The position numbers and the translations under genes are program-made. A model generated the notes under the pieces. It searched no databases and was not told the DNA's origin. It worked only from the letters and a program-made list of their open reading frames with translations. DNA of 64,000 bases from Thermothielavioides terrestris NRRL 8126. Lineage: Eukaryota > Ascomycota > Sordariomycetes > Sordariales > Chaetomiaceae. Shown in pieces: positions 1-64,000 of the stretch; the stretch's first letter is position 1, and each line of letters begins with the position of its first letter. Where the stretch lies: NCBI RefSeq assembly GCF_000226115.1, contig NC_016457.1, positions 3,844,001 through 3,908,000 on the forward strand, in the 5' to 3' direction.

Positions 1-670
1 ATCGGACTCGCGAGCTTCGAGAGCGCCGAGGCCACCCGGCTCAACAACAGCGGCAGGAAGCGGTGCTCCCCGTTGCGGATGACGCTAACAATGTTTAGGA
101 TTTTGCGCAGCTGATCATGCGGACCGGGCGTAAATGGGGTGCGCGGCGCCGGCAGCATGGCAAGCATGTCGGTGAGGGAACAGGTAACGTTGAGCAGATG
201 CTCAAACAAGCTGAGGCCGTGCAGACCCAGATTGCCGGGGAAGTGAGACACCATGGGTAGGAGATCGTTGATGGTGTCCACGTAAGGAACACCCGCGTTG
301 TTCCCGTGGCCGTTCGCGACGCTCAGCTCCCAAGCCTTGTGCTTCAGCCATTGCTGGTTAATCGACAGCTCGGAGAGCTGAGCCTGCGTGTCGTTCAGGT
401 AAGCAGGCAAGACTTCCTGCAGCTGCTTGTCAAGGGCTGCGAGATACGAGTCGGAGCATTCGCCCCGTGTCTTCATCCACAGAGGGACGTGCATTTCGTC
501 GAAGCCACGGAATAGACCAATCATGCGAAGGAAGCCGGTGCCGTGATGCAGGAAAAGGTCAGCAGGGTGCTCGTTAGGCGACGGCGGGTTGATGCTGGCT
601 TGGAGCGTCAAGGGGCGGCGGTGCTGCAAAGCGTAGGCGCTGAGTGAGGTTGTCAGCTTCGAGCTCACAT

Positions 671-717
<47 letters not shown>

Positions 718-1625
718 AAAGAAAAAGAGGAAAGAAAAGAAAAAAAAAAAAAAAAAGGGAAAGAAAAAGAGGAAAGAAAAGAAAAAAAAAAAAAAAAAAT
801 GGAGCCAGCCAAGGCATTTGCGACATACCGCTCAGTCACAAAAAGGAGCCAATACAAGCGCCTGCGTCGCGATGCGTCAATGTTGTCGCTGCCGTCGTAC
901 TGCATGTAGGTCTGCTCCTGGTTCATCCTTGTCAGGTGCGCTAGGGTTGTGGCCTCTCGCAGGTAGAACCAGGCCTTGTCGTGCATCTCCAGGCCGTGGT
1001 GTACTGCAAACAGGAAGAAGCTCGTGCACAGAGTGTTGACAGTCGGCGAGGCCACAAAGTCGTAACCCTTGCGAACCCGCATTGTCTCCTCCATCAGAAG
1101 CGTGCTGGTGACGATGTTGCCGCCAAGCATCATGTCCGGGTTAAACGGGTCGTTCATCGGCATCCCCATTCCCGGTATGACCATGCCCGGCTGCAGGCAG
1201 ACGAAGGCGCAGAGCGACGTCAGGAGGCAGTACGTGTCAAGGTTCTGCTCCATGCACCTGGCATCCTGCTCGAGGCGCTGGCGGTCCAGGATCGGCATCA
1301 TCGGATACATGTGGGCGAAGAAAAATTCGATGCACGCATGGAGCGTCTCCTCCGTCAACAGCCTCGGCGTCGGCGCGAGACTCGCGCTCGCTGCGCCGCC
1401 GGCCATGCCGCCCTGCAGCTTGGCCGAGAGGCTCGTCTGGCGCTGCGTCTCCTTCAGCTCGTTGATCACCTTGGCGCGAGAGCCCTTGGGGCCCTTTTTC
1501 TGAGGGATCGCATTGTACGTGCAGGCAAGCTGCGAGGCCGAGCAATTGCGACACGGGTTGATTCCATCGCATTTGACCTTGCGGCGATGGCAAGCGTCGC
1601 AGGCCCGCTTCACGGCGGTCGTCAT
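1..1625 (-). CDS. Zn2Cys6 fungal transcription factor (3' end outside window)
   Basis: Sequence-specific nuclear regulator with an N-terminal Zn2Cys6 binuclear cluster. The six cysteines lie at residues 9, 12, 19, 25, 28 and 35 in the canonical C-x2-C-x6-C-x5-C-x2-C-x6-C spacing, followed by a basic linker (QKKGPKGSRAKVI). The middle region looks like the fungal-specific transcription factor domain (fungal_trans), for example MYPMMPILDRQRL and RRRLYWLLFVTER. Exon 1 is 829-1625 and exon 2 runs from 639 past the window start. The 189-nt intron 640-828 has donor GTATGT and acceptor CTCAG, and splicing restores the ER-AYALQ-RPLTLQAS stretch typical of these factors. The DNA-binding region resembles the COL-26/BglR/RegA group that controls carbohydrate metabolism; that assignment is from family memory and is uncertain. 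The start is the first ATG, directly before the zinc cluster. Confidence 0.9.
640..828 (-). repeat. Intron filled with A/T homopolymer
   Basis: Intron of the zinc-cluster factor. On the + strand about 130 nt are almost pure A with two near-identical GGGAAAGAAAAAGAGG-type interruptions (about 714-731 and 757-775), that is, poly-pyrimidine in the transcript. The run could slip during replication or sequencing, so its length is uncertain. Confidence 0.85.
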
Positions 1626-4600
1626 TGTGCTCGGCGGCGCCGTGTTACCCCGGCGTCCTTCAATTGCTGAACGCGACAGCGGGGAGCGCGTGTCACTGTG
1701 CTAGCATCCACAGGCGGTATGGCAAAAATCCGTACGAGATCCAGAGCGCCGGGAACAGTTGGTCTGGGGTAACCGGCGCAATCGTGGGGTCTCCAAAGGT
1801 GAGTCGCACGCAATCTGGGGTTGAATCGGCCCGGTGACCTGGTCGACCAAGAAATCGCGGGGACACCACGCGGGCGGGCCCAGCGCAGAGCAAAATAGCG
1901 GTGCCTCGAACTCGAAGGGGACGAAGGCGGCCCGGCTTCACAGGCGGTGCAGTTGTCGCCTCGATTCGAGGCGGGAAAAGTCGTGATGCGATTTTGCTTG
2001 TGCAAAGAGCAGGGCAGGGTGTTTGGGGCGGAAGGGTGAGAGAAACAGGCTGGGGGGAGATTAAAGAAATGGGGCGGGAGGCCGGATGGGACGAACCGAG
2101 GGCCCAAACCCGCAAGGGGTAAAGGGAAATGGGCGCAGGAGCATGCTAGTTTGCGTCGTTAATTGCAGCGGGGCCAGCTGGTTCTTTGCTTCGCCCAGTA
2201 ACGGCGCGGCTTGCACTCGCCGTCCGTCGAGTGTGAGCGTTTGGCGAGCTGACTAACAAAACGGAGCGCCCGCCTTCTTCCATTGCTTCTCGGAACCGCG
2301 CCAAGACCTGGAGACCGAACAGTTCATGGTTTCCTCGCTTAACCTTAACAACGTCACGCACGGCACTGCCGAGTATCCCGTACATAACGTTACTACGACT
2401 TTGTCCGCTTCTCTTTGAGCATTGCTCTGTTTTGTATTTGGAAACAAGCTCTTACTGTGCAGAGTGCGGCACAGCGTGGTTACCTGGTTTTCTGACGGCA
2501 CAATCAGCTGCGCTCATGACACAAGAAGCAAAGCGCTCACCAAAAACGGAGCCGGACACCGTGGCAAACGGTGAACGCGAGTGGGCCAGCAAACTCTGCT
2601 GGATTCATGCATGCAACCAAGCGAGGCAGGTGCCGACTCGAATACCGAAAACCACCAGTGGGTGGACAAAGCAGTCCATACACTACTAGTACACTACTTT
2701 GCACACTGCAAAATTGCAATTCGCTGCTGTACGGATTATTCCGTCAGCATTTACAGTGTTACGCGCACGTGGGTAGCGCAGTCTCTTGCAGCTTCAATCT
2801 TTTTATTCTGTACGCGCACAGAATTACCTATGTTACTTAGCGCCCGTCATCACGGAGTATTCTTCGCGTGCTGCAGTGTGCCGAGGCGTTTTTCTGGCCC
2901 ACCATTTCAGCGCTGGCCACTGGGATCCCTGGGTCGCGCGACTCTCGTCTGATGGTGAGCGCTTGCGTGAAGTCGATGTTGCTCGGAAAGAGGCAAGAGA
3001 ACCAAGGCAGCGGGTCAGGGCAAGATCCACAGCGACTTCAGGGCACTTGCACAGGAGTGACCTGAGTTACGGAGCACACTCGTCCTTTGCAGGCTGACAG
3101 ACGCAGTAACTACGGTTCCGTACACTCCCAGGCTGACTGAGAGAGAGGGTGAGACATTTGGCTGAGAGAGGGGGTGAGACATTTGCGATGCGGAACGATT
3201 CCCACCAGCATTCTGTCGCTCCCTGCTGTCATGACACGGACAGCTCGGCTCCGAAAAACGAAGCAAACCGTTGACAAATATTTTTTTTAGAGTTGGCTCC
3301 AGACCGTTTTCCTGCACGCGAGAGCCGAGGAGGAAAAACGGGAAGCAGGTTGCAAAAGCTGGGGTTAGTGGCCTGGGGATGCTGGAGATGCGGAGCATGG
3401 AACCACCCCCTCGTGCCCGGGTCCCCACAATCGGACCGAAGAGGCTGTCGCCTTGCGCTCTTCCTGCTCTTCCTTGCCCGAGCGCTCATGCCCCATTCCT
3501 TGGCTCAGACGACGCCAGCTGAGGTGCGACATCAAGCTTCGCGATCGCGCCGCGTCTGGCATGTCTTCCGTACACTACCAATTTGCGACGCAAAACACAC
3601 TCGTCGTGCCAATCCAGACCCAGAGGGCTGATCAGCCATGTCAGCCTTGTGAGCCCTTGGAGCAACGCAGAGGTTCAGCCTTGTGCTGGACAGCCGCCCC
3701 TGTGAGAGGTGAGCTTGGAAGTGTGCAACATAGGTACTCCAGCACCAGCAAAGCCGCTGTGGTTTATTTTTACACAACTTTCAATGCGTTTCGACCAGCG
3801 CATCCCAGCCTAAGGACCATCAGTGATGGCCTACTCCCGGCCTTCCTCCACACCCGACTTTTACCCCAGGTTTGTGGGGTGACGAGCAAAAAACATCAAC
3901 CCCGAAGAACCAACGTCGACAAGCTCAGTACGGCCGAAGCGGATACCTCGGACAGTGACGGAGCCGGTTTGTCTTGCGAACGACCTCATGTTATTCCACC
4001 CACCACCAGCCACGGCGCCGGCTTACCAGAAGTACTGCATCGAAACTAACTGTTTGTGATGCATGACAGCAAGCTTATATCGACACTAGCTTAGAGTTAG
4101 CTAGCTCAAAGCTTTCCCCGACTTGGGGTTCGGACCGATGTTCGCTAAAGCGAATAAGGCCTCGCCCTCTGGGTGCCATCTCCGCAACTTTCATGCAAGT
4201 TCGCGGAGACCATGCAACGGCCAGCGCGGCTGCCATCCAGACTCCGCCGCGTAACTGACCGGCGTCTGGAACTTGAAGGTTACACTACTTTGTGTGACAA
4301 AACGGCACCAAACAGGGCGCGATATCCCTGGCCGTGAGCTGTTCCCCTTTTATACTTGACCTCCGCGCCCTGGCGCCCAATGCGGCTCTTTCCGTGCATG
4401 TGAAGTCAAGTCGGCCCTTTGGGCCCTGGCTCGCGGGTGTGTGCCTGGCGACATCATTGGAGATCACCTCTCCGGAGCACAATGTCCTCGGATCTCAGAC
4501 ATGCTCAGTGGCCTGGAATGATGAACTGAATGGATCCGAGACAAGAGGTTCACTTCCACGTGCGGAGGGGCAGGAGAAGGTTGAGTCGCGTCGCGGAGAG

Positions 4601-5098
4601 ATCCTGCGGTTTGTGATCGGACGCTATGGTCAAGTGCCAGTCGGCCCGGCATGGCATGCTGCAGAAATGCCGCAGGCAGCAAGCAAGCAGACGGCGGTGA
4701 TGTGAAATGTGCTCCGTTTCAAGTCTCAGCATTCAGGGTCAATATTGCCCCCAGCAAAAGTTCTATGTACGTGCCAACCCTCTGACGATCCACAGTCAAC
4801 TTCAGTCTGCGCATCAAAGACTCCATCACGCCACCCAACCCTCCCAATCCTTCAGCTGCGCACGCCCGTACCCAAAACAAAAACACCGAGGACGCCAGAG
4901 CCATCAATGGACCCAAGCCATGCCCATACCTGCATGTTCATAACCGCATTACACCGACGGCAACCTCCGTCCCCAGCCGCTTGGGCGAATATCCTCCTCA
5001 CCCGAGGCGCACGAATCCCCCGCGTCGCTGTGCTGCCCCAAGCCCTGGGCGCCCGCAAGACTCGAACGTCTGTCCGCTAACTCGCCTGAGAAAGTAGG
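1626..5098. other. Gene-poor region upstream of the transcription factor
   Basis: No reading frame here has recognisable domains, plausible splicing or supporting context. The part near 1626-2130 is probably promoter and 5' UTR of the transcription factor. A 24-25 bp tandem duplication (CTGAGAGAGAGGGTGAGACA and following) lies at 3137-3185. Nothing else is supported. Confidence 0.5.
3137..3185. repeat. 24-25 bp tandem duplication
   Basis: Two adjacent copies of a purine-rich unit, CTGAGAGAG(A)GGGTGAGACATTTG. They differ only in the length of the GA tract and one transition. Confidence 0.85.
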
Positions 5099-5419
5099 AT
5101 GAAGCACGCCACCCGCCACTCTACAGCCAGGCCCACTCCCATTCCTACTCCCTCTTTCACTGCACTTGCCCTTGCCCTGGCCCTTATCCTCACACTTTCC
5201 CCCTCCAGCGCCCTGACAACCCCGGCCCTAAAAGGGGGTGTTGACACAACTCGCGTGCTCGTGCGTCCAGGGGGGAAGACGCCACGAAACCCGCTTTCCG
5301 TCATGAACCATCGGGGATGTATGCGGTGGGTGGTGGTGGGCTATCGAGGAGGCGGTTGCCCTTGCGGTGTGACCAGCCAGCCAGGGCCGGTTCATGAACT
5401 TGAAGAGCTCGCCGTTTGA
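5099..5419 (+). CDS. Possible small secreted protein (hypothetical)
   Basis: A 106-residue frame with a true ATG. After an 18-residue polar start it has a strongly hydrophobic segment (FTALALALALILTLSPSSA) that would serve as a signal peptide or anchor, with likely cleavage after SSA. The rest has three cysteines and no recognised domain. There is no homology evidence, and the region is Leu/Ala-rich by composition, so this may be a chance frame. Confidence 0.25.
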   Translation: MKHATRHSTARPTPIPTPSFTALALALALILTLSPSSALTTPALKGGVDTTRVLVRPGGKTPRNPLSVMNHRGCMRWVVVGYRGGGCPCGVTSQPGPVHELEELAV

Positions 5420-7095
5420 CCATAGCGGACGGAGGAAGGAGGATGTCGGCAAGGGAGGTGCAGTATGGGCGCGCCCTGCAGCAGTGTCTTCGCAGGTGGC
5501 GTCGCAGAGATCGGGCCTATTTCATCACGGCGGTGCGGTTGGCGTCTAGGCAGCCCTGCGGATGGCGCACTTTACTGGCATGCCGGGGTTCACTGCCGGG
5601 CCTATTCGTCACGGCGGTGCGGTAGGCGTCAAGGCAGCCCTGCGGATGGCGTACTGTCCTGCCACGCCGGGGACATCACTGCCCGAAATATCCCCGAGCG
5701 ACATGGCATAGGTCTTGAGCCGTGCCATCGTCCGTGAGGAGTTTCGTCCCCCGCGGCGCCGTTCGCGTATATCTCATCATCTCAGGGTTGCGAGAGCGAG
5801 TCCCAGCTGCCGGGATGCACGAGGCAGCACGCGGCGTCGTCAACTGTAGGAGCGCTGTTGTGACGACTCATGAGCCCGCCGACGGGGACAAACCCGCGCG
5901 TTGTTGAGTGGTAGGTACGGCGACATGACCAAGACCGCTGGGGCGAAGCGGCAGCTGCGCATCGCTATCGCTGCTGGAGTGGAATACAGCGGCTCTCAGC
6001 GAAGGTGCCAATGATTCATATCCTCAGAGCTCTTTGGCCCATCTGACTCCCCATGAGATTCACGGACATATAGTGTACCTTGATGATCGATCGTCAAGCC
6101 GTTGCTTCTCCAGTTGCTGACCGCGTGGTCGATTTTTTGGTGGAGCGAGCCTGTGGAGTGGAATGTCACCAACCGAGCCACTGCCAGTCATCGAAACTGG
6201 GGATGTCTCAGTGCCAGGCTGACATGTCGGGGCTGTGATTGGCTCTTGGCTGCAGAGTGGGCCGCGTCTGGCCACCTGGGGTCGTGGCATCAAGGAATCG
6301 ACAGTGACTTCGGCAGATCGGCTACGCATTCGAGATCGACCCCGTTAAAGCTCCTACCCGCCAAGACCGGCCCGTGCGTCTCCCTCCAAAATCTTGCAGC
6401 CAGCGTCACCACGACGAGATGGATCGGACTACGGAATACAGTGTTTGACCTCTGTTTGGGGTGGGGTAATTTTTGTGAGCGTGAACCAGGATCGATTACG
6501 GCGTGTTGCGCTCGACGACCGCCATTTCGGTCCCGTTCCTGAGCAGCAAGTCAAGTCCCTCCCATCCCAAGCCCACGCCCAAGACGACGGAATCGGAACA
6601 CTCTGCATCGTGTAAGCACAGAAAGGAAGGCGTGATGTGTCTGGATGCGGGGGTTGTGAGGACATTGAGGGACATGCTGGAGCTCAAGGGTCCATGAGGT
6701 GCGCTGTCGTTTTGTCCGGAATTGTTTGCCACTGCGGTCTTTTGAGGACACAAGGTGGAGGATGAGAACGTCCTGGTTGCCCAAGGAAGGGCGGCGCCAG
6801 AATGCTTGCGTGCCGCCGTGGTGGACTCCGAGTAGAGGGAGTACGGCGGCCTCGGACCACTGGTACTCGGCCAACATGATCGCTGACATCGCGGCCTTTC
6901 AAAGCACCCGTGCCGGTTGGAACAGAGATAAGGGAACTTCTCGAATCTCGATTGTCATTACTGCATCATACAACCCCAACAACCCCAACTTCGTGCCGTT
7001 ATGCTAACCTTCAGGAGCCCCCCTGATGGCCATGCGATAAACCAACCCCCAAACACTGATGGAAAGTCATGGACAGATCCCCCTGACGCAGTAGC
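5420..7095. other. Intergenic region with a tandem duplication
   Basis: No supported gene. It contains the 85-bp tandem duplication at 5513-5682. Its right end is the 3' flank of the cerato-platanin gene. Confidence 0.5.
5513..5682. repeat. 85-bp tandem duplication, two copies
   Basis: Copies at 5513-5597 and 5598-5682 both start GGGCCTAT and share CACGGCGGTGCGG, GGCAGCCCTGCGGATGGCG and a terminal CACTGCC. Most differences are transitions plus one small indel. It is an old local duplication and does not appear to be coding. Confidence 0.85.
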
Positions 7096-7676
7096 TTAGA
7101 GCCCGCATGTGGAGAGGGGCACCTGCTGGACATCGGCGTCGACGCGACCCAACTCCTCGGCGTGTCCATTCGTCAGGTCGTTCATGGCAGTCAGACCGAT
7201 GTTGAGGCCAGAGGCGGCGTGGTCAATAGCCAGAATGTGGATGGTCCTGCCGTTGTACGTCGCCTGCCAGCACGTGCCGCAGTTGGGCGAGTTCCAGCCG
7301 CTGATGGCTTCGGCGCCGCCGATGTACGGGAAGCCTGTGACGTCGCCCTGTGTCTTCCAGTTGTACTTCCACATGACGCCGTTGGTGCCGTCCGAGCACG
7401 CCACGGAGGTGAGCGGGCGCTGGCCGCAATGTTAGCCCGGGCGTTCAGGTAGCTCCGGGAGGGCGCGAAGAGGCGTGGAGGAGAAAACAAGAACTCAGGT
7501 TCGTGAGTTCACTCACCGATGGGTCATCGTAGCCGGTATCGTACGAAACTGAGAGAAGATCAGCCAAGGTCTAAATGAGTTGCGGCATGGCAAAGGACGC
7601 TTGACTCCAACGCACCTGTGGTAGCCGACGCCGCGGCGAGGAGCGAGAGCGCGCCGAGGATCTTGGAGAACTGCAT
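7096..7676 (-). CDS. Cerato-platanin family secreted protein (Snodprot-like)
   Basis: Small secreted cysteine-rich protein of the cerato-platanin family, extracellular or cell-wall associated. Family members act as expansin-like or elicitor proteins. Three exons (7616-7676, 7517-7548, 7096-7419) encode 138 residues. Introns 7549-7615 (GTGCGT...CTCAG) and 7420-7516 (GTGAGT...GCCAG) are clear. Residues 1-18 ([18 protein letters not shown]) form the signal peptide. The mature part starts [11 protein letters not shown] and contains the family signatures [24 protein letters not shown] and the C-terminal CGL, with the four conserved cysteines. The length is typical. Whether it is secreted for host interaction or fungal wall growth cannot be judged here. 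Confidence 0.96.
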
Positions 7677-9369
7677 GTTGATGGATGGGTTTGGTATTAT
7701 GGGTCAAAGCTGGCTGAGGTAATGGATGTGCGCGTGAAATGAAGCTGCTGGTGATGATGATCGAACCAAGAAAGCGAGCTGTTGAGTCTGGGAGTCAAGG
7801 GCTGAGATCTGGGCGAGTTCACCCATCCTTTATACACAACTCGAACAAGTCGCTCCCTCTCTTTCCCGAGTGGGAAGTTTCCAACTTTGTCCAGATCGAC
7901 CGATCGACCCGGTGGCGGGCAACCGCAGGCCTCGCTTCCCTTCGCCGATTGAGCGGTGTGGTGCCGGGCTCATTCGTCCACGATACGACGGCACCTTCCC
8001 TTCTGTCGTCATAGCCACCGCTGAGAGTCGGCACCACGACACCACGGCCCTGTCCGTGTGGAGAGGGAGCCGCATGCCAAGCCGCGTCGATCAGCCTACC
8101 GCTCTGTTTGCGGAGCAATCGAGACTTCCACGCGGATGCACTCACGCAGCAAACCCGGCAACAGTTACTCCCACTGCTGCCAGTGCCACGATGCAGTCGC
8201 GCCTGCCTGCTTCGTATTCCAGATCAACACGTATTCCAGATCAACAAGAACAGCAACCGCAGGAGCAGCGAGGCATGTTACGGGCCTGTGGGATAAATGA
8301 TCGGCACTTGCCCAGACTCGTATTCCAACGGTTAATCCACCCGCTGTGCCACTGCCGATGCACAGGCAGCACCACCCAACTGAGACACTGCAGCATCTGG
8401 GATTGGATACCGGCGAGGCGGGGCCCAGCCTGCAGCCGTTAACGGCATTGCCGGCCGCATCTCAGCCCGGCGGCGCTGCGCCGGGCCAGCACGCTGAAGA
8501 TTGACGGTGCGATCCCGGTCGATCTGCTCCCACCGCTGCCCACGTCAACCGGCTGCTCTGTGTTGACTGGCTTACATAAAACGAGCCCGGCCGTTTTCGT
8601 ACCAAGTCGGGCAGAGTTTCTTTTTTTGGAAGGGGACAAAAGCAAAGCCTTGTGCTCCCGAGTCATGTAACTACGTTTTTCTCCGACGCCGTGATGATCG
8701 GCGCTCATTGAGCACCACCGCAACACCGCCTCTGTCAGCTTATCCGCCAAAGCCCAACCTCTCCGGGATTGCCACCGAGTAAGACCGTTGTATGACATGC
8801 TCGTGCACTGTGGTACATTGTCTCTCTCCAGGCCATGCGCGCAGAGTCTGGCCGCTTTCTTCGCCGTGGCGGACGGAACCTTGCAGTGGGTGGTCCGCGG
8901 GGAATATTCCGGAAACCATGAACGGTATCTTCGCATTTCTGCGGTACCACCATCGTAATGCCGCTGCACGACGAGCCGGTGTCTGCTCGTTCCCAGGTCA
9001 CGTCTCTTACTGGACCGGGCAGCCCGGCCTCGTCTTCGGGCAGCTCGGCCTTACTTGTCAGTGCTGTCCCGAATATGCCATTCTTCCCCAGGGTCGCCGT
9101 TCCCGTGATTTACCCAACGACCACACAGCATCTGACGACGGCGTGTCATGGTGCTTGTGGGACGGAGTCGATATTAGGTCAGGTCGGACAAGAGTATCCT
9201 CAAAGGGAGTGAGGGATCTATTCGGGTACCAGCTGTCTCGCTAAACCTGGCGCCAGTTGCCTCTCAGTCCGACGCAACTCATCCTCTCTTCTGCCAATGA
9301 GCCGCAGATGAACCCAAGAAGACGCCGCCCAAGACAGAACATCGAAGACGTATCCAACCAACTTGCTGC
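7677..9369. other. Intergenic region without supported genes
   Basis: The part just above 7676 is the promoter of the cerato-platanin gene. Several open frames occur on both strands, but none shows domains, codon bias or splice logic. A short duplication, CGTATTCCAGATCAACA, repeats at about 8213 and 8231. Confidence 0.5.
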
Positions 9370-10359
9370 TCATACCGCCTCCCAGTCCATGGCGTCCACC
9401 ATGAACTCCCACTGATCGCCGTCATCCGCAGCCGCAGCCCAGTCGATCACCCTCCCGTCTTCCCCGAGCATGTCCGCGTCCAATTGCACCCCCGGCACAG
9501 AACCGCCTCTCACAAACCACTCGGCAACCTTGAACGCCTCGTCAAAGCCCTGAAAGATGACCTCCAGCATGTGTTCAAGGCGGTACGAGTCCAGCGGCGC
9601 AGCGATCTTCTTAGTCCGCCACGCCCTTTCCTCTGTCTCCGTGCCCCGGGCAGGGGACCTCCGGTCATGGTCTCGCTGACAAGGCTCACAATCCTCCTCA
9701 TCGCCAGCCGTCTTCCACCGATTCCGCAGATCCTTCGCCCGCCCCAGCTGCCTCCTCACCTCGCCCGTCCCCAGCGTGCCATGTAGCGGATTATCCTCCC
9801 GATCCAGCGCAGCCAGCACATTCGCGTGGTAGCGATGCCGTGCCGCCGCCGGCTGCCCCGTCCCTTCTTCTCTTCCTCTTCCATCACACCAAATACTCGC
9901 CCCCAGCCCGGACCCTGAACCCGGCTTCTTATCGTGTCGGTATATGGCGGTGTCCCTCGGTACCTCGACGCCGAACACGCCGAGCAGGTGCACCAGCGCC
10001 CGCTCGATCAGCATGTAGTACTCGAAGAAGTCGAGCTTGAACATCAGCTCCGCCTCGGCCGTCGCCGCCGCGTCGCCGCCGACCCGGTCGACCACCGCGC
10101 GCTGGTAGCCCTGCGCCAGGAACGGCAGCTTCCACTTCAGCCGGCGCACGATCTTGGTGTAGCGCGCGAGCTCGTGCGCGGCGGACGGTCGCCGTGGTCG
10201 TGGTGGAGGTGGAAGTGGTGGTGATGGGTGCCGCGGGAGGGCGGTGGGGTAGTCTTCGTCGTTGTTGTTGTGGGCGGTTGCGGTGGGAGAGGGCGGCAGA
10301 TCGTCCCGTCGCGGGCGACGCGACAGCGGGGCGTGGCGCGAGTTGGCGAGGCCGCCCAT
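9370..10359 (-). CDS. Conserved fungal hypothetical protein
   Basis: Intronless frame of 329 codons from the first ATG (10359), ending TGA at 9370. Residues 1-65 are polar, Pro/His/Asn-rich and probably disordered. The centre, starting at about ELARYTKIVRRLKWKLPFLAQ, is a helical, well-conserved-looking stretch with LMFKLDFFEYYMLIERALVHLLGVFGVEVP. It is followed by a charged linker and a C-terminal helical segment (LEHMLEVIFQGFDEAFKVAEWFV). I recognise the general pattern as one seen in uncharacterised Sordariomycete proteins but know no function. It has no signal peptide or membrane span. U2 snRNA lies about 550 bp upstream on the same strand. Confidence 0.75.
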   Translation of the reverse strand: MGGLANSRHAPLSRRPRRDDLPPSPTATAHNNNDEDYPTALPRHPSPPLPPPPRPRRPSAAHELARYTKIVRRLKWKLPFLAQGYQRAVVDRVGGDAAATAEAELMFKLDFFEYYMLIERALVHLLGVFGVEVPRDTAIYRHDKKPGSGSGLGASIWCDGRGREEGTGQPAAARHRYHANVLAALDREDNPLHGTLGTGEVRRQLGRAKDLRNRWKTAGDEEDCEPCQRDHDRRSPARGTETEERAWRTKKIAAPLDSYRLEHMLEVIFQGFDEAFKVAEWFVRGGSVPGVQLDADMLGEDGRVIDWAAAADDGDQWEFMVDAMDWEAV

Positions 10360-10907
10360 CGCGCAGCGACCGTTACTGCAAGCAAGACACAACCTTTACT
10401 ACAAGCAAGACTCAGGACAATAAGATGCTTGATAAGAATGCACTGTCGGTTTATTGGAGGTATGGAGAGGTATGGCTGTAGCATGAGGGTTGGGAAGTCG
10501 GGTCGTGCATCAAGGAAAAGTCACCACTTGGTGACAGTCGACCTCTCGGGGTCCGCTCCGCCCAGGTCAGGGTTCGATAACTCGCTGATCAGCCGGCATC
10601 GAATCCGATCGGCTGGCTCATCATGAATGGCGTTGTGCAGGGAGCTGGGCGATGCGCATGCAGTTGGCGGCCACACTCGTGTCGAAACAGAGCAGCATCC
10701 ACAGTGGCTACTGGATCATTGTTTCAAAAAATGAGTTTAAATCACAGTGACGGGGCAGCCAACAGGTCAGCGGCCTCGCGTCACGCCAATCCATTATTTG
10801 GTCAAAATCAGCTGCTGGCTGGCCACACAACACCTCATTTGGCACAGCAAAATCTTCTTCCTCACATCCCCAGGCATCGCCCAGAGATTGCAATGAAAAA
10901 GAACTGT

Positions 10908-11100
10908 GCTTCGCGTCGCCTGGAGACAGTGTAATACCAGGGACACGGTGGAGGTCGAGCATGCGCAAGCGCAGAGGCAAGACCTCCGAGGGCCAAAAAT
11001 AAGATTAATCACGATTCTGCTCCGTAGAGCAGTTTCAGAGATTAAACTGAAAAGAACAGATACTACACTTGATCTAAGCCAAAAGGCAAAGAGAGCTGAG
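10908..11100 (-). ncRNA. U2: U2 spliceosomal snRNA
   Basis: U2 snRNA, the RNA that base-pairs with the intron branch site. Read on the - strand, the 5' domain contains CTCTTTGCCTTTTGGCTTAG followed by the invariant ATCAAGTGTAGTATCTGTTC. The branch-site recognition GUAGUA is at 11061-11066. Then come the stem II region (TTTCAGTTTAATCTCTGAAA) and the Sm site ATTTTTGG (10993-11000). The 3' stem-loop IV, CCTGG...CCAGG, at 10919-10941 has the loop expected for U2B''/U2A' binding. The 5' end is placed by alignment of the UCUCUUUGCC box and is accurate to a few bases. The 3' end is estimated from the base of stem IV plus a short tail. Confidence 0.97.
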
Positions 11101-12258
11101 GAAAAGAAGAAGAAAAAGGTTCAAAATTCTGGCTGGGGAGCCAGATTTTTATAGGGAGGTGTAGGTGGTCTGTGCACGTCTGCAAATTTGCAGTGGGGCT
11201 GCAATTGTCTGTGCGCTACGGGACCGGCGATTGGGATTTTCCGCCCCGCGCAACAGGGGTTCGGGGTCCTGCCTGTTGAGGACTGTTGAGTGGGTACCGA
11301 GGAAAGATTACGCAGCGCAATACCCAAATCATGTGCGGATACTCCGTACTGCGTACTTGCTTGAAGCCTCAGTGACACAACGGCGGTCGGCTTTCAGGGT
11401 TTCATTGTTCGTGGCGCCCTCGTCTATGGTGCCGATACTCAGGTACCTAGCAATTGCCATCTCACGAATGCATTATGCACCCTGAGACATAAGTTCTCAG
11501 TCCCCTCGACTCATGTCCACAAGTTGGTCTCTCAAAAACACCTCCGGATTTAACACAGGAAGTTCTCCAGCGAAGACTGTCAGTACACATGTATTACGTA
11601 AAAGCTCAGTTAGCGACGCTGCAGTTTGCCCCCTTGGTTGGTGTGGCGGATGAAGGTGGAGGAGCTTCCAACAACGGCTCGTGACGCCGTCAAGACGGGG
11701 AACACCGCCATCGAGGTTGTGCCATCGCCAGCCATCACTCCCCGCCTACTGTGTGCCCACATACCTGTCTTTACATCAACTACGTGTAGTGTACAGTTCC
11801 GTAATCATTAGCGCTATCAACTCCTTCGTCCCTTGGTCCCTTGGTCCCCTGCATTTGGGAGGCCACATTGTTATCCCTTGCGTTCGAGAGGCAACAGTGT
11901 TAGGTCTGGACGGCGCCTCACGCTTCCCACAGCGGCCCGCTCTCTGACGGCAGTCGGCGTGCTGGACGTGGTGAGCGCCAACGAAGCGCGCCTTGGCCGT
12001 GCAACCCGTCACCCCCGCACAGAGTACCATCGCCATCTCCTATCTACCCTAAGTTCGAGAGATTCGACATCCTCTCTATTACGCCGCGGCAGTCGTGTAT
12101 ATCATTGGTACTGTCCTTCCCGGATCTTCAGCCGGCAACCCAGTCTCCAGATACTCCTGCGCAGCCGTACTATGCAGCAAGTCTAGCCTTCCCATCACCC
12201 CAAGCAGGTTTTCCTCATCTCCAGAAAACCATCCTTGCTTCACGGGCGGGGGGCCATC
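11101..12258. other. Intergenic region between U2 and the monooxygenase
   Basis: Holds the U2 promoter on the left and the monooxygenase promoter and 5' UTR on the right. No coding or repeat structure stands out beyond a short CTTGGTCCCTTGGTCCC repeat near 11830. Confidence 0.5.
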
Positions 12259-14187
12259 ATGAGCTATGACTGCGATGTCCTCATCGTTGGGGCTGGGCCT
12301 GTCGGGACCGCCCTTGCGCTGGAGCTCGCTCTGCATCGGGTCTCGTTCCGCATCATTGACAGAGCGCCGGTCCGATCGGACAAGAGCCGGGCCCTGGTCA
12401 TCCAGCCCCGTACCTTGGAGCTCCTGAACCGCCACGGCGCCGCCGACGCTATCGTCACCCGAGGCCGCATCATTCGCGCCGGTGAGGTGCGCATCAACAA
12501 GGAGCTCGTGGCCGACATCACTTTCGATGACCTTGGCACCATCAACACCGAGTTCCCGCTGCCGCTCAACATCTCGCAGGCCGAGACGGAGAGATTTCTT
12601 GACGAGTGCCTCCTGAAGTACGGCATCAGCGTCGAGCGGCCTGTCACCGCCACCAGCGTTGTCCAGGACGACAGCGGAGTCACGACGACGGTCGAACTGC
12701 CCGACGCCAGGAGCGAGACAATACGCTCCCAGTACGTCGTAGGCTGCGATGGCGCGCACAGCGTCGTCCGCCATGCCTCCCGCAACATTACCTTCCCGGG
12801 CGCCCCTTATCCGCAGGACTTCATCCTCTGCGACACGCACCTGCGCGACTCGAACGTCGCCCAGGACCGCATCACGCTGCACCTCGACAACAAAGGCGTG
12901 CTCGTCACGCTGCCCCTCGCAGAGGGGACCGTCCGCATGGTGGCCTCGCGCTCGCGCGTCGCCGTCGCTGACGACGTCCCGACCCTGGACCAGTTCCAGG
13001 CCTACTTCACTTCCATGACCCCTCCCGGCTCCGGCATCCTGCACGATCCCGTGTGGCTGACCCGCTTCCGGCTGCACCGCCGGTGCGTCAACCGCTACCG
13101 CGACGGCCGCCTCTTCGTGGCGGGGGATGCGGCTCACATCCACTCGCCTGCTGGCGGGCAAGGCATGAACGCCGGCATCCAAGACGCAATCAACCTCGGC
13201 TGGAAACTCGCCCTCGCCCTCTCCCTGCAGTCCCAAACCCCATCTCACCCCACCACCACCGCCCCTTCAACCCCACCATCTCCAACTTCCGCAGCATCAC
13301 CATCATCATCATCAGCCGCCGCCGCCGCCGCCGCCGCCAACGCGCTGCTAGACAGCTACGACCTCGAGCGCCGCCCGATCGGCCAAGCCCTGCTGCGCAG
13401 CACCGACCGCGCCTTCGCCTTCATCTCGGCGCCCAGCCCGTGGTGGGTGCCGCTGCGCAACCTGCTGCTGCGCCGGGTCGCGCCGCGCGTGGCGCGCAGC
13501 CGCGCCGCCCGCCGCCGCTTCTTCAGCTTCCTCTCCGAGTTCGGCATCAGCTACCGCGGCGCCGCGAGCGCGCTGGTCGGCCAGGCGCGCGGGTTCCGCG
13601 GCCCTGTCCGCGGCGGGGACCGCGTGCCGGACGGGAAGATGCTGCGGGTGGTGGGACCGGTGGGTGGTGGTGGTGGTGCGGCGGGGACGGAGGAGGAGGA
13701 GACGAGTTTGCAGAGGGTCTGTGTCGGGGCGCCGCATCATCTGCTTCTGTTCGCTGGGCTGGGGGATGGTGGGAAGGGCGGTGGTGGTGGTGGTAGCGGT
13801 GGCGAGGTGGGAGAGGGCGAGTTGAGGCGTGCGGCGGAGAGGGTGGTGAGGGCGTGTCGGGCCGAGACCAAGGTGCATTACATCGCGGGCAACGACAGGG
13901 TGGTCGACGCGGATGAGTGGTATGTCGACCCGGAGGGCAGGCTGCACGCCGAGTTCGGCTTCGGGAGGAGGGCCGGCTATGTGCTGGTGCGCCCGGACGG
14001 GTACGTTGCGCACATCGGGCCGCTGTCGAAGCTGGACCAGCTCGTGTCGTTTCTGGAGGGCTATTTGGTATCGGCCGTGGCCACCCCCTCCCGTTCAGTT
14101 TTGTCTCGTGCTCGCAATATTGTTTGGGCCGTTTTCGCAGTCTGGCTTGTGGCCAAGCTCTCGGGAAGAGTTGCGCAGAGGGTTTGA
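12259..14187 (+). CDS. FAD-dependent aromatic monooxygenase (PheA/TfdB-like, FAD_binding_3)
   Basis: Class A flavoprotein hydroxylase that would use NAD(P)H and O2 to hydroxylate an aromatic or polyketide substrate. It is intronless, 642 residues, starting at the ATG that gives MSYDCDVLIVGAGPVG. The Rossmann motif GxGxxG is at residues 11-16. The second FAD motif (GRLFVAGDAAHIHSP, Asp290) is followed by GGQGMNAGIQDAINLGWKLA. The C-terminal third resembles the thioredoxin-like domain of phenol hydroxylases (a YVLVRPDGYVAHIGP stretch) and ends in a hydrophobic tail (NIVWAVFAVWLVAKL) that could anchor it to a membrane. Two low-complexity inserts, Pro/Thr/Ser then poly-Ala at about residues 330-358 and Gly-rich patches later, interrupt the fold. 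The thioesterase follows on the same strand 0.9 kb downstream. Confidence 0.93.
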   Translation: MSYDCDVLIVGAGPVGTALALELALHRVSFRIIDRAPVRSDKSRALVIQPRTLELLNRHGAADAIVTRGRIIRAGEVRINKELVADITFDDLGTINTEFPLPLNISQAETERFLDECLLKYGISVERPVTATSVVQDDSGVTTTVELPDARSETIRSQYVVGCDGAHSVVRHASRNITFPGAPYPQDFILCDTHLRDSNVAQDRITLHLDNKGVLVTLPLAEGTVRMVASRSRVAVADDVPTLDQFQAYFTSMTPPGSGILHDPVWLTRFRLHRRCVNRYRDGRLFVAGDAAHIHSPAGGQGMNAGIQDAINLGWKLALALSLQSQTPSHPTTTAPSTPPSPTSAASPSSSSAAAAAAAANALLDSYDLERRPIGQALLRSTDRAFAFISAPSPWWVPLRNLLLRRVAPRVARSRAARRRFFSFLSEFGISYRGAASALVGQARGFRGPVRGGDRVPDGKMLRVVGPVGGGGGAAGTEEEETSLQRVCVGAPHHLLLFAGLGDGGKGGGGGGSGGEVGEGELRRAAERVVRACRAETKVHYIAGNDRVVDADEWYVDPEGRLHAEFGFGRRAGYVLVRPDGYVAHIGPLSKLDQLVSFLEGYLVSAVATPSRSVLSRARNIVWAVFAVWLVAKLSGRVAQRV

Positions 14188-15096
14188 TTCTCGGGGACAA
14201 GCTCTTCTTGTTGGTTTTCGAGATTGATGGCGTGACAGTAAGTTCTCTTCCTCCCCTTTTCACTCCTCCCTTTTCTCCTGGATGGGTAGTGGGGATGCGG
14301 TGGCACTGCCGTGTCGCTACACTACCTTAATCATCGCGTTTTTACATCTCGTTTTGTGTAAGACAGACAGCTGCATTGTTTGACAAGAACACCCGCGCTA
14401 CCAACTAGTGTTCGTAGCGATTATCTACAGTACCTACTTAGTAGCCTCGAAATCAAACGGTTGGATACCTCGAGCGGGCCGGAATTGTGCACTACTGGCA
14501 GAGTTGTATCGATGGCGCTTGTTTTCTGCTTAATTACCTCTATGCGGAATACCAGAAGCGCCAATATTTACTCAGCAGCCAGCCCCGCTCCGCAACCGCG
14601 CACCGCAACAGGTCCGGCTGCGTTGGGCCGGAAAGCCAGCGAGTGGGCCGGAAACTTGGAACTCTCCGGAAGCGGCAACGTCAGCCATGTGCTCCCTGCT
14701 CTGCGCCCATCAAGCCTGTTCGTGCCTCTCCCCTTCTTGGTGCCCCTGACAACACCATTGATCACTGAACAGAAAGGTCTCAGCTGAACAACCCGGATAT
14801 TCGGATTGCCAGAGATCAAAGCTTTGATTTTTCATATCAACCCTCAATCTCCTGCGGATCCTCTCATCCGATTTGCTTCTTCTTCGATCATGCTATCCAT
14901 CGCTCACTGCTCTCGCCGTCTCGGAGAAGTGCGACATTAGAAGTCGGCCCAGCTCCCTGAGTTAAGGACACCGGATCTGACTGATCACAGCAGGACTGAT
15001 TCCATCTTGTCCCGTGTTCCTGGGACACGCACAGCGACCATCCAATCGATTCGCCTTGCTGATCAAGACATCAAGACCACCATTGCGGTCGCCAAT
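14188..15096. other. Intergenic region between monooxygenase and thioesterase
   Basis: Terminator of the monooxygenase and promoter of the thioesterase. No supported gene or repeat. Confidence 0.5.
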
Positions 15097-16158
15097 ATGA
15101 GCAGCATGTTTGAGGATAACCCCAACCTCATCCAAGACCCGCCGCCTCCTCCGCAGAACACCTCACCATGGCTCCCTCACAAGACGCCCACCCCGCTGGT
15201 ACTGATCCACGACGGCGGCGGCACCATTTTCTCTTACTACTGTCTTGGTGACCTCGGCCGTGCAGTCTACGGCATTTCCAACCCCAACTACCCCTCCGGC
15301 AAGGCCTGGAAGGGCGGCATCCCCGAGATGGCCCGGCACTACCTCGGCTTCATCAAGACGGCCTTGCCGAAGGGCGGCGACCTCATCATCGGCGGCTGGT
15401 CGCTGGGCGGGCTGATCTCGCTTGAAGTCGCGCGGCAGCTGGCGGAGGAGAACGCCAGCGCGAATGCGAAGGCCGACAACCACGACAACGGGAAGAAAAC
15501 CCTGAACCTGCTCGGCATCGTCATGGTGGACTCGGTCTGCCCGCTGGAGCTGACGGCGCCGCCGCTGCCCGTCGTGCAGCACGTGGCGCAGTGGAGCGAG
15601 CACACGAAGCAGGAGACGCGCGACCGCGTGATGCGCTGCTACTCCGAGGCGACGCGCATGTTGGGAGAGTGGAAGCTGCCGGTGTGGGATGATGACGATG
15701 ACAAGGACAACACCGATAACCACCCCGACAACAGCAGCAACAACAACAACACGACAAACCCACAGCAGCAGCACCAGCAGCAGAACGGCACCGTCAAAGG
15801 CAATAGCAACGGCCACGCCACGACCCTCACCCAGGTCGCACGCAACCTCCCAAAACCCCGCCCGCCGCCCGTCATCCTCCTCCGCGCGCGCGAGCCCGTG
15901 CCCGTGCCCGTCCCCGGCGAGGGCATCAGCAAGGCCGACATCCACCGCGGCGACCGACTCCTCGGCTGGGCCAGCTACCGGGCGGACCTGATCACCAGCG
16001 TGATCGACATCCCGGGGCACCACTTCAGCATCTTCCGCTCGGAAGAGACGCTGGCGACGACGACGGCGGCGATCCGCAAGGCTTGTTTGGACTTGGAGGA
16101 TCTCCATGCTCGTGGGGTGGGGACGGGAATGGGAGTGGGAGTGGGAGAGTTTGAGTGA
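15097..16158 (+). CDS. Free-standing thioesterase (PKS/NRPS type, alpha/beta hydrolase)
   Basis: Soluble alpha/beta-hydrolase of the thioesterase family (PF00975-like), which hydrolyses or transfers acyl thioesters. It has 353 residues from the first in-frame ATG (MSSMFEDNP). The core opens with TPLVLIHDGGGTIFSYY, the lid-side YGISNPNY follows, and the nucleophile elbow GGWSLGG puts the catalytic Ser at residue 102. The probable catalytic Asp is Asp145 (VMVDSVCP), and the His is 308 in PGHHFSIF near the C terminus, the usual triad order. A ~50-residue Asp/Asn/Gln-rich insert (about residues 196-240) and a Val/Gly-rich tail are low complexity. Such proteins occur with fungal polyketide genes; the adjacent monooxygenase fits that but no synthase is in the window. 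Confidence 0.9.
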   Translation: MSSMFEDNPNLIQDPPPPPQNTSPWLPHKTPTPLVLIHDGGGTIFSYYCLGDLGRAVYGISNPNYPSGKAWKGGIPEMARHYLGFIKTALPKGGDLIIGGWSLGGLISLEVARQLAEENASANAKADNHDNGKKTLNLLGIVMVDSVCPLELTAPPLPVVQHVAQWSEHTKQETRDRVMRCYSEATRMLGEWKLPVWDDDDDKDNTDNHPDNSSNNNNTTNPQQQHQQQNGTVKGNSNGHATTLTQVARNLPKPRPPPVILLRAREPVPVPVPGEGISKADIHRGDRLLGWASYRADLITSVIDIPGHHFSIFRSEETLATTTAAIRKACLDLEDLHARGVGTGMGVGVGEFE

Positions 16159-16878
16159 GGGGCTTGAGGGGCGGAGGGATGAATGAGGGATAGAGAGGGT
16201 ACGGAGGAATCATTGTTGGAGGAGGGTGGGAATATTAGAGGGTGGAGCAGTTGATCCGTACCGGCTCGGTTGGCCGGCCTTTGGATGATGATCTTGGTGG
16301 TAGAGTTGGTATCATCATGGTCATGGTCATTATCCGTCATCAGGTCTTTCTTTGTATGCTAGGAGTTGAAGGGTGGGCAGGATAGAGGAATTGGGCCAGA
16401 TTGAGCGTGCACCATACCCGGTGGATCACCCACCTAACCAAGTACGATATTTGTGTAAACGAATGAAACAACGCATGTAGTTGAGGTGGGATTCTTCCTG
16501 ACGTGTATATGAATAGCATCAGAACGCAACACACTGCCAAGTCCTTTGAATATAACCTGCATGAGAGACTATGGCCCCAAATTCAAAGCTGGAAGCCCAG
16601 CAACTTGTTTCGTTGTCTTGTACACGACCAGGACCGTAATACGGCTAGGGCAGACAACAACTGGGATGTCAAAACGCGTCAGTTTCGTACCTATTCTGGG
16701 GCTAATATGCCTGCCACCGTCCACCTAGGGCATGAATCAAGTGATGAATCTCAGATGCCAGGCTGAGAGAGTCAAAGGTTCCTCGACAGGAACATGAGAC
16801 ACTGGAGCTTTCCCCGATTAGCTACAAGGGTTAGCTCAAACTCAGTTTCGCTTGCTTGTGATATGTATCTATCCTCTG
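16159..16878. other. Intergenic region
   Basis: 3' flanks of two convergent genes. Small frames here lack any support. Confidence 0.5.
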
Positions 16879-17712
16879 TCAGGCCCTCAATACATCCCAG
16901 GGAATACCCTCCCAGGATGTCTCGGACAAACAGAATGGGGCCTCCACATTCACGCCCTGTTGAACAGCCGTCTCCAACGCTCCAAGGCGCTGGCGAAATC
17001 TGGCCGTCTCGGCAATACTCTTCTCCGACGCAAAGATGTTATAGACAGCGATGGGATATCCAGACCACTGGAGCAGGTAGCAGAAGATGTTCGATATCCC
17101 CAGCACAAGCGGCTGACGAACGTTGTTTGCCTGCAGCCGGAACCGCCCCAAGCTCTGCTGAGGCGACAGGAGTAGGGGAACCAGCCTGGCCAGCAGGGCG
17201 TGGCTTGCCACGGCTCTAATCAAATCCCGCGCAGTTCGTCACTCGTCAGCGTCTCTCTCCATTCATTCTCTCAGAGCAAGCACGGGGCCGCGCGCGAGGT
17301 GCCATACAGCGAAGCGTGAATGAGCCACACCCTTGGTCGCCGGGCGAGCAGCCGGGCTTGCAGCTGCGCGGCCAGGCGCGAGAGCTCCTGGATCTCTCGG
17401 GACAAGGCGCCCTGGACCATGCGAAACTGGACTGAGCGCTGGTGGGCGGGATTAGAGGCTAAGGGAAGGGACCCAGGTCAACGTCTCAGCGTCAGCCCTC
17501 GGCAAACTACCCAAGGGAATAGTGGTTGTCGGGCGCCCACCGTCCAGGGCACCGCTGGCAGCCAGGCCAGCGAGATGCAGCGCGCGGTATTGATCGAGCC
17601 GCACCAGAATGGAGATGCGCAAAGCGTCAGGTCCTAGCGGCGGCGGAACTGCCAGAAGGTGGTCGCCTTCGGAAGCAAACTGAATGCCCGACCGTTGAGT
17701 TGGAACGCTCAT
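16879..17712 (-). CDS. Conserved hypothetical protein, three exons
   Basis: Exons 17511-17712, 17284-17458 and 16879-17215 join to exactly 238 codons (237 residues). Intron 17459-17510 has donor GTAGTT, branch GCTGAC and acceptor CTTAG. Intron 17216-17283 has donor GTGCTT, branch GCTGAC and acceptor ATTAG. Each intron removes stop codons or a frame change, which supports the model. The protein starts MSVPTQRSGIQFASEGDHLL, has a Gln/Arg helix (REIQELSRLAAQLQARLLARR) in the middle, and a C-terminal helical part with LGISNIFCYLLQWSGYPIAVYNIF. No known domain is recognised. It may extend upstream, since a CxxC-bearing frame continues beyond 17712, but no in-frame splice was found. It is divergent from the membrane protein at 18262. 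Confidence 0.65.
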
Positions 17713-18261
17713 CTTTGGGTCGGCGTGGTGGGCTGGCTGGTTGAGGTGCAGACTACCTAAGCAGAACAGAGTCAAAATTGTGAGTCGTGTGCGGATCGGG
17801 CATTGAGTTCCATGAAGGTTGGCTCATCAAACGGGGATCCAGGCAGCAGCTACCGATGCACACAAGCAGGAGACTGGTCACAGCCTGCCAAACATGCCAC
17901 ACGCCACACATTGTCACGCACTGTCTGCAACCCCCTGGAATGGTGACACAGACTGAAGCCGGGCAACATCGTGGCCGCATTCTCGCCAATCTCTGCACGG
18001 CGACAAAGATGCACCATATAGGTAGATAGAGGCCTACCGCAGTACTTGCATGGCCATGCATCTGGGTCGTCCAACGGGATGCATCGGCTTGCCTCGACCT
18101 TTCCGAGAAGAAATTCGTTGACTTGCGGGGTCTCCGGCCTCGAGGGAGATGCGAAGGGAGCGGTAAGGGAGAAGTGAATATCTACCGAGGAACACTGCGA
18201 GCCGTCATCGTCCTTCCCGGCCCAGCACACACACGGCAGCTCAACCTTCCAAGCTTCCAAC

Positions 18262-20245
18262 ATGGTCGTCCGCAACAGCATGCCGCCCTCGGGCTCCGAT
18301 GAGACCGACTTCGATTTTAAGATATACAAGCCGAACATTGACCCCCGCGAGCGGGATCCAGCGGCCAGATTCGCCCAGGACGTTAGGACATGCTTGGACA
18401 AATGCTCGGACCTTGCCGAGCTGGACGAATGCTGCCTCGATTGGGAAGGGGACACTCGCGTGGCTAAGGTGCGACCTTCTCCATCTCGTCGGGTGTCTGT
18501 GTTCTGTTCGCTTGACCCATTCACATCGCTGACCTGTGCCGCCCAGGTTCGCGTTCGCGTGCGAGCATCGGCAACCGCCGTTCCCGAACACAAGCAGATC
18601 ACTCGGAACAGCGCGATCAAAGACCTGTGCCAGGGCATGATGTCTGTGACGGGCGGCAGGCGAGCAAGCCTGGGAGTCCTAACCGATCTGTCCATCTGGG
18701 GCATCATGCCCATCTCCGTCGTCTTCCAGTCGTATTGGACAGCTCACTTCTTCACCGATATGCTGGAAAAAGGTCCTGACGCGCTTCTGAGCCTCGCTCA
18801 AGAGTATGAGCGAATGGCCTGTCCCTCCTGCATGCCACCGTCGGTCTCCCCCCCCCCCCCCCCCCCGGCCCCTTTTTTCCTTTCTCTCCCTCCCCCCACT
18901 GGAGCCTTGTGGTTGTCTACACAATGCTGACGGTTGACCACGTCTCAGGCTCATGGTTTTTGCCGTCGCGATACTTACCGGCGCCTACGGGACGTTCCAC
19001 TTCATGAAAGGCCTCCTCGGCCACAGCATCGACCCCAGTTTCAACCTGCAGGTCTTCCTCCAGCAAGCCATGCCCTATGTATCCATGGTATTCAGCTGCT
19101 TTGCGGTTCGTCAATTGTTATTCTGCTCAGCAGGATCTGTACTGAACCCACAGAAGAGGAACTCAGCGCCCTCTGCCCGGAGGAAAGCCCCGTACTCGGC
19201 CGAGATGCTCGGCGACGCAAGTAAAACCTTCGAAGACGCCCTTATCATCTTCAAACGCCGCTGCGACAGTGTCCTTGATCGACTTAGCACCATCGACGGT
19301 AAGTAAAAGTGATAAGTCGCCCAGTGTATGAGAAGGAAACCAGAGAGAGGATCCAGATGGCTGACGCAGCTTGGGATGGCGGTAACCTTCCTTCCCCCCA
19401 GCTAACACCGCCCCGGCGCTTCTCCGCGACAAACAGTGGATGCATGATGCATGCGCTGACCTGTGCAAAATGTCCGAGTGTGCCTTTGTGCTTATGGCCA
19501 AGAAGAAAGACCTTCTTGGCGCGTTAGTCGCCGCTGCGAAGCACGAGCGCGATCAGGCGGCCGGAGCAGCAGGCGTATCTGTGGCAGTTACTACCGTGGT
19601 CATTGACAGTATGACCGCAACCGGCACCGCTGCCACGACCGGTACAGCTGCCGCAACTGGTACGGCCACAGCCGGTGCTGCTACGGCCGCGACCGGTGCC
19701 GCCTCGGCCGGGACTGCTGCGGCTGGCATCGCAATGCTCGGCCCGCTCGTGCTCTGTGGGATTGCCGTCGCCGGGGCTTGTGCGGCATGGCGTCACTTGA
19801 ACGAAAAATGGAAACACGAAGAGGAGAGCAAACGCATCAGACACGGTACGTTGCGGTGGCTGCTCGGGGGTCTCGTGCATCAACCCAACCAGGAGCTTTC
19901 CCCCCTCCCCATCCCCCCCCATTTGAGGTCCGCAAGCCACGAAACACATCGCTGACGAAACCATCTGCTTGTCATGCTACAGTTGCCGAAACCTGCCATT
20001 CTCTCTGGGATAAGGCTTTCATGATGCGCCTGGCGCTGGAGTGGTTCCGTCTCCGGGAGGGAGAGGACGCGTCGAACCTCACCTTCACTGATCCTCGCTT
20101 CCAGGTCAAATGGGAAGGATTCATCGCCCAATACCGGAAACATCATCCGAACGGCTCCGGTGGCGAGGAGTATGTCCACGAGCTGGGAATCTGGCTGAAA
20201 AGCGAGGTCGATGCCATGAGGCTGACCCGGGAACTCCTTCTATAA
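18262..20245 (+). CDS. Unassigned six-exon membrane protein with Ala/Gly/Thr hydrophobic hairpin
   Basis: Exons 18262-18468, 18547-18803, 18949-19105, 19154-19298, 19402-19845 and 19983-20245 give 1473 nt, 490 residues, with all phases consistent. The N-terminal third has hydrophobic helices (LSIWGIMPISVVFQSYW, LMVFAVAILTGAYGTFHFM, AMPYVSMVFSCFA). An amphipathic helix follows (KTFEDALIIFKRRCDSVLDRL), then ADLCKMSECAFVLMAKKKDLL. After it comes a ~85-residue low-polarity block made of TATG/TAAATG-type repeats ending LGPLVLCGIAVAGACAAW, then a charged helix (KWKHEEESKRIRH). A helix / hydrophobic hairpin / helix layout recalls alpha-helical pore-forming or membrane-remodelling proteins, but this is only shape, not homology. 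The first intron (78 nt) is in frame and could be retained. The second carries a poly-C run at about 18849-18867. Confidence 0.7.
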
Positions 20246-21314
20246 AACCATCCCCGTTGACAGTTCGGCTTACAATGACTCTCGTTGGTCTGGTGGAATG
20301 GATCGTCTACCATGTCTTGAGATTGTTGTTCGAATACACTTTTTCCCTCCTTACTCGAAGCCGGAGGACCATTGCAAAGAAATGCAGAAAACAAGGACTC
20401 ACTGCCGCTTATTAGGTTAAACAGGTGTTTGTCACCGGGACTGGGTTCATCTGCAGCGAGGTTAGTGGACTGTCTAAACATGTCGCGGTAGGGCTAAGGA
20501 CTCGGCGAAACTCGACACGACACCTTCAGTTCTCAGGACTATCACCCCAGCTAGAACTGCGATGTGACACCTTCAGTTCTCAGGACTATCACCCCAGCTA
20601 GAACTGCGATATATGGTCACCAGACCCAAGTGGTATTGAGTCCAGCCGCGACACCTCCCTGCGGTAACCCATAACTCAGATCTGCTTCGCAGCAGCCCAG
20701 GCATCCCATCCTTCTGCATCCATTAACCCCTGAACTCAGGACTCTCCAATAATCTCACTTCCCGCGCTCACGAAAAGCCCACCGCCTCGCAAACGACGCG
20801 CCCCGTATGGCAAACGTACTGCCGCTCTGATCCTCTGGCAGTCAGTCCCGCACCGGCGAGGTAGATGGGCCGCCGCTGTGTGCTTGGCTTCTAAGGTTGG
20901 ATAAAACAAGCCGAAGATACACCACAAATCAAGATACCATTCTGCGCGCAGCCATCAGCGCTGAGAACGTTCGACCAAAAGCAACAGTTCTGTTACTCGA
21001 GAACCCCGAAGAAATGAAAGGGGGAACACGACGAGACTGACAGCCACCCAGCCAACTACCTGGTACCTATAGAACAACTCTCCCTCAACCAGAACCCCAC
21101 CTTTGCAAACACTCCTATGACAACAAGGCTAGCGACAAAGCAAGCCCCTGAGCAGCCCGCCCTATCAACGGTATCGACGAAACTCGCCCTCCCCGAAAGC
21201 ACGTACACAAGAATACTGATATAACCCATTCATGGTATCATAACAAGTGGAACAACAGCCAACCCCTCCTCTCCTATCCCTCCGGAGCCTCATCCTGACA
21301 CAAACCAACCCGGC
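20246..21314. other. Convergent intergenic region with a 45-bp repeat
   Basis: Lies between the 3' ends of the membrane protein and the kinesin. Contains the 45-bp direct repeat at 20519-20610; nothing else is supported. Confidence 0.55.
20519..20610. repeat. 45-bp direct repeat, two identical copies
   Basis: Copies 20519-20563 and 20566-20610 (GACACCTTCAGTTCTCAGGA...GAACTGCGAT) are identical by eye and separated by GT, a 47-bp period. It is a recent local duplication. Confidence 0.95.
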
Positions 21315-24300
21315 TCAGGAGTCGCTCGGCCTCAACTTCTTGGTGGACTTGGCCGTGCCGATATGGGTGTTATGTACCTGCGTCGTCCTGTCAGCTTCCT
21401 CGGTCCATCGCCCAAGGGGAACGGGGAAAAGATGGGAGAAAAGATAGCGAAGCAGAGAAAGAAAAGAAAGGAAAGGAAAAGCACCGGAACGCAGGCAACT
21501 CACCTTGGTGGCAAACCTCAGACTGGAGATGGTCTCCCTCAGATGGGCCTCGAGGGGGCTGACCATGACGAACATGAGGGTCTTGGAGTTGCCGCCGAGC
21601 GAGTACTGCAGCAGGTGGGTGAGCTTGGAGTTGCGGTAGGGGACGTGGGCGGATCCGCGGCCGAGGGCCTCGATGACGTCGCCGAGGCAGGCGAGGCTCT
21701 TGTTGATGCTCTGGGTCTCGCGCATGCGGTCGCCCTCGGCGCCCGAGTGCTTGAGGCGTTCGGAGCCGGCCAGGTCGACGAGGTTGAGGGTGCCCTCGCA
21801 GCGCTCGCCCGTCGCCGCGTTCTCGCCGGCCAGGCGGAGCATGAAGACCGAGTGCGAGCGCGAGGAGCGCTCGTTGGCCTTGGTCGCCGCCACGCTGCGG
21901 TTGCTCTGCGCCTGCCGCAGCATCGCCTCGACCCGCTCGGCCGAGTCGAGCGCGACCGTCTTGCAGTTGAGCACCGTCGTCTGCTTGCGCGCCTCGTCGT
22001 GGCGGATCTCGAGCTTCTTGCGGCCGCCGCCGCCGCCGCCGCCGCCGTCCGACTCGCGCGCCGGCGCGAGCAGGTCGTGCAGCTCCTCGTTGTACACCTC
22101 CACGAAGCTGCCCTCCATCGTGTAGGTCCACGACTTCTCGGCCAGCTTGGTGATGGTGTCGTAGATCATGTGCGTGGCCCGCGGGATCATGCCGTCGGCG
22201 GACGACATGGTGTACGTCTTGCCCGAGCCCGTCTGGCCGTAGCAGAAGATGCACACGTTGTAGCCGTCGAGCGCGCTCTGCACGAGCTGCGAGATCTCGG
22301 CGAAGACCTCCTCGTTGGGCACCGACGGCTCGAACACCCTGTCGAACTCGAACGGTATCACCTTGCGGCTGACCGTCCCCAGGCTGCTCTTCTCCTCGGG
22401 GCCGGTGACGTCGATCTGCGACGACGTCTTGGTGTCCGGGAACGCAATGGTGGCCTGCTCGCCCTCGGACGGGTCGAGCACGGGCCGGACCCTGCACATG
22501 ACGCGGATGTTGCCCTTCAGCTCCTGGTACTTGTTGAAGAGGACCCGCCGCTCCGTCTCCTCCTTGATCAGTTTCTGCCGCGCCTCGTCGGCGACGCGCA
22601 AGGCCTCCTGCAGGCGGGCCTCCATGCTCGCGAACGAGTCGGACTGTTGCTTGCTGTCGGATTCGAGGAACTCGATCTTCGCCCGCAGGCCGCGCATGCG
22701 GTCCTCCAGCGTCATGTTCGTGGTCGACATCTCAGCAATCTGCTGCTGCAGCGTTCCCCTGATGGTCTGCTCCCGGTCGAGGTCGGACCTGAGCGCCTCC
22801 ACCTGGGACCGCATCTCCTGGACCTCTCGCTCCTTCTTCAGCAGCTCCAGGTTCATGTCTTGCTTCTCAGCCCCCAGCTTGGACCGCAACTCGTGGAGCT
22901 CTCGCGACTTTTGAGCCTGTTCATCAGCCAGCTCCGCCTTGTAACGCCGTTCCATGGCCTCCAAGGCCTCACGGTGCTCCCGCTCCAGCTTGTCGACCTC
23001 GGCCTTGAACTCTCGCCGGATTTCGTCGACTTCATGCTTGTGCTCGCGTTGCTGATCCTCGAGTTCGTACTTGTGTCTCCTCTGCTCCGTCTCCATCTGA
23101 AGCAGCAAAGATTGTTTTTCTTGTTGCAGTGCGTGGTGTTCTTGCCTCTGAAGTTCAAGCTGACTCTGCAACTGAGTGTTATGATCTACCAGCCGCTCTT
23201 TCTCGCGCTCGAGATCGCTCGCTACAGACCAACGTCAGCCTTTCACGCGGTCACTCAGACCTCGATTCCGAGCAGTCACACCTACCCCTGTTCTTGGCCA
23301 AGTCGATGGCTTCCTCCAAGGCTTTCCGGTCGGTCATGGTGCCTTCGAAGGCCTCCTTCATGATTTTGAACTGCGATTCGAACTCGCTGAGGCGGCCGTC
23401 GACGTCCCAACCTGCAAAATTGGTCAAACTTGAGTCTTTGGTGAGAAATGATGACTTCGTTGGAGAGCAAGACTTGGTGGGCGAGGGCGGGTTCTTGCGC
23501 AGGCTCATGACGAGAGAGCCGCACCTCCTTAGCGCCCCCTTCCCCTGTCTGATCTGAGGTGGTGTTGTTGGCAACGGAGCAGAGCTTCCTTGAGGAGCGG
23601 CAGGCCCAAACGGGTTGACTCGGGCTGCTTCTTCTTCTTGGCAGAGCTTCTTGGTGTCGGCCTCGGTCTGGACATCGAACTAGGATGGCCCAGACGGGGG
23701 CTGGCTGTGTTGCCTGGAGACCACTTGACCTCCGTTTGACAGACTGTCCTTCGGCGGATCATCCAGCGACAGGTCCTCGAACTGCCTTCTGAGCCCCGAT
23801 ATGTCTCTGCTTTCTTTCCTTGTGTGCGAAGCCGCTCGCTGCTGAGGGCCGGCTGTGCGCAACTTCATGGCTCGTAGAGCGTGCTGCTGAGAGGGGTCTG
23901 AGAGCTTCATACCCTTCGGTTGACCGGACTGCCTGGGTTCCTCCTCTACTTCTCGGCTCCCCATGGCCGTGGCTGGTCGTGTACGCGTCAGGCCTCGCGG
24001 GCGACCACTCGTGGACTGGGCGAAACCCATCGAGGTCGGGGCTCTTGTTGCCGGTGGTGCGCGAGAGCCGGGCCCCATGCTCTTGGAGAAACTGCCAGCC
24101 GGGCCATGTCGTGAAGCTGTGGCGGACGGGTTGTTGGAGGACAGGGCTGCGATCGAAGACCCCTTAATGCTGGTCGCAGGGCGAGGCAGGCCGACGCCGG
24201 GGGTTGGGATCTGAGACTTCAGGGGCTCGCCTGCCCTTTCCACCAGGGTCTTGCGCTTCGGATCCGGCTGTGGAACTATTCACGTCCCTCCAGGTCAGTG

Positions 24301-24590
24301 GGGTGGGGGGTTGCAAGGTGAGCGGCGGGAGCGGGGAGGGATGGAGCCCATACTTCCAAGGTGTCCGCGTTTTTGAGGAATGCCTGTCGGCTGAGCGCGC
24401 GCATTGTGTTGCGAATCTGATATCTCTTGGAGACATGTTGTCGGGGCGGTTATTGCTGAGGCGTGCACTTGAGGAGGCCGGAGCCCCGATCGGAAGTTCT
24501 GCGCAGAAGAGCGTCAGCGACGGTGCACGGTGGCGTCGTGCGACCCAGGCAATCGCCAGGTAAACATACCGCGTTCTCGGAACCGTCCAT
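21315..24590 (-). CDS. klpA: Kinesin-14, C-terminal minus-end motor (KlpA/Kar3 type)
   Basis: Minus-end-directed microtubule motor of spindle and nuclear positioning. Five exons: 24570-24590, 23725-24267, 23286-23679, 21504-23221 and 21315-21377, 912 residues. Exon 1 is only MDGSENA and is separated by a 302-nt intron from PDPKRKTLVERAGE, a start typical of KlpA. The tail is basic and Ser/Pro-rich, residues about 320-550 are coiled coil, and the motor starts at about 557 (NIRVMCRVRP). Nucleotide motifs are GQTGSGKT (648-655), NERSSRSHS and DLAGSE. The C terminus after FATK is VHNTHIGTAK, restored by removing intron 21378-21503. A run of glycines (about 710-719) interrupts a motor loop. The intron 23680-23724 (45 nt, donor GTGGTC) is inferred because it removes an in-frame TAG and keeps phase. 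Confidence 0.95.
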
Positions 24591-25564
24591 GTTGAGCGCG
24601 CGCATGTGAGGAATAAGGAAGTGGACAAGCAAGCAAGAGGACAGGAGCAGAGCTCCCGGCGGCGATGTGGATGACGGCAACGTCGTGGCTGGCGGCGGGT
24701 CTCTCGCTCTGCCGCATCTGTTTGATCGGTTCTCAACGGGTGTAGCGCAGTTTGTGTAAAGTTGAAATGTCCGAGCCCCTGCCAGAGTCACCCGGGCAAC
24801 CGACGAGCAGCACCAATGGCAGGTCGTCCGTGGTGGGGTCCCTCACTTGCACCCTGGAACCCCATTTAACGGCCTGGTGCCGGCACGGAGTACAGCCATA
24901 GCAAGCGGATCTCGAATAACCACAGCAAACCGTGGTTTGCCTTCCCGCAATCCGATCAGCTCTCGTCGAGCTGGTTCGCCATGAACAAATGTTGCTCTGA
25001 GGGCTCTCAGCTGTTCAACCACAGGAAATTTCGGTGATCCATGTGTGGACGGAGTTAAAACTGTGTACACAGTACTTGCACAGTCACCCACCGCCTGTCT
25101 GTGGGGCTCGAGTCTTCATTCCCTGTTCGAATTGCTGCAACCGGAAGAACCAGGCATTGAACTGCAGAGCATAACCAAGAGGCAAGACATCGGTGCAAAG
25201 GAGACGTTAGCTCTTCGTAGTTAAGCAATTACCATACTGTGTACACTGCCATGGCCCAGGTTGAACTCCTGCGTAGGTGTCCTAGGTGGTCCTAGGTGTA
25301 GACAGGATTCCGAGCGATCTCCATTAGTTGCTGAGGGGCGAATTGGATTCTTAGACACGTCCGCACGAGCCAGCTTGTTCACATGCTCGCCACACCCCTC
25401 CCCCAGACTGGAAGTTCATCCTTTCGTGACTGCCGTCCGGACAGCGTTGCTGCAAGCCCGCTACCAACACCAATGCAGCAGTAGTTCCCTGTCTGTAGGG
25501 AGGAACGCCATCTGACTTATCTCGTCGGTCTCCTTCGTGCAATTCCGAAAAAAACACACACGCG
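24591..25564. promoter_or_regulatory. Divergent promoter region, kinesin-14 / LOA1
   Basis: About 970 bp between two divergently transcribed genes. No gene inside is supported. A short repeat GTCCTAGGTGGTCCTAGGTG occurs at about 25278. No specific factor site is claimed. Confidence 0.5.
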
Positions 25565-26712
25565 ATGGAGAAGTTCTCGCAGTTCCGCGACCGGGGTAGG
25601 TCGTTTCCGTGATAGATAATTCATAGTCATTGAAGGCCGCCTCCCAGCTGACCATCACCACCACCGCCGTGGCACCGCCCTCAGGCTCCGGCATATCCCC
25701 CTTCCTACCCGTGACGACTCCGTCCTCGCTGCCGGCCACCGCCCTCCACGCCGTCCTCTTCCTCCTCCGCCTGCCGTTCTTCCTCTGCCTCGCGACCGCC
25801 TACTTCCTCGTCCTGCAGCACCTGCCGCTGCCCGCCGTGGCGCGCAAGCTGCTGCTCTGGCTGCTGCTCGCCATCCCCGGCGTCTGGTGGGTCGACCTGC
25901 AGCTGGACGGCGTGAAGCGCGGCTCGCTGAGCCAGCAGCCGCGCTCGCGCGTGCCGCACCCGGGCTCCGTCATCGCCGCCAACTTCACCTCGCCCGTCGA
26001 CGCCCTCTACCTCGCCGCCGTCTTCGACCCCATCTTCGTCGCCTGCCACCCCACCTCCCGCAAGGTCCGCCGCATCTCCCTGCTGGCCGCCATCCTGGCC
26101 GCCCTCTCCCCGGCCGCGCAGCTGCTCCCAGCCTCAGCCCGCGAGTGGGAACACCAGCAGCAACAACAACAACAACAGCAGCAGGCTGCAGCATCCGACC
26201 TGACCACCCTAGCCGCGCTGCAGGCCCGACACCCGGGGCGCGTGATCGCGCTGTTCCCGGAGTGCGGCACGACCAACGGCCGCGGCGTGCTCCCCGCGAG
26301 CGCGGCGCTGCTGGGCGCGGCGCGCGGCGCCCCCGTGTTCCCCGTCAGCCTGCGCTACGCGCCGCCCGACGTGGCGACGCCCGTGCCCGGCTGGCGCGCC
26401 GCCGCCGCCTTCCTGTGGAAGCTGCTCGGCCGGCCGACGCACTGCGTCCGCGTGCGCATCGCCGAGGCCGTCTTCAACACCGCCGGGGCGGCGAACGGGG
26501 TTTCGGAGGAAGCGGCGGCGCCGGCGGTGGCGGCGGAGACGCGGGCTGGTGGTGGTGATGGGGATGGCGGAGATGATGCGCTGACGGCGGAGGAGCAGAG
26601 GTTGCTGGACCGCGTGGCCGAGGCGCTGGCGCGGCTCGGGCGGGCCAAGAGGGTCGGGCTGACGCTGCAGGATAAGAAAGCTTTTGTGGCTGCCTGGCCG
26701 AAGAAGCGGTGA
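25565..26712 (+). CDS. LOA1: Lysophosphatidic acid acyltransferase, LOA1/VPS66 type
   Basis: Membrane acyltransferase making phosphatidic acid from lysophosphatidic acid (PlsC superfamily), ER or lipid-droplet linked in yeast. Exons 25565-25595 and 25685-26712 give 352 residues. The 31-nt first exon was chosen because it supplies MEKFSQFRDRG, which continues as GSGISPFLP, the N-terminal signature of yeast Vps66/Loa1 (MEKYTNWRD then GTGIAPFLP). Intron 25596-25684 has donor GTAGGT and acceptor CTCAG. Two hydrophobic helices follow (HAVLFLLRLPFFLCLATAYF and LLLWLLLAIPGVWW). The acyl-binding motif is NFTSPVD, where other PlsC proteins have HxxxxD; yeast Loa1 also has Asn there. The second motif is FPECGTTNGRGVL. 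A ten-residue Gln tract lies between them. Confidence 0.92.
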
Positions 26713-27009
26713 TGGGTTGCGCTGAGGGCACACTCGACGGCGTGTAGTATTATAAAAGTACGATGCAAAAACACCTAACTTTAAACGATGGCTTGTACTT
26801 TGGAAGCAAAGATTCTATGGCCTGGATTAGCGGGCAAAACGTCAACCAGCCTGATCCATCGTTTGACCGTTAACAAGATGATGGCATTTGCAAGCGCTTT
26901 TTTCCCAAGCCCAACCGCAGACAATTAAAAAACAAAGATAGCTATGTACAACGAGATCCCTGCGAAATCCCTTCCAACCACACTACCCATTCCAACCCCC
27001 GGCCCATCA

Positions 27010-28871
27010 TCACGGCTTGTCGGTCACACACCCCTGGCTCGCGTCGCGCACCAGCGCGGCATACTTCCGCAGCGTGCCCTGCTTCACCCTGGGCTCGGGC
27101 GCCTTCCATTCCCTCCGCCGCCTCTCCATCTCCTCCGGCGACACCTCCAGATCGAGCACGCGCTTCTCGGCGTCGATCACGATCGTGTCGCCGTCCCTCA
27201 CCAGCGCGATCGGCCCGCCCTCCATGGCCTCGGGCACGATGTGGCCGATCAGGAAGCCGTGGCTGCCGCCCGAGAAGCGGCCGTCGGTGATGAGGGCGAC
27301 GTCCTTGCCGAGGCCGGCGCCCATGATGGCCGAGCTCGGCTTGAGCATCTCGGGCATGCCCGGCCCGCCCTTGGGGCCCTCGTAGCGGATGACGACGACC
27401 GTCTTCTCGCCCTGCTTGATCTCGCCGCGCTCGAGCGCCTCGATGAAGGTGTCCTCGCAGTCGTACACCTTGGCCTTGCCCTCGAACCGCAGGCCCTCCT
27501 TGCCCGTGATCTTGCCGACCGAGCCGCCCGGCGCCAGCGAGCCGCGCAGAATCTGGATGTGGCCCGTCGCCTTGAGCGGGTTGCTCAGCGGCCGCACGAT
27601 CGGCTGGTCGTCGGGGAAGCCCGGCAGGTCGGCCACGTTCTCCTTCAGGGTCTTGCCCGTGACCGTGATGCCGGACCCGTCGATGAGGCCCTCCTTGAGC
27701 AGGAACTTGAGCAGCGCCGGCGTGCCGCCGATCTTGAACAGGTCCTCCATGACGTACTTGCCCGACGGCTTCAGGTCCGCCAGCAGCGGCGTGCGGTCCG
27801 AGACGGCCTGGAAGTCGTCGATGGTGAGCTTGATGCCGACCGAGTCGGCGATGGCGATGAGGTGCAGCACCGCGTTGGTGCTGCCGCCGAGGATGTTGAC
27901 CACCACCATGGCGTTCTCGAACGCCTGCCGCGTCAGGATGTCCTTGGGCCGGATGTCCTCCCGGAGGAGGTTCTTGATGGCCTCACCGACGCCCTCGCAC
28001 TCGGCCTTCTTCCGCGGGTCCTCCGCGGGGAAGCTGCTGCTGCCCGGGAGGGTCATGCCCATGGTCTCGATCGCGGTCGCCATCGTGTTGGCCGTGTACA
28101 TGCCACCGCAGGCGCCACCGCCGGGGCAGGCGTGGCGGATGATGTCGAAGCGCTGATTCTCGTCAATCTGGCCAGCGATGTACTGGCCGTAGGCCTGGAA
28201 GGCGCTGACAATGTCCAGAGGCTCGCCCTTCATGCCGCAGCCGGGCTTGATGGTGCCGCCGTACACCATGATGCTGGGGCGGTTGACACGGCCCATGGCG
28301 ATCAGGACGCCAGGCATGTTCTTGTCGCAGCCGGGCAGGGAGATGTTGGCGTCGTACCACTGGCCCTCCATGACGGTCTCGATGCTGTCGGCAATGATCT
28401 CTCTGCTCTGCAAGCTGTAGCGCATGCCCGTGGTGCCCATGCTGATGCCGTCCGAGACGCCGATCGTGTTGAAGCGCATGGGAACGAGGCCGGCCTTGGC
28501 GACGCTGTCGCGCACGACGGCCGAGAGGTCGAGCAGGTGCATGTTGCAGGGGTTGCCCTCGTACCAGACGGACGAGATGCCGACCTGAGCCTTAGACATG
28601 TCTTCCTCGGTGAGACCGGTGGCGTAGAGCATGGCCTGCGAGGCGCCCTGCGACTTGGGTTGTGTGATGGCGGACGAGACGCGGTTGAGCTTCTCTTCGG
28701 CATATCGGCGGGGGGTCGTGGAGAGCAGCCGGCTAGGAGGAACAGATCAGGCTTTTGTCTGGGAGGAAGCGGTACTGTTCAGACAACATACAGCTGGTTC
28801 CTCAGTGGCAGAGTCCGCCTGGCGGACAGGGCCCTGGGAGCCCCAGCCCGCAAGAGCGACGGCGGCAGCAT
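27010..28871 (-). CDS. ILV3: Dihydroxy-acid dehydratase, mitochondrial
   Basis: Fe-S enzyme that dehydrates 2,3-dihydroxy-isovalerate and -methylvalerate, the third common step of valine and isoleucine synthesis, in the mitochondrion. Exons 28792-28871 and 27010-28732 give 600 residues. Intron 28733-28791 has donor GTATGT and acceptor CCTAG. The N terminus ([20 protein letters not shown]) is an Arg-rich, acid-free transit peptide. Cluster cysteines are visible in [18 protein letters not shown] and [10 protein letters not shown]. The C-terminal signature [19 protein letters not shown] is intact. The start is the only ATG giving a targeting sequence. TGACTC-type sites lie upstream, fitting cross-pathway control. 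Confidence 0.97.
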
Positions 28872-29694
28872 GGCGAACCCGTCCAAGGAATTTGGAAGGC
28901 AGGTCCAAGCGAGGACCCGAGGGCAGCAGAAAAGAAAACCAAAAAAGACCAATTGGTTGCCAGAAAACAACAAAACCGGCGTGATTCGGCCCGGAGTCAC
29001 AGGGACTATCTAATTGGCCCGCTGGGGATGGCTGAGGAAGTGAGTTGTCGAGGAGTCGAGTCAGAGCCGGAACTTCTGAGCGAAGTCGGAGCTTTAAAAA
29101 TGAAGTTGTGTCCCGAGTCACAGGGACACAGCGTCTCCAGGATCGAAGTCACAGGGATAAAGACAGGGGTCCCCGCGGGATCCCCGCAAAAGCTGCTGCA
29201 CTGGGAACGAAATACGGAATACAAGCTTCTCGATTGGCCCGGCGCAAAGAGAGCTGGGAGCTATGACCTGCACTCGTTCCTCCGCGTCTGTTTAAAGAGT
29301 CGCAGTTCCATTGAGGGCTCAACAGCAACTTGGCAGGCCCGAAAGCGTGAGAGACAGGATCGACGCCTAGATTCCACCCGTTTGCGCAGACTGGCTTCCC
29401 CTACACAGTTGTTTAGTTCAAACTGCCACTCCCGTCTCGGACCTCAGAGACGGGCAGACACAGGCAGATCGGCCGGGCTTCATCCTGTATCTTGACCGTC
29501 TGGGTTCATGCCATTGAACAGCGTTACCGGAGAACCGACAGGTCGCCACGGCCGGACAGAAATAGGACGGCCATCTTTGGCGCCTCCCAATATCTTCCAT
29601 GCACTCATGCCAAGCACACCTCACGCTCATCCCCGAAGTCGCGAGCCGGCCCTAGATCTGCCCATCATGCGTTCGCCCTTCCAACAGCACTGCA
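28872..29694. promoter_or_regulatory. ILV3 promoter with TGACTC-type elements; 3' flank of ClpP gene
   Basis: Read toward ILV3 (- strand), CCCTGTGACTC occurs at about 28995-29005 and again near 29115-29125. A variant CCCTGTGACTT lies near 29147-29157, and another TGACTC at 29058-29063. The core is that of Gcn4/CPC-1 (TGASTCA). No coding sequence is supported in the interval. Confidence 0.5.
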
Positions 29695-30640
29695 TCATGG
29701 CCTGGCCGCCTTCGAGTCGGCTCCCGCAGATTTGTCATCCCCCTTCTCCCTCCGATGTAGGATCTCGTCGATGATGCCGTGCTCCTTGGCCTCCTCGGCC
29801 GTCAGGTACTTGTCGCGCTCCATCATGTCGTTGATGGCCTTCATGTCGTACTTCTCGTAGCCGAACGACTTGTTGATGTGCCCCTGCACGATCTTGTTGA
29901 TCTGGTCCCGTACCCTCTGGATCTGGTTGGCGTAGATCAGTATGTCGGCCGCCTGCCCGCGGGTGCCGCCCAGCGGCTGGTGCACCATGACGGAGCTGTG
30001 CGGCAGCGCGTACCGCTTCCCGGGCTCGCCGCCGATCAGGAGGATGGCCGCCATCGACGCGGCGCCGCCGACACACACGGTCGAGACGGGCGACTTGATG
30101 TAGGTCATGGTGTCGTAGATGGCCAGCCCGGAGCTGATCTCGCCGCCTGGCGAGTTGATGTACATGGTGATGGGCTTGTCTGGGTTGTCGGACTCGAGCC
30201 ACAGCAGCTGGGATACTATCGACGCCGACACGATGTCGTCAATCGGGCCGTTAAGGCATACTATCCGTTCCTGCGCGGGTCAGAGCTGCGTTGGGGCGGG
30301 TTCGATCCGGCGTGCCGTGCACTAACCTGCAGCAGCTTGGAGAAGATGTCGGCTGTGGACGGCGGTAAGCGACAAGTTCGAAGCCCTGGCCTAGCGGCAG
30401 CTGAGACTCACATGTGCGCCAACCCCCCGCCTAGTCTGTCAGCAACGCGACACATCGAGAACGAGCAGGGACGGGCGAGGAACATACCGTGACCTCGGTG
30501 ATGTAGGGCATTGGGAGGTTGCCCATTGGCGGCATCAGCCCGGGAGAAGCGCTAAATCTGGAGAAGCGCCGGCATTGTGACCCGCCTATCCTTTGGAGAA
30601 GGCGAGAGGCTAATCGTGGGGCTAATCGTTGGGAATTCAT
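29695..30640 (-). CDS. clpP: Mitochondrial ATP-dependent Clp protease proteolytic subunit
   Basis: Serine peptidase barrel subunit of the mitochondrial ClpXP protease. Four exons: 30488-30640, 30412-30430, 30327-30352 and 29695-30270, giving 257 residues. Exons 2 and 3 are only 19 and 26 nt, and together restore the AGGWRTSDIFSKLLQ-ERIV stretch expected in ClpP. Introns are 56-59 nt with donors GTATGT, GTGAGT and GTTAGT. The catalytic triad is Ser138 (GGAASMAAI), His163 (SVMVHQPLGG) and Asp219 (MMERDKYL). Residues 1 to about 35 are Arg/Ser-rich mitochondrial targeting (MNSQRLAPRLASRLLQR). The C terminus has a short Lys/Asp/Ala-rich extension. Yeasts commonly lack ClpP, but many filamentous fungi keep it. 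Confidence 0.96.
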
Positions 30641-31399
30641 AGCGGCGGACGACGAGACAAAACGAGTCTCTCCTTCCTCTGCTGCGAGACAAGATGGGGG
30701 AGAACGAATGCGGGTCTTGAAGGCCGCAGTGGAACTCAGGTTGGCAGCCTGCGTTAGCTCCCGGGCTTGGCAGTGACAGGGATCCTGTCTCGACCAGCAT
30801 CAAACATCTTCGCAAAGTTCGCACCTCAACCATTTCATCGCAAGCTGGCCAAGAACTCGACCAGGCGGGCCAAGACTTCGCGACTTGCAACGTTGGAATG
30901 CCTAAGGATTAAACTGTGCAGTATTCAAGTGTCTGTCTCTTCGCGAATCTTGTGAGGTGTGTCAATCCACCTCGAGTCTTCATGGAGCCAAGCCCATGCG
31001 AGTCCGATTTTGGCGCCAGTACTCCGGAGTTAGCGACTGGGTCTTAACTTCACTGCTGTGGTTCATCTGCAGACGGTGTCGAGGCCCAGCTTTCTCTCAT
31101 TTCTCTCCCCTTTCCACTCATTAGTTTGCTCGATATCTCGACTCGAATCGCTTTTCAACTTCCCATATTTTCAGTTTGCTGTCTTGTTTTCGCCTTGTGA
31201 AGTGCTGCGGATTTGCTGTCGAGTTAGTTAGCCACAGTCTGGTTAGTTAAACAGGCGGTTTACTGGACTCGCTGGTCTGAGTGAATCTGTCAACCTGCTG
31301 GGCCCCTGTCCACTTCCTCTTCACTTCTCAAACTCGATGAGCGTATCCGTGTTCTGGCGACAATTGGCGCTCATTTACCCGGCCTGACCAACAGACACG
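30641..31399. promoter_or_regulatory. Divergent promoter region, clpP / 31400 gene
   Basis: About 760 bp between divergent starts. The right half is pyrimidine-rich, as in fungal promoters and 5' UTRs. No gene or named site is supported. Confidence 0.45.
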
Positions 31400-32858
31400 A
31401 TGCAGGCTGTGGGAAGGCGCTGCGGCAGGCCGTCACTAACTACCGCTTACCGCAGGCCATGGCGATTTGTTGTTGCTCAGAGTTTGCATGCCTGCAGCCA
31501 TCACCAAACGGACGCGGCAGCGAACACAAGCCACAAGACCACCGACACCAACACCGCAGCCGACGCCTCACAAAATCCTGTGGCGAACAACATATTCTTA
31601 AAAGAAGATGTTCCAATAGACGCCAAGAACAAGACAGTTACCACCGTGGTTGGCGAGCTGCCCATATCGCCGTTGATGGACCCGTCGTTCCACGAGGCAA
31701 GGGGCAAGTTCAGGAAGCGCAAGCCCACGGCACCGCAGTTTAAGCCGACCAAGTTTCAAAAGCAGTTAGCCCGCAACCCCTTCGGTAATGTCCCGCAACT
31801 AGGAGTCTACAATAGGTAGTTCTGGCGAGCGGTCGTTCTCTAACCTGCTCCCAGCCAAGGCCCTGGCGACACCGGTGCGGAGGTGTCCCATCACCAACAC
31901 GGTCCTACCCAGATTCTTACTCCAGCGCTTTCGTCTCGTGTCACACCCGGAGACGGGAAGACCGTGGTTCACGCCCGCTGATCTTTCCCCGAAGGGCCCG
32001 GCGACGGGCCAAGCTCCCGTGCCTGACGTCTCACCGGAGCGTGCGACTGCGCCTGGACCGGCCAAAGAACTGCCCCAAGAGACGCTCCGAGGACTCGAAC
32101 AGAAACAGGATGGTGCTTCTTCCGGGTCAGAGCCGGAAATCCCAGCACAGCTGCCCCAGCAGGATTTGCAAGCAGGAGCGAGTACTGCCGAGCAGGCCCC
32201 AGTGGCCCGAAGGCCCACAAAAACAGGACCCTCAGCATACGTCCTCTCGCGTCAAACGTTGTTTCGGGAGCTCCAGCACCGGAAATCGGTGTACTTCGGG
32301 GCTTTTCAGAAGCTCTTCCGCATGTCCGACCACGGGCGCTCGCATCTCACGGCGGCGCTGAACAGCGCCAACTGGCGCAGCGATATGGACGCCGTGCTGC
32401 TGGAGCTGATGCGCCGGCGCATCTCCGAGGGCCTGCTCCACTTCGCGAGGCTGGTGCTGGAGCAAGACCGCAAGTACATCGTCAAGTGCGAGCGCTGGGA
32501 CGACGCGAAGGCGCTCAAGCACAGGGGCTGTCTACTGTTTCTGGGCCCGCCGAAGGGAACCGCTGCGTCTCCGGACTCCGAGTCGAGCTCCCCCGAGTAT
32601 GTGCCGCCAAGGCTGTCGACGATGGACGTTGGGCCTGCCCGGTACGGGTCGATTATTGCGGTCCACAATCTGTGCGTGCTTTTGGGCGAGGAGCACGTTG
32701 CCCGGCTACGACAGGAGTCTAAGCTTTTCCGGGACGGATGGCTGTTCATGCTGGGCAGGCAGGCCACGGTCAACCTGCAAATGCTGTTGTGGAAACTGCA
32801 GGGCTACATGGCCTGGGATGAGCCGCAGGAGACAGCGTCTTCGGACGAGTCGACGTAG
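31400..32858 (+). CDS. Conserved fungal protein, probably mitochondrial
   Basis: Exons 31400-31784 and 31855-32858 give 462 residues. Intron 31785-31854 has donor GTAATG, branch CTAAC and acceptor CCCAG. Residues 1-30 (MQAVGRRCGRPSLTTAYRRPW) are Arg-rich without acids, a likely mitochondrial presequence. The conserved-looking parts are FRKRKPTAPQFKPTKFQKQLARNPF, then RRCPITNTVLPRFLLQRFRLVSHPETG across the splice, and a C-terminal helical domain (QTLFRELQHRKSVYFGAFQKL and GWLFMLGRQATVNLQMLLWKL). A Pro/Gln/Ser-rich linker separates them. A relation to the respiratory-growth (RRG8-like) or mitoribosome-associated proteins is possible but not shown. I do not assign a function. Confidence 0.85.
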
Positions 32859-33363
32859 AGGCCGTCGACGTTTTCAGCGCGACCCAAGCTGGCCGAGCCG
32901 CTGTCGATAAGACATCGAGCAGTACCGGGTCGCAGGTCGAGCCAGCCAACTCACTATGTGGAGTGAAAAAGGCTCCCGGATGCGACAGGCATCTGCGAGT
33001 CACTTCCGAGGCTGTAACTGACCAGCGAATACCTCTACTCCATCTCGGGATAACAGGCCCGACCGCGTCTCATCCGCCGCCACCTCACCTCACTTCCACA
33101 ACGATCGCTTCGATGCTTTGCCAAACCAACATGTCCGGCACATCGACTGCCTGCACAGCTTTGGCTCTGAACCTAAAGGCGGAGACAGTCGGCTGCGCAT
33201 GATGGAAGGCAGTCTGAGGCTGATACCCGGGGGAGTGTGCGAGACGGTTCATGGAACTGCTCAGGAGGCACATGAAGAGTGGGACTGTACATACATGTAT
33301 TATACACCGGTCATTCAGCTTATATACATGGGAAAGAGTGCTTGCACGCCATCAGCATCAACA
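32859..33363. other. 3' flank and left target region of the hAT element
   Basis: No supported gene. It runs up to the 8-bp target duplication at 33364-33371. Confidence 0.5.
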
Positions 33364-33371
33364 GGTCCGGG
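33364..33371. repeat. Left 8-bp target-site duplication (GGTCCGGG)
   Basis: Identical to 46256-46263 and directly outside the inverted termini. Eight base pairs is the diagnostic hAT duplication length. Confidence 0.93.
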
Positions 33372-33391
33372 CAAGGCTCCCAACAATTCAA
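33372..33391 (+). repeat. hAT left terminal inverted repeat
   Basis: CAAGGCTCCCAACAATTCAA, a perfect inverted match to the right end. Confidence 0.93.
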
Positions 33392-33706
33392 ATCCACCCA
33401 ATTCAATTCAATCCAATTCAATGCAATTCAAGGCAATTCGGCCCTGTTGGCAATCAATCCTGGGCCTGGATTTGACTTGTTTACTTACAAATATTTGCCA
33501 AGACCGCATATTGGTCAGTGCTTCGCAAGATACCTCCCAGTCCGCCTAGCCCAGCCTAGCCAGCCACCATAGCCACTACCAACCGCCCTGTTTTTTTCCA
33601 CTCTCTGGCCTTGGCATATAAACGGAGCCAGTTATAGAGTCGCATTGTATCGCTAGCTCTCTAACCGAGCCAACCGACTGCCCTAGCAAGTGCTATAGCT
33701 ACAGCT

Positions 33707-35760
33707 ATGCCTAAGACCTCTATAGGCCTAATAGATACGCTACGCGGCTGCCCAAACGTTGCTAAGCAGTTGGAAGCGTTGGCTGGCACTAAGGTCGAAG
33801 AACTGCCCTATAACTCTATCGTCGAATGGCCCAAGGTCGTACTACGTAGCAAGCAATATATCCTAAAAGACTAGCTAGCTAAGAAGAGGCTCTAGAAGTC
33901 GTAGATCGCTAGCTATAGGAGCTTCCTTGTCGAGGCTACTAATAGCAAGGTAGGAGAGGTATCCTAGTATTGCAAATACTATAATAAGCTCTTTAAGGCT
34001 ACTGTAATAAATGCTCCTTTAGCTTATCTTATTAACGAATATAACTGCTATAACAATACGAAGGAACCGCTAGCAAAGAGATTGAAATTGGTCTTAATAT
34101 TACAACGAGCTATAGCTAATGCCCTAGTCGTTAAGCTAATAGCTAATTCGATCAAGGCGTTGCTTATTACCTAGATCGTTTAAAACGACCTCTCTTTTAT
34201 AATTGTTAAAGATATATTTTTCTATTAGCTCCTTCGACTATTTAATTATAAGCTTCTTGAGTTTATTCTATTAAGTAATAACACTATATAGAACTAAGTA
34301 GATTAGCGGTATTAATAAGAGAAGAAGGTTGTTAAATAGATATTTATATCTATAAGGTTTATAGTACTAAGAGAAGAAAGCTATTAAATAGACATTTATA
34401 GGTATAAGATTTATTAAGTATCTTTTCTTTGATATATAGACCTTACTAAATTTATATATACTCCTCGTTGTTATAGTCTACTTTGTAGATAGTAAATTCG
34501 AGCTATAGACGAAGCTATTGTAGATAGTTTAGCTCTATAGCTTATACTTTGGCGATATATAAGCTATAGAGATTCTAAAGGTCTTCAACAACTTCGATCT
34601 AGCCTAGGATATTAGCTTCTTTTAGTATAACAATATCTCTTTGAACAATATATATATTACTATAATCCTCAACTATATTTAGCCTAAGTTCTTGCTTATA
34701 AGAAAGCAATAACGACTTCGTTGTCTAGGCTATATCGTTAACCTTATTATAAGAGCCTTCGTTGAAGCTTACTCTAAGGATTAGGAGGGCACTAGGCTAG
34801 TTTAGAAGCTTTACTATATCGTTTATTATATCTGCTATAGCCTACAATGCTATAATACCTTTGCTAAGGCAACGTAGTTCAAATAGGCTAAGGAGGATAC
34901 AATAGACGACTTTAATACGTTTCTAAACGAGCTAAAGGATATAGTTGGGCTATAGTTGGTACTAGACAACGATATAAGGTAGAACTTAGTCTTCCTAATG
35001 ATCTAACGTACTATATAACTATAGGACTCTATAGACCTCTATTGCCTATAGTCTATAGCTAAGAAGGATAGATTTCTATAAAATAGTATACTAATAAATT
35101 AAGATTGGCTAGCGTTGGCCGATATTAAAGAGGTATTAGAGCTATTTGTAGATATTACTAAGTCGTTTAAGGGCAATGAGCCTACTATTCCTACTATTGT
35201 TAGTATAATATACTTCCTACTTAACAAACTAAAGAAGAAGCTTGGCCTAGGCTAGATAGCTACTACATTAGAGATGCTACTACTGCCAATGCTATTACGT
35301 AGACTACAACGGCAAGCTAGGCGACTATAGTGGTTAGAAGACTATAAGCTCGATCTTCTAGCTTCCTAGCTATCTAATATATCCGTCTTATAAGCAACGA
35401 CTATTATAAGCAACGAACCGGCTTTAGAGGTATAATCCATTTAAAACAGCGTTTAAGCAGCGATTACGAAGCTCTAAGAATACATTAGCCTACTCAACGA
35501 CTCGCTAGCGTACTAGATTATAATAATCTTATATCCTAGGTATAAGATAAGGTAGATATAAAAGCACCTTCTAGAGGATAAGTGTAAAAGCTATTTTATA
35601 GCCTTTAAGCAATGTTTCTAGGAGTAATATAGCTATCTTCTAGTCGAACTAGAGCCTTTTATTAAATATATAGGGCGCCTAGAGAGCTAAGGAAGCGACT
35701 ACTTTTTTACGTCTCTTAACTACTACGAAGATGCTAGCTATTATAAAAATAAGGTCGATA
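33707..35760 (+). pseudogene. hAT transposase, 5' portion (RIP-degraded)
   Basis: Begins ATGCCTAAGACC. A degraded BED-type zinc-finger region lies at about 33890-34040, with the expected C-x2-C and His pair partly turned to Tyr (CKYY, LINEYN). The catalytic domain follows, with RLRCLGYIVNLIIRAF at about 34718-34765, matching the hAT block RLRCLGHxxNL. Next come the helical block ending LLNKLKKKL and the block LYPRYK, seen in functional relatives as LHPRYK. Stops are almost all TAG at positions where Trp or Gln is expected. The frame is cut at 35760 by the LTR retrotransposon and resumes at 44457. It cannot be functional. Confidence 0.88.
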
Positions 35761-35765
35761 GCTAC
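35761..35765. repeat. Left 5-bp target duplication of gypsy element (GCTAC)
   Basis: GCTAC immediately before the 5' LTR, repeated at 44452-44456 directly after the 3' LTR. Confidence 0.93.
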
Positions 35766-36015
35766 TGATATAGGGCAGGAGGAACAGGGGGGTTATATGA
35801 CCTATATGTCTATGTACGTAGATTAGATAAGGGTGCCCTACGCCCCGCGTTGCAGACTTTGCAACGCTAGGCCTATTTGGGCAGGCGGCGTACGGACATA
35901 TGTTCTGCCCTGTAGATATATATTTCTTAGCGTACTACCGCCTAGATCTTTGATCTACCACCATCATCAATCTATATCTTGTTATTCTACGTATCTACGG
36001 CACTTCTCTACATCA
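35766..36015 (+). repeat. 5' LTR of gypsy element
   Basis: 250 bp, begins TGATATAGGGCAGGAGG, ends CTACATCA. It pairs with 44202-44451. The first ~80 bp are identical in both copies. Confidence 0.95.
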
Positions 36016-36573
36016 AGTAGTAACTACGACTTCAAGATCATTGACCTAATCATTCTTTTATCGTCATCAATCGACTAGCCTACGTAGCGGCTTTGCCAAT
36101 AGCAATAGCCGGTTGAACCACCGCTTTCTTCGTATAGCGATTTAACGAGGTCGATAGCGTTGGAAGTATCCTACCTTCGAACGACGGTTTAGTCGAAGAG
36201 CCTCAATCGTATAGTGGTTCTATCGATAGCGATTACGATCTTTAGCTATCGATCGATTAGTCTACATAGTGGCGATCGCCGACAATATCGTTGACAGCAA
36301 TAGCTGATCAACCACCTAGTTCTTCTTGTATAATAGCGATGGCCGATAGCGATTAGAACACCCTCTTCCTTAATCTAACAAACTCTTTAGTAGGCCCTTG
36401 TCAACTATCCTTGATCGACCTTAATTAGCCGATTAAACTAGTTAATAATACGCCTACTTGACCTAGCTTCTACAGTTTAAACTAAGGTGATACTTAAGAT
36501 AGCCGATTATAGCTATAACACTCGTTCTTACGCCTCCTCGCTAGCTAAGCAACTCTCTAAATACGACGCTACT

Positions 36574-39500
36574 ATGTCTAAGAAGATCGAGGAGACGTTA
36601 TATACCCTACGTAAAGGCTTTATTCCTTCGGCTCTAGAGCTACCTACTCCCTAAGAGCGTACTTATCGTAATATCGACATTGGCTAAGATGATTACAATA
36701 ATATATAACTGGGCGATAAACTATCTTTCGAAGACGCCTAGAGCGACCTTAAGGAAGCTAAAGATATTCTAAACCTCCTAGAGTATATTAAGGTCAGTAC
36801 TAATTGGCCTTTCGTCAAGTAGCTTAGCTAGACTATCGGTAAATATACTACTTTACTCGAAGATACTATTGCTATAGTCAATCAATTTTAGGCTAATATC
36901 GTCGAGATTTGACCTATACTCAATAGGTTGATAAGCTTTTACAACCGCTTTAAGAACTTACTAGAGCTTATAAATTAACTCTAAATAGCTGTCACCTAGA
37001 CTAGAGAAATTGCCTAATAAGTTTAATACTAAGATAAGCTCTTTATTTAGTATATATATAATATAGACGATCGGCTAAGTAAGATCGATAACGCTATTGC
37101 CTAGCTAACTGTTAAGAACCGATTGGCTAATCCTATATTGGCTAAGGAGCCTCTACTAGCTGCTCCTATATTAACTATAGAGCTATAGCTATATACCCCT
37201 TCGATTTAGGGCCGTTACTTAGTAGCAACGGCAGCCTCTCTAATAAAGAGCCTCCGTACGTCTCCCCTAGTCTAACCTATATAACCTCATATATAGACTG
37301 CCTTTCCTATTCCCCTAGAGGGCGTCGACATCGGTATAGCTTATAACTTAGCTATAGGCACGCTACTAGTATATTAAGCCTATATTATACGCCCCAACAA
37401 TTTGCGCTTAAGCAGCTAGTGCTAGGCCATATCGCCTTATAGCAACCTAGACTAGGCTAAGTCGCCTTAGGGCGACCCTCGCCAAGGCGAACCGTCTTAG
37501 GATAGCCAACGCTAGGCTATATCGCTTCTTAGGCGGCCCCCTAGCACTAGTGGCTATAATCTAAACGACCTAAACGACCTAGACAACAACGATAGTAGGC
37601 GCCGTCTAAGCAATCGCCTAAATAACCGTCTACCTTTCCTACTTCCTCTAAACCGTAGTTACTAAGAGTATTTCTACGATACTACTAGTACTAGAGATAG
37701 CCGATCTATCTCTACCTTTAAGATTAAACGTAATGACATTGGTACTTTTAATTCTAGTTATAAGGACCTTAACGATATAGGTATCGTTATAGATAGTAAG
37801 AACGTGATTTTTACCGATATCTATTACTTTATCCAACGTTTATTAACCTTTCTAGAGGACTCCGACACTAGCTACGACGTAGCCTAGTAAATCCTATACC
37901 TCCTGCCTATAGTTCTCGCTAGCTAAGCCCTCTTCTAGTAGAATAGCGAAGTCACTGTTTAAAAGCGTTTATAGTAGCGCTAAGCTAGCCTTTATACAAT
38001 CTTTGATCAATTGGTAGAGCGTTTTACAATAGATCGCTAAGTGGCTATCGACAAGTTTAACCGAGGATAGTTAACTATTAGATATATTGCGAAGAACCTT
38101 GACGCTCTAATGAACTTCTTCTAGAAGAAGTTGCATTTTATATATATAGTAGGCTAGATCAATTATAATAATTTAAACTAATATAACGTTGTAGGTACTA
38201 TTTATAACCGTCTAGACTCGACTATTATATCTTTTCTTCTATAGCCAAAGATGAAGTATACTCTAGTATACTATATATATAAGATTATAGAAGTATAGCC
38301 TATATTTATTACTATAGTTTACAATAAGTTCCTAGAGTTGAAGAAGTCTTTGTTTACTAGCAAGTCTACTACTTTCGATAATATTAAGTTTGATAAGAAG
38401 TACTCTAGATATATTGATCGCTATAGCGATAACCGTTAGAACTACGACTATAACTACAACGACGATCGCTATAACCGAGATCGCGATTAAAACGGCAAAT
38501 ACTATCTAGATAACTATAATTCTAAGTATAACGATCGAGCCTAAGACTAAGCGCACCTTATCGACGACGCTAATTCAAAGATATTATCCGACTTAGAAGC
38601 CAATAACGAAGCTGAGGCCGATTACAAGTCATCCGTTTCCAATAGTACCAACAAGTCGGATATCGCCTATATAGCTTACGATTCGAAGCTAACCTATTAC
38701 AAATGCTATTAGACCTTTAATACAGTTCCCGCCACCAACGTATATATCCGTACCTACAGTAAGGCAATTGTCCCTAAGAACGTTTGTCACTATCGAGCTA
38801 ATTAGGCCAACCTAGGCCATCGAACTTATAGGTACTGCAATACCTTGTTCGATTCCTAGAACCAGCTCTTCAAGTACCTAAAAACCTATTTAGCAGCCAC
38901 TTCCAGCTCTATCAAGTACTTAGAGCAAGCAACCACTGTCACTAAGGATATTTTAGAGGACGATATCCTATTTGCCAAAGGCTCTGGCCCTACTGTAGAT
39001 TTCGCTATCAACCTAGAAGTATAAGAGGCCTCTAAAACGGCTAACCTAAGTATCGACAGCCTATATAGCGCCTATACCTACTTGTATATCAAGGCCTACG
39101 CTTAGCCTAGCTACAAAGACCTAGAAGTTTACCTCGATCTAGGTACTAGCTATTCGATTATCGACAAGACCTTCCTAAATACCTTTAAACACTCGACTAA
39201 ACACTACAATAGCCAGATTTATAGCATTAGAAAGACCTCGCCTACCTAGTAGGCAACCTTCGTTATTTACTTACTAGGTATTACCATTATTGGCCTAGTA
39301 CTCCTTAAGTTCATTTGGTCTACCTAGGTAGTAGATAAACTGCCTACCAACCTTCTATTAGGAGCTAACTTCCTAGATCTATATTAGGCCTCTATCGATT
39401 ATAGTATAAAGATCGCTAGCCTATATGGTATCCTAGGAGGATTCAATATACTATTCGCTATATATACCTAGATGTTCTCCTATATATACAAGGTTAAGAC

Positions 39501-42500
39501 TATATATACCGTTACCTTATAGCCTAAGCAGGAAGCGTACATCGTTATAGAATATAAACCTCTTCCGATAGACCAGTCTATAATGTTCAACGCTCGCTAT
39601 CCTACTATACTAAACACTGTTGTCAATGCTAAGACCTCTAAGGTAGTAGCTCTTAAGAACTCGACCAAAGGAGTTCTCACTATTTCAAAGCGCTACCCTA
39701 TTGGCTATATTGAAGATACTAATAATAGCGGTTACCTCGCCTATTTGTAGGAGACAGCTTTCATAGTATTGACTATAGCAACCGCCTTGATAGCGATATC
39801 TACTGCTACGAACCCTAGTTCTATTTAAACCGCTATTCAGTACGCTAGCCCTAGTGTGTCAACTGCATTCGATATATATAGCCTAGTTTATCCTATTCTA
39901 GGAGACTCCGCCCAACTCGCAAGCGATATTTCATCTTAAACTACAATATCTCCTCGAGGTTCGCTAGAGTTATCGACGTCTTATAGCGATATAGTATATT
40001 AGCTAACTACTTTATCCGAATCTAGACCTATATTATACTAATTAGTATACCTATTGGGCTAGTCTGCCTAGCCTATATTATACCAATCGATCTAGGATCC
40101 TAGTACTAATGATTATACTAATAGGTATAATCCTAACCTTGAGTTGCCTCTTAATGACTATAAGCCGGTAGTGCTAGAGAAGTATTCGACTCTAGGCCTT
40201 AAGATACCTACCAACTTACTAGAGATACTCACTTCAAAGGGTATATATATATATACCTAAGATCGTAAGCTAGTATAGCGATTTGTTAATATCGTTAAGC
40301 GTTATCCTCGCCTATAGAAGGATAAGGGCCAAGTTGTCTAGGACAAAGAGGATATAATACAAGTGCCTCTCGTAGAAGGCTAGCAATATTAGAAGATCTA
40401 CGTCTGCTAATACCCTTTGAGTGCTTACGATCGCAAAGTTCTTAACGCTACTTTCGACGAACTATACTAGTAAAAGCGCTTCGAATAGGCTATAAAGGCT
40501 ACTCTTTTCACGTATCTAGTATTTATTGTTTAGTATACCTCTTACAGTAAGATCAAGGGCTATATAGTTATCGATTTATATACTTTTAACAAGGTTATAG
40601 TACTTGACAACTACCCTCTACCTTTACAATTAGACATTATTATATACTTACGAAGTAAGAAGTTTATTACTATAATCGATGCTATATCCTTCTTCTACCA
40701 ATTCGATATATATCCTCTATATCGCGACCACTTCACCTTAATCAGCCCTTATAGATTGGAATAGCCGAAAGTATACCTAATAAGCTACTACAATACCCTC
40801 GTATATATCTAGCGTTTTATAGATTAGTTACTTCGCCCTTATACCTCTTTCGCCTATATATTCATCGACGACATCATTATCTTTAGCGACACTATAGATA
40901 AGTATACTAAGTATTTAAAAACCATTTTTAGCTTGTTTAAGAAGAAGAATATCTCTATCGCGCTAGCTAAGTTGTATATTACATATCCTAGTATAGAGCT
41001 ACTTAGTTTCTATATCGATAGATTTGGACTAACTAACACTAAGCACTATATCGCCGCCTTTAGGAACCTCGCCTTTCTAAACAACCTAAAGGCCCTAGAG
41101 TAGTATATCGACGCCTTGGAATTTCTATACCATCTAATCCTATACTACGTATAGCTTATTAAGCCTCTCTAGAACTATAAGATAGTGCTACTTACAAAAG
41201 GCTAAGTAACTAGCTAAGTGGAAAACAGCAACCCTAGTAAGCACGCCGCCTATTACGTTAAGACTTTCTTTGAACCGACGTCTACTAAGAAGGCCTCTTT
41301 CGAAGCTATCTAGGATGCTATCTATAAGTTAGACCCTACTATTTTAGTTCACTTCGACCTTGATAAGACCCTCTTTTTATAGATCGATAGATACCTAGAG
41401 CGTAGCTTTGGCGTTATAGCGTTCTACCTTGCCGATAGTTATAAATAGTGAATTAGGGTAATGGCCTACCTAGACATAGGGACCCAGTTTTTCTATTTAT
41501 TTCAGTACGTTACATTCGTTGCTAGGGGGTCTAGCCCTCTAATCACATATATTTAAGTGGGCTAAGCCTATCTTCTTCGTCATCAAGGAAGACATTAAGC
41601 AGTTGTCAATACACGTTCGTTGACACTACGTTGGTGGTTCTCCTTCTTCTAGGAAGGCTGTTGAGCCTCTCCTTTCGTTGTTCTACCTCTGTCTAGACGA
41701 TAGGCATTCGAGCTATTGAGCTCTGACCATATTCTTATTGTCTTTTATCTTCCTGCTATATCCCACTAGACGTATCCGAGCTACGTGTCTTCCTCTTGGG
41801 AGACATCCTTCCCACTACTCGATACGTACTATCTTCATCTGTCTAGAGAGACACTGCATTCCTTTGAGAGCTATCTCGCGCACCTGGTCCTAGGTGTGGT
41901 GGGGTAGGTTGGTGTAGAGGTTTTGCACCATTTCAATAGAAGCCTAGGATTGTTATCTCGTCAACCTAGGTTCAGCTCGTTATATTCCTAAGCCGGTACC
42001 TTATAAAGGAGGAACTCTAGTATAGGCCTTTTGAATAGGAAGTTGCCTACCTTGTCTAGGTAGTTAAGAAGCTATATACTACGATCTATTCGTTATATAA
42101 GCCTATCGTCGTCCTTATAGATTATACTTCTATAAAAAGCATCGTTAACTAGACTATTTTAGATATATCGTCCATTGAGCGAGCCAATTATAGGCTTATC
42201 AACGCCTTTATTTACCTCTCGTAGTACAACTTAGAGATCTATTACCTTCTAGGTCGTCTAAACCTAGTACCTAATGTACTTAGCTATTTAAAAGCTCTAT
42301 AGGATGATCTAAACTACGAGAATAGCTCTAGTAACAACGATATAGTCCTTGACAATATCTAGTTCACCTTTATAGAAGCGAAACTAGATAATGACCTTTA
42401 AACTCGCTTTATAGCTATATACTTTTATAACACTAAGTATATCGCTATTATCAAAGATCTTATCGTTAAATTGGCCATTAAAGGCAATAGCAAGGTTTTC

Positions 42501-44100
42501 TCTTAGCCTAGCCTCCTATTTATCTTTATAGATAGCCTTCTCTACAATATTTAACTTAACAAATTGCGTTTACTCTATATACTTTATAATATAATTTAGA
42601 CTATCTTAGAAGCTACCTATAATAAGAAACACTACTTTAGTACTAAGTAGATATTATACGACTTATAAGGTATATTGATAGCTTATAAAACCTACAACGT
42701 TAAGAAGTATATTAAACTATACCTAAAGTACTAAGTCAACGTAATAGATCGTCGCTTTAAATTAGGCAACTATTAACCGATTCGACTATCCGATACCTTG
42801 CTAATACGTATTATCGCTATCGATTTTATTCTAGGCCTACCGAAGGTCCTAGCTACTAGTTCGCCCTAGTAGCTCCTAAACTATAACTACTTCGATAGCT
42901 TACTTATAGTATCTTATAAGTTATTAAAGTATACCCTCTTTATTCTTAGCAATTCTAGCTATTTAGCTTAAGAATAGAGGTATATTCTAATTTGCTAATT
43001 GCTTCTAAGCGACTAGGGCGTACCTATTATAATTATCTCTAACTACGATCGTAAGTTTACTTCCAACCTTTAGCAAGGCGTTTAGAAGGCTCTAGGTACT
43101 AAATTACTAATAACAATATCCTACTACCTATAAGTGGATAGCCTTTTAGAGTATAAGAACTAAATAATAGAAATTACGATCTACTTCTATATATTCGAGT
43201 ACTCTAAAGGCAATTGGTTAGATATTATTATACCTCTATAATAGTACCTTAATAACGCTTATATTAAAGTCGTTAAATCCTTGCTTTATAAGCAGCTCTT
43301 TAGCTTTAAGCTTCTTAGACCTTTAGAAGCTTTTATTAACTAGGCTACTACTAAGCTAGCTGCTATTCTAGCCCTATAAGATACTCTATATTAGAATGCT
43401 CAATTGAGTATAGACTTCGTTATAGTATACGCTAAACGCTATTACAATAGTAAATATTGTAATATTAAGTTTAATATAGGCGATAAGGTTTATTTACGTC
43501 TATACTATAGTTACTATCTCCTAGGCAACCCATCTTAGAAGTATTTACAATAGTGTACTAGACCTTTTCTAATTAAGCGCTACGTTAGGCGCCTAGTATA
43601 CGAACTAGATCTCCTAGCTAATATAGGTATTTACCTAGTTATTTCTATTGCTTACCTTTGCCTAGCTCCTTAGGAAGAGGATCCCTTTAGCTATAATACG
43701 CTATCTCCTAGTCTAATCGTCGACTTTTAATCGGACTACTCCTCTAATAACAATGAATTGGACGATAAATATAAGGTTAATATAATCTTTGACTATAAAG
43801 TTATATACAAAGGCTTTAAATACTTGATCAAATGGACTAGCTACGGCTAAGAAGAGAGCGTTTAAAAAACCGTATACAAGCTATATTATATATAGCGTCT
43901 GATCAACGAATACTAGGCTTGTAAAGGCGATTATCTAGACCACCTAGTCTCTCGAGAAGAGCCTCCTATACTTGATCAGGTACCTTAACTGGCCTATAAG
44001 CGTAGTTGGCCTCGTAAGAACCCTATTCCCACTAATAACGATAAGATGTAGAAGAAGCTAGTTGATTGCTATCTAGATTAATCCGGTACTACACTTCTAG
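36574..44100 (+). pseudogene. Degraded gag-pol of the gypsy element
   Basis: Gag-like frame from ATG at 36574. The aspartic protease active site is near 39136-39147, reading DLGTS where D-S/T-G is expected. The reverse transcriptase catalytic loop FIDDI is at 40861-40875, with the upstream IDLYTFNKV and DNYPLPLQ blocks. RNase H spans about 41340-42300 and is interrupted by a solo LTR. The integrase core at about 42800-43200 includes IDFILGLPK. The chromodomain at about 43800-43930 reads KYLIKWTSYG. Trp and Gln codons have turned to TAG throughout. No part is expressible. Confidence 0.88.
41449..41935. mobile_element. Solo LTR nested in the gypsy RNase H region
   Basis: 487 bp, TG...CA, flanked by ATAG (41445-41448 and 41936-41939; AATAG if the end is set one base earlier). 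Composition changes sharply: CpA and TpG are frequent inside and scarce outside. Left of it the pol frame reads LADSYK-TAG, and right of it the frame continues KPRIVISST then VQLVIFLSR, which matches an uninterrupted RNase H. So the insertion lies within one codon-phase-consistent site. Orientation and family are unknown. Confidence 0.75.
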
Positions 44101-44201
44101 CCGTACGTTATAGTATTCGATTGAAGGGTATTTGACGATATAGAGGATCTAGATAGGTAAGGCAATAAGGGCATTGCCGTTTTTTTCTATAAGCTTGGAC
44201 T

Positions 44202-44451
44202 TGATATAGGGCAGGAGGAACAGGGGGGTTATATGACCTATATGTCTATGTACGTAGATTAGATAAGGGTGCCCTACGCCCTACGTTGTAGACTTTGCAA
44301 CGCTAGGCCTATTCGGGTAGGCGGCGTACGGATATATGTTCTGCCCTGCAGACATATATTTCTTGGCGTACTACTGCCTAGATCTTCGATCTACCACCAT
44401 CATCAATCTACATCTTGTTATTCTACGCATCTACGGCACTTCTCCGCATCA
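44202..44451 (+). repeat. 3' LTR of gypsy element
   Basis: 250 bp, begins TGATATAGGGCAGGAGG, ends CCGCATCA. Partner of 35766-36015. Confidence 0.95.
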
Positions 44452-44456
44452 GCTAC

Positions 44457-44722
44457 TTTGCTAAGGCGCCTAGGTATATAGATAAGCTACTAGAATAGTA
44501 GGTAGCGTATACTAAGCAATTCCTACGGCTCTCTAAGATAGTATTCGATTACCTTTTAATCTTAGCAATGTCTTCTAAGTATAAGCAACTGTTTAGCTAT
44601 GCCAAGCACTATATAAGCTACCAACGATATTTGCTTTATATAAATTTAATCAATATACTACAATGTCTAAAGAATTGGGTATAAAATAAGGAGTTCTAAA
44701 GCGTAGAAATTTATTGTCGACA
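44457..44722 (+). pseudogene. hAT transposase, 3' portion with dimerisation domain
   Basis: Continues the transposase after the gypsy insertion. It holds the hAT C-terminal dimerisation block: DYLLILAMSSKYKQLFSYAK corresponds to the conserved DxLSIPAMSSExERxFSxA pattern, followed by LQCLKNWV. Cys and His positions again read Tyr. It is degraded by the same process as the 5' part. Confidence 0.88.
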
Positions 44723-44745
44723 GTGTTGATGTCTAGGCTATATAT

Positions 44746-44897
44746 GGGAGGTCTGGGTAGGGCGATAGCGATCTTAGCTATATGTGGGAGGTCTAGGCAG
44801 GGCGATAGCGATCTTGGCTATGTATAGGAGGTCTATGGAGGGCGATGGCGATCTTGGCTATGTGCGGGAGGTCTACGTAGGGTGTAGGCGATCTGGG
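44746..44897. repeat. 40-bp minisatellite, about four units
   Basis: Four successive units of GGGAGGTCTAGGCAGGGCGA followed by TAGCGATCTTGGCTATGTAT, diverging mainly by transitions. They lie just after the hAT transposase, in the right arm of the element. Confidence 0.88.
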
Positions 44898-45058
44898 ATT
44901 ATATAAGCAATTGCTTAGTTAGAAAAAAATAAAACTGGCCTCTCTCAATTTTATTGTATTTTTAAGCGATTTAGCTATTGCGAGTGCCATTGAGCTAGAG
45001 TGCTAGAGAGCCAGAGAGCTAGAGAGCTAGGTAGGGTATGGAAAAAGGAGGTATGGTA

Positions 45059-46068
45059 CCTTAGCGGGGTAACCTGCTAAATTGTAAGCCAAGAGCATGC
45101 CTTACCTGGGTGTAAGCCTGGCTCCGTTTCTATGGCATAGAATCAGGATAAGCCTGATCCTGGGCATAAGCCTGACGGTCCCTGACGACCCTGACAACTT
45201 TTGGCCCTGTAGTGGGCCCTGTGGGTGCCCTGGACGGATGCCTAATAGCTTGTATGGACCACTAACCGGATACGCTGGAATTGGTGGAATGCGCATTGGA
45301 TATGCACCTATTGCGAAGCTAAATACAGTGCATCCTCCGCCGAACTTTCTGCATTTTTTCCAACTGCCCATGCCAAGCCTTGAACCTGTGTCCTAACCTC
45401 CATAGTGGAAGCAGTGGAAGTGCAGTGGAAGCTGTGGAAGTTGGGTGTGGTGGAAGATCTGGATTGTGGTGGAAGATCCGGTTGTGTGGTGGAAGCTGTG
45501 GAAGTGTGGTAGAAGATCCGGCTGTGTGGTGGAAGCTGTGGAAGTGTGGTGGAAGATCCGGATTGTGGTGGAAGATCCGGCTATGTGGTGGAAGCTGTGG
45601 AAGTGTGGTGGAAGATCCGGATTGTGGTGGAAGATCCGGCTGTGTGGTGGAAGCTGTGGAAGTGTGGTGGAAGATCCGGATTGTGGTGGAAGATGCGGAA
45701 GTGTGGTGGAAGATCGAAGATGCGGATGGAAGAGTGGAAGATGCCTCTTCTCGAGTGCACTTTCTATATTCGGTATACTATTTACAAAGATGGAAGTTGC
45801 AACCTGTTGGAAGTGCCGTTGTGATGATTGGAATGGAGAGGTTGTGGTGTTGATACCTGTAAGACCTTCTGAAGCTTCTGAAGAACGTGTTGTGGACATG
45901 GAAAATTTTTGCAATGTATCTTCCACCTAAATTTGTATGTGTGTGACATCCGTGGCTGCAAGTGTTGTCAGGGACCGTCAGGCTTATGCTCAGCGTCAGG
46001 GTTAGAAGCCTGTGCCAGGCTTAGGACCCTGTGCCAGGCTTACAATTTGCTACAGTTTCCCGCTAAGG
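45059..46068. mobile_element. ~1-kb inverted-repeat element (non-autonomous) in the hAT right arm
   Basis: Ends CCTTAGCGGG...GGGG/AAAC...AATTGTAAGCC are inverted copies of each other over about 32 bp, flanked by TA (45057-45058 and 46069-46070; the context GTAC makes GTAC an alternative). Further in, GCATAAGCCTGACGGTCCCT and several AAGCCTG(G) motifs recur in inverted order over ~130 bp on each side. There is no transposase, and the core is a 20-bp minisatellite. TA flanks would suit a Tc1/mariner-type MITE; hAT subterminal repeats are the alternative. Confidence 0.7.
45447..45717. repeat. ~20-bp minisatellite with 59-60 bp higher-order period
   Basis: About 13 units based on GTGGTGGAAGATCCGG(A/C)T(G)T and GTGGTGGAAGCTGTGGAAGT. 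They alternate in a three-unit order, giving a 59-60 bp higher-order repeat. Long open frames across it (Trp/Lys/Gly/Ser-rich) are a by-product. Confidence 0.92.
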
Positions 46069-46235
46069 TACGGAACAGGAAGGTGGGGTATAGAAAAAGT
46101 GGGGGGGGTCTGTCAGGGTTAGGGATATATATGGCGATTGACGAAACTTGACAACGAATTGATCAAATTCAATCAATTCAATCGCCACCATAATCCAGGC
46201 AATTCAATTCAATTCGAGGCCCAGATTTGACTTGA

Positions 46236-46255
46236 TTGAATTGTTGGGAGCCTTG
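46236..46255 (-). repeat. hAT right terminal inverted repeat
   Basis: Exact reverse complement of 33372-33391. Confidence 0.93.
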
Positions 46256-46263
46256 GGTCCGGG
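46256..46263. repeat. Right 8-bp target-site duplication (GGTCCGGG)
   Basis: Identical to 33364-33371. Confidence 0.93.
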
Positions 46264-46664
46264 AACCGTTTCTGCGCTGCCATGACAGCGTAAAACGCTC
46301 GCTCGCGGCCCGACATGTCACAACGGAGCTGCCAAAAGCCTAGGCAAATGAGAAGTGAGTGAAAAACAAACAACACAGGGAGTGGCCGAAATACGCCCGC
46401 TTTGGCAGCTGGGGTGAACATGCAGTTTAGTCGGGTGTGACGGTGCTGAGAAAGGTTGTCAACACATAGTTAGGGTTAGGGTTAACGTGATGAGCTGATG
46501 CAGAACGCGCCGATTGGGCAACTTTAATTGACGGTGTGGTGGGAAGCGCGTCGCGACGCGTCTCCCACAGCCCGTGAGTGATCCGCCCGTTTTCCATTCA
46601 CATCCATGCGTCTCCAGCAACAGCCAGGCCACTCCTTTGGATAACCAACTCACGACCAGGGACC
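46264..46664 (+). promoter_or_regulatory. PRI2 promoter with telomere-type repeat
   Basis: The 400 bp between the hAT element and the primase start. TTAGGGTTAGGGTTAA lies at about 46470-46484, roughly 180 bp before the ATG. Such teloboxes are bound by Tbf1/TRF-like Myb factors in other fungi; binding here is inference. Confidence 0.45.
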
Positions 46665-48413
46665 ATGAATCGCATCGATGCCAAACGGCGAAATGTCCTC
46701 GACCACCGCAAGAAGCAGTTTGCGGACCCGTCGTACAAGGAGACGCACTATCCGCACCGCCTGAACTTTTACTCGACGCCGCCAACAGCAGACATCACGC
46801 TCGAACAGTTTGAACAATGGGCCATCGATAGACTACGGGGTGCGTAAGAATGGATAATCACAAGCTCAGAAAGACCTACGGTTTCTTGTAATATGCTAAT
46901 AGCAGCTCATCTCCGCAGTCCTCGCCGAGCTCGAGGCGTGCTCCTTCCGCAACCGCACGCCGGCCGAGACGGCCGCGCACATGAAGCCGCTGCTGGACAA
47001 ATACCTGCCGCTCGACGCCAGCAGCTCGGGCAACTCCAAGCTGCACGCGCAGCGCCAGAAGGACCACTACAGCCACTTCATCCTGCGCCTGGCCTTCGCG
47101 TCGACCGAGGACCTGCGCCGCCGCTTCGCCCGCGTCGAGACCATGCTGTTCCGCCTGCGCTTCCAGACCGACGACTCGCGCGAGCGCGCCGCCTTCGTGC
47201 GCACCCTCAACCTCGACTGGGAGCCCGTGCCAGAAGAGGAGAAGCGCGCGCTCGCGCCGCAGCTGGCGACCACCGTCGGCTTCGGGTCCGGCAAGCGGGC
47301 GCAGCAGGTGCTGGATGAGGATTGGTGCAAGGTCGACTGGACCCGCGTGCCGGACCTAGTGAGGGACAGGAAGGTGTTCCTCAAGGGGGGGAAGGCCTAC
47401 GTCCCGGGGAGGGAGCAGCAGAGCATGGTATTGAATACGTTTACGTCGCGATTAGAGCGGGCGTTGGAGGTGAGCGCGCCACAATGCAGGAAACGACAGG
47501 AATGTAAGTGGCCTTCGCTAACAAGAGTTTTTCCCCCGGCAGCTCACAGCGCGCGCGCTCCCGCGGCTGGACGAGGACGACCGGCTCACGCCCATCCTCA
47601 ACCACCTCTCCAAGAACTTCATCGCGCCCGACTCGAGCTACAACGGCAGCAGCGCGGCGATCGAGGGCGCCGAGATCACGGCGCGCAACATCGACAACCT
47701 GTCGCAGCACTTCCCGATGTGCATGGCGCACCTGCACCGCTCGCTGCGGCGCGACGCGCACCTCAAGCACTTCGGCCGGCTGCAGTACACGCTCTTCCTC
47801 AAGGGCATCGGGCTGAACCTGGAGGAGTGCCTCGTCTTCTGGCGGTCGAGCTTCAGCAAGATCACCGACGACACGTTCAACAAGGAGTACCGCTACAACG
47901 TGCGGCACGCGTACGGCGACGTGGGCGGCGACGCGAACCGCCGCAGCGGCGGCTACAGCCCGTACAGCTGCCAGAAGATCCTCACGGAGCACGCCCCCGG
48001 CCCCGGCGACGCCCACGGCTGCCCGTACCGCCACTTCAGCATGGAGAACCTGGCCACGCTGCTCCGCGCGTCCGGCGTCACCGACCCCAAGGTGCTGCAG
48101 GGCGTCATGGAGGACAAGGAGAGCCAGAAGTATCACATGGCGTGCAACCGGTAAAATTCATCCCTCCTCCCCTCCACCACGCCGGGCACCCCGTGTTCCC
48201 TCCCTCCGTCCTCCGATAGAAAGCTAACGACCGAGACACAGCGTCTTCGAGCACCTCCACAAGGCCGAACTCAAGCGCGCCAAAGACGACGGCGTCATGA
48301 CGGCCGCGCAGCTCGAGACCATCGTGCACCCGAACGAGTACTTCAAGCGCAGCTACCTGCTCAAGCACATGGGCAGGCAGCAGCAGCAGGGCGATGTAAA
48401 GATGGAAGGGTGA
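46665..48413 (+). CDS. PRI2: DNA primase large subunit (p58)
   Basis: Regulatory Fe-S subunit of the DNA polymerase alpha-primase complex in the nucleus; it takes part in RNA primer initiation and hand-off. Exons 46665-46839, 46919-47469, 47543-48150 and 48242-48413 give 501 residues. Donors are GTGCGT, GTGAGC and GTAAAA. The N-terminal start MNRIDAKRRNVLDHRKKQF fits the family. The four [4Fe-4S] cysteines are 302 (HFPMCMAH), 385 (YSCQK), 402 (HGCPYRHF) and 443 (HMACNR), with spacing 83/17/41 against 80/17/40 in human p58. The FNKEYRYNVRHAYG loop is intact. The C terminus has a short Gln run. The gene begins only 410 bp from the end of the hAT transposon. Confidence 0.97.
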
Positions 48414-50039
48414 CAGCCGCCGCGGGTTACGTGTTGTGAGGATGGCTGGCAATTCACCGTGGACAAGGTGAGGCGCGTCGGCAGGGCCGGGTGGATAGGT
48501 GGGGTGTGGGAGGGTCAGCTGCGTCGGCGTCTGACACCCTTCAACTCCCCCTAAGGGGCTGGTGAGAGAAGCGACGCAGGATTGGAGGACGGGGGCAGGA
48601 AGCGCCCTAAATACGGCGCGATATACCATACTGCCTGCCCACCTGTTCAGCGTGATGGTCGTCTGCTTTGGGTGAGCATGTGAATGCGAGGGATGACACA
48701 TTTGTACGCAGTATCTCTCCTGAGGAGGGAGGTGGGGGAAGGGGGAAGGGCAGGCGTTGTTTGTGGTTAATTTACGAGTTGCGAGTTCTTGTCTCAGAGA
48801 CGCTCCACACTCATCATGAACTTGGGTGTCGGGCGCAAGTGCGAGTGCACTGCGAAACATGAGGTTTCTTTTTCCGACGAGGTGATTTTCTCCAGCTTAC
48901 TAGGTCCTCGGTGCGACGGTCCCTCCAAGATCTTCACGAGCCCCAAGCACGAGGCAGTCTGGTAGTCAGTATTTCCCCTCCCTCCTTTTCGTGTATTTTT
49001 GGATAGGCTATTTATACTTATCTCAGCCCTCAGACCCCTTTCATTGCGTTCTCTATTTTCCCAGCCTACGGCCGGGAGAGGTCCGTGCCCAGGCCTGCCA
49101 AGACGTAATCCTATACTAGTTTGTATATAACGCTGTCCGCTAGACCCTTTTAAGAACTTGGCCTACTTTTTGTATAGAATGCCTTTGAAAGAGGTCTGAG
49201 AGCAAAATCTAGGATTCGGCCTGGAGTGGTCACGGTTTTGTATGGGAGACCAAAAAATCCAACTTGATCACTCGTAAATATCTCAACTACCATAAATCGT
49301 ATTATAAAGGTAAATACTGTCTGAAGATCGCCATTGATAGGCGATTCTAATGAGCCTACTCTTATATATATAGATACAAATTTTTTCCTGAACGGTTGCT
49401 TTTAACGAAAAGTTTTGGGGTAGTCACGGCATTTTTTCCGATCGATGACCCCCCCTCAATTTCTATAACATTGCGTTAAAACCCATCAAATTTGACGGCA
49501 ACGTTGTGCTCGTCAAGGTGATCCTTGGAGCCTGTTTTTCCGTCCTCTGATCTAACTGTATTGCCGAACGGTAGCTCAGAGGGTGTAGAAAATGGCCTGT
49601 AACGAGCTTGATCGTGGGCATCCTGGGCTTGTGGGCATCCTCCTGGCTAACGTGGGTATCTTCCTGGGTTCGTGGGTATCCTGGCTAATGTGGGCATCTT
49701 CCTAGGTTCGCGAGCATCTTCCTGGGTTCGTGGGCATCTTCCTGGGTTCGCGGGCATCTTCCTGGGTTCGTGGGCATCTTCCTAGGTTCGTGGGTATTCT
49801 GCCTGACGTGGCTATCCTAGGCTTGTGGCCATCCTGGGCTTGTGGCCATCCTCCTAGCCAACGTAGGCATCCTAGGCACTGTTAGAAAGTGTATAATCTA
49901 GTGATTTAGGAGCAACTTACAGATCGCTAAAATACCTAGTTTTGATGGTGTTACCCAGTTTTGATGGTGTTGTAGCTGTCGGCGCAATTCGCCCTGCTCC
50001 TTGTGTGCCCTGACTGGGCCAAATCACGGGTAGACGTTA
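48414..50039. other. Gene-poor region with a 20-bp minisatellite
   Basis: 3' flank of PRI2, then AT-richer sequence (about 49000-49560) without frames, then the minisatellite at 49612-49890. No gene is supported. Confidence 0.55.
49612..49890. repeat. 20-bp minisatellite
   Basis: Imperfect tandem units of TCTTCCTGGGTTCGTGGGCA, most regular at 49690-49790 and decaying into CATCCTGGGCTTGTGG-type variants at both ends. Several units show CCTGG changed to CCTAG. Confidence 0.9.
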
Positions 50040-50432
50040 AAGAGGTCCCGCCAAGACTAATTTCGGCCAATTGTCGACAATGTTTTTATACTATCAGTAC
50101 ATCGCCAAGATCGCCAAAGTGTTTATACTATCGCTAAGGGTTAGTTTGCCGGGGGTATAGGGGGTAGCGCTAGCCCCCCGCTAGTTAGGATTTAGGTTAA
50201 GGTTAGAATTCAGGTTATAGTTAGGGTATAGGTTATCCTCGTTTTCTTTTTTTTCGATTTGGTTGAGGTATTGTAAAGTTGTTGTTACGAGTCTTCGTGG
50301 TTTTGCATTGTTGATGTTGCTCTAAGACGTAGCTTTGATGTTGCTCTAAGACGTAGCGATCCCGCTTACCCTTGGCGATTTGTAATTACTTGAAAGCGGC
50401 AACCTCCGAAATTAGTCTTGGCGGGACCTCTT
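50040..50432 (+). mobile_element. MITE with telomere-like core, copy A (RIP-altered)
   Basis: 393 bp bounded by the inverted terminus AAGAGGTCCCGCCAAGACTA plus ATTTCGG at both ends, with TA outside each end (within TTAA). The core has a degraded TTAGGG-like array (TTAGGATTTAGGTTAAGG). Compared with copies B and C it carries many C-to-T and G-to-A changes, for example GCTAGCCCC against GCCAGCCCC. Confidence 0.9.
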
Positions 50433-53400
50433 TAACGACGACCAAATTACGACCTTTGCACTTAGACTAGTATGGGCTCAAATTGCAATGGGCGCTCTGA
50501 TTGGCTGTAGGCAGTGTAGTGGGGCAGTGTTGCAGGCTAAGCCGGTTTGAGGCCCGCGCAGCGGGCCAATACAGCCCAATACTGGTCTGAGGTCTGAGAT
50601 AAATTTATACTGGTTTCTAGCAACTTCGAACATGGTCTTATGGCACAAGATCAATGACACTGGGCGGCCGAGTGCGACTATCAACGTTACAACCGAGTGA
50701 ACCTCAAGACGGAAAGTCATCTGCATGTTTCTCAACCTGGAGAACACTCACTGACTTCACCTCACCGTTTGGACGATCCGTTGGTCAGACAACCATGTCG
50801 AGCGTGAATGGCACGAGTGTTAAGCCGCCGCGTAATGCGATGTAATTACTACCTTACGTACCGTACGGCATTTGCGCCGCTTTGTGGCGATCCACGGATC
50901 GACCAACTTGCAGGAGAAAGCCGCAATCGAGTGAGGCCAGCGCCTTCTTTCTCCCCCACACAATCCACCCTCGTCCACACATCCGCTGGCGCGGGAAATG
51001 GCTTCACCGGCTCCAGACATTGGCGAAGTTTTGCGGGGCAGTCCGTTCCCTGGCGATGAACCGCTCGGCGGCTTCCGCAGGTGGGTTTGACCGGGCGTTT
51101 GGATTCGCGGAGGGAGGGAGGGGGTTGCGGAGCAAAATGTCCGCGCGACGTTTCCGTCCTCTTGGCCGCCGCCGTTGCTTGGGTTCGGCCTTTGTGTTTC
51201 GTGAGGAGATTTCCCAAATGTGAGGAGGCCGCGTCGCATCGGCCCGAGTTGGGGGGGCTTGGTGACTTAACAAATCGCGGGCGCAAGAGGTGTTGCTGAG
51301 AGCTGACACCTCTTTCGGGAAATTTTCGGCGTTCCTTTCCAAATCTGACTGAAGGCGGACGAGGATGGTATATCCGTAACTCTGGTCGCAGGCCCTCGTC
51401 AGAGACCAGTCCTCGCAGTGCCTCTTTGTTGCTACGCCATCCGATCTCTGTCATGGCCGCGGAAGCGCGGCTGCAGGAACAAGCGCTAGGGTCTAGAAGT
51501 CTTGGATCTCGCGCCCCGTTTGCTCTGGAGGAGCAACCACCACGATGCTGGGCTTACCTGGTATTGCGTGCGGGACCACTGCCTCCAAGACCAGCACAGC
51601 GACGGCATCACGAACCATGCACCATGAGGTCATCCAACAGGTTGGAAAGCGTCAGTAGACTGGCTTCCACACTAGTGTATTGTGGTATGCATGTAAACTG
51701 GAGGTGGCTCCACGCCGTTTCCGGAACTACCTGGCCTTATGTGAACAAGTGTGGGGAGTTAGCGACTTCTCCGGCCCGGCTTACTGTGTACACTAGGTGC
51801 ATCCGTAGACGACGGAGCCGCGAACCAACAACCAAGAGGACGGTGCGAGATCCGGGTTGCCCGCTACCGATCATGACCGAGGATGCCGCATCGAACAAGC
51901 CCTGGTCTAGACTCCTTTTGTTCTGGACTCGATGGCGAGGTGGGACTCCAACTCTGGCCGTGTCAGGACCCGATGCGGCGGTAAGACAAGGCACAGGCCA
52001 AACCAGAACCCGAAGACCTGTGCCAATGGTGTATCCTGGGTCCAAAGGGCGAAACAGAGTCGAGATGTCCACACCGTCGTAACCAGAGGCCGACGGTTCT
52101 ACGTTCTCCATGCCCGCCATGAGACAACCACACTCCTTGCTCAAGGCATTTAGGACATCCCCTCGCCAGCGATGGTACGAACACTCCCAGCCTCGAGAAA
52201 CGCTTGTCTAAGACAGGAACAAACGTCCGGAGTCAGAACCACGCATATGCAGCTTCCTACCGAGCCCCCCTGTCTGTAATTCCGTTCCGTAATAACGCAA
52301 CCGTAGCGTTCTCCAGAACAAAGCTCGGCTCCTTGACCTCAGTGACGTCGTCTTGCATCTAGTACCGGGTGATCCTATCACGATTTCCTGGACCGAAACT
52401 GGGGAGAGGACCCTGGACCGACAAAGCCAAGTATGAAGTGCTCTTGCATAACACGAGCGGACTATGATGGCATTAACAAGCCGGCTGAGGGAGACAACTC
52501 TCTTGGTATTCACTGCTATTCCTTGTTGCAGCGTGGTATCGCTGAGCCAGGCGTAATATCTTGAGAGTTAATGCCGAGTGGCAGATAACGCGCGTGATGG
52601 ATGTTGAGGTGATGCTGATCCTTTCCCGAATCAGCTCGTGTAAGTCGCTCTCAAAACAGCAGACGGGAAGTTGGCTGAGCGCCGTCGGACAGTAACTTCA
52701 GGTAGTGTACCATTCATCAAACAGCAAGTTCGAGGGGCCAACATAACAGCGGCACTGGCAAGCCACAGGCATGCAGACACGGGAAGATGTGCACTGCAAG
52801 TCCCCAACACAATGTCGCAGCTCAACAGCGTCTCAGAGCTTCCCGAAAACCCCGCATCGATCATCCCTCCGGAATATCCGGTCGTTAGGGAGTTATGGAT
52901 TAGCTGAGCAGCACTCACGCTTTCCCAGCCTAGTTGTAGCTTTGATCGGGCGGTACACAAATAAAAGGGGGGAAAAAGGGAAACAGAAAAGAAAAGCGGT
53001 TCCCCAAAGCCGGCCTCCTATGCACGCAAACCTACCAAGGCCCGGAGTCGTGCAGCGCAACAGCCAGCAGAGAAGGGCTGCGCCGGAGGACCCGAGCTGC
53101 CCGGCTGCTGCGAAGACGTTCGCAATGGATGTCTCAATTCCCGTCACAGCACCTCCTCTTCAGCCCCCTCCCAGCGTCGCAGCGGCAACTCCGGGCGGTC
53201 CTGCGGGCAGGGCAGTTTGGGTAACAACGTTGAGAAGCTGTAAGTGACAGTGGCGTAGCGCACTTACACAGTAATGTAGCAGTGTCGGTTCAGGCAGTGA
53301 GCTGGCAGTGCATTGTCTGCATGTCCGGGCTGAGTGCAGCGGGCAGCAGCAGCGCAACCACCAAGCAGGGGGGAACTTCGGACAAAGGCGGTTGAACCCG

Positions 53401-55086
53401 CAACCAACCCACGGTCCTGCATCGCGACCGACAGAAAGCTTGCTTCTCATGCGTCGCGTTGACAGCCTGCTGCATACGGCACACACGATTCAGGGCAGGC
53501 AAAATGGCACAACAGGGCCATATCTACCGCAATTGGACTTCGCAGCAGGCAGGTAACACAAAGGAATATGGGAATAGCACGGAGCAGCTGGTGGTGGTGC
53601 GGCGATGCAGGTGGTGAGACACACCCCGTCCGTCCTCGTCATCATGGTCTCATCACTTGCGTAACAGCCGAGAGGCGCTTGCTAGGTAGCTATCTATCTA
53701 CATGCAACACATGTGGTATCGTGCTTCTATGCTCCGCGCAGCGCCCAAGATGAAAAAAAAGAAGTAGATAGACCAGTCAGGGAACGCTATTCCGTCCGAG
53801 TGCGGCGTGTATCCCATCCATGCCGTGCCTGCAGACCCATGTTTAGTGATCGCTCCCCTCTCCGAAGACGCCGTCGCTCAAGAACCCAAGCGTGATATGT
53901 ACAGTGCGAACAAGAAGAAAAGACAACCCATCCGCCAGGGGAGAAGGCCGCTTGCGATTTTGGAAACGGCCCGTTGAACACACGAGCATCGTGGGACGCC
54001 AGCGCAGCGGGGGAGAAATGGATAGAAAATAGAAGAAAAGGAGGGGAAGAGCCCTCATCAACGACAACATGCCCGTCGCGGTCTAGACCTGGGGCGACGG
54101 TGTAACTCGCGCGCAACCAGAACGGTGCCCTTTGTGAGAGGTCGCATTCTCTCTCCGGAGAGAAGATCGGGCCAGCCTTGCAGCAAGTCGGAAGCACGTC
54201 GACGTCAGCGAGCTTGGCACGCGGCAGGGGGGCTGCGGATCGTGAAGCCGCCATTGGCGGGAGCGATCGTGTCATGAAAGAGCCGGAACCGTTGCCCAAT
54301 GGGCTGTCGAGAATCTGTCCGGCAGCTGCCTAATAATTTGGCGCTGCAGCTTTTGAAGAGAGAATCTGAGCGCTGGTTGTCTCGTGGTCTGGCCCGCGGG
54401 TTCCACTTCGCCGGCGCCGCGGCGCTTGGCTCCTTTCGCCCTCGAGTGTTGAGAAAAAAAAAAAAAAAAAGAGTGCCGAGTCTGAATCGGAACGGGCTCT
54501 CCATAGCCTGCAATAGAGAGGCGCTGAATTGTGCCGAGTCGGAAAATCGACTGAAAAGACAACTGCTGCTGGACCCAGGATCTGCGGGTAGAACGAAGTC
54601 CGGAGCAGCCGGGTACGACGCGCGAAGTGCGCAGATGAAGAGCCTTAAGCGGCGCCGCACTGCGTCCGGCGTGTCGTGGCTCATCCGGTCGAGCAATGAG
54701 CTGGGCAAGTGTGCAGCGTCGGGTTGTCGCGCGCACGAATGTGGACATTCGCAAATGTCGACGCCGCAAGACCATATCGGTGAGAGGGAGAGCAGCCGGC
54801 AATCTCGGCGCAGGTCGCGCTGCGACGATTTCGGTCACATCTCCTTTGGTGAGAGAGGTCCGAAGAAGACGGCCGAGCTTTTGGCGTGCTGACCCTTCTC
54901 GAGCTGGAGGGTATGGCAGGGCGGTGTTGGCGATGCTCGGAGGTTCATGTCGCTGGTAGGCCATGGGGACACGGCTCAGAGGCGCACTTTCCCCGTCCGT
55001 TGCTTCCCAGCCAACTCTTCGACCAGCTGCCGTGCCGCAGTCTCGCTCGTTCTCGTGAGAGCGTAACCCCCTCTGGACACCTCCAC
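50433..55086. other. Long gene-poor region
   Basis: 4.6 kb with open frames on both strands but no recognised domain, splice logic or repeat. A poly-A run is at about 54454-54470. The right end is the 3' flank of the double-CxxC gene. I see nothing else to annotate. Confidence 0.45.
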
Positions 55087-55425
55087 TCAGGTGTAGCCGA
55101 CCATCTTGGCGCAGCGGCTGCAGTAGTAGATGTTAGTCCCGATCTTGATCATGCCGGACAGGCTCGGATCGTCGGTCGAGGTGATCTCCTCTCCTCGCGC
55201 GCACCGCAGGCAGCGGATGACGGTGACCTGCACGGGCGGGCGCGTTGTTGAGTCCATGCTGAGCCGAACAAGCGATCCCGAGCTGGCCGAGTTTGACGAA
55301 GGGAGATCCGAGTCGGACGCTGAGTAGGAAGACGAGGATGCAGACGAAGACGAGGATGACGACGAGCTGGAAGATGGGCTGCCAGGGTAAGGAACCTGGG
55401 GCGGCCGAGAGGAAGATGCGGACAT
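55087..55425 (-). CDS. Small double-CxxC zinc-ribbon-like conserved fungal protein
   Basis: Intronless, 112 residues. The first ~55 residues are low complexity, mostly Ser (a long poly-Ser run), and likely disordered. The C-terminal 50 residues hold two CxxC pairs, Cys72/Cys75 (RCLRCARGEE) and Cys102/Cys105 (YYCSRCAKMVGYT), with the linker SLSGMIKIGTNIYYC. This would fold as one small zinc ribbon. The pattern ...GTNxYYCxRCAKMVGY is one I associate with uncharacterised ascomycete proteins. No targeting signal is seen and the role is unknown. Confidence 0.82.
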   Translation of the reverse strand: MSASSSRPPQVPYPGSPSSSSSSSSSSSASSSSYSASDSDLPSSNSASSGSLVRLSMDSTTRPPVQVTVIRCLRCARGEEITSTDDPSLSGMIKIGTNIYYCSRCAKMVGYT

Positions 55426-56393
55426 GATGGGTGGGAGCGGGTGGCTAGGCCTAGGGCGATGCTGGATTTATCTAGCGATTCGAGGCCGGTTCCAAGCAGA
55501 GACCATTGGATGCTTGGGCGGACAAGTTTGTGCATGTTCTGGCTTATGAGGTCGCGGCAGCAATATGGAAGGGGGGGGAAGGGGCTCGCAGCTTTATTTT
55601 GGGCGGGTGCCAGCGAATCCGGGACACGGGCTGGGCCAGACCAAGGTCTGCTTTGGGCTCTGCCGCTCTGGTGCCCACCCACACGAAGAAAGGCTGGGAC
55701 ATGGGGCTGACATGGGTGAAAGGGAAGGGGGGAGGGAGGGGTGTGTGAGATGTCCGAGGCTGTCCAGGAGCAAGGGGGCACGGCCCGTGTTGGTTACGCC
55801 TGCGGTACAAAATTTTACGCTGTGCAAGGGTGTTTGCGTCCATTCCACCCCGCGACTCGGTGGAAACGGTGCCCTTCGTGTCCACAGCCGTTTAGGTTCG
55901 CAATTGAGGCGGCGCGGTTCGCCCGGGTCCAAAGCCAAACACGGACCTGCCAACTCATGAACCACTGATTCGGAAAGTCAGAAAGTGACTTTGAAGTGGC
56001 CTGAAAGCATTCTCGTCTCGTTCGGAAAGGCCGGTAAACACGCCAACTGCTGACTCATAACATCGCACCGCGTTGCGGCCGCTGTGGTCAGCCCGCCCCG
56101 CGATTTCTAAGACTCGGCTGTGGAGGTTTGGTCCGGCGTAATCGATCCCGGACATGGATAACCCAACAATCTGTCTTGTTCTCGCCTGGGCGCCGTTGAG
56201 GTTGAGATTGGACGGTGGCACTGGGCATCACCCCGAGAGATCACACTTCTCCTGCCTGGCTTGGCCGCCTTCGCCCTGATCGTACCAAGTTTGCACGCAT
56301 GATGCTATGTATATCTCGTGAGTACTGTGCGGGGGCTTCGATGGATGGTTGACGTTGGTTGTTGCGAGGTGCTGCCGATCTGGCTGGATCTTA
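55426..56393. other. Upstream region of the double-CxxC gene
   Basis: Promoter and 5' UTR nearest 55426. The remainder, up to MITE copy B, shows no supported feature. Confidence 0.45.
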
Positions 56394-56774
56394 AAGAGGT
56401 CCCGCCAAGACTAATTTCGGCCAATTGTCGGCAATGTTTTTACAGCGTCAGTACCCCGCCAAGACCGCCAAGGGGTTTGCACTATCGCCACGGGTTAGCC
56501 ACGGGTTAGTTCGCCGGGGGTGCGGGGGGCGGCGCCAGCCCCCCGCTGGTTAGGGTGAGGGTTATGGTTAGGGTGAGGGTCAAGGTTAGGGTGCGGGTTA
56601 ACTTCGTTTTCTTTTTTTTTCAATTTGGTTGAGGTTTCACGAAGTTGCTGCTACGAGTCTTTGCAATTCTTCGTTGTTGATGTTGCTCGAAGTCGTGGCG
56701 ACCCCGCTCCCTCGCGGCAATTTGTAAATACTTGTAAGCGGCAGGTTCCGAAATTAGTCTTGGCGGGACCTCTT
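56394..56774 (+). mobile_element. MITE with telomere-like core, copy B
   Basis: 381 bp with the same inverted termini as copy A and flanking TA (TTAA context). The core is GTTAGGGTGAGGGTTATGGT and further TTAGGGTGAGGG units. It includes a GC-rich palindromic-looking block CGGGGGTGCGGGGGGCGGCG and GCCAGCCCCCCGCTGG. It is the least altered copy. Its mirror copy C begins 169 bp downstream. Confidence 0.92.
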
Positions 56775-56943
56775 TAAGAATAACCCCGATCTGCGATCCA
56801 GAACTCTATCCGTCTTTCACAATTTCGATCCCCAAAGCAATCAATCAATCATGTGCGTCGTCTCGACTCACACACAGTTCTAGACCCACGGCAAGAGACG
56901 ATTGGGCAGCCCCGCAACGGACGAGTATTAGCGGTCGTGGTTA

Positions 56944-57329
56944 TAGAGGTCCCGCCAAGACTAATTTCGGAGGTTGCCGCTTACAAGTATTTACAATCGC
57001 CACGGGGTAAGCGGGGCTACGACGACTTAGAGCAACATCGACAATGCACAATCGCGAAGACTCGTAGCAACAACTTTACCAAACCTCAACCAAACAAAAA
57101 AAAAAAAAAAAGAAAACGAAGTTAACCCGCACCCTAACCTTGACCCTCACCCTAACCTTAACCCGAATCCTAACCAGCGGGGGGCTGGCGCCGCCCCCCG
57201 CACCCCCGGCGAACTAACCCGTGGCTAACCCGTAGCGATAGTGCAAACCCCTTGGCGGTCTTGGCGGAGTACTGACGCTGTAAAAACATTGCCGACAATT
57301 GGCCGAAATTAGTCTTGGCGGGACCTCTA
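56944..57329 (-). mobile_element. MITE with telomere-like core, copy C (inverted)
   Basis: 386 bp, opposite orientation to copy B, so the core reads as CCCTAACCTTGACCCTCACC on the + strand. The termini start TAGAGGTCCC and end GGGACCTCTA, with TA outside. The first terminal base differs from A/B symmetrically at both ends, which shows the duplication is TA, not TTAA. Confidence 0.92.
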
Positions 57330-59155
57330 TAACCTCCAGCGTATCAGCCTAACCTGAGTTACGTGTACAATCCAAATCCGTACCGTAGGTAATTTCCCTC
57401 ACTAGGCCAGTCCAGACTGGGTGCCAAGAAGCTGTGAAATGGAAGCTTCTCCCTCCAGGTGTATGAGCAATTCAAAAATTGTCGGCAACGTTACGAATAA
57501 CCATGTGACGTCGAGGCAACCCTCCTGTAAATAGCAGGGTTGGTCCCCAAGAGCTGAGGGCAATTGGAAACTGCAGAATCGGTACCTATTATATCGGCGA
57601 CAGCTTCGTTTGTAACGGCGGGGCAAGCGGCAGCTTCACTGCTTGTTGCTGTGGGCACTAATACGTCACTCTGCTGGCTGTGATATCGGCGATTCCTCGC
57701 ATTTCCGACTTAGGTGGTAGTTAGGTGACTGTCGGCCATGGGAACCACCTGATGAGCGATGCTACGGATCATTCTCTTTTCTGTTTCCCATCGGGTCATA
57801 CGAAGGTGCCTTAAATGTAATGTACTTCCAGGTTCTATGCAGCCACACCAATGTGAGCTACAGTTCCCGGCCCCAGAAGCCAAAGATGTTGTTTCGCTTG
57901 AGGTGTTAGGTTTGTTGCTTACTGTGTAAGGTAGTATACTGTTTGATACGGAGTAGTCACCGTTACACTAATGTAGTGTAGCGTACGAATTAGCTGGCCC
58001 CATCCTCCAGCCTTAAATTTTGCTGAGCCAATTCCCCACGAGAGGCGAGATACGGGTGTGTTTCACCTTCAACGGATCCACTCGCGAGAGGCCCGGGGCG
58101 GCGGAGACCGAGGAACTTGCGAGATGCATACAACGCCCACAGCAGCTTCTAGAAGCAGGAAGATTCCCGGCGTCTTTTCGTCGCGAAAATATTGTTGCCC
58201 AAGTCCATCGCTGATTCCTCCTGTTTCCAAAAGGCTCGCCGCGGTGCAACGGCAGCCCAATGGCCGCTGGACGAGTAACCCTTACACAGTACGGAGCAGT
58301 TTTGAGGACGAGCAGCTAGGCAGGGGGCCAGGCCGCCGATCTTGAAGCCACAGCGTCTCCCGCGCTTGGCGCTCACCGGCCATCGCCCCACTCTCACACC
58401 TTTTGCTTTTCACTCATCAGCCCGGACGTTCCAGACCAATTGATCAAATTTCCACTGCATTGGGCCAATTGTCATCGTCCCGCTCAGCTCACCAACGTGC
58501 ACGGAGCAAATTGCACCTGACGATCTCGTCCGGTGCCGGGACAACTGCGTCGTGGAGGAGTGACGACTCCGTGTTTTCATGATGAAGCAAGACAACCTTA
58601 TGAGTGGAAGTTGCCGATCCTCCCCTCCCCCAGAAAAAAAACATGGTATTTGATCGCTTGTCGTGTTATGCGAGCTTCATGCGCCGGCTTCGATGTGCTA
58701 GCAATCTCGATCATGTCGAGGCCGCTGCCTGCCCCGTTGGCGACGAATGTGCCTACGCCGGCACCGAGGGCGTCCATCCCATCTGGACCTGCTTTGACCG
58801 CACGAGAACGGGGCATCGAGGCCGCGACTGTCCGGTTTCCCAACGTGCAAGATGTGTTTAGATTGTTCACCTCTGCTGCTGGAGATATGTTCGCTGTTAC
58901 AGGTGTGGTGATTGCTTGATTACCTCTGGCCTGGCCGTGACGAAAGGACTCTTCGGATGCTAGTTCTTAGGACGTTCGTCCTAGTGATGTTGTCGCACTC
59001 GACCAAGAGAGAGAGAGAGACGGAGACGGGGGTTTTACTATCACCGCTAGTATGGCGATTCCCAGGTCCTCATTGTTATGCTCTCAACTGGACTCCATGA
59101 ACAGCTCAACGGTGCGCTATATTATCTTTTTCTTTGCAAACTTTTCCGGATCGGT
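57330..59155. other. Gene-poor region
   Basis: No supported gene or structured repeat. A short (GA)n run lies at about 59009-59022. Confidence 0.45.
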
Positions 59156-59512
59156 ATGGATCGCAGTTGGACCCCCCTGGTGAAGGCGACTCGACTGGTG
59201 GCCCGAGACCCGAACGTGACACACGTAGAGGCCGGCCAACATTGGTTGTAGAAGCAGGCGTACGTGGATGCACAGTGGTGGTTTGCTGCATCGCCTCACG
59301 AGGTCAAGATTGTACTTCTCGCCAAGTTTGACCATACGCAACGCAAGATCGTCTTGGAATGGTGGGAAGAGGAGACATCACCAGGCCCAACGACCCTGGA
59401 GCCGGTCAAACGGCAGGAGATCACCATCCGTCAGAACGAAGCGATGGACCCAGTCTTTTATGAGGTTTCCGGAGGACCGTTGGTGCTGGGGTTTGAGCTC
59501 CTTTTCCTTTGA
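59156..59512 (+). pseudogene. Relic of a dispersed fungal hypothetical gene
   Basis: One reading phase gives TPLVKATRLVARDPNVTHVE, then a TAG stop at 59249-59251, then QAYVDAQWWFAASPHEVKIV, LLAKFDH and RQEITIRQN, ending at TGA 59510-59512. The block VKIVLLAKFDHxxxxIxLExWEEE followed by RQxITIxR is familiar from repeated uncharacterised Sordariomycete proteins. The stop sits inside an otherwise continuous homologous stretch and cannot be spliced out, so this is a broken, 5'- and 3'-truncated copy. Confidence 0.5.
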
Positions 59513-61702
59513 GCCCCGTATCTTCAAAAGGGAGAGGGGGGCATTGTGCTTAGTGTTCCTGACTTATAGGAGGAGGCGGATCGCGTATGGGTAGATGTAT
59601 ACGGATAATGTAATGTCCGTAATGTCGTTCGTTTGCTCTATCGCAGTCCAGATGTTGAGATTATCTCAGGCTCTGCTTCTCAACGGAAGCATCACGATGA
59701 ACCATACATGTATCGACCCAAGCGGCGTGCAATGCAGAGCAAGGGGACAGCGTAACGCCCCTGACAAGGCTCGAGCCGACAGCTTCACACGCACACAGCC
59801 TCCCATCCAGATCATCGGCTGGGTCGACCGACGAAACCAGACCAAATCTGCCGCACCGGAGTCCCCCGTCCAGACGACGAGCATAGGGGAGCAATCCTAC
59901 CAACCGCCACCGTCGCCAGATCAAGGCTGGCATCCTCAGCCCCAGTAACCGGACCATTCCCTCCACGCTGGGTACTGCTCCCGAGCCCTTACCTTGGACC
60001 TACGTAGCTTACCCAGACAAGCACCGTTGATCGCCTGACTTCAAGGTACACGGCTCGGGAACGCGGTACACACCCTAAATCACCAAAGAATTTGCCACGA
60101 TCTCTGCTCATCCCATCTTCCCGCCCCATCTTTCTTCCCCACTACCCCTTGCCCTGACGCTGTCGTGAACAAAGCACCACACCACCTCACCTCAGGCAAC
60201 GGTCACGACACATCCGCTGAAACAAACCTGCAGACCCCGTCCGAGCCGAACATGGGCCGGTCTTCCGAAGCCGGGTGGGTGTCGGGGCCGGTCGTGACGG
60301 CCCCCTTCCGATGAAGCTGGCTTTGCCATGCCCGGCTGATCGCGACGGCCGCAGACGTTACGTTCGGTTCGAGCCGAGCGGGTCGTCGACGAGAGCGGAG
60401 AGGTGGAATGGTTGATACTGTGTAGGCGGGGCTCGCGCTGAATCGGGGGTTGATCGTTACCGGTATGGTTTATAGTGAAGAGCGGCGGCGATGGGGAATG
60501 GGGGTCACGTCCTTCGAGTTCTCTCTGTCTGTTGTCCTGCCTCTTGCTGGCGTATCATATGACGCATTACCGGAGGCAGTCGCAGGGGAGGTGCTGCACG
60601 CGGGTGTAAGGAAGTACTCTGAAGCTTGACCGGCAACAGGCAGTGCAGCGGGTAGGAGGAGTGAAGTATGGCCTTACCGGCGGGCCGAGCAAGTAAGTAT
60701 CCGGTATCCAAACCCCACTGAGAGAGAGCATGGAGGTCACCAGCGGCACCCATCAACACCAGCGTTAAGGGATTGGTATCAACGATCTCTTTGCTTCTCT
60801 GTCTGGGCGCTCTGCTCTGCCTCGACGGGCACTCGAGCCCAACAACCAAGCCCGCTCGAACGCCACGTCCCCTTTTCCCCCTCATCAGCGGAAATAAGAA
60901 TAGACTCAAAGGAGCCCCCCTGCAGGTTCTAACTGTACAAAATAATGGAAACAAGATGATATGGTATGGTGTGCGCAGTTTGCAGTGTGGTCGGGGGCGC
61001 GCTTTATCCTTCGCCGCCCGGTTGCCGGAAGGTTGTGAGTAGAGGAAAACAAAATCACCCGCCCTGACGTCCTGCTTTGATGGTTGCCGCATTGGCAGTG
61101 AAATGCTTGCGCTGTTGTCTAATCGCAAGCAAGATAGGTAAGGAAGGATTAATGCTGACAGCTCGGGCTGCACCATGCAGAATTGAAAAGGGGGGACCGA
61201 GGGACAAGGACACGGCGATGCGGACGGAGAAACGGAGAAACGAGATTCCCCTGCCAACATTAAAGTTGTCGACGGCTCCGGGCCGTAGGAGTATGTATTG
61301 GTCGGTTCCCCAGAGCTCGCCGGATGTACCAGGCTACCGCCCTCGTGGTGTCGCGGAGAAACAAGGGATCCAAATAGGTAGGTACACGACGCAGCTGCTC
61401 GGAGGCGGGTATGGAAACAGCGTACAAAAGGAAATCGCTTGAGCTTGTGAAGGCGCGCAGGCGGCTTGTGGACTGGATGAGAAAATAGGAGGTTGTTGAG
61501 ATGCGCCTGGAACCAAGGAAAAGAAAAATCGTCTCGTCGTAAGTCGGAATGGTTTGTCGGAGACTGGGCGACGGCTGGTCCCCCAGAACAGTGATCGGAC
61601 TGGGTTTCGGAACGGGTATGTCTAAGGGCGGAGGCTAAACGACGACGCGACCGTGCGAATGATAAGAAGGCAAGGCGTTGTTGCCGAAACAACAGGCCGG
61701 TG
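59513..61702. other. Intergenic region downstream of the TeaR-like gene
   Basis: A long open frame on the - strand (60505-61842) overlaps the 3' end of the CAAX gene and has no domain or sensible composition; it is judged non-coding. Part of the region is likely 3' UTR. Nothing else is supported. Confidence 0.45.
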
Positions 61703-63473
61703 TCACATGACGATACAGCAACCGCAGCCCCCTTTCTTTTGCGCCGGTTCATCTGGGGGTTCCGGCAGCCGAATCGGTTGTGTTTGTTGAGCCTGGCGTG
61801 AGGGCGCCCTGGGACTCGGCAGCGGGTTGGCGGCTGGTGCATCGGTGATTTTGGGCATTGTTGAGTACGAATTTGCCCTCGCCGGCAGCGTCGGGCTCTT
61901 GGCCTCCGGTTTTAGCGGCCAATCCCCTTGCTCCTCCTTCTGATCATCCTTGCCCTCCTTGGCGGATTCCTTGTCGGGAGCAGCGGCGGGCTCGGGGGGC
62001 TTCAGGAAGCCATCGTCCGTGAGCGGCCTAAACTCCTTGTCGTAAACGCTCCCAAACTTGCCCTCCCTCTCCCACTTCTCCTGCTGCAGACGCTTAGCCA
62101 CGGTGGGTAGCAACTGCTGGTCCGGAGGCAGGCGCGGGTCCGGCCGATAAGCGGAAACCATCCACGGCGGCTCGCCTTCCATTGGTTTAGAGTTGCTGCT
62201 CGAGAACTCGCGCTCACCCGACCTCGTGGACGGCCGGGTCCCGGTCCCGGTCCCGCTGCTCGTCGAATCCTTGCTCGGCCCTCCTCGCGTCTTCGGTCGC
62301 CCCGCGGCACCGTTGGCTGGCTTGGGTTTTCGGGCGGTTGCGGCCGCTGCGGGCTTCTTGGGCGAGGAATCGGATCGTTTGTTCGGATGCGGGGCGGGTC
62401 CCGCGCTCGAGATCTTCGTCAGCGAGTTGCCGGTGCTGCCGCTTCGTGCGCGCTGCCTGGGGTTCGTGATGCCGTCCTCGGCGGTGGGGCTGCTATCCCG
62501 TTTCCTCACCAGGCGCGTGTCTCGCGCGAGGTGCTCGCTTGGTATCGGGACAGGACTGTCCTTCGCCAGGGGTATTCGCGACGAGCCTTTGCCGCTGCCA
62601 TTCGGCACCCAATGCCCGTCAGCTTCTTCGAGAATCTCCTCGGGCCTCCTCAGATCCCAGCTGGGGATCGCTGCCGAATCCACAGTCCTCGTCTCTGATG
62701 TGGTCGCCGTCGAGTTTTTCCTCGATCTCGAGACGGTGTATTCAGAACTTCCGATAGACCTGCCCGAGCCGTTGACCTTGTCTTGGCTCTGGTCTCGTCT
62801 GGGCCTGTTCTGGCTTTTCGATCGCGCCCGGTCTCTCTGTCGCGGAAGGAAGATCCCTGCGGCCTGCAGTTCCTCGCTCTCTATCCTGGCAAGCTTGTCC
62901 CGGTGGATCCACTTGGAATTCTCATCGCTATCGGAGTCCGGGTACAGGCTGCCCTGTCCTTTTCTGTTTGCATGCCCATCTTCCGGCCGTTCCCCGTTGA
63001 TGGCTCCGTGAAGGCCCGGTGAACTTTCGGCGACTCTACGTTCCTTCACGCTCCGTGGCTTCGGATCCCTGTGATCATGCTGCAGGAGGTGGCCAGGTTC
63101 GAGCCCCTTTGCTTTCGAATCGGGGCCTGATTCTTCGTTGCTATCGCCGGGGGAGAGAGGCTCCAGGCCCGTGGCGCCACGCACGGTCGAGTTTCCGTTC
63201 TGAGACGCCAGTGGACGCCGGCCCGAGATGGAAGGGTCTTCGTCTACCGCCTGCAAGTCGTCCTCATAATGCGCCTGGCGATTGACGAAGGGCAGGTTAG
63301 CTCCGGCCCTTGTGGGACAAGACGGAATGGGGAGCGGCAAGAGAGGGATGACAAAGGACAAGGAGGAAGAGAGATACAACACGAATTCTCACCTCCGGCT
63401 CCGTTGGCAGAGCATCCTCCCACACGTGAGCTGGCGATGTCAGAGCCGTTGCTGTTTGGGATACTGTAGCCAT
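61703..63473 (-). CDS. CAAX-box protein resembling TeaR/Mod5 cell-end anchor
   Basis: Exons 63393-63473 and 61703-63274 give 550 residues. Intron 63275-63392 has donor GTGAGA, branch GCTAAC and acceptor GCCAG. The start MATVSQTATALTSPAHVWED runs in phase into AHYEDDLQAVDEDPS. The middle is Ser/Arg/Pro-rich and disordered. The best conserved-looking block is PPWMVSAYRPDPRLPPDQQL with KRLQQEKWEREGKFGSVYD. The C terminus is GGCGCCIVM: CIVM is a farnesylation-type CAAX box and the nearby cysteines could be palmitoylated, so plasma-membrane anchoring is expected. This organisation matches fungal TeaR/Mod5, the receptor for the microtubule-delivered polarity marker TeaA/Tea1; the name is inferred. 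Confidence 0.85.
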
Positions 63474-64000
63474 CCTCGCATCTGAGATAGCACTCTACAA
63501 GCGCGACTGCGACGGGCCCGTGCGACGTCTACGACTCCTGTAACGTTCCACGGCTCCGGAAGTCGGGCTCTTCGAGAAAACGGGCATGGAACCGAAGCCC
63601 CGCTGCACGCCGCCAGGGAGAGACGGAATTCCTGAACGCCACGCCCAGCGAGCGACGGCGCAAGGAAGGGCCGTGCAGGCTGCCGTCACGGACAAGATGC
63701 CGGTGTGGCTCGCGCCTCGGGCCTAGCCTCCCGGCAGGCCTCACGCCAAGTCAAATGCTGGACCAGCGCGCCCGCAGCCAACGCATACGCCAAACGAGAG
63801 TGTATGCCCACTGTCTCGTGTTGATAAAGGGCTCGGCGGTGTGCCTGGCTGGCTCCGGGCGGGGGAAGCAAGCAGTATCGGCGCGTTCGTGTGTGGTGTG
63901 TCGTCAATCGGGAAGCAGAAGGTGTCAGAGGTCGCCGCCTCAGAGCATCTATTCCGTATTCCTGGCGAAACAGGCTTCCGGGGCCTTAACGATGTTGGGG
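63474..64000. promoter_or_regulatory. Upstream region of the CAAX gene
   Basis: Promoter and 5' UTR of the CAAX-box gene, up to the window end. No further gene is supported. Confidence 0.4.

Follow-up and report, generated by a model that had tools for sequence, protein, structure and literature searches.

A hAT transposon with intact ends and a transposase destroyed by repeat-induced point mutation in Thermothielavioides terrestris

We analyzed a window of 64,000 nucleotides from Thermothielavioides terrestris NRRL 8126 (contig NC_016457.1) and found a 12,884-bp hAT element at positions 33372-46255, nested insertions included (Table 1). As initially annotated, its terminal inverted repeats (TIRs) lie about 12.9 kb apart and match at 20 of 20 positions, and a perfect 8-bp duplication, GGTCCGGG, abuts both of them. 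If base composition is taken as uniform, chance would yield about 0.002 perfect inverted pairs of 20 bp in 64 kb, and about 3e-8 once a matching 8-bp flank is added. By count, GGTCCGGG is nothing unusual (it occurs 3 times in the window versus 2.47 expected from shuffles); its weight comes from its position at both TIR ends and not from the rarity of the 8-mer. The span first reported, 33364..46263, is the element together with its target-site duplications. In the left flank, 412 bp are single copy in this genome. No RNA families were detected in 30000-50000, and no tRNAs in the window (with the tRNA program run under the bacterial code).

Table 1 Features of the hAT element and its nested insertions (window positions).
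Feature	Position	Strand	Details
Left target-site duplication GGTCCGGG	33364..33371	.	same letters as 46256-46263
Left 20-bp TIR	33372..33391	+	complementary 20/20 to 46236-46255
hAT 5' end	33372..33700	+	subterminal CAATTCAAT-type repeats; initial ~150 bp largely spared by RIP
hAT transposase region, left part	33708..35765	+	RIP-damaged, stop-filled frames, RIP-depleted
Nested LTR retrotransposon	35766..44451	+	LTRs 35766-36015 / 44202-44451; GCTAC at 35761-35765 / 44452-44456
hAT right part	44452..45058	+	C-terminal dimerisation domain remains; 4 x 40-bp tandem repeat 44732-44891
Nested TA-flanked element, 1,010 bp	45059..46068	.	perfect 10-bp outer inverted repeat; inner minisatellite
hAT 3' subterminal region	46069..46235	+	46072-46263 has 32 genome matches
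Right 20-bp TIR	46236..46255	-	pairs with left TIR 20/20
Right target-site duplication GGTCCGGG	46256..46263	.	same letters as 33364-33371

The nesting proposed in the initial annotation was borne out, with an 8,686-bp LTR retrotransposon and a 1,010-bp TA-flanked element inside the hAT. Removing both with their duplications leaves 3,181 bp, in line with the ~3.2 kb claimed and near the lengths of three uninterrupted relatives (3,357, 3,351 and 3,039 bp). A giant cargo transposon, suggested by the wide TIR spacing, was rejected for this copy, as the two insertions explain its length. The 8,686-bp insertion is an LTR retrotransposon with direct LTRs, a GCTAC duplication and a piece of reverse transcriptase (RVT_1 match in 40828-41100, E 5.8e-6, 26.6 bits versus a cut-off of 29.6, from a scan of a single short open frame). 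Its 250-bp LTRs differ by 15 transitions and 0 transversions, and its unoccupied site is present in relatives. The 1,010-bp element has TA on both sides and an inverted repeat that is perfect for 10 bp and partial beyond, which make it a candidate Tc1/mariner-type non-autonomous element. It contains a minisatellite (~20-bp units, 45406-45732), its first 344 bp have six genome matches at 87-100%, and alignment with a short hAT copy reveals its unoccupied site.

Members of the hAT superfamily have short TIRs with A at position 2 and G at position 5, and autonomous elements are about 2.5-5 kb long. The TIR studied here starts with CAAGG, and so carries both bases. The hAT dimerisation domain (PF05699) was matched in 44454-44710 with an E value of 9e-4 and 19.4 bits, slightly under the cut-off of 21.4. 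A profile search found this domain above the cut-off in five other genome stretches among the best candidates scored; by their coordinates, all five fall within elements bearing the same TIR type, and all five contain stops. We looked for the RNase H-like catalytic core in the left part and middle of the damaged core and obtained no Pfam match there, and a search for protein relatives of the damaged core gave none at E 1e-3 (7,996 candidates scored). Both negatives weigh against the explanation offered below. The initial hAT identification holds, and the transposase is heavily mutated, with stop-filled frames and depletion by repeat-induced point mutation (RIP). The element represents the full length of its hAT family and is, in itself, ordinary.

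A genome search for the same termini, as the initial annotation had proposed, placed the TIR at 49 sites (up to 3 mismatches) versus 3 for a reversed control pattern. Matching 8-bp flanks were present in 24 of 92 candidate TIR pairs (19 perfect, 5 with one mismatch). The transposase core was found in nine genome copies among the best candidates scored, and all nine keep both termini, with a duplication that is perfect in eight and has one mismatch in the other. Both ends and perfect duplications are also shared by the three uninterrupted copies of 3.0-3.4 kb elsewhere, and perfect duplications flank 9 of 13 short non-autonomous copies. Two further TIR pairs with perfect duplications, spanning 32 kb and 46 kb (C1:6474650-6507101 and C2:7321065-7367255), gave no core match among the best candidates scored. 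Of these, 2.6-3.6 kb were read at each end; they may be short copies holding nested insertions or larger cargo elements. Across the genome, identity of 5' end matches ranges from 100 down to 67%, and alignment showed that subfamilies differ at their ends. The same termini at other flanks, lacking an 8-bp duplication, had been named as evidence against the boundaries; the opposite was seen, as relatives at other flanks carry duplications of their own. The element has therefore moved in the past.

Its gene was killed by RIP. A criterion for RIP is a methyltransferase of the RID or DIM-2 type, active in the sexual cycle; a DNA methylase domain was detected at three genome loci. CpA/TpG-to-TpA transitions are concentrated in repeats, as expected of RIP, and all nine core copies show RIP depletion, while the short, internally deleted family members mostly escaped. 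The focal core differs from its nearest relative by 171 transitions and 3 transversions, so much of the RIP followed the separation of these two copies.

The damage is graded along the element. Relative to the nearest relative, CA/TG-to-TA conversion affected 25/233 sites in the outer 150 bp versus 123/247 at 151-330 bp, and it was lower on the outer side in all nine long copies (1/30 versus 13/31 in the focal copy). Per 50 bp, conversion at the 5' ends of the nine long copies was 0.04, 0.12, 0.16, 0.41, 0.43, 0.54 and 0.30, with other C-to-T changes at most 0.12; at the 3' ends of eight long copies it was 0.10, 0.05, 0.17, 0.39 and 0.37. In an 846-bp, lightly RIPed copy the first 150 bp were spared (0/23), and sparing was not clear in the last 150 bp (5/27 versus 20/78 in the middle). 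One 3' bin of the short copies had a conversion of 6/24, which, like the last 150 bp of the 846-bp copy, counts against edge sparing.

Paired LTRs offered an independent test, each LTR having an inner and an outer side within its element. Across eleven pairs, the 5' LTRs carry 72 RIP-type changes with a mean position of 171 and the 3' LTRs carry 101 with a mean position of 103. LTRs are thus mutated on the inner and spared on the outer side (p 1.4e-9; 10 of 11 pairs; 3 of 2,048 label swaps), with only the pair L116/L117 trending the opposite way.

We consider it likely that these observations have a joint explanation: the hAT moved by cut and paste, RIP killed the core copies and edge sparing kept the ends. 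The family moved leaving 8-bp duplications, as the anatomy of many copies shows, and RIP then ruined the transposase of all nine core copies found, where its damage is plain. The ratio of transitions to transversions suggests that much of this RIP came after insertion. RIP is weak within about 100-150 bp of a repeat edge, as the gradient shows, and TIRs and subterminal sequence survive as a by-product. We infer that the cause may be a homology recognition that fails unless a site has homologous sequence to its left and right. The LTR retrotransposon probably inserted later and was then RIPed, and the TA-flanked element, which is not RIPed, probably came last.

Selection for transposability could also keep ends intact, if RIP-killed copies were mobilised in trans and those that moved had working ends. 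Trans-mobilisation of some members did occur, as evidenced by the short non-autonomous copies with perfect duplications. We nevertheless regard selection as an improbable source of the pattern, because the spared zone of ~150 bp extends far beyond the 20-bp TIR, the edges of LTRs, an unrelated element class, behave in the same way, and the 171 transitions to 3 transversions place much RIP after the copies separated. Equally doubtful is that the ends diverge between subfamilies more than the core and so went unseen by RIP as repeated sequence. Subfamily ends do differ, with 5' end identity falling to 67%; however, the copy at C4:4546467 is 2 transversions from the nearest short copy over the compared stretch and still has 1/25 versus 15/27 conversion, the short copy itself being lightly RIPed. 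Moreover, the LTRs of one element begin identical, so divergence cannot yield their opposite gradients. That the 20-bp repeat is a scar of recent inversion or recombination, as the 12.9 kb and other elements between its copies might suggest, is hardly credible and is refuted by the paralogous copies, with the three uninterrupted ones sharing both ends and perfect duplications and 9/9 core copies having both.

The hAT identity, boundaries and nesting stand as first described, whereas the step from preserved termini to an element that could still be mobilised lacks support: 9/9 core copies are RIP-depleted, the five domain matches contain stops and no intact transposase was found. This last search covered the best candidates scored in domain and core searches of the genome, which a hAT far from both queries would escape. 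The family is therefore probably immobile in this strain now. Because RIP here leaves the outer ~150 bp of repeats, LTRs included, largely unmutated, that step is unneeded, and selection for mobility is not required to explain a dead gene with intact ends. Intact termini alone are no evidence of recent or possible mobility.

More generally, edge sparing would explain why transposon ends in RIP fungi outlast the genes that move them. With the end gradient repeated in paired LTRs, genomes already sequenced can be used to ask how RIP gauges the extent of a repeat. We give about even weight to the broader proposal that RIP, by needing two-sided homology, gives structural shelter to the outer ~100-150 bp of every dispersed repeat, killing the transposase and systematically leaving usable ends. 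If true, the RIP defence would itself generate non-autonomous, end-competent elements and favour compact end sequences. RIP sparing of repeat edges merits specialist attention.

Precedent for such sparing is partial and mixed in the portions of the literature available to us, and we do not claim that it is unpublished. In those portions, RIP near repeat ends is discussed only in PMC2621366, and not in PMC4858203, PMC7296669, PMC4994206, PMC6737239, PMC12543289, PMC10787394 or PMC4188875. In the available text of the RIPCAL study (PMC2621366), short rDNA repeats of Stagonospora nodorum likewise lack CpA RIP, but the published alignment of repeat X0 has slightly higher RIP towards its ends, which counts against edge sparing; the approach described there includes no per-site or paired-LTR test such as ours. 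The Podospora LTR retrotransposon crapaud is similar in that full copies are RIPed and solo or fragment LTRs mostly are not, which is attributed to size, but no outer-versus-inner comparison of paired LTRs is made in the text available (PMC10787394). As for the element itself, the parts of PMC6737239 available describe ToxhAT of wheat-pathogenic Dothideomycetes as a hAT-like element of ~14 kb that is likewise bounded by TIRs and encloses a DNA transposon; in some species it has taken up more insertions, among them a RIPed LTR retrotransposon. ToxhAT has 74-bp TIRs, no identifiable target-site duplications and a virulence gene, whereas the TIRs here are 20 bp long, the duplication is 8 bp and no cargo was seen. 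Also comparable are hAT-like families of Fusarium poae such as Tfo1, RLT1 and Nymeria (~2.5-4.2 kb, with TIRs of 19-30 bp where given), from a study that, in its available sections, handles elements under a RIP length threshold separately (PMC4994206). According to the same sections, these are listed from the supernumerary genome as copies that are mostly intact, whereas the core copies found for the present family are RIP-damaged.

We searched the genome (36,912,256 bases, 6 contigs; the window is C1:3844001-3908000) for relatives of the hAT transposon at 33372-46255. The initial annotation had claimed perfect 20-bp termini with an 8-bp duplication, and both are present. The terminal inverted repeats (TIRs) at 33372-33391 and 46236-46255 match perfectly, and GGTCCGGG adjoins both on the outer side. 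This 8-mer is by itself common (3 in the window vs 2.47 expected); the computed chance of a 20-bp inverted repeat plus a matching 8-bp flank is negligible. The proposed genome-wide search for the same termini returned 49 sites with at most 3 mismatches, against 3 for the reversed control pattern. Base composition looks normal in the flanks, so there is no visible spread of repeat-induced point mutation (RIP, CA/TG-to-TA) into them. The adjacent primase frame matched its Pfam family in two pieces (E 6e-11 and 3.7e-62), and an array of ~20-bp direct repeats lies at 49614-49871, also to the right.

The assignment to hAT, likewise made at first reading, is supported by a match to the hAT dimerisation domain in the damaged reading right of the LTR insertion (E 9e-4, just under the cut-off). 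The genome has five hits to this domain, each above the cut-off and each interrupted by stops; their coordinates place every one within a member of this transposon family. The rest of the core gave no Pfam matches and, when 7,996 candidates were scored, no protein relatives at E 1e-3. The best-scoring candidates of the domain and core searches included no intact transposase. The 3' part of the element holds a tandem repeat (44732-44891, 4 x 40 bp).

The left 337 bp and right 192 bp of the element had at least 39 and at least 32 genome matches; 53 stretches around them were retrieved and the ends then paired. Matching 8-bp flanks were found for 24 of 92 candidate TIR pairs (19 perfect, 5 with one mismatch), and 12 ends (at most 3 mismatches) were partnerless. 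The 19 perfect duplications carry T at position 2 in 11 cases and A at position 7 in 9, a bias towards the nTnnnnAn target preference of Ac-like hATs. Fourteen genome matches to the core (query 33870-35765) represent nine copies by place. All nine keep both termini, with perfect duplications in eight and a single mismatch in C6:3253830-3308596. Three are uninterrupted (3,357, 3,351 and 3,039 bp), and the other six, the focal one counted, span 12.5-54.8 kb. Thirteen shorter copies (289-1,232 bp) have 9 perfect duplications, 3 with one mismatch and 1 without a clear one. A 694-bp copy with perfect TIRs is an internal deletion, because in the alignment its 5' side enters the transposase region before joining the 3' end. 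In two further TIR pairs of the family, C1:6474650-6507101 and C2:7321065-7367255, the ends lie 32 and 46 kb from each other and are flanked by perfect 8-bp duplications. Their interiors are strongly RIP-depleted (few CA/TG) in the stretches read near the ends, and the genome core search found no transposase-core match inside either. They probably began as short copies that nested insertions have since expanded.

Features in and beyond the focal element
Feature	Position	Detail	Match or role
Nested LTR element	35766-44451	250-bp LTRs, GCTAC either side	
Second insertion	45059-46068	TA either side	
DNA primase large subunit gene	46903-48151	open frame starts ~640 bp right of element	PF04104
DNA methylase domain	C2:1001400-1002272	long open frame	candidate RIP / DNA methylation enzyme
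DNA methylase domain	C3:2558736-2559893	long open frame	candidate RIP / DNA methylation enzyme
DNA methylase domain	C1:8964302-8965195	long open frame	candidate RIP / DNA methylation enzyme

Nested insertions had also been noted, and there are two, each with an unoccupied site in hAT relatives. The LTR-insertion site is empty in all three uninterrupted relatives (single GCTAC in two, ACTAC in the third) and the TA site in an aligned short copy. The focal LTRs are 15 transitions and 0 transversions apart, the hAT core is RIP-depleted right up to the LTR junction, and the TA-flanked element lacks RIP depletion. We infer the order hAT, RIP, LTR element, RIP, TA element. The un-RIPed ~1-kb element either arrived after RIP last acted or is too short for RIP to recognise in this genome. 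Its first 344 bp match six places (87-100%), two of them near-identical (99%), and it holds a minisatellite of ~20-bp units.

In eight long copies, the ratio (CA+TG)/(AC+GT) measured 700-1,200 bp inward from the 3' end was 0.47-0.60; one end in this pool (C3:979487) resembles that of a short copy. Thirteen short copies together gave 1.57, and the window sequence flanking the element gave 1.26 on the left side and 1.13 on the right. The pooled 5' table of this ratio includes three short-type ends, which the long set for conversion counts omits. With short copies as the yardstick, CA/TG-to-TA conversion at the 5' ends of nine long copies was 0.04 (1-50 bp), then 0.12 and 0.16, followed by 0.41, 0.43 and 0.54 at 151-300 bp and 0.30 (3/10) at 301-350 bp; other C-to-T was at most 0.12. 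Eight 3' ends gave 0.10, 0.05, 0.17, 0.39 and 0.37 going inward (other C-to-T at most 0.21, 3/14). The same measure in short copies was 0-0.12 at 5' and 0-0.25 at 3' ends (6/24 in one bin). Two single references extended the profile to 500 and 640 bp, with 0.38-0.77 beyond 150 bp and other C-to-T at most 0.19. When each long copy was compared with the closest of six short copies, conversion was 25/233 at 1-150 bp vs 123/247 at 151-330 bp (Fisher 1.6e-21, treating sites as independent), and was lower near the end in 9/9 copies. Short copies do not wholly escape RIP: an 846-bp copy and an 832-bp one share 94.7% identity, and of the 28 RIP-type differences between them 25 fall in the 846-bp copy. 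This copy is spared at its 5' side and not clearly at its 3' side (0/23 in the first and 5/27 in the last 150 bp, vs 20/78 in the middle).

The two LTRs of an element begin as identical copies, so position effects are visible without a yardstick. From 40 LTRs scored among 116 candidates, we used 11 pairs (spacing 7.3-8.4 kb, focal pair included), with 0-2 transversions within each. RIP-type changes averaged position 171 in 5' LTRs (72 changes) and position 103 in 3' LTRs (101 changes; p 1.4e-9). Ten pairs agreed in direction, L116/L117 being contrary, and label swaps within pairs reached the observed difference in 3/2,048. The first 50 bp held 3 changes in 5' vs 37 in 3' LTRs, and the last 50 bp 24 vs 10. 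From the element's own outer edge, counts per 50 bp were 12, 16, 50, 33 and 62. The 5-base flanks as cut matched in 3 of the 11 pairs; in the other eight the duplication may have been lost, the cut may be one base out, or some pairs may not belong to a single element.

RIP in this genome thus weakens towards the repeat edge, a reading drawn from two element families of a single genome. A dead hAT would then be expected to keep its TIRs, and the earlier inference from them to mobility is not supported. Selection for mobile ends would also keep termini intact, but is a weaker explanation than edge-dependent RIP: the edges of LTRs show the same pattern, sparing extends beyond the length of the TIR, and between the focal core and its nearest copy there are 171 transitions and 3 transversions, so that much damage postdates their separation. 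That ends are less RIPed because they diverge between copies is likewise weaker, as both the nearest-short-copy counts and the LTR-pair test weigh against it.

Edge weakening of RIP is consistent with Neurospora, where RIP recognition, in the excerpted account of PMC4858203, combines sequence information from a span of several hundred base pairs. In the RIPCAL profiles excerpted from PMC2621366, family X0 runs slightly in the opposite direction, whereas the rDNA profile agrees with the weakening seen here.
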